DNA of 23,360 bases, from positions 4,019 through 27,378 of IMG/VR virus record IMGVR_UViG_3300030060_003997; one strand, 5' to 3'. Source of the DNA: a virus. Shown piece by piece: positions 1 to 23,360 of this stretch; position 1 is the first letter of the stretch, and each line of letters starts with the position of its first letter. A model generated the notes under the pieces. It made no database searches. It was not told where the DNA came from and saw only the letters and a list, made by a program, of their open reading frames with translations. The position numbers and the translations under genes are program-made.

Positions 1-276
1 GGTGATCGCTTTATGATGATCAGCAGGATCATCCCTGACTTCAAGTTCAGCGGAACTACAGAAGATGCGTCAATCGACTTCACCATTAAGGGCAGCAACT
101 TCCCCTTAGAGACCCCAACAACACAAGCTACTGCGACTGTTACACCTAGCACCACGCAATCAAACATAAGGACTCGAGCTAGGCATGCCGTTGTTCGGGT
201 TGAAAGCACAGGCTCTGGCTTTGGGTGGCGACTAGGTGACTTGCGATTTGATATGAGACAGGACGGTAGACGGTAA
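1..276 (+). CDS. C-terminal end of a phage tail/structural protein (5' truncated)
   Basis: The frame is open from the first base of the window, so this is the tail end of a longer gene and the ATG at position 13 is probably internal. The last 91 residues include a Thr/Ser-rich linker and end with a pattern of the type R-A-R-x-x-V-V-R-V-E-S, then G-W-R-L-G-D-x-R-x-D, then D-G-R-R. I recall this ending from large structural proteins of podovirus-like environmental phages, placed just before the internal virion genes; it may be the tail nozzle/tubular-type protein, but too little is visible to be sure. The stop codon overlaps the next start (TAATG), which fits a translationally coupled late operon. 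Structural role: likely; exact identity: uncertain. Confidence 0.6.
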   Translation, partial: GDRFMMISRIIPDFKFSGTTEDASIDFTIKGSNFPLETPTTQATATVTPSTTQSNIRTRARHAVVRVESTGSGFGWRLGDLRFDMRQDGRR

Positions 277-470
277 TGGCGACTAGACAGAATCCACTGC
301 CGGTGCCTGCCCCAGAATACGATGTCGGTAATGAGGCAATCACTCGCAGAACAATCGAACAAGCTATGGATCAGATTGAAAACGATGTGATTCAAGCCAA
401 GACTCAAGGTGACAAGACGGGATCGCTTGCCATGCGTAGGTTCCAGTTCTTGTTGATGGGTGCATCGTGA
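276..470 (+). CDS. Small conserved phage protein, 64 aa
   Basis: This short protein has a Pro-rich start (PLPVPAPEYD), a central helical stretch with an IEQAMDQIENDVIQ heptad-like pattern, and a conserved-looking end (MRRFQFLLMGAS). I recall proteins of this shape and ending directly after the large tail protein in environmental phages, where they are annotated only as hypothetical. The ATG shares one base with the preceding stop and the stop overlaps the next start (GTGA). Its place in the late operon suggests a virion or assembly role, but no function can be assigned from sequence. Confidence 0.75.
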   Translation: MATRQNPLPVPAPEYDVGNEAITRRTIEQAMDQIENDVIQAKTQGDKTGSLAMRRFQFLLMGAS

Positions 471-796
471 CAGATGTTATCAAGGTACTTGGTCAAGTTG
501 ATGTGTCAGCAACGACAACGACCACGCTGTACACAACACCTAATCTAGCCCAGACCACAGTAAGTTCACTGGTGATATGCAACCGAAGCGGATCTGCTAT
601 CACGTTCAGGGTGAGCATCCATGTGGGTGGTGCGTCAGCAGATGACAAGCAGTTTATATTTTTCGATGAAGCTCTCGCAGCAACCACCTCTAGAACGGTT
701 GTGATCGGGATGTGCCTTTCTCAAGCAGATGTGGTCAAGGTTTACGCCAGTGCCGCCAATGTAAGCTTTAACCTCTTTGGAGTGGAGACCAGCTAA
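467..796 (+). CDS. Small beta-rich virion-associated protein, 109 aa
   Basis: The gene starts with GTG in a GTGA overlap with the preceding stop. The protein is rich in Thr, Val, Ser and Ala with alternating hydrophobic residues, as expected for an all-beta sandwich. Recognisable stretches are KVLGQVDVSA, LYTTPN, VSSLVICNRSG, FRVSIHVGG and KQFIFFDE. This pattern (LYT-P, then CN-S, FRV, KQ-ydE) is common in small phage structural proteins near tail genes, which may be tail, fibre-attachment or decoration proteins. The stop overlaps the next ATG by one base. Family recognition is from memory and the exact virion location is unknown. Confidence 0.7.
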   Translation: MTDVIKVLGQVDVSATTTTTLYTTPNLAQTTVSSLVICNRSGSAITFRVSIHVGGASADDKQFIFFDEALAATTSRTVVIGMCLSQADVVKVYASAANVSFNLFGVETS

Positions 797-2718
797 TGAA
801 CAATCCAAACATGTTCCCAATGCAGCCTATGGCGCAGCAGATGGCCCAGCAAGGCCGATACGGCGACAGCATGATGGTTCACATGAACCCGATAGAAGTG
901 GCTGGTATAGCCTCTCTGTCGCCCACAGGGCAACTCACAACCAACCCGATGACAGGACAGCCGGAGGCTTTCTTGCCTTTCCTTGCTCCACTGCTGGGTA
1001 GCGTTCTTGCTCCTGGGGCTTTCACTGCTTTAGGTACAGGCTCGCTTCTTGGGGGTACGGCTCTTGGGACTGGGCTTACGGCGCTGGGTAGTAATGCTGC
1101 TTTGGCTAGTGCTGTTGGTTCTGGTCTGGCTACTACGGCTGTGACCGGCGACCTTAAAGAAGGATTGCTGTCTGGGTTGACTGGCTTTGGAGTTGGAAAA
1201 GCCTTTGAAGCTGGAGCAAAAGCAATTGCAGGAACAGAGCAGTTAGCAAAAGAGGCTGCAACTGCCGCTAAGACGGCAGATTCAGCAAAAGCGGCTGCGT
1301 TGGCTGCTGACCCAACACTGACTACGGAAGCTTTGACTAAGCTCCCATCTGTTGCCGAAGCTGGCGCTGCGGATCAAGCAGTAAAAGATTCTTTGATGGC
1401 AGCAAAAGAAATGGCCCCTACTGATGTCATTAGGCGAGGGGGTATTGCAGATTCTGCAAAGGGATTATTGAATCCAATGGCAGCAGCACCTATCGCTATA
1501 GGCGAAGGTCAACGTGCTGCATTTAGGCAGCAGGACGCGATGGATCGTATGTACGGTGAGCGAGCAGCAGAGAAGGAGCAAGACCTTCAGGACGCTCAAA
1601 GCATTGTTGATGCGTCTATTCGACAAGCTGGCTCTGACTACGGCATTGATTACTCCAAGGAATACGGACGTGATTACGGAATGATGGGCGGCGGTATCAC
1701 CTCTATAAACCCAGATGACTTCCAACGCCGTCACGCAGAACTACAGATGATGGGCAGACAACCTATTCAGATGAACGGCGGTGGGCCAGGAGAGATCCGA
1801 GGAATAAACCTTGGAAATGTCGGCACTATGGGTGGATTCGGTGCTCCAGCAGGGCGGCAATCTAGGCTTCGAGGGCCAGAGGTGGTTAAGCCAGAAGAGC
1901 TTGTCGGCACTAGACCTGGGTTTCAGCCTGAGATCAGTTACTTCAGGAAGCCAACAGAGGCTGAAGCAGCCTCTTCTTTAGAAAAGGTTACGGGTGTTAA
2001 TACAGCGGTAACGCCTATAGATCCGGCCTTGTATCAGGGGATTGGCGCTGTTGGTAAGGGTGGAGGTATGGCTGGCGCTAGGTCTCTTCCTGCGAACGTA
2101 CAAGCTGCTCAAGAAATACTTGATAGAAAGTCTGTTTCAACAAGAAAGCGCAAAGCCGCGCAAAACGTTGTGGATAAATACGAAGAAGAAGGCAGAGGCG
2201 GTCAAGAGTACTTTGATGAAGTTATGGCTCAGACGTATGGCTCTAGGTATGGCATGCAGGAAGGTGGCGACACCACTGGTCAGATGGATCAGTCGGCTGC
2301 GATGATGCTCATTGAGCAAGTATCTATGGCGCTGCTTGGCAGATTGCCTGAAGAGCAAGCAGAGGTTGTGATTAACCGATTCATTGATGAGTTCGGTTCT
2401 GAGGCATTCCAAATGCTTAGGTCACAGGTGCTTGAGTCTGTTGTACCTAATTCACAAAAAGAAGGTGTCATCCAAGGCGAAGGCAAAGGTATGGATGATC
2501 AGGTGCCAGGCATGATCGGCGATCAACAACCCGTAGCTGTGTCTCCTGGTGAGTTCATTGTCCCTGCTGATGTCGTTTCTGGCATAGGTGATGGCGATAC
2601 AAACTCTGGTGTTCAAGAGTTAGAGGGGATGATGGATCGTGTTCGCCAAGATCGAACAGGAACCATGCAACAACCTGCACCGTTGGGTGCTAATGCCGGA
2701 GGTGCATTGCCAGCATGA
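796..2718 (+). CDS. Gly/Ala-rich internal virion-type protein, 640 aa
   Basis: Residues 55-110 form long Gly/Ala/Leu-rich hydrophobic stretches, which could be membrane-interacting segments of an ejected protein. Ala/Lys-rich helical sequence follows (about 120-210), then a charged region with YG repeats (YGIDYSKEYGRDYGMMGGG), then a helical C-terminal part. Near the end (residue 583 on) is SPGEFIVPADVVSGIGDGD, followed by a helix and MMDRVRQDRTG. I recall this PGEFV-PADVVS motif in structural or giant proteins of many environmental phages; its function is not known to me. The gene begins in a TAATG overlap and ends in an ATGA overlap. Position and composition suggest a DNA-ejection/internal core protein, which is an inference. 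Confidence 0.75.
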   Translation: MNNPNMFPMQPMAQQMAQQGRYGDSMMVHMNPIEVAGIASLSPTGQLTTNPMTGQPEAFLPFLAPLLGSVLAPGAFTALGTGSLLGGTALGTGLTALGSNAALASAVGSGLATTAVTGDLKEGLLSGLTGFGVGKAFEAGAKAIAGTEQLAKEAATAAKTADSAKAAALAADPTLTTEALTKLPSVAEAGAADQAVKDSLMAAKEMAPTDVIRRGGIADSAKGLLNPMAAAPIAIGEGQRAAFRQQDAMDRMYGERAAEKEQDLQDAQSIVDASIRQAGSDYGIDYSKEYGRDYGMMGGGITSINPDDFQRRHAELQMMGRQPIQMNGGGPGEIRGINLGNVGTMGGFGAPAGRQSRLRGPEVVKPEELVGTRPGFQPEISYFRKPTEAEAASSLEKVTGVNTAVTPIDPALYQGIGAVGKGGGMAGARSLPANVQAAQEILDRKSVSTRKRKAAQNVVDKYEEEGRGGQEYFDEVMAQTYGSRYGMQEGGDTTGQMDQSAAMMLIEQVSMALLGRLPEEQAEVVINRFIDEFGSEAFQMLRSQVLESVVPNSQKEGVIQGEGKGMDDQVPGMIGDQQPVAVSPGEFIVPADVVSGIGDGDTNSGVQELEGMMDRVRQDRTGTMQQPAPLGANAGGALPA

Positions 2719-3230
2719 GCAGCCTACTAGAGTTTGACGCAAGCAGAATAGAAGACATTTCTAGAGAGCCAAAGGTTTCTCGGAAAGACTTGCCTAGAGA
2801 GATAACTCACACCATCACAATGGTGCCTACCAACTACCTGAACAGCCTTTGGCCTGATGTCAGGGATCAGTTGGCTAGAGCAGTGAAGAGGTCTCAAGGT
2901 CGATGGAACATGGAGTTCTTGTATGCATCGATTCTGAACGGCAACCAGCAGTTGTGGGTTGCATTCGATGAAGGTCACAACATAGATGGCGTTGGCACCA
3001 CTGAGATTATTCAGTATCCAGAGAAGCGAATGGTTGTTGTGCAGTTTTTAGGTGGTGACAACTTCAATGATTGGGTCTGGGATATGCTGGAAAGATTCAA
3101 GGATTGGGGCAAAGATAACGGTTGCTCAGGTATAGAAGCTACAGCCCGAATGGGGTTCTGGAAGTGGCTTGAGCAGGACGGGTTTTCTAGATCGTATGTG
3201 GTTTACGAAAGGAGCTTTGATAATGGGTAA
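2715..3230 (+). CDS. GNAT-like protein, 171 aa
   Basis: Starts in an ATGA overlap. Residues 78-112 look like consecutive beta strands (LWVAF, IDGVGTTEII, KRMVVVQFLGG). An amphipathic helix follows (WVWDMLERFKDWGKDNGC), then a short strand (IEATARMGFWKWLEQDGF) and a final strand (SYVVYERSF). This order matches the central and C-terminal part of a GNAT fold, with GFWKWLEQDGF in the place of the usual 'FYEKLGF' segment. I recall GNAT-like proteins at this position in T7-like and environmental podoviruses, where an enzymatic role is unproven. The usual acetyl-CoA pyrophosphate loop (Q/RxxGxG/A) is not obvious, so catalytic activity is doubtful. Probably a virion-morphogenesis protein. Confidence 0.6.
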   Translation: MSSLLEFDASRIEDISREPKVSRKDLPREITHTITMVPTNYLNSLWPDVRDQLARAVKRSQGRWNMEFLYASILNGNQQLWVAFDEGHNIDGVGTTEIIQYPEKRMVVVQFLGGDNFNDWVWDMLERFKDWGKDNGCSGIEATARMGFWKWLEQDGFSRSYVVYERSFDNG

Positions 3231-5010
3231 GGGTAGTGGCGGCGGTGGCGTTCAAGAGAGCGTAGTAACACAAACAAATCTTCCTGAGTATGCAGAACCA
3301 TTTTTTCAGGAACTGCTAGGTAGAACCGTATACGAATCAACTCGCCCTTATGAGGCGTTTCCTGGTCAGCGTATTGCTGAGTTCGATCCCTTTGAGCAGT
3401 ACGGCATGCAAGGCATGGCTGAGATGGCTCAGGCAGGTACTCCACAACAGATCACTGACGCATCGAACATTGCCGCTAATGTGGGCTTTCAAGATGTCGG
3501 TATGGGTATGGATATCGCTAGGGGGTTTAGACCTCCGATGCAGTACTCAGGATATCAGGCGGGTGATATTGGCGCAGGTTATGACGCAGGATTTTTAGGC
3601 CAAGGGTATAACGCTGGTCAACGTGATGTTGGGTATCAGGCCGGAACCTTTGATCCTGGTTATCAGGCCAGAGAGCGTCAGTCAGGTTTTGATATGGGGC
3701 CGCTAGAAAGTGGCTATCAAGCAGGCACGTTTGATCCTGGGTATCAAGCTAGGGACATACAGTCTCAATACACAGGTGAGATGGACTTAGGCTCAGGCTT
3801 TCAAGCAGGCACCATCGCTGATCCTGCAACACTAGAATCTTATATGAACCCGTACCAGCAGTTGGTGACGGACATAGAAAAACGAGAAGCTCAACGCCAG
3901 TCTGACATCCAAGGGGCAAACATATCGCAACAAGCAGCCTCATCAGGTGGTCTTGGTGGTTATCGTGAAGCGATCATGCAGTCAGAGCGAGAGCGCAACT
4001 TGGGTCAGCAGCTTGCCGACATACAAACTCGAGGTGGTCAAGCAGCGTTTGATCAAGCACAACAAGCATTTGAGGCTGACCGTGCAGCTAGACTACAAGA
4101 AGCTCAGTATGGTTTGACTGCTGCTGGTCAGCTAGATCAGGCTCAGCAACAACGTGAAGCGTTCAGTCAGTCGGCTTATCAGGCAGGTGAACAAGCGAGA
4201 CAACGTGCCGCTGAAATGGGAATGACCGCTCAGCAACAAGCTGATGCAGCACGACAAGCTCAGGAACAGTTCCGTCAGTCTGCATTTGGTCAGACCGCTG
4301 ATGTTGCTGCACAACGAGAGCAGTTCCAACAGCAAGCGTTCCAAGCAGCAGAGCAAGCAAGACAACGTGCTGCCGAGATGGGGATGACTGCACAACAGCA
4401 GGAAGACGCTGCAAGGCAAGCACAAGAGCGATTCCAGCAGGATCAGTTCAGCCAGAACGAACAGATGCGTTTGGCGCAGCAGCAAGAAAACCGTGCTGTA
4501 TTCCAAGCTCAGGAGAACGCTAGACAAGAGGCTGCAAGGCTTGGTCTTAGCGCACAAGAGATTCAAGAGCGTGTTAATCAGGCTGAGAATGAAGCTCGTA
4601 TGCGAGCAAGAGCAGAGAACGCCCAGCTTGCAGAGACACGCGCCCGTCTTGGGTTTGCTGGCATGGATGCTGATCGTGCGACAAGAGGCCAACAGCTTGA
4701 TGCATCAAGGCTCCTTGGTCAGCTAGGCACTGATGAGCAGCGTATGGCTTTCGAGCGGCTGCGTAACTTGCAAGCGGCTGGCGAGATCAGAAGAGGATCT
4801 CAACAGCGTGGTCTCGATATGGGATATCAGGACTTCTTGCGACAACAAGCGTTCCCAAGAGAGCAGCTTGCATTCTTTAGCCAGATGCTTCAGGGGCTAC
4901 CTGTTGCAGCAGGCACAACACAAGCTACATTCGGTGGCCCAAGTGATACACAACAGTTGCTTGGTGCCGGTATCGGCGGTGTAGGTCTGTATAACGCCAT
5001 GAGAGGCTGA
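3223..5010 (+). CDS. Gln/Ala-rich repeat structural protein, 595 aa
   Basis: I place the start at ATG 3223 rather than the in-frame ATG at 3169, because 3223 has an AGGAG site nine bases upstream and overlaps the previous stop as neighbouring genes do. Residues 110-195 carry degenerate GYQAG/GYDAG repeats. A motif SYMNPYQQLV follows and is typical of such phage proteins. From about residue 280 to 460 the protein is a long Gln/Ala/Glu/Arg coiled coil with a 54-residue period. The end is Gly-rich (LLGAGIGGVGLYNAMRG). The N-terminus is a Gly run (GKGSGGGG). It is likely an internal virion or tail-associated protein; no enzymatic motif is visible. Confidence 0.75.
   Translation: MGKGSGGGGVQESVVTQTNLPEYAEPFFQELLGRTVYESTRPYEAFPGQRIAEFDPFEQYGMQGMAEMAQAGTPQQITDASNIAANVGFQDVGMGMDIARGFRPPMQYSGYQAGDIGAGYDAGFLGQGYNAGQRDVGYQAGTFDPGYQARERQSGFDMGPLESGYQAGTFDPGYQARDIQSQYTGEMDLGSGFQAGTIADPATLESYMNPYQQLVTDIEKREAQRQSDIQGANISQQAASSGGLGGYREAIMQSERERNLGQQLADIQTRGGQAAFDQAQQAFEADRAARLQEAQYGLTAAGQLDQAQQQREAFSQSAYQAGEQARQRAAEMGMTAQQQADAARQAQEQFRQSAFGQTADVAAQREQFQQQAFQAAEQARQRAAEMGMTAQQQEDAARQAQERFQQDQFSQNEQMRLAQQQENRAVFQAQENARQEAARLGLSAQEIQERVNQAENEARMRARAENAQLAETRARLGFAGMDADRATRGQQLDASRLLGQLGTDEQRMAFERLRNLQAAGEIRRGSQQRGLDMGYQDFLRQQAFPREQLAFFSQMLQGLPVAAGTTQATFGGPSDTQQLLGAGIGGVGLYNAMRG
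3547..3816 (+). repeat. Degenerate GYQAG coding repeats
   Basis: Within the 595-aa protein gene, codons for G-Y/F-Q/D/N-A-G recur about every 8-14 residues. The clearest pair encodes GYQAGTFDPGYQAR twice, beginning at 3631 and 3712, a period of 81 bases (27 residues). The copies differ mainly at third codon positions, so selection has kept the protein motif rather than the DNA. Confidence 0.8.
4174..4605 (+). repeat. Tandem 162-bp (54-aa) coiled-coil repeats
   Basis: Three copies begin at 4174, 4336 and 4498, exactly 162 bases apart. The first two share EQARQRAAEMGMTAQQQ followed by DAARQAQE; the third is degenerate (ENARQEAARLGLSAQE). A shorter, more diverged copy starts at 4066 (FEADRAARLQEAQYGLTAA), 108 bases before the first full copy. 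The repeat encodes Gln/Ala/Arg-rich helix, so unit number could set the length of a coiled coil. Confidence 0.85.
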
Positions 5011-5012
5011 TA

Positions 5013-7394
5013 GTGAACATATTAGAAATCGAAGACATGGTTAAAGGCTTGCCTGATCAAGCCTTACAGAAAGAAGCTAAGCAACCTACAGGACGAATCC
5101 CACAGTTCTTGGTCGTATCTGAGATACAGAGGCGTGGTGATATGCGTCAACGGTTTCAGAAACGTCAAGAGAATCAAGGCACTGTAAAGGATCAGGTGAT
5201 GCAGCAGGGTATCGCTGCTATGGGTGCCCCGCAGCCTGAGATGCAGGCGCTTGCTGGTGGGCCATCTATGCCCCCTCAAGGCATGCCTCCACAAGCTATG
5301 CCTCAAGGGATGCCTCAGCAGCCTCCTATGGGTATGTATGCTGGCGGCGTGGTTCAAATGGCTAATGGTGAAGAGGTTCCGTTTGGTGGGCCTGGGCCAA
5401 TAACTGCTGAAGAGTATGAGAACGATCCAAGACGCCTAGCTTTTATTGATGAAAGAATGCAGTACCTGCAAGACTTGAAGGATCAAGGCTTTACTATGGA
5501 TGACATACTAGCCAGCTTAGAAGGATCATATTTTGATACCGCTGGCGAAGCATCATTGCAAACAGTTGCTGGTACGCCTTCTTCCACAGTTATGGCACCT
5601 AATACAGTTGGTGTTGGTCGTGAAATGCAAAACATTCCAATGAGCGGCATCGTTCGTCCTGGCAATGCAGCATACGATGCGTTACAGCAGGTGTTTGGCG
5701 GGACTAGCCCGACAGAGACCCAACCATTTTCGCCTCCACCTTCCATGATTCCTACGCAAGATATGTATGATCAGAATGTTGGCGGTTTTAAGAGGGTGGT
5801 AGACCAAGACCCCTCCAGTTATCCAAACATAACTCAGTTTCCAATAACCGAATCTGACCGGCTGTATGCTCAAGAGCTTAGTAGGATGGAAGGCCAAACA
5901 GTCCTACCAGAGCCAACAGATCCTGCAAGAAAGGCTCGAACTAAAGAGTTACAGCTAAAAGAGTATGGAGAAATGATTCGCCAGCAATCTCAAGATAGGC
6001 GAAACAGAGAGGCAAGCCCTGCTGTTGGTAGCTTTACTCAGACCCCATCGCAAAGAGGGATTGGTAGCGCACCAGAAGGCACCGCTGATGCTTTGATGGC
6101 AAGTATACAATCCCTTAGAGCACCATTTGGTGGTGAAGTTCAAGCCAGTGAAGTAGAAGGTGGCACCCCTGACATATCCAAAGAGCCTGGTGCTGGAGCT
6201 AGTTTCCGAGACCTTACTAGGGTGAGTACGGTTGATCTTGCAAACCCAGATCTTATTCAATCTATCCTAGCCCCTGACGCAAAGGGTGGGTTTAACGATA
6301 AGTATGGAGTAATCCCAGTTGACTACAAAGATACATCAGGAGATGGCACCGCCGGTAAATCCCTTCAAGGCACTGGATCTAAAACGGATGCAACCGCTAA
6401 CGTTTACCAAAGCTCAATGGATGCTATAGATGACATAAACAGAGACACTGCCGAAGCCGATGTGTCAAAAGCTAGGGCGCTTCTCACACCTAAAGAAGGC
6501 GAGCAATCACTAGCTGATAAGCTAAGAGGAAAGGTTGGGCTAGGAACAACCGATTACAGCGGTTTGGTTCAAAGTTATACGCCTGATTTCGGTCAATACA
6601 TGCCTGACTACGAAAGGCTGATTTCAAGCCAAGAAGATCGGGCACAACGCATACGCGATGAAGCGAGAAAAGAAGCTGGCGCTCAGGCACTGATTCAGTT
6701 AGGTGCCGGTATTGCTGGTGGAAATTTGGCTGGTGGTATATCTAAGGCTGGACAAACTGCCGCCGACATTAGACGGCAAGGTAGAAAAGAGGCGAGTGCT
6801 GAAGAGCAGTTGTCTACCCGCATGATGATGGCCCAACAGCAAGCTAGAATGGATCTTGGAATCAAGACCGAAGAGTCTAGGGTGAGGACTGCTGAAGCAG
6901 CAAGCGAGCGAGCCATCAGAGCTTATGAGTCTGACCGTAAAGGCGAACTGGCTGCTGCCGGAATAGAAGCTGATCAGATCAATAGACTTGTCGGTGTTGA
7001 ACTGGAGGCTGCTAAGCTTCTTGCCGCCCAAGATGAGGCAGACAGAAAGTTTGCTCTTGATGCTTTGACTGCAAAAATATCCGCACAAAGGTATGCGGAT
7101 CTAGCAACAGAGTCGCAAAGACGGGCTTACACACAAGAGCTTTCTTTGTATGCGCCTACAATATCCGCAAGGATTGAAGACTTTATACAAGATTACACTG
7201 GCCCTAATGGAACTCCAAGCCCAGCAGAGATTCGTGAATTTGCAGAAAATCTAATGGTTGGATTTGGCTTGGTTAATCCTAGAGATGACATTCAAACTGG
7301 CGATAAGGAAGGTGGTATCCCACAGGCGACAGAAACTCCTGACGCAATCCTGACGCCAGAAAACGATCCGCTCAACTTGAGAAATGCACAGTAA
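5013..7394 (+). CDS. Met/Pro/Gln-rich virion-type protein, 793 aa
   Basis: The start is GTG two bases after the preceding stop, with a GAGG-type site at about 5002. The first 60 residues (EDMVKGLPDQALQKEA, then PTGRIPQFLVVSEIQRR) form a conserved N-terminal module that I recall from many environmental phage structural proteins. Residues 85-108 are a low-complexity M/P/Q repeat (MPPQ, MPQG units), followed by MYAGGVVQMANGEEVPF, a short Gly-rich motif also common in these proteins. The middle is polar and probably disordered. Residues 520-720 are Ala/Glu/Arg-rich helix with an AGIAGGNLAGG hydrophobic patch. The stop overlaps the giant gene's start by one base. Probably an internal core or ejection protein; function inferred from position only. 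Confidence 0.75.
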   Translation: MNILEIEDMVKGLPDQALQKEAKQPTGRIPQFLVVSEIQRRGDMRQRFQKRQENQGTVKDQVMQQGIAAMGAPQPEMQALAGGPSMPPQGMPPQAMPQGMPQQPPMGMYAGGVVQMANGEEVPFGGPGPITAEEYENDPRRLAFIDERMQYLQDLKDQGFTMDDILASLEGSYFDTAGEASLQTVAGTPSSTVMAPNTVGVGREMQNIPMSGIVRPGNAAYDALQQVFGGTSPTETQPFSPPPSMIPTQDMYDQNVGGFKRVVDQDPSSYPNITQFPITESDRLYAQELSRMEGQTVLPEPTDPARKARTKELQLKEYGEMIRQQSQDRRNREASPAVGSFTQTPSQRGIGSAPEGTADALMASIQSLRAPFGGEVQASEVEGGTPDISKEPGAGASFRDLTRVSTVDLANPDLIQSILAPDAKGGFNDKYGVIPVDYKDTSGDGTAGKSLQGTGSKTDATANVYQSSMDAIDDINRDTAEADVSKARALLTPKEGEQSLADKLRGKVGLGTTDYSGLVQSYTPDFGQYMPDYERLISSQEDRAQRIRDEARKEAGAQALIQLGAGIAGGNLAGGISKAGQTAADIRRQGRKEASAEEQLSTRMMMAQQQARMDLGIKTEESRVRTAEAASERAIRAYESDRKGELAAAGIEADQINRLVGVELEAAKLLAAQDEADRKFALDALTAKISAQRYADLATESQRRAYTQELSLYAPTISARIEDFIQDYTGPNGTPSPAEIREFAENLMVGFGLVNPRDDIQTGDKEGGIPQATETPDAILTPENDPLNLRNAQ

Positions 7395-10300
7395 TGTCGC
7401 AACTGGCAAGGTTTAGAGAACAGTACCCGCAGTACGATGATATATCTGATTATGATCTAGCCACGAACCTGTATGACACATTCTATGACGGCAAGATAGA
7501 TAAGTCTGATTACTTTCAGCAGCTTGGAATAAACCAAGCGTATGAAGAGATGAGCACTGCCGAATACGCTCTTGGACTACCCTCTGAATTGCTTGCCGCC
7601 CCTGTCAGGGGTTTAGGCAAAGGGTTGTTGTCTGCTGGTGCCGGTCTTGCCCACATAGCTGACGCTGGTACTAATCTGGTTGGCCTTGAAGATCTTATTG
7701 ATAGCGGAGAAGAGAACGAGATTGTTCGTCTTGCCAACGAAGGTAAGCGAGCAATCGACTCTGCGATTGGTGTTGATGAAGCTTATAAAGATAGCTATGC
7801 AGTAAAGGTTGGTGAAGCGTTAGGTTCTATCGCCTCATTTGCTATACCTGGATTTGGGGTTGCTAAAGCTGCCGGTACTCTGGGTGCGAGCGCAAAAGCT
7901 GCTGGAGCACTTGGATCAGGGTCAACAATCGCTGCTGGTTCTGGTTTTGGTGCAGATGATCAAGCTCAAAGGATAGAGCAATCAAGGGCCAGAGGTATTG
8001 ATGTTGATCAAAGCACCGCTGATAAATCTATTCTTTTTGGTGGAATTGTTGGTGGCTTTGAGGCGTTTACACCATTAAGCGTTCTTAAAAAGATCCGAGG
8101 TATCAAAGAGCCGCAACAAAGATTAGAAGCCCTTGACGCTCAAAGACGCCAAGCGATTGACGCTGGCGACGAACTCCTCGCAGCCAACCTGATGAGCCAG
8201 CAGATACGACTATCAAAAGAAGTGTCTCGAGTTATGACGGGTATGGATCGTGTTAGAAGCTCATTGAGCACTGGCATGAAAGAGGGAATACAAGAAGCCG
8301 CAAATAGTTTGGCTCAAGATGCCATTCAATACGGTATGTACGATGACAACATTGAGGTAGGCGACACTCTTTGGGATGACTTCACCGTTGGATTTGGTGC
8401 CGGTACGTTAGTTGACGGTATCTCTGTCGGTGTTGCTAACCGCAGGAACAAGATAGTTCAGTCTTCACTAGAAGAGAAAGAGGGTGAACTAAGGAAGCAA
8501 GAAGAAGCACTTACAGAGATTTACTACGAAGAAGCTGAGAAGGCTAGGCGTCAAGCAGAGGTGGATGCTCGCTTAGGTAAAGAGTTTGATTATCAGCAAG
8601 AGTTAGAGGCTGGTGCTGTTCCAACTAGAGAGCAGCAGATTGCGGCAATAAATGCCTCTGCCCGTGGTGGTGATCCGTTTAATCCTCAACAACAGCTTGA
8701 TCCCAATGTCGGTGTATACGGGCAAACATCAGACACAGAGACAAATAAATTCATTGGCAAAGCTTATGCTTCACAGATAGCAAGAGATGCCGCCTTAAAC
8801 GAAGGCATTTTCCCTGACGCCGGAAGCTTTCAGATTGTAACCGAGCAGGTTTCTAGCCCAGAAGGCGTTAGAAACGAATACAAGGTGGTTCACTCCATCA
8901 ACGGTCAAGAGTACGGCACATCAGCAGTAGACTACGAAGCGGCGGCGCACCTAGCATCCAATCTAAATCAAGAGCTTATAAACCGAAACATCACTAACTC
9001 GGTCATTGATTCGTTAGACCTGACACCAGAGCCGTACACGCCAGAGCAATCGGCTTCGCTGTTTAGTGTTGGTCAAAAGCTTTTAAGACCTCAAGGTCAC
9101 ACCGTGACAGCCGAGGTGCTTAACGAAGCAGCAAGAACTACTTCAGGTGTTGGCTCCCCGTATGTCGAAGGTATAAGTATTGATGCACTACACCGGCAGC
9201 AATACGGTGTGCCCCCGTTAACTGATCGTGGTCAGAAGATCTACAAACCGCTATCCAACATGACCGCTGCTCAAAAGATAAACTTTGATCGCAGACAGAA
9301 TGGCTTACCAGAGAAAACAGAATTCACTCTAGAAGAAGCTAAGAGTGTTCTTGGTGACAGTTACCCTAGAGTCTTTGATGTGCTGGTTGGTGTCAAAGAG
9401 CCTGTCGCACCAGAAGGGCTAACAGACTTTGGCTCTGTAGGCGCGAGCGTTGCCCGTAGCCGACAGGAATACCAAGACGATAGGGCCACCAAGGCTGAGA
9501 TAAAGCAGGTCTTAGAATCAAAAAACATAGCCACTGACGTTGACTCTCCTCAAATGGCGTATGCTTTTGAGCAGATAGTTAACGAGTCAGACATCAGCAA
9601 GATGTCTCCCTCTCAAAGGTTGTTTCTTGTCAGTGAGTTGAAGAAGTTACCTATTGTTCCTGGTGATGCAGCGGTATCGTTGCCTGACTTCAGGCCCAAG
9701 CCATTCACAAGAACACAGTACAATGATGCGCTTGCGTTCGTCAGAGAAACTGGCGACGGCACAATTGAAAACATTCAATCTCAACTGGCTGATGTCGTTA
9801 GTGAAAAGCGCAAGCGTGTTGTCGCTACCGCGCTACAAAAAGCGTTGAAAGATTCTGGTGTTGTCCAGTCTGACGGCACCGTTCCTGAGATGGCAAGACT
9901 GCCATCACCTCCCCCAGTACCTGAGTTTGAAACAGAGCCGTATCAAGAGGATGTTTCTGAAGAGGCTCAAAACCTACAAAACAAACTATCAGAGACCCTC
10001 AAAGGTTTTGGGTTGGATGATGTCAGGTTGCGTATTCTTGACATCCTCAAGTACGGGCCTGTCACCAGAGATGGGCAGCTAATTCTTCAAGGCGAGCCTA
10101 TTGAAGACGCAGCAATCCAAGAAGCTCTCGGCTACTACAATCGATCCCCCAAGACAGTCTTCTTGGCGATAGACCGAGCCAATCAAATGGCTAGGGACGA
10201 TAGCCCAGAAGCAAGGGAAGCTGCACTTGCAGAAATTCTAGATCACGAAGTTGTTCACGCTGTTAGGGGTCTTGACCTGTGGAAGGATGATGAGTGGCGT

Positions 10301-13300
10301 CTGCTTGAAAATGCTGTACGAAAGAAGATATTCCCTAACACTGGTAATGAAACCTTCTACAACAACGCGCAACGACGATACGAAAACCTCTCCTCAGTTG
10401 GTCAAATGGAAGAGGCTGTTGCTGAGCTTATTAGATACGCAAGAAAAGATAAGTCACTTATCTCTGGCAAACCAAAGAACCTCATCAACCGAATGTTTAA
10501 TTTGTTTGAGCGAACAGGCAGCGCACTTAGAGGCACAGGCTTCCAAACGTTCGAGGATGTCCTTCAGAGGCTAGAGTCCGGCGAGATCGGTGCCAGAGAA
10601 CGGGGGCAGATTAGAACCCTGATGCTGCTTGAGAAGGGCTTACAGGCGGTGCCGGAGCGAGGCATAGGCCGAGAGATAGATGAGACATTTGATAAGGTAG
10701 CCCCGCTACCCGATGTGGTAGAAGAGGATCAAGAGGTTCTTGCAGAGGGCCAACCTGTCCCAGATATAGCAATGGCTAAGTCTTCTAGCCCGATAGAGGG
10801 GTTGGTAGAAAGAGCAAAGACAAAGTACGCAGACTATAACTCAGCAGTGGAAGAGGAGTTCTTTGGTAACTTCTGGCCCAAGGTCATGGCTGAGATCAAA
10901 GGCACGGTAGATCCAAGCAAGGTAAAGACCGCAGCCAAACGAGCAATCAGAGACGTTCAAACGTTTGTATCAAACAACCCCAAGTATTCAGATTACTACG
11001 CCGAGGATATGCGAGCGATCAAGGCCGCTCTCGAAGAAGAGTACGGCACCATCACCGACGATGACATGTTGTTTTATCAGGTTGCTAACGGCCTGACATC
11101 ACCAGCCACCGTGTTGTCGGCGAACGTAGGTGACGCTCTCAATCTGCTTGGTTTGTTTAAGCAAAAAGGCAACTTGAATGACATTGAGCTAGGGCTTAGT
11201 CCCAAAGGCAATCGGGTTGTAGCAAGCTCACCTTTCCAAATATCAGGCACCACTGCACCAACTAAAGCGATGTCGCTCAAGGTTTTTGATTCTTTAGTGC
11301 AGACATTCGCCAATGAACCCAACCCAGTTCAAGCTGCTGTTGACTATCTGCGTGAGGGTGTCACACCCAAAGAGCTTCAAGCGTTTAACAAAGAGATGGG
11401 ATACAAGAGCAACGTATCCGGCATGGGTGCCATCAAGTCGCTTGTGAAACAGGCAACGGGTCAAGACGAACTCATTCCAAGGATGTTTATCTTTGGCAAA
11501 AAGATTGGTTCATACACCCTGAACTTGACAGGTGACTCACGATACACAACCATTGACGTATGGGAATCTAGGTTTATACGCAGCTACTTCGAGGGCTTGT
11601 TTGAGAAGAACACTGGTGTCCCTGTCACGGTAGACGAAGACAAGTTATTTCAAGAATTCTCTACTATATTCAAGCAAGAGTACGACAAGATCTCAGGTAA
11701 GGCGAACGATCCAGCGTCACTGCAAGCGATGCGATGGTTCTACATGATCAACTCAGCAAAAGAAGCGGGATATCGAGGAGCATCTACCAATGAAACCATT
11801 TCAGAAATCACCAAACGACAACTCGAAAGGACTAGAAAAAGACGCAATGCAGGCAGGAACCTTAGCGATGCAACGCCTAATACAGAAATACTCGCGGCAA
11901 GAGTCGAGGAAAGCCAACAAGCAGCAGAAGAGTTCTCCAACCGCAATGCAGAAGGATCAATAGTACACGCAGCGGATCAAAACCCAGATGTTAAATTTGC
12001 AGTAGCTCAACAAGAAATGTTGGACGGTGCAACGCCGTTATCAATTCAATCCAACAGCCACACCCTTGGCAACAGATTCGTCTATCAGATACAAGACAAG
12101 CTTGTTGGCTTTAAGAATGTTGAAAAACAAATCAACGACTGGCGCAAAAGTGTCGGCCTAAAGGAACTGCCTGAGTCTGCGTCACCATACAGGGGCGAGG
12201 AAAGCGTTCCTGGTAAGATTGGTTTTGCCGGTAGAGAGTTTGAAGAGAACAGAAAGAGACCCCTTGCCAACAAGATAGCAGACCTCAAGCTTGATCTTGA
12301 TGAGATAGATGAGTTCCTTACCTTGCGTCACGCAATTGAGCGCAACAAAACTATCAGCCTAAGAGACCCGCAACGTGACCCAGAGACAAATCCAGGGTCT
12401 GGTTCTTTGAAGACGGGTGAAAAGCTTACCGATAGCTTTGTTAAAGATCGGATGAGAAACAAGTACGGCATGCAGTGGAGTGATGATACCGGCACATGGA
12501 GCGGCGGTAACAGCAGAGCCAAGAAGTTTTTGGATGTCGCAAGCGATCTTGACCAGATCGTTCGAGAAACAATGAACACCACAGTAGCTGGCGGGTTGAT
12601 CTCCAAAGAAAATGCCGATGTGATTAGCGATGCTTACAAATACTATGCCCCACTGAGGGGTAAAGAAATTGAAGATGACTACGCTGAGTCAGTTATTACC
12701 AGCAGCAGCTTGAGCACCAAGGGCAAAGAGACATTGAGAGCGATGGGCCGAGAGTCTGCCGCTCAATCCCCGCTTGGTCACATAATGCTCAACGCTGAAC
12801 GAGCGATTGTGCGTTCGATCAAGAACAAAGAGTTCGGACAAAGGCTTGTTAATCTAATCAAGTCATCACCCGATGATTCGTTCTGGCGCGTGATATCACC
12901 TGATGACCCAAGGATGTCGAGGGGCTTTGAGAAGAAGTTCACTTACGTTGGTAGTGATCCAGAGCTACAAGGGCAAAAGTTTACCGAGATACCAAAGGGA
13001 GCTAACCGCAAAGACTTCCTGCAACTGATTACCGTCAAGCCAGATTTCTTGTCACCAACAATGGACAGCGATTTGATCGGGGTGAAGATTGACGGTCAAC
13101 AGGTTTACGTTGAAATAACAGACAAGCGTATGCGTGATGCAATCATCTCGTTTGACGTGGGCACTGTTGACGGTTTGGTGCAGAAGTTCAGCGTAGTTAA
13201 CCGATGGTTGTCTATGGTCAATACATCTCTGAACCCTGAGTTTGTGATTGGTAACTTTTCGCGTGATGTTCAAACAGCAATCTTCAATATCCTTGGCGAA

Positions 13301-14929
13301 CAAGATATGTCGCAAGGTAAAGCGAAGGATCAAGCGTTAGTTCGCAAGGTTATGCTGGATGTTATCCCATCGATGGGTGTTTTCTATAAAGGTTTAAGAA
13401 GATACAACCCCAAGACTGGTAGCTTGACTGATGCGATCACAGGCATTAGCAGTAAAGACAAGGCTGATTTCCTTGAGTTTATGCAAGCTGGGGCAAAGGC
13501 TGATTGGTTTCACTCAAGACCGCCAGAGGATCAAGTCAAAACTATCAATTCCATGATTGAGATGGCTAATGGAACCTTCAAGGGCAACTTCAAGACTGGT
13601 TTCAATGCTGTAGCTAACTTCGTTGAAGACGCTAATTCGTCGGTAGAAAACGCTGTACGGCTTGCAACGTTCAAAGCATCAAGAGATGAGATGCTAAACG
13701 CTGGAGTGCCAAGGGATGAAGCGGTCAAGAGGGCGGCAAGCCTTGCAAAGAACCTGACCATTAACTTCAACCGAAAGGGTATGAAGGGTGACTTCCTAAA
13801 CTCGCTGTACTTGTTCTTCAACGCAAGCGTTCAAGGAACCGCCAACTTTGCTCGAGGTTTGTTTGGCCCTACCGGCAACCCATTTAGCAAAGAAGCCAGT
13901 CGAGTTAAGCAAGGTGCTGTAGGTGGGTTGATATTGATGGGTGCCCTTTCTGCCATGAGGGGTGAAGAGGAAAGCGAAGAGAATCCAAAGACAGGCAGAT
14001 CATATTATTCTGAGATACCTGACTACGTTAAAGAACGAAACATTGTCATCATGGCTGACAACGGCAAGAACTTTTATACCATACCGCTGCCGTATGGTTA
14101 CAACACGTTCCACGTCATGGGGCAAACCTCCTACGAAGTACTTAAAGGTAACGTGTCTCCAGCAAAAGGCTCTGCCGCTGTGCTAAGTGCGTTCGCTGGT
14201 TCGTTCTCTCCTGTAGGTTTTGGGCCAACATCCTTAGTTCCTACTATTGCTCAGCCCGGCGCTGAGCTTATGTCAAACGAGAACTTCTTTGGTTCCCCTA
14301 TATACAGAACCAACGTGGGTTTTGGCACAGAGTTGCCTGATTCCCAGATGCATATGGGTTCAACTAGGGCACCATTCATATATGTAGCTGACAAGTTGAA
14401 CTCGTTGTTTTATGGCAACGAGCAAGAGTCTGGACTAGTTGACGTGTCGCCCGACACGCTAGAGCACTTGACGGAGTTTATGTTCGGCGGCATGGGAACG
14501 TTTGGATTGAGAAACGCTGATGCTTTTGAAAAGTGGGCGAAGGGCGAGAAACTTCAATTACGTGAGATTCCTTTCGTTCGTCGTATCAAGGGTGAAACAG
14601 ATCTGCGTCAGAGCACTTCCGATTATTACGAGCGGCGCACTAAGATTCAACAGAAGGTTAGTCGGGTTGATGCTTTGCGTGGGCGAGAACGTGTTGAGTA
14701 TCGAAGAGAAAACCGTGCATTCCTAAATATGGCTGACACTCTGAAAGAAACAGAAAGAGAACTACAAGCTTTGAGGAAGCGACGTGCTCAAGCACGGGAG
14801 GATGCGCTTGAATCGCCACAAGCTGCATTGAAGGCTGCTCGAGTTGAGAAGAATATGTACGACGAGATTGCAGAAGAGCAAGCTAGATTCAACAAGCTAT
14901 ATGATCGGAAGGTTGGCAGAACCAAGTAA
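7394..14929 (+). CDS. Giant polyvalent virion protein with metallopeptidase-like and LPD38-like domains, 2511 aa
   Basis: The N-terminus (REQYPQYDDISDYDLATNLYDTFYDG) is a short module common at the start of phage giant proteins. Residues 137-230 are Gly/Ala-rich and hydrophobic, possibly membrane-active. Residues 951-955 are HEVVH, preceded by AEILD and followed about 50 residues later by EEAVAELIRYA, which together look like a zincin metallopeptidase site (HExxH plus a downstream Glu). A region near 1630-1760 (DEIDEFLTLRHAIERN) and residues about 1930-2330 (NPEFVIGNFSRDVQTAIFN, later NLTINFNRKG and FLNASVQGTANFARGLF) resemble the large polyvalent protein domains described by Iyer and colleagues, notably LPD38. 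The last 100 residues are charged coiled coil. Known polyvalent proteins are thought to be delivered with phage DNA and act early in the host. It is the last gene of the operon. Confidence 0.8.
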   Translation: MSQLARFREQYPQYDDISDYDLATNLYDTFYDGKIDKSDYFQQLGINQAYEEMSTAEYALGLPSELLAAPVRGLGKGLLSAGAGLAHIADAGTNLVGLEDLIDSGEENEIVRLANEGKRAIDSAIGVDEAYKDSYAVKVGEALGSIASFAIPGFGVAKAAGTLGASAKAAGALGSGSTIAAGSGFGADDQAQRIEQSRARGIDVDQSTADKSILFGGIVGGFEAFTPLSVLKKIRGIKEPQQRLEALDAQRRQAIDAGDELLAANLMSQQIRLSKEVSRVMTGMDRVRSSLSTGMKEGIQEAANSLAQDAIQYGMYDDNIEVGDTLWDDFTVGFGAGTLVDGISVGVANRRNKIVQSSLEEKEGELRKQEEALTEIYYEEAEKARRQAEVDARLGKEFDYQQELEAGAVPTREQQIAAINASARGGDPFNPQQQLDPNVGVYGQTSDTETNKFIGKAYASQIARDAALNEGIFPDAGSFQIVTEQVSSPEGVRNEYKVVHSINGQEYGTSAVDYEAAAHLASNLNQELINRNITNSVIDSLDLTPEPYTPEQSASLFSVGQKLLRPQGHTVTAEVLNEAARTTSGVGSPYVEGISIDALHRQQYGVPPLTDRGQKIYKPLSNMTAAQKINFDRRQNGLPEKTEFTLEEAKSVLGDSYPRVFDVLVGVKEPVAPEGLTDFGSVGASVARSRQEYQDDRATKAEIKQVLESKNIATDVDSPQMAYAFEQIVNESDISKMSPSQRLFLVSELKKLPIVPGDAAVSLPDFRPKPFTRTQYNDALAFVRETGDGTIENIQSQLADVVSEKRKRVVATALQKALKDSGVVQSDGTVPEMARLPSPPPVPEFETEPYQEDVSEEAQNLQNKLSETLKGFGLDDVRLRILDILKYGPVTRDGQLILQGEPIEDAAIQEALGYYNRSPKTVFLAIDRANQMARDDSPEAREAALAEILDHEVVHAVRGLDLWKDDEWRLLENAVRKKIFPNTGNETFYNNAQRRYENLSSVGQMEEAVAELIRYARKDKSLISGKPKNLINRMFNLFERTGSALRGTGFQTFEDVLQRLESGEIGARERGQIRTLMLLEKGLQAVPERGIGREIDETFDKVAPLPDVVEEDQEVLAEGQPVPDIAMAKSSSPIEGLVERAKTKYADYNSAVEEEFFGNFWPKVMAEIKGTVDPSKVKTAAKRAIRDVQTFVSNNPKYSDYYAEDMRAIKAALEEEYGTITDDDMLFYQVANGLTSPATVLSANVGDALNLLGLFKQKGNLNDIELGLSPKGNRVVASSPFQISGTTAPTKAMSLKVFDSLVQTFANEPNPVQAAVDYLREGVTPKELQAFNKEMGYKSNVSGMGAIKSLVKQATGQDELIPRMFIFGKKIGSYTLNLTGDSRYTTIDVWESRFIRSYFEGLFEKNTGVPVTVDEDKLFQEFSTIFKQEYDKISGKANDPASLQAMRWFYMINSAKEAGYRGASTNETISEITKRQLERTRKRRNAGRNLSDATPNTEILAARVEESQQAAEEFSNRNAEGSIVHAADQNPDVKFAVAQQEMLDGATPLSIQSNSHTLGNRFVYQIQDKLVGFKNVEKQINDWRKSVGLKELPESASPYRGEESVPGKIGFAGREFEENRKRPLANKIADLKLDLDEIDEFLTLRHAIERNKTISLRDPQRDPETNPGSGSLKTGEKLTDSFVKDRMRNKYGMQWSDDTGTWSGGNSRAKKFLDVASDLDQIVRETMNTTVAGGLISKENADVISDAYKYYAPLRGKEIEDDYAESVITSSSLSTKGKETLRAMGRESAAQSPLGHIMLNAERAIVRSIKNKEFGQRLVNLIKSSPDDSFWRVISPDDPRMSRGFEKKFTYVGSDPELQGQKFTEIPKGANRKDFLQLITVKPDFLSPTMDSDLIGVKIDGQQVYVEITDKRMRDAIISFDVGTVDGLVQKFSVVNRWLSMVNTSLNPEFVIGNFSRDVQTAIFNILGEQDMSQGKAKDQALVRKVMLDVIPSMGVFYKGLRRYNPKTGSLTDAITGISSKDKADFLEFMQAGAKADWFHSRPPEDQVKTINSMIEMANGTFKGNFKTGFNAVANFVEDANSSVENAVRLATFKASRDEMLNAGVPRDEAVKRAASLAKNLTINFNRKGMKGDFLNSLYLFFNASVQGTANFARGLFGPTGNPFSKEASRVKQGAVGGLILMGALSAMRGEEESEENPKTGRSYYSEIPDYVKERNIVIMADNGKNFYTIPLPYGYNTFHVMGQTSYEVLKGNVSPAKGSAAVLSAFAGSFSPVGFGPTSLVPTIAQPGAELMSNENFFGSPIYRTNVGFGTELPDSQMHMGSTRAPFIYVADKLNSLFYGNEQESGLVDVSPDTLEHLTEFMFGGMGTFGLRNADAFEKWAKGEKLQLREIPFVRRIKGETDLRQSTSDYYERRTKIQQKVSRVDALRGRERVEYRRENRAFLNMADTLKETERELQALRKRRAQAREDALESPQAALKAARVEKNMYDEIAEEQARFNKLYDRKVGRTK

Positions 14930-15115
14930 TCAGTCATTGGGATTCCAGCAGCCGACTGTCTCTATCCTGTATTCAAGTCCAGTGTAATCGCATAACCAAG
15001 AGCACACGGTGTCGCCATCTTCGTTGGTGTACTGGTCAACCAAACGCCACTGATGAACGTGCGGATGCGCCAAGGGTAATACTGCCAGCAAGACAAATAA
15101 GGTTACGAGTCGCAC
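14930..15115 (-). CDS. Small secreted or membrane-anchored protein, 61 aa
   Basis: I choose the GTG at 15115 because AAGGAG lies about five bases upstream; a longer open frame to 15190 lacks such support. The product begins MRLVTLFVLLAVLPLAHPH, a signal-peptide or single membrane-helix sequence, followed by about 40 polar residues with two cysteines close together (DTVCSWLCDY) and a third near the end (VGCWNPND). It may be periplasmic. Its reading frame overlaps the end of the zinc-ribbon gene by 13 bases. Its TGA stop occupies 14930-14932, directly abutting the last base of the giant gene on the other strand. No family recognised. Confidence 0.6.
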   Translation of the reverse strand: MRLVTLFVLLAVLPLAHPHVHQWRLVDQYTNEDGDTVCSWLCDYTGLEYRIETVGCWNPND

Positions 15116-15243
15116 ACCTTCTCCTTCTTTTCTTTTGTTCTGAATCGTAGGTCTGTAATCAGCAATGACCCAGACCCACACGACGGACACCTGTGTGGGA
15201 AGTTTTTAACGTAGCCCTTATGGTCACAGTCAAAGCACTTCAT
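15103..15243 (-). CDS. Zinc-ribbon mini-protein, 46 aa
   Basis: This short frame lies in what would otherwise be a gap. It encodes MKCFDCDHKGYVKNF, then HRCPSCGSGSLL and a basic tail. Cysteines 3, 6, 19 and 22 form two CxxC knuckles 13 residues apart, the geometry of a small zinc ribbon. The ATG lies seven bases after the stop of the upstream gene, which allows translational coupling although no strong ribosome binding site is present. The end overlaps the next gene's GTG. Such mini-ribbons are common in phages, usually with unknown roles; nucleic-acid or protein binding is an inference. The cysteine pattern makes a real gene likely. Confidence 0.65.
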   Translation of the reverse strand: MKCFDCDHKGYVKNFPHRCPSCGSGSLLITDLRFRTKEKKEKVCDS

Positions 15244-15250
15244 ATGCCAG

Positions 15251-15619
15251 TTATCTATTTTCAAAGTAACTCGGTGTTAGTTCTGGTAGTTCTGTTGCCG
15301 GTCTATCCACGCTTTTGAGTTCCCGTGTCCTGAAAAATCCCTCATGCTTTGGATACATCCGCATGAAACGACGGGCGTAGAAAGCACGATAATTGTTGTT
15401 GAGTTTGAACTGATCCTCACCGTTTCCACCCTCATCTTTTTCCCACCGTATCCGCTCGAATATGGCGTTGACGCTGTAGTTCGGGTAACCCTTGCGAATC
15501 ATCGTGAAGGTGAAATGCACGAACAGTTGCCACACCTCAGGGTGCGCGTTGTGAAACGCTTGGCACTGCTCGCGCATCTCTTCATGCCGATTACCAGGAT
15601 GGCTAGAAAGGGATGTCAT
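15251..15619 (-). CDS. Conserved phage protein, 122 aa
   Basis: The open frame runs upstream to 15799, but that part lies antiparallel in frame to the SSB-like gene and looks like a shadow. I start at ATG 15619, overlapping the SSB-like stop by 17 bases. Residues 20-95 have a distinctive pattern: AFHNAHPEVWQLFVHFTFTMI, then GYPNYSVNAIFERIRWEKD, then FKLNNNYRAFYARRFMRMYP and GFFRTRE. I recall this pattern in a widespread phage and prophage protein without an assigned function. It is aromatic-rich and probably helical. Placement between SSB and a zinc ribbon in a recombination operon suggests a DNA-metabolism accessory role, which is only an inference. Confidence 0.7.
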   Translation of the reverse strand: MTSLSSHPGNRHEEMREQCQAFHNAHPEVWQLFVHFTFTMIRKGYPNYSVNAIFERIRWEKDEGGNGEDQFKLNNNYRAFYARRFMRMYPKHEGFFRTRELKSVDRPATELPELTPSYFENR

Positions 15620-15941
15620 CTTCAAAGTCATCAAAGCTATTCGACTGTGGGGCTGATGGTGGTGGAGGGGGTGGAGGGGGAGGCGTAGGCGCTTCCTGCT
15701 TATCTCTTGGCTTCTCCACCTCCAACTGTAGACCGATATAGTCGCCGTTGTCGTTTTGATTTTTCCATCCGGCGAGCCTAGCTTCCACAGTCTCGGCACC
15801 CGCTTTGAAGTGTTCTACTAAAAGTCTGCCTTGTGCCGCCGTAATAGTTACTGGCCCTCTCCAGTAGGGATGTTTGGCGGTCTCCCTTCTGTCGTTAATG
15901 AACAAGCCTCCCTTACTCTTTTCGCTTCCATAATCCGCCAT
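15603..15941 (-). CDS. SSB-like protein with acidic C-terminal tip, 112 aa
   Basis: The ATG at 15941 has AGGAG seven bases upstream and shares one base with the preceding stop (TAATG). Residues 1-78 look beta-rich (GLFIND, WRGPVTITAAQGRLLVEHF, ARLAGWKNQNDNGDYIGLQLEVE), compatible with an OB-type fold, and the GWKN-dGdYigL stretch recalls DUF736-like proteins. A linker follows with nine prolines in a row (87-95). The end is NSFDDFEDDIPF. An acidic tail ending D-D-I-P-F is the hallmark of SSB proteins, where it recruits host repair and replication partners. The OB domain is too diverged to classify by eye, so the call rests on tail, size and its location beside an annealase and a nuclease. Confidence 0.7.
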   Translation of the reverse strand: MADYGSEKSKGGLFINDRRETAKHPYWRGPVTITAAQGRLLVEHFKAGAETVEARLAGWKNQNDNGDYIGLQLEVEKPRDKQEAPTPPPPPPPPPSAPQSNSFDDFEDDIPF

Positions 15942-16606
15942 TACTTTGCTCCTTTTTCTATGGCTTCTTTTTTCGCAGTGAACGCTGACTTCAGTTCTGA
16001 ATACAGATCTGGGTACAGTGACTGCACGTTTGTAATCTCTGCTTGATTGTTTGACCAATAGCTTCGCAGACCATCGACTGTCTCGTTGGTAGCAAGAAGC
16101 TCAATACATCCTTTGCAAAAAGCTTGCGCCTGAGCTTGGGTCAAAGCAGGCTCCTCAACCACTTCTTGAACGGGGGTGGGTGGATTCTCTGGTTGAGCGT
16201 TTACATGAGCAGGTCTGGTTTCTTTAAACTCATCCGCCTCATCTTCGCTATAGACATCACCATGCAACCCGACAAGCTTGAGGATCACTCGATCCTTGGC
16301 TCGCTTTTCCGCCATCGCAAATGGATAACTGTTCTTGTTGTTGTAGGGTGCCGCCTCACCGATGCTCCATTCGGATAGCTCACCCATCCTGCCTGTTACC
16401 AGCACCACTACTTCTTTTGCTGATACGTTCGCGGTCAGTATCTGTGGTGTATCGAACACTACCTTGCGGTGTGCAGCCACCTTTTCCAAAGCTTTGTGCA
16501 GCAGCACATAAGTGCCGTGACAATCCCACCCCGCTTGTTGTGGGGTCAGCCCTATCTCATTAAGTACCTCACCCACCTTCGCGGGTACGTTGTGTTTCTT
16601 CGTCAT
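15941..16606 (-). CDS. Erf/Rad52-like single-strand annealing protein, 221 aa
   Basis: ATG 16606 has AAAGGAG about eight bases upstream and is chosen over a longer frame to 16678. Residues 35-128 carry the expected arrangement for Erf/Rad52-type annealases: an early helix (LHKALEKVAAH), strands (KEVVVLVTGRM, SEWSIGEA), and the conserved helix SYPFAMAEKRAKDRVILKLVG ending in DVYSEDEADEF. The 'P-xAMAEkRAkdR-ilkl-G' segment is the strongest sign. Residues 130-155 are a Pro/Glu linker, followed by a helical C-terminal domain. The nuclease gene lies upstream and the SSB gene downstream, the usual recombination partners. It would anneal complementary single strands during phage recombination. Assignment to Erf rather than another Rad52-superfamily branch is uncertain. 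Confidence 0.55.
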   Translation of the reverse strand: MTKKHNVPAKVGEVLNEIGLTPQQAGWDCHGTYVLLHKALEKVAAHRKVVFDTPQILTANVSAKEVVVLVTGRMGELSEWSIGEAAPYNNKNSYPFAMAEKRAKDRVILKLVGLHGDVYSEDEADEFKETRPAHVNAQPENPPTPVQEVVEEPALTQAQAQAFCKGCIELLATNETVDGLRSYWSNNQAEITNVQSLYPDLYSELKSAFTAKKEAIEKGAK

Positions 16607-16607
16607 A

Positions 16608-16895
16608 TTAGCCACTCCTTTGGCTTGAGAACGGATGCACAAAGTATCCTGAAAGGTCAGAGCGAAATTGCTTCGCATTGATCCCGTACTCCCGTTCGAT
16701 TTCTGATTCGATGAAGGTCACAAGCTCTAGTGGTTCGAGCGAATCGAACATCTTGAACTCCATCTCCACTATCGGGCCTTTTGCCCAAGTAAATGCCACC
16801 ACCCCTGATTGAGGCACCATCTTCAGTTGAGGTATCTGAGTGATACTCCAAATCCCCACCATCTTCTCGAAGACAGTCTTATCGGTCTCAATCAT
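16608..16895 (-). CDS. Hypothetical protein between nuclease and annealase, 95 aa
   Basis: The ATG at 16895 overlaps the nuclease stop (ATGA) and has AGGAG six bases upstream. The stop lies one base before the annealase start. The sequence has alternating strands (VGIWSITQI, GVVAFTWAKG, VEMEFKMF) followed by a helix (ELVTFIESEIEREYG), giving a small alpha/beta protein with an acidic character. No motif or family recognised. Tight coupling between nuclease and annealase genes suggests that it works with them. Confidence 0.7.
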   Translation of the reverse strand: MIETDKTVFEKMVGIWSITQIPQLKMVPQSGVVAFTWAKGPIVEMEFKMFDSLEPLELVTFIESEIEREYGINAKQFRSDLSGYFVHPFSSQRSG

Positions 16896-17752
16896 TGTTG
16901 CTCCTGCCACTGGTCACAAAAATCAGCGACACGACACCAGTTACCAGCACACCTTGTGTACTCGCCTAGCCTGTGTTCGACGTGATGCTTGTTATCCAGT
17001 TCGTTGTCTTTGATGTAGGACTCTGCGTCCTCTAGTGAATCCAATACCCGTACTGCACGTTTGTTAGTGCCCTTCTTCACTGCGTAGGTAGATGGCTTTG
17101 TCCATCGTTCTTCGTCTGTGCAATCAGGGAGCCGGTCATCCACAAGGTTGCGGAACTCGGCATCTTTGTGCAGTTCGATCCTGTGATCCATGAAAGCGTC
17201 TTGTTTCTCATCGCTCCACATGGATATATCTAGGGTAGCAATCGGTGCCTGGGGGTAGTCGGGGCTTGCCTCTGCCTGCCGCCGGTTCCAATCTCTCATC
17301 ACCGCGATGATGCTGAGCTTCTTGGAATGTACGCCCTTGGCATGCCGCATCAACCATGCGTAAGCATTAAGCTGATACTCCCATTCCACCTTGTCGTGGA
17401 TCACTGCCCACACTGATGTGCATTTGTAATCACTGGGGCCATCAGCGTCTTGCAGATCTATTGCACCTGAGATCACCCACCCATCGACCTCTACGAACAA
17501 CCGCTCTTCACTAATCACGTCCTCGCCGGAGTGATCTTCAAAGACCTTGTGTACCGCAGTGCCAAGTACACTCCAAAGCTTTTCACTGATGTCCTCTTCC
17601 AAGGAGTCCCAGTGTCTTTCTCTGAGTATGCGTACTCGAGGTGAGTCAATCAGTTGAGTTACGGATCTGTGGCTCTTCCCACGGGTGTAATCATCACGGC
17701 TCAGAGCCTTGACGATAGGTGCCGCCAGATTGTGATGGTTCGTCACCTTCAC
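16892..17752 (-). CDS. Cas4/RecB-type PD-(D/E)XK nuclease with Fe-S cysteines, 286 aa
   Basis: The start is GTG 17752 with an AGGGG site about eight bases upstream. Motifs in order are GTAVHKVFE (H68), SGAIDL (D99), SDYKCTS (D108, K110) and YQLNAYAW (Q127), which is the RecB/Cas4 nuclease core. The C-terminus carries RCAGNWCRVADFC (C268, C273, C279), and C211 could be the fourth ligand, as in AddB/Cas4-type 4Fe-4S nucleases, although those usually place the first cysteine nearer the N-terminus. The enzyme would resect DNA ends to give single strands for the annealase and SSB encoded just downstream. The gene's first 59 bases are overlapped by the upstream frame. Confidence 0.8.
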   Translation of the reverse strand: MKVTNHHNLAAPIVKALSRDDYTRGKSHRSVTQLIDSPRVRILRERHWDSLEEDISEKLWSVLGTAVHKVFEDHSGEDVISEERLFVEVDGWVISGAIDLQDADGPSDYKCTSVWAVIHDKVEWEYQLNAYAWLMRHAKGVHSKKLSIIAVMRDWNRRQAEASPDYPQAPIATLDISMWSDEKQDAFMDHRIELHKDAEFRNLVDDRLPDCTDEERWTKPSTYAVKKGTNKRAVRVLDSLEDAESYIKDNELDNKHHVEHRLGEYTRCAGNWCRVADFCDQWQEQQ

Positions 17753-18026
17753 GGTTTGGCCCCTTTTTGCAGTATACGCGCACGACCAATTCGTGATCGA
17801 CGTATTGTTTGCCGATAAAGAACTCTCTTTGCGGCGGATTCTCCGCTTTGATTAGATACCGTTTGTAGGCTGATCGGATGGCGTCGGACTTCCGTTTTAA
17901 AGAGTCCTCGGTTACGGGGATGTCGTATGCGTCTTTGTAAAACATTTGATCCCACGGTATGGTTGGGATTGACTCCCTTGGTTCCCGCAGCTGCATGTCC
18001 ACGTTCTTTTTGATTTCTAAAGTCAT
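17694..18026 (-). CDS. Small phage protein upstream of the nuclease, 110 aa
   Basis: ATG 18026 has AGGAG three bases upstream. The product contains IPWDQMFYKDAYDIPV, then a basic helix (KRKSDAIRSAYKRYL), then REFFIGKQYVDHELVVRVYCKK. That order (P-W/F-x-x-M near a D-x-y-x-I/V-P, a helix, then a strand ending in a V-R-V-y/w) matches a common small phage family of unknown role. Family members usually end right after the last strand. Here the frame continues about 20 low-complexity residues into the nuclease gene, which is odd. A -1 slip at 17760-17766 would instead end translation at 17749, flush with the nuclease GTG. Possibly a regulator or DNA-metabolism accessory. Confidence 0.6.
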   Translation of the reverse strand: MTLEIKKNVDMQLREPRESIPTIPWDQMFYKDAYDIPVTEDSLKRKSDAIRSAYKRYLIKAENPPQREFFIGKQYVDHELVVRVYCKKGPNREGDEPSQSGGTYRQGSEP

Positions 18027-18102
18027 AGCTCCTATCTCTCTCATTATAGACCGCGACACCGCGATCCTCTTGATCGATAACAAAATCTCCTATCTTGCTC
18101 AT
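17749..18102 (-). other. Alternative overlapping frame, 117 codons
   Basis: This frame begins at ATG 18102 with an AGGAG site seven bases upstream and directly behind the best promoter candidate. It ends in a GTGA overlap with the nuclease start, so its edges look like those of real genes here. The first 28 residues (MSKIGDFVIDQEDRGVAVYN) read naturally. The rest is Arg-rich and lacks clear secondary structure, as expected for a shadow of the 110-aa gene in the -1 frame. It may be a short leader reading frame, a real overlapping gene, or only a well-placed shadow. Confidence 0.3.
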
Positions 18103-18125
18103 CGTTTTCTCCTATTGGCTTGCAA

Positions 18126-18154
18126 AGTATAACGACCATCAATACCATGAGCAA
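18126..18154 (-). promoter_or_regulatory. Putative sigma70-like promoter, leftward
   Basis: On the minus strand TATACT (18131-18126) lies 17 bases after TTGCTC (18154-18149). The -10 matches the consensus in five of six bases, the -35 only in TTG. The expected transcript start is near 18119, leaving a leader of about 17 bases with the AGGAG site before ATG 18102. The -35 lies inside the first codons of the divergent RusA gene, as expected when only 44 bases separate the two start codons. Confidence 0.45.
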
Positions 18155-18503
18155 CATCTTTCATACCACAATCTTGGGTGAGCCTGCATCAAAAGCGAAT
18201 TCGCGCAGGATGGTCACGATTGCGGGGAGAGCTAGGTTCATCAAAAGTCAGAAGGCGATTGATTACGTCACGGCGTTTGCAAAGCAGTGCCCGAAGCTGG
18301 ATGAACTGATTGAAGGAGACGTAAAAGTCACCATGACAATTCACTACAGGACTCGTAGACCTGACCTTGATGAGTCTGTGATCCTAGATTGTTTGGAAGG
18401 CTTTGCGTACAAAAACGATAGACAAGTTAAGGAGAAACACATTTACCATGCCCTTGATAAAGAAAACCCCAGAGCAGAGATCAAAGTCGAGCCACTCGTT
18501 TGA
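18147..18503 (+). CDS. rusA: RusA-type Holliday junction resolvase, 118 aa
   Basis: I choose ATG 18147; a longer frame from a TTG at 18120 has no ribosome binding site support. The product begins with the RusA-like strand and ligand loop (ILGEPASKANSRR), contains RPDLDESVILDCLEG (D73, D75, D81), and ends with KNDRQVKEKHIYHALDKENP followed by a strand EIKVEPL. The Asp pair in the R-P-D-x-D motif plus the later N-D-x-Q-V segment (D91) matches the acidic catalytic residues of RusA dimers, which cut four-way junctions. Length matches the family (about 120 aa). It would resolve recombination and replication intermediates made by the adjacent recombination and replication genes. It is the first gene of the rightward operon. 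Confidence 0.85.
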   Translation: MSNIFHTTILGEPASKANSRRMVTIAGRARFIKSQKAIDYVTAFAKQCPKLDELIEGDVKVTMTIHYRTRRPDLDESVILDCLEGFAYKNDRQVKEKHIYHALDKENPRAEIKVEPLV

Positions 18504-18774
18504 AGCGGCTAGGGTCATTGTGGACTTAGCGTTTCGGGATCTGGGTCATTCAAACGATGACATCAGGCTTGAGTCGGCTCAGTTCTTGATGGGGAAAACA
18601 TTAAAACCTTTTACCGACATACTGAAAGTCAGTGAGTCGGAGATACAAGCGATAGCAAAGATGGCTTTGAGGGAAGACGTAGGGGCTAGAAGGAAAGCCG
18701 CTGCGAAGGAGGCTTCTAAGAAGTTTGTCGTTCTTTGCGAACGTTCTCAGAGTACGTTCTCTACCAAACTTTAA
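18448..18774 (+). CDS. Hypothetical basic helical protein, 108 aa
   Basis: The proposed ATG at 18448 lies inside the RusA gene's end, with AAGGAG about 13 bases upstream, which is rather far; an in-frame start at 18403 is possible but less natural. The product has helices SSHSFEAARVIVDLAFRDL and DDIRLESAQFLMG, a SESEIQAIAKMALRED segment, and a basic stretch (ARRKAAAKEASKK). It could bind DNA, but no recognised helix-turn-helix is present. The last codons run through the first two GAACGTTC-type boxes and into the 17-base palindrome, so DNA sites there are constrained by both coding and regulation. No family recognised. Confidence 0.6.
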   Translation: MPLIKKTPEQRSKSSHSFEAARVIVDLAFRDLGHSNDDIRLESAQFLMGKTLKPFTDILKVSESEIQAIAKMALREDVGARRKAAAKEASKKFVVLCERSQSTFSTKL

Positions 18775-18807
18775 GTTTGGGGGATGGCCTTCGTAGAGTA
18801 CGTTCTC
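18737..18807 (+). promoter_or_regulatory. Three operator-like boxes before the primase gene
   Basis: Boxes lie at 18737-18748 (GCGAACGTTCTC), 18750-18761 (GAGTACGTTCTC) and 18796-18807 (GAGTACGTTCTC). Each is a near-palindrome around ACGT; the second and third are identical. Start-to-start spacings are 13 and 46 bases. The first two lie in the last codons of the upstream gene and the third about 43 bases before the primase start. This looks like a repressor or activator binding array for the replication genes. No protein is identified as the binder; the AlpA-like regulator at 21447-21899 is a candidate. Confidence 0.5.
18764..18780. repeat. 17-base palindrome across a stop codon
   Basis: CCAAACTT and AAGTTTGG flank a single central T, giving a perfect 8-base inverted repeat. 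It contains the TAA stop of the upstream gene and sits between the second and third boxes. There is no T-tract after it, so it is not a good intrinsic terminator; an operator or short RNA hairpin is possible. Confidence 0.55.
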
Positions 18808-18849
18808 AAATAAATATCATTTTTTTCAACGGTTCGCAAGGAGAATGCT

Positions 18850-20616
18850 TTGAACCAAGAAGATTTAGAATATTGGATAAAATCCAATGGAGAGGGCAGG
18901 CACATCTGCCCAGTGTGTTCACCAGACAGAAAGAAGAAGCACGACAAGACGCTAAGTGTGCATCCAGATGGTGACTCAATACTATATCAATGCTGGCACT
19001 GTTCGTTGTCCGGCAAGATCAACGCCAAAGCTGAATGGGAAATCCCTGTTAAGGCACCCGTCAAAGCGATCAGCATGCCAAAGCAATCTGATAAGGCGCT
19101 TGGTGACGCATTCCTACGCAACAGAGGGATAGATCCTGAGTTGGTCAAGGGTTATCAGGTTGTCGCTGGCACCAAATACTTCGGCGGCGAGGGCGAGCAC
19201 AGTGCAGTCGGCTTCGCTTACGGCGAGAACGAGGCCATCAAGTGGCGATCCGTCGAGGGTAAGCGGTTCATTCAGGACGGTAGTGCTGGCACCTTGTGGG
19301 GCATTGAGCATGCCGACGAAGAAAAGACCAAGACTATCATCATCACTGAGGGCGAATGCGATTGCTTGGCGATTGTGTCAGCGATAGAGCGTTCGCCTGA
19401 CACGGTTGTGGTGAGTGTTCCTAACGGGGCACCCCGCAAGGTAAGCAACCGGCGGGTAGATCCCAGTGAGGACAGAAAGTTTGCATACCTATGGAAAGCA
19501 AAATCTGTCCTCGAGTCTGCCGAAAAGATTATCTTAGCAATGGACTCGGACGAACCAGGCGAGGCTCTGGGTGAAGAGATCATGCGTCGAGTGGGCAGAG
19601 CGAAGTGCTATCACCTTGAGTTGCCGGAGGATTGCAAAGATCCAAACGAGTTCTTATCGAAGCATGGTGCCGATGAACTGTGCCGCGCAGTAGATGAGGC
19701 GGTGCCGACTCCACTGGTGGGCGTCTATCAGGCAAACGACTACGCAGAGGACGTTAGCTTCCTCTATGACAAGGGTTTGATGGGTGGCCTTAGTACTGGG
19801 TTCAGTGGTCTTGACGGGCTTTACACGGTGTTACAGGGCCAGCTAACGGTGGTCACTGGTCAGCCAGGATCTGGTAAATCGGAGTTTATCGATGCGGTGT
19901 TGGTGAATCTGGCAGAGCAGCATCAATGGAAGTTTGCTATCTGCTCTTTCGAGAACCCGCCGCCGATGCATATTATCAAGCTCGCAGAGAAGCATGCCCG
20001 TAAGCCTTTCTTTGAGGGGTTGCATGATCGGATGACTCGAGAAGAGTTAGATGATGCAAGTGCATGGGTTAACAATCACTTTGCTTTCTTGGAAAGCAAG
20101 GACAGTGAAGCCGCGACAATCGACAACATAATAGATCGCACCAAGATGGCGGTGATGAGGTTGGGTTGCAGGGGTTTGGTGATTGACCCTTACAACTACA
20201 TCGCGCAGTCCAACACTGAGATGGAGCATCAAGCTATCTCTGAGATGCTAACCCGCATGGTGCAGTTTGCTCGTAGCCATGATCTACACATCTGGTTCAT
20301 CGCCCACCCAGCGAAGATGAGAGCCAACGACTCAGGCGTGATGCCTATACCTAACGGCAACCACATCTCAGGCTCCGCAGCTTGGTTTGCTAAAGCGGAT
20401 TGTGGGATCACGGTGCATCGTGCAGAAGAACACATTGAGGTGCATTCTTGGAAGTGCCGGTTCAAATGGGTTGGTACTGTGGGTAACTCAAAACTCACTT
20501 ATGATCCAGTCACTGGGCGGTATAGAGATTATGTGGTAGAGGTGGGTGACTCCCCGCCTAACCTTGGAGGCAGAGATTACAATGAAACGAAAAGCGACTG
20601 GGACATCGACTTCTGA
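18850..20616 (+). CDS. Primase-helicase, T7 gp4/Twinkle type, 588 aa
   Basis: The start is TTG at 18850 with AAGGAG about seven bases upstream. An N-terminal zinc ribbon has C20, C23, C48 and C51. The TOPRIM primase core shows TEGECDCLA (E167, E169, D171) and AMDSDEPG (D232, D234). The helicase half has Walker A GQPGSGKS (G337-S344), a Walker B strand ending at D446 (GLVIDPYN), and WFIAHPAK, as in RecA-fold DnaB/gp4 helicases. The length matches single-polypeptide phage primase-helicases (about 570-590 aa). It unwinds DNA and makes primers at the phage fork; the DNA polymerase must be elsewhere. The last 35 bases overlap the next gene. Confidence 0.92.
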   Translation: MNQEDLEYWIKSNGEGRHICPVCSPDRKKKHDKTLSVHPDGDSILYQCWHCSLSGKINAKAEWEIPVKAPVKAISMPKQSDKALGDAFLRNRGIDPELVKGYQVVAGTKYFGGEGEHSAVGFAYGENEAIKWRSVEGKRFIQDGSAGTLWGIEHADEEKTKTIIITEGECDCLAIVSAIERSPDTVVVSVPNGAPRKVSNRRVDPSEDRKFAYLWKAKSVLESAEKIILAMDSDEPGEALGEEIMRRVGRAKCYHLELPEDCKDPNEFLSKHGADELCRAVDEAVPTPLVGVYQANDYAEDVSFLYDKGLMGGLSTGFSGLDGLYTVLQGQLTVVTGQPGSGKSEFIDAVLVNLAEQHQWKFAICSFENPPPMHIIKLAEKHARKPFFEGLHDRMTREELDDASAWVNNHFAFLESKDSEAATIDNIIDRTKMAVMRLGCRGLVIDPYNYIAQSNTEMEHQAISEMLTRMVQFARSHDLHIWFIAHPAKMRANDSGVMPIPNGNHISGSAAWFAKADCGITVHRAEEHIEVHSWKCRFKWVGTVGNSKLTYDPVTGRYRDYVVEVGDSPPNLGGRDYNETKSDWDIDF

Positions 20617-21058
20617 CAAGCCCATAAATGATATAGGTAACAAGGCGTTGCATGAACAACATGATGTAAAGATTGAAGAGGGCGAGGACGGTACATTCCG
20701 CGCTCGCATATCTGATCAGTTGTACATTGATAAGCTCTTGATGAAGAGTCAACTTACCATGTCGCAGCACAAGGCGGCTGAATTCTTGCTGCAAGTGTTC
20801 GTTGATGCAGGTGTCTTTGTTAAGACGGTTGACCACACATCGGCACTGTCTGGCATGACGGGTGGTTCGCCGCCCAGCATGCTGACCTCTGGTCTGATGA
20901 AGCTCAGGGACGTTTCTCTTTGCATTGAAGAGGCGGTAGGCGAGGACGATGCAGTCAAGGTTTGTGTCAGTGTCGCCAAAGACTTTGTTATCCAGGATGA
21001 TGACTTAGAAGTGTTCAGGAAAGCGTTCGATGCAGTGGATAAACACTATATGACGTAG
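20582..21058 (+). CDS. Hypothetical protein after primase-helicase, 158 aa
   Basis: ATG 20582 lies inside the primase gene's end, with GGAGG about 11 bases upstream. The first 30 residues are polar (KRKATGTSTSDK). A charged strand region follows (VKIEEGEDGTFRARISDQLYIDKLL), then a helix starting LTMSQHKAAEFLLQVFVDAGVFVKT, then a Gly/Ser/Pro loop (SGMTGGSPPSML), then helices. The D-x-L-y-x-d-x-L-L then L-T-x-x-Q-h-x-A-A segment has a look of DUF6456-like phage and alphaproteobacterial proteins, but this is a loose memory match. It may be a small regulator or replication accessory. Last gene of the rightward operon. Confidence 0.7.
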   Translation: MKRKATGTSTSDKPINDIGNKALHEQHDVKIEEGEDGTFRARISDQLYIDKLLMKSQLTMSQHKAAEFLLQVFVDAGVFVKTVDHTSALSGMTGGSPPSMLTSGLMKLRDVSLCIEEAVGEDDAVKVCVSVAKDFVIQDDDLEVFRKAFDAVDKHYMT

Positions 21059-21145
21059 TCTGATTGGGTATTGCACAATCCATCAACGTCTGAGATTCTT
21101 GCGTTGTCGGTTATGAATCTCCTTAACGTTACCGGCAGCCCCCAA

Positions 21146-21191
21146 GAACCCTGCCCGTGAAAGCATTCTCCATTGGTCACGGGCGGGGTTC
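21146..21191 (+). terminator. Strong 15-bp stem-loop, possible terminator or structured RNA
   Basis: Bases 21146-21160 pair with 21177-21191 over 15 positions with one G-T wobble, enclosing a 16-base loop. The stem is GC-rich (core GCCCGTGA/TCACGGGC). It lies 88 bases after the last rightward gene. The downstream sequence is CCTCCCTTGAGGG, without a T-tract, so it is not a canonical intrinsic terminator on the plus strand, nor on the minus strand. It may slow RNA polymerase, protect the 3' end of the transcript or be part of a small RNA. Confidence 0.5.
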
Positions 21192-21208
21192 CCTCCCTTG
21201 AGGGTGAC

Positions 21209-21310
21209 ATGAAAATAGACGATGAAATTAAGACAGGCGTTGTGATGGGTGTCAGCCTAGTTGGTGGCCTTTATGGGGTTGCCTATCTTTTGTATCTTCT
21301 TACAGATTGA
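21209..21310 (+). CDS. Single-pass membrane mini-protein, 33 aa
   Basis: ATG 21209 follows a GAGGG sequence by about four bases. The product starts with a charged head (MKIDDEIKTG), continues with a hydrophobic helix of about 20 residues (VVMGVSLVGGLYGVAYLLYLL) and ends TD. Charge placement and helix length fit one transmembrane segment. It sits alone between convergent operons and directly after a strong stem-loop. Small membrane proteins of phages can be toxins, lysis accessories or superinfection factors; nothing here tells which. Short length means chance cannot be excluded. Confidence 0.45.
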   Translation: MKIDDEIKTGVVMGVSLVGGLYGVAYLLYLLTD

Positions 21311-21321
21311 ATCCGGCAGTT

Positions 21322-21368
21322 GGAGCGATTAGGAGTGAATTAACACTGCCGCCTCCGATCATCGCTCC
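21322..21368. repeat. 8-bp inverted repeat with inner hairpin
   Basis: GGAGCGAT at 21322-21329 is the exact reverse complement of ATCGCTCC at 21361-21368. Inside the loop AGTG and CACT can pair around AATTAA. The plus-strand sequence after it is TATTTCTCAT, a weak T-rich run. It may be a secondary terminator or an RNA element. Confidence 0.4.
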
Positions 21369-21444
21369 TATTTCTCATAAGGAAGGGATATGACGATCCC
21401 GTCCGCCTGACGCTGCCGGTCGCCTGACGGCCCAAGCGGCTCAT
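21340..21444 (-). CDS. Candidate 34-aa basic mini-protein after the AlpA-like gene
   Basis: The frame starts at ATG 21444, two bases after the stop of the AlpA-like gene, so it could be translated by re-initiation. It encodes MSRLGRQATGSVRRTGSSY, then an Arg-rich end. There is no separate ribosome binding site beyond the TAAGG of the junction. The sequence is very basic and overlaps inverted repeats, so it may be a chance frame in a structured region. Confidence 0.25.
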   Translation of the reverse strand: MSRLGRQATGSVRRTGSSYPFLMRNRSDDRRRQC

Positions 21445-21446
21445 CC

Positions 21447-21899
21447 TTACAAAAGTTTTCTCATCTTACGAACAGTCATAGAATCAACGTCCTCGGACAA
21501 CACTTCAGGCAACGTGCTGACATCGCCCAGTGTGAGGTCTTTGTACGACATATGACGTATCTTGCCATCGTGGGTGTAGAAGACAGTGACCTCATAAAGA
21601 GGGTCTTTTTGAGGGGGTTCAACTACTTCTTCGTCGCTGCCGCTGTTACACACATCTAGCATCCACTGATTGATTTCTGACTCAACCCACACTGTGGTTC
21701 TGCCCACTTTGCGAGGAGCGGGGAAGGTCTTGTCATTGACAATTTTATAAACAAAGCTCCTGCTTAATCCCGTCCGCTCCATTACGTCAGGTAATCTCAT
21801 AAACCGCTCTCTGCTCGCGTCTGTGAAGGTAGGCTCTTCCTCTCTCAGGATCTCATCTGCCAACCTTTTTATCGCGTCTGCATCTTCGATAATGCTCAT
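21447..21899 (-). CDS. AlpA-like DNA-binding regulator with C-terminal extension, 150 aa
   Basis: The ATG at 21899 shares one base with the preceding TGA and has GGAGG seven bases upstream. After a 30-residue helical head, residues 33-80 form the AlpA/excisionase-type winged helix: RFMRLPDVMERTGLSRSFVYK, then FPAPRKVGRTTVWVESEINQWM. In this family the fold binds DNA as a transcription regulator or excisionase. The extra C-terminal part (100-150) has two strands (LYEVTVFYTHDG, RHMSYKDLTLGD) and a helical end (DSMTVRKMRKLL), and is absent from short AlpA proteins of about 65-75 residues. No integrase is visible, so regulation is more likely than excision. Confidence 0.8.
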   Translation of the reverse strand: MSIIEDADAIKRLADEILREEEPTFTDASRERFMRLPDVMERTGLSRSFVYKIVNDKTFPAPRKVGRTTVWVESEINQWMLDVCNSGSDEEVVEPPQKDPLYEVTVFYTHDGKIRHMSYKDLTLGDVSTLPEVLSEDVDSMTVRKMRKLL

Positions 21900-22111
21900 C
21901 AAAGATCCTCCACTTTCTCTTGCAAGGAAGTCCAGGTATCTTTGAAGTGCTTGTTATCCTCTTCTAGGATACCGTGAAACCAAAAGCAAGTGCCGATGGT
22001 GCCGTGAATTCGGGGGTCATCAGAGGATGCCCCCATCAAACGCTGTAGCATATCGACTTCAGATTTAGTCAGAGTTACTTCGTATAACTGCTCATCTACA
22101 GCACTAGTCAT
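21899..22111 (-). CDS. Small acidic hypothetical protein, 70 aa
   Basis: ATG 22111 has GGAG seven bases upstream and overlaps the preceding gene's stop by eight bases; the stop is coupled to the AlpA-like start. The product has a strand (LYEVTLTKSE), a helix (VDMLQRLMGA), a Gly/Cys/Trp stretch (GTIGTCFWFHGILEED) and a final helix (WTSLQEKVEDL). The opening L-T-K-S-E-x-x-x-L-x-x-L-M resembles openings within the two genes upstream. No family recognised. Confidence 0.65.
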   Translation of the reverse strand: MTSAVDEQLYEVTLTKSEVDMLQRLMGASSDDPRIHGTIGTCFWFHGILEEDNKHFKDTWTSLQEKVEDL

Positions 22112-22496
22112 TTGCTATCTCCGAAAGCTCAATTTCTCTTAGGGTGATCACCTCATGCGTTTGGAGCGGCGAACTCCACTCATACTCGCCTCGACACTGA
22201 TCTTTGATTGATCGCTCTAGACTAGCAAAACGACAATTGTCTTTTTGCATCGCCGCTAGAGATGCCTCGGAAATATCAAGCTCTTGCTTCTCTTCGTGAC
22301 GCATAGTATCGAAATTCAAAGAGGCTTGAGCATGAAGGATAAGATCAAGCAAAGCACAGACATCGCTCGCCGATAGGTGCAGCCGCTCTGGCGCATCAAG
22401 ATCCTCATGCTGAGAGATCTCTTTCTCCATAGCTCTGTTCTTAGCTAACGCATTGTTCAATTGCTGACGCAGTTCGTTTTTTGTTTCCGTTCTCAT
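22104..22496 (-). CDS. Hypothetical helical protein, 130 aa
   Basis: ATG 22496 follows AAGGAG by five bases. Residues 1-35 are a charged coiled coil (TKNELRQQLNNALAKNRAMEKE). Residues 39-75 hold LHLSASDVCALLDLILHAQASL, and the rest is charged helix (EASLAAMQKDNCRFASLERS) ending with a strand-like ITLREIELSEI. No recognised family. It belongs to a run of small acidic genes between methyltransferase and regulator, a region where phages often keep anti-host or anti-restriction proteins, though that is inference only. Confidence 0.65.
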   Translation of the reverse strand: MRTETKNELRQQLNNALAKNRAMEKEISQHEDLDAPERLHLSASDVCALLDLILHAQASLNFDTMRHEEKQELDISEASLAAMQKDNCRFASLERSIKDQCRGEYEWSSPLQTHEVITLREIELSEIAND

Positions 22497-22520
22497 AGGT
22501 TCTCCTTACGGGGTTTTAAA

Positions 22521-22898
22521 CTAGTTAGATGTTGTGGCTTCTTGCCTAGCCTTTTCATTTTTCTTTCTGTCAATAAATTCAATGACAGACTCTTTACCAG
22601 ACTCAATTCGGCGTAGGTCTAGCTCGCAAACGTAGATAGGACTGGCGTCGAACTCATCTACCTTCTCGATCTTTTTCAGCACCTTCTCAAGTTGCTCTAC
22701 ACTTTCGTCGTCGTAGCACTCTGCCTCTAGATCTTCGACGGTTTTCTCAAACGTAATCACGTCTAAAAAATCACTAAGCACCGTCGTGATGGTGAACCAT
22801 TCGTCCTCACTCAGACTAGCCTCGTTCTCATTGTCGCCGCCAGCCATCACAGTCATGTACGATTCGTACTGGTCTTCAGTCTTCTTGTGCCATTCCAT
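22521..22898 (-). CDS. Acidic hypothetical protein, 125 aa
   Basis: ATG 22898 has AGGAG five bases upstream and starts 11 bases after the methyltransferase stop. The product is strongly acidic in the middle (EKTVEDLEAECYDDESVEQLEK) and ends basic (FIDRKKNEKARQEA). It contains SLSEDEWFTITTVLSDFLDVI, then IYVCELDLRRIESGKESVIEF. The charge pattern could suit a DNA mimic or protein-binding role, but no family is recognised and this is only a possibility. Confidence 0.65.
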   Translation of the reverse strand: MEWHKKTEDQYESYMTVMAGGDNENEASLSEDEWFTITTVLSDFLDVITFEKTVEDLEAECYDDESVEQLEKVLKKIEKVDEFDASPIYVCELDLRRIESGKESVIEFIDRKKNEKARQEATTSN

Positions 22899-22909
22899 AG
22901 GGACTCCTA

Positions 22910-23360
22910 TTAGTTATCTGTTTGTTCGTCCAATGTACCATAACTTTCGTCCAATGATACTACTATTTTTCCAATCACTTCCACAAGCCTTGGGACAACG
23001 CTGTTGCCTAAAGCTTTAATTCTGTCCACCCGATGGGGAACCCCATGAGCCATTCGAGGAAGGGTGGATTCAGGGGGCCAGTCTCCCCCGCTTGAGAATT
23101 CACCAAGTCTGGGAGGCTGTTGGTCGGTAGTCTGCCCTTGGCCTCGAGGGTCTCGGCTTTCCTGCCGCCCTTGTAGTCCCTGGTTGTAGGGGTAGGCCAC
23201 AGAGCGGGGTCTTTGACCTGCTTTGACAGGTTGAGTTGGTTCGCGGTGTCCATGTTCTTCCAGTCGGAGTTCATCGGAGTGCGCCACAATCCAGACTCGG
23301 TCTCGTCGGTGGCGAGCATCGACGGCACAAGCTGGTAGTACAAACGTCCTGACTTCGTAG
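22910..23360 (-). CDS. C5-cytosine DNA methyltransferase, C-terminal part (5' truncated)
   Basis: The frame is open to the window edge (codons from 23359). It reads VDARHRRDRVWIVAHSDE, matching motif VIII of C5-methyltransferases (Q/H-x-R-x-R-x-x-I-V-A). A hydrophilic spacer of about 75 residues follows (VAYPYNQGLQGRQES and PPRLGEFSSGGDW). Then comes PRMAHGVPHRVDRIKALGNSVVP, motifs IX-X with the conserved G-N-S-V. Catalytic PCQ and ENV motifs must lie outside the window. Such phage enzymes methylate cytosine to avoid host restriction. The same DNA has a second plausible frame (23008-23360). A short acidic tail (DESYGTLDEQTDN) ends the protein. Confidence 0.8.
   Translation of the reverse strand, partial: YEVRTFVLPACAVDARHRRDRVWIVAHSDELRLEEHGHREPTQPVKAGQRPRSVAYPYNQGLQGRQESRDPRGQGQTTDQQPPRLGEFSSGGDWPPESTLPRMAHGVPHRVDRIKALGNSVVPRLVEVIGKIVVSLDESYGTLDEQTDN
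23008..23360 (-). other. Second frame antisense-independent overlap within the methyltransferase end
   Basis: On the same strand, one base out of frame, a frame open to the window edge reads SGRLYYQLVPSML, SGLWRTPMNSDWKN, LWPTPTTRDYKGGRKAETL, then LNPPFLEWLMGFPIGWTELKL and stops. The L-W/L-P-T-P-T-x-R-D-Y-K-G motif and the later L-N-P-x-F-x-E-W-L-M-G-F-P-x-G-W-T ending are recurrent in phage proteins that I recall near or fused to DNA methyltransferases. Both frames therefore look meaningful. Whether this one is translated, is a frameshift product, or is a fossil of an older frame cannot be decided here. Confidence 0.4.

Follow-up and report, generated by a model that had tools for sequence, protein, structure and literature searches.

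Two overlapping frames at the edge of the contig

The window, the whole 23,360-nucleotide stretch of viral DNA analyzed here (positions 4,019 to 27,378 of IMG/VR record IMGVR_UViG_3300030060_003997), carries the locus under study at its very end, where window position 23360 is base 27378 of the 27378-base record (G000). Two overlapping frames on the minus strand, frame A and, shifted by +1, frame B, are both stop-free up to the contig edge. Frame A (22910..23359, 149 aa) matched phrog_363 (1.1e-16), and its translation corresponds to the 3' part, from motif VIII to the stop, of the putative alpha subunit of a cytosine-C5 methyltransferase. Frame B (23008..23358, 116 aa) matched phrog_1008 (1.7e-17) and phrog_26627 (2.2e-10) and would be the 3' part of the beta subunit. 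An earlier note made from the sequence had described two same-strand frames here, each with a phage protein signature; these matches bear it out, and the peptides that it named were found in the window, with SVAYPYNQGLQGR and LWPTPTTRDYKGG on shared bases.

In frame A, motif VIII (HRRDRVWIVA) is located at 23282..23311 and motif X with the C-terminal helix (RIKALGNSVVPRLVEVIGKIV) at 22961..23023 on the minus strand; these two are the only catalytic motifs of A present in the window. The helix corresponds to one with a pLDDT of about 90 in the A protein of the relative L010. Between them (23024..23281, minus strand), the recognition region as read in frame A is hydrophilic and is predicted to be a disordered linker from the catalytic core to motif X, its L010 counterpart having a pLDDT of about 40-50. 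The earlier note had assigned HGVPHRVDRIKALGNSVVP to motif IX/X. This peptide does comprise motif X plus the preceding stretch, but the motif IX-like peptide, LNPPFLEWLMGFPIGWT, sits in frame B.

Frame B, also on the minus strand, enters the window with the end of its N-terminal domain (YYQLVPSMLATDETESGLW, 23284..23340), which overlies motif VIII. It continues with two units opening with W-x-TP, namely putative recognition cassette 1 of family F4 (WRTPMNSDWKNMDTANQLNLSKQVKDPA, 23203..23286) and cassette 2 of family F0 (LWPTPTTRDYKGGRKAETLEAKGRLPTNSLPDLV...GP, 23074..23202), and closes with the motif IX-like end (LNPPFLEWLMGFPIGWTELKL, 23011..23073). Because the contig ends within the gene, the start of B was studied in relatives; the window holds the 3' part only, and all that is said below on the 5' half is taken from relatives, the closest complete ones for frame A being L010, L011, and L015. 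Near the methyltransferase lie a DNA primase/helicase gene (18850-20616, plus strand; phrog_239, 5.3e-85) and an excisionase/regulator-like gene (21447-21902, minus strand; phrog_2790). At 7394-14929 (plus strand), the window also carries an ORF of 2511 aa with Large polyvalent protein domain 38 (PF18857, 9.6e-39) near the C-terminus.

Distribution, dual coding, and the start of frame B

The earlier note had proposed that homologues be sought for each frame separately, and tblastn searches with A or B landed on the same places in unrelated phages, with identities of up to 43% for A and 51% for B. The matches to either frame came from phages of Paenibacillus, Mycobacterium, Klebsiella, Escherichia, Lacticaseibacillus, and others, and the +1 frame was open across most of the methyltransferase gene in all phages fetched. 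Scans of viral contigs and bacterial genomes with B left 51, 80, and 80 loci. Among the 220 B-containing loci (219 relatives and the window, found by searching B), A overlaps B at the same phase in 219. No stand-alone B was present among them, and B as a stand-alone family was rejected. Five further ORFs have rearranged frames. Nine relatives were obtained in a plasmid search, among whose matches no EcoHK31I was identifiable.

No published description of nested phage methyltransferase genes was found in a literature search. Two GenBank records do annotate the same nested B gene, as ORF28 ("Mte8-like") inside ORF29 in phage K1H and as gp50 ("g49 internal gene") in phage Diva, but neither record gives it a subunit role. 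Other annotations vary. In phiKX1 (L009), frame B alone is annotated though the methyltransferase frame is open too, and in Mwe-JY08 (L008), a small hypothetical ORF is annotated within the region. The Roseovarius chromosome OX638333.1 carries five copies of the nested gene (L098-L102) with equal match scores, which suggests near-identical repeated prophages. In Klebsiella phage KpV2811 (L005, 2156-3514), B is without its usual stop and runs in frame into a downstream gene with an endonuclease VII domain, leaving 453 codons open; a B-endonuclease fusion or read-through is possible.

The two frames were compared codon by codon in 71 locus pairs, each locus entering one pair only; position 1 of A is the wobble position of B. 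The figures are strong but not fully independent, as close pairs share ancestry with other pairs. Upstream of B, where A alone is read, substitutions per codon at A positions 1/2/3 were.108/.061/.353. They were.112/.061/.193 from the B start to motif VIII,.206/.102/.109 from motif VIII to the B stop, and.096/.060/.312 in the A-only tail past the B stop. The free codon position is thus the third of A upstream, is strongly damped from the B start to motif VIII, becomes the third of B after motif VIII, and is again the third of A past the B stop, indicating that coding primacy passes from A through a mixture to B and back to A. The window follows the same pattern, with 15/1/3 substitutions at A positions 1/2/3 against L010 and 11/3/3 against L011. 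In the recognition region, 912 of 1085 changes at the B wobble position were synonymous in B (851 expected), and in the N-terminal part of B the corresponding count was 635 of 829 (624 expected; not significant), both from the 71 pairs. When the synonymous codons of A were re-drawn, B stayed open in a mean of 2.3% of trials, and when those of B were re-drawn, A stayed open in 3.4%. The dual coding of this stretch, which the earlier note had proposed as overprinting, is real and far beyond chance, with both frames under purifying selection; the common phase in 219 of 220 loci and the switch of the substitution pattern between frames both agree with that proposal.

These data also bear on the explanation that A is a complete enzyme and B a shadow ORF that shows similarity only because the codons of A are conserved. 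Some shared conservation is expected of any overlapping frames, but the wobble of A drops from.353 to.109 per codon while that of B becomes the fastest position, distant pairs conserve B about as well as A, and re-drawing A's synonymous codons closes B in about 98% of trials. This explanation is contradicted by the substitution pattern, the conservation of B, and the codon re-drawing, and we consider it extremely improbable.

In the clade of the window, an in-frame TAG immediately precedes the ATG of B, and most members have AAGGA or AGGGA upstream; the bases of this start signal read D-[IV]-R-x-L-D-G in A. In 87 of 205 loci, the 30 codons before motif IV contained an ATG with five or more Shine-Dalgarno bases, compared with 20.9 expected when the synonymous codons of A were re-drawn. 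By looser criteria (ATG, GTG, or TTG with four Shine-Dalgarno bases), a start was present in 186 of 194 loci, a count that carries no control. These signals argue that B could be started on its own and that frameshifting would not be needed.

The earlier note had also offered a programmed frameshift giving two alternative enzyme tails. A +1 shift near motif VIII would join A to B in a fusion with motifs I-VIII, the recognition region, and motif IX. The phase of the frames is right, such a fusion would hold all motifs but X, and one relative, L257, carries motifs I and VIII, a cassette, and motifs IX and X in one ORF in its DNA, on a single metagenome contig where an indel could be the cause. 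However, B is already open and constrained over the roughly 100 codons that precede motif VIII, and start signals for it, an ATG with a Shine-Dalgarno sequence, are enriched. The predicted fusion would be without motif X, and the GTGG that recurs after motif VIII is accounted for by the Trp of B's W-x-TP. A programmed frameshift at this site is not supported and seems unlikely, and two separately started frames remain the preferred reading.

Division of motifs and the putative recognition cassettes

The earlier note had asked into which frame the upstream PCQ/ENV domain continues; in relatives it runs into frame A. In complete relatives, A carries motifs I-VIII and X in a Rossmann-like catalytic domain conforming to PF00145. 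The A protein of L010 matched Pfam PF00145 at 5.3e-45, and HhaI was matched in the PDB at 1.2e-17. In most members tested, this PF00145/HhaI match stops at motif VIII; the exceptions are L031, which spans the whole PF00145 profile, and Diva, which reaches position 227. None of the nested A's carries motif IX, whereas canonical enzymes of the same genomes carry it in their own frame. Alpha alone does not hold a target-recognition domain (TRD) and motif IX in a single chain, the region from motif VIII to X of L010 A being predicted disordered. In the AlphaFold model of this protein (71 sequences), residues 1-160 scored mostly >90, residues from about 165 to 312 scored 40-50, and the motif X helix about 90. 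Foldseek aligned the model to half of HaeIII and HhaI. A thus looks like the large domain of a C5 methyltransferase without the small domain.

The complementary features are found in B. A small motif IX profile picked out the end of B, in the expected position, in all 209 loci (median 2.2 bits, against about -3 for controls); hhalign paired LMGFPIGW with motif IX at E 0.001 over 8 columns. Taken alone, this short match of B's end is modest. AlphaFold predicted B alone poorly (pLDDT 64.5, pTM 0.31); the model had no fold match among PDB structures, B had no match in Pfam or NCBIfam, and a PDB sequence search with the B profile gave chance keratin matches only. Over most of its length, phrog_1008 is frame B itself; its label, "DNA methyltransferase," implies such an enzyme, although B is without any catalytic motif. 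The lack of a recognizable fold or of a Pfam or NCBIfam match for B alone would suit a separate overprinted protein unrelated to methyltransferase activity, for example an anti-restriction or regulatory factor. Against it, B is better conserved exactly where C5 methyltransferases keep the TRD and motif IX, A is without both, and in some relatives B takes over motif X too. We regard a separate protein as improbable; the two tails, one with motif IX and one with motif X, seem to complement each other within a single enzyme.

The part of B between motifs VIII and IX is made up of consecutive units, each opening with W-x-TP. In 209 loci, 499 units with a median length of 35 aa fell into 147 similarity families, 28 of which have five or more members, and formed 153 architectures, with 1-5 cassettes per B. 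The order is F4-F0 in the window and F14-F4-F2-F0 in its near relative L010; aligned to L010, the window is without exactly 138 and 96 bases and has 95.4% identity elsewhere. A cassette with 100% protein identity is shared by loci whose B N-terminal parts are 46-49% identical (L018, L021, and others versus L204), which points to exchange between loci. As judged from these comparisons, phages acquire, drop, and swap cassettes as in-frame blocks that are free of stops in either frame. They are probably tandem target-recognition domains, by analogy with the multispecific C5 methyltransferases of the Bacillus phages SPR, phi3T, and H2, whose variable region holds tandem recognition domains of about 40 aa. 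The likeness lies in tandem units at the place of the target-recognition domain; those enzymes are single chains, whereas here the cassettes lie on a separate beta subunit and each is also open in the frame of A. Each cassette may correspond to one recognition domain and set one target. In L162 (2119-2350), a second partial B with a cassette and motif IX directly follows the complete nested gene and is a possible cassette donor or remnant.

Natural rearrangements were observed among the relatives. In five Bacillota prophages (L138, L254, L255, L256, and L258), A ends soon after motif VIII and the B chain carries cassettes, motif IX, and motif X. Over this cassette-IX-X stretch, the A frame contained 7-29 stops in the four of these prophages that were scored, and the cassette SASD..GSHGGGQG.SLRTDI has no A-frame stops in Diva and several in L254. 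With motif X moved to B, the A frame there was free to close, as a mere linker would be. In L117 and L128, the frames rotate, with motifs IX and X in changed frames relative to A and B, and a second WLMGY-like peptide occurs in mid-gene.

A tree built from the catalytic part placed the nested family in one clade apart from canonical enzymes (100/99), with the motif-X-in-B form inside it. Given this position, the nested state looks old and the form with motif X in B looks derived, as far as the tree can tell. The earlier note's suggestion of an ancient frameshift fits in so far as an ancestral path from A (motifs I-VIII) to B (recognition region and motif IX) and back to A (motif X) can be traced; the history itself is a reconstruction. 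The most economical one would start from a one-frame ancestor in which a one-base displacement affected the recognition region and motif IX, which would make the N-terminal part of B and the linker of A the overprinted halves.

A proposed nested two-subunit methyltransferase

We propose, with a probability of roughly 85%, that the locus encodes one cytosine-C5 methyltransferase as nested alpha and beta subunits, similar to M.EcoHK31I, that protects phage DNA. Alpha (frame A) would be the catalytic large domain with motifs I-VIII and X. Beta (frame B) would start at an internal ATG shortly before motif IV and consist of an overprinted N-terminal domain, then 1-5 cassettes (about 35 aa each) in the place of the target-recognition domain, and finally motif IX. 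The two would assemble into one enzyme in which beta is the specificity subunit, and over the recognition region the A frame would serve only as a disordered linker tethering motif X to the catalytic core. The assembled enzyme would methylate phage DNA and thereby protect it from restriction, and cassette exchange would change its sequence specificity.

The smaller subunit of M.EcoHK31I is encoded by a frame inside the larger gene and has about 176 aa, a size resembling that of B's with one cassette. As published for M.EcoHK31I and M.EaeI, the larger subunit carries motifs I-VIII and X, and motif IX is in the smaller subunit only (PMC3404938). By this motif description, the division is the one met here. 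The predicted TRD of M.EcoHK31I was placed in the larger subunit (PMC3404938), however, whereas we argue for recognition in beta, and that enzyme has one specificity (YGGCCR), whereas 1-5 exchangeable cassettes occur here. M.AquI is naturally split between motif VIII and the distal recognition region, as here. Its division, with motifs IX and X in the second chain, is that of the five Bacillota relatives; the window differs from M.AquI in that A carries motif X and the genes are nested. C5 enzymes split between motif VIII and the TRD complement well, and a C-terminal helix kept linked to the large domain should, as discussed in the same work, preserve the fold (PMC5944983). The nested gene keeps the helix joined to the large domain and so has the arrangement discussed there.

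Four features appear to be new: how broad the family is, the placing of recognition on beta, the system of cassettes, and a natural series in which motif X has been transferred. We further consider it reasonably likely, if less so than the two-subunit enzyme itself, that this is a widespread phage and prophage family in which specificity is written as combinatorial cassettes of ~35 aa in one frame while the same bases provide a stop-free motif X linker in the other, dual-frame exchange between distant phages giving multispecific and quickly re-programmable methylation.

The nested gene occurs in contigs assigned to many bacterial phyla, and few long overlapping gene pairs on one strand in phages would be as widespread as this one. 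The finding accounts for common puzzling annotations, such as nested "Mte8-like" or "internal" genes and a methyltransferase-labelled PHROG without catalytic motifs. With catalysis and recognition in different frames, the substitution pattern shows directly how selection acts on each. Should every cassette set one target, they would together form a natural kit of recognition modules, and the methylation pattern of a phage would be predictable from its cassette string.
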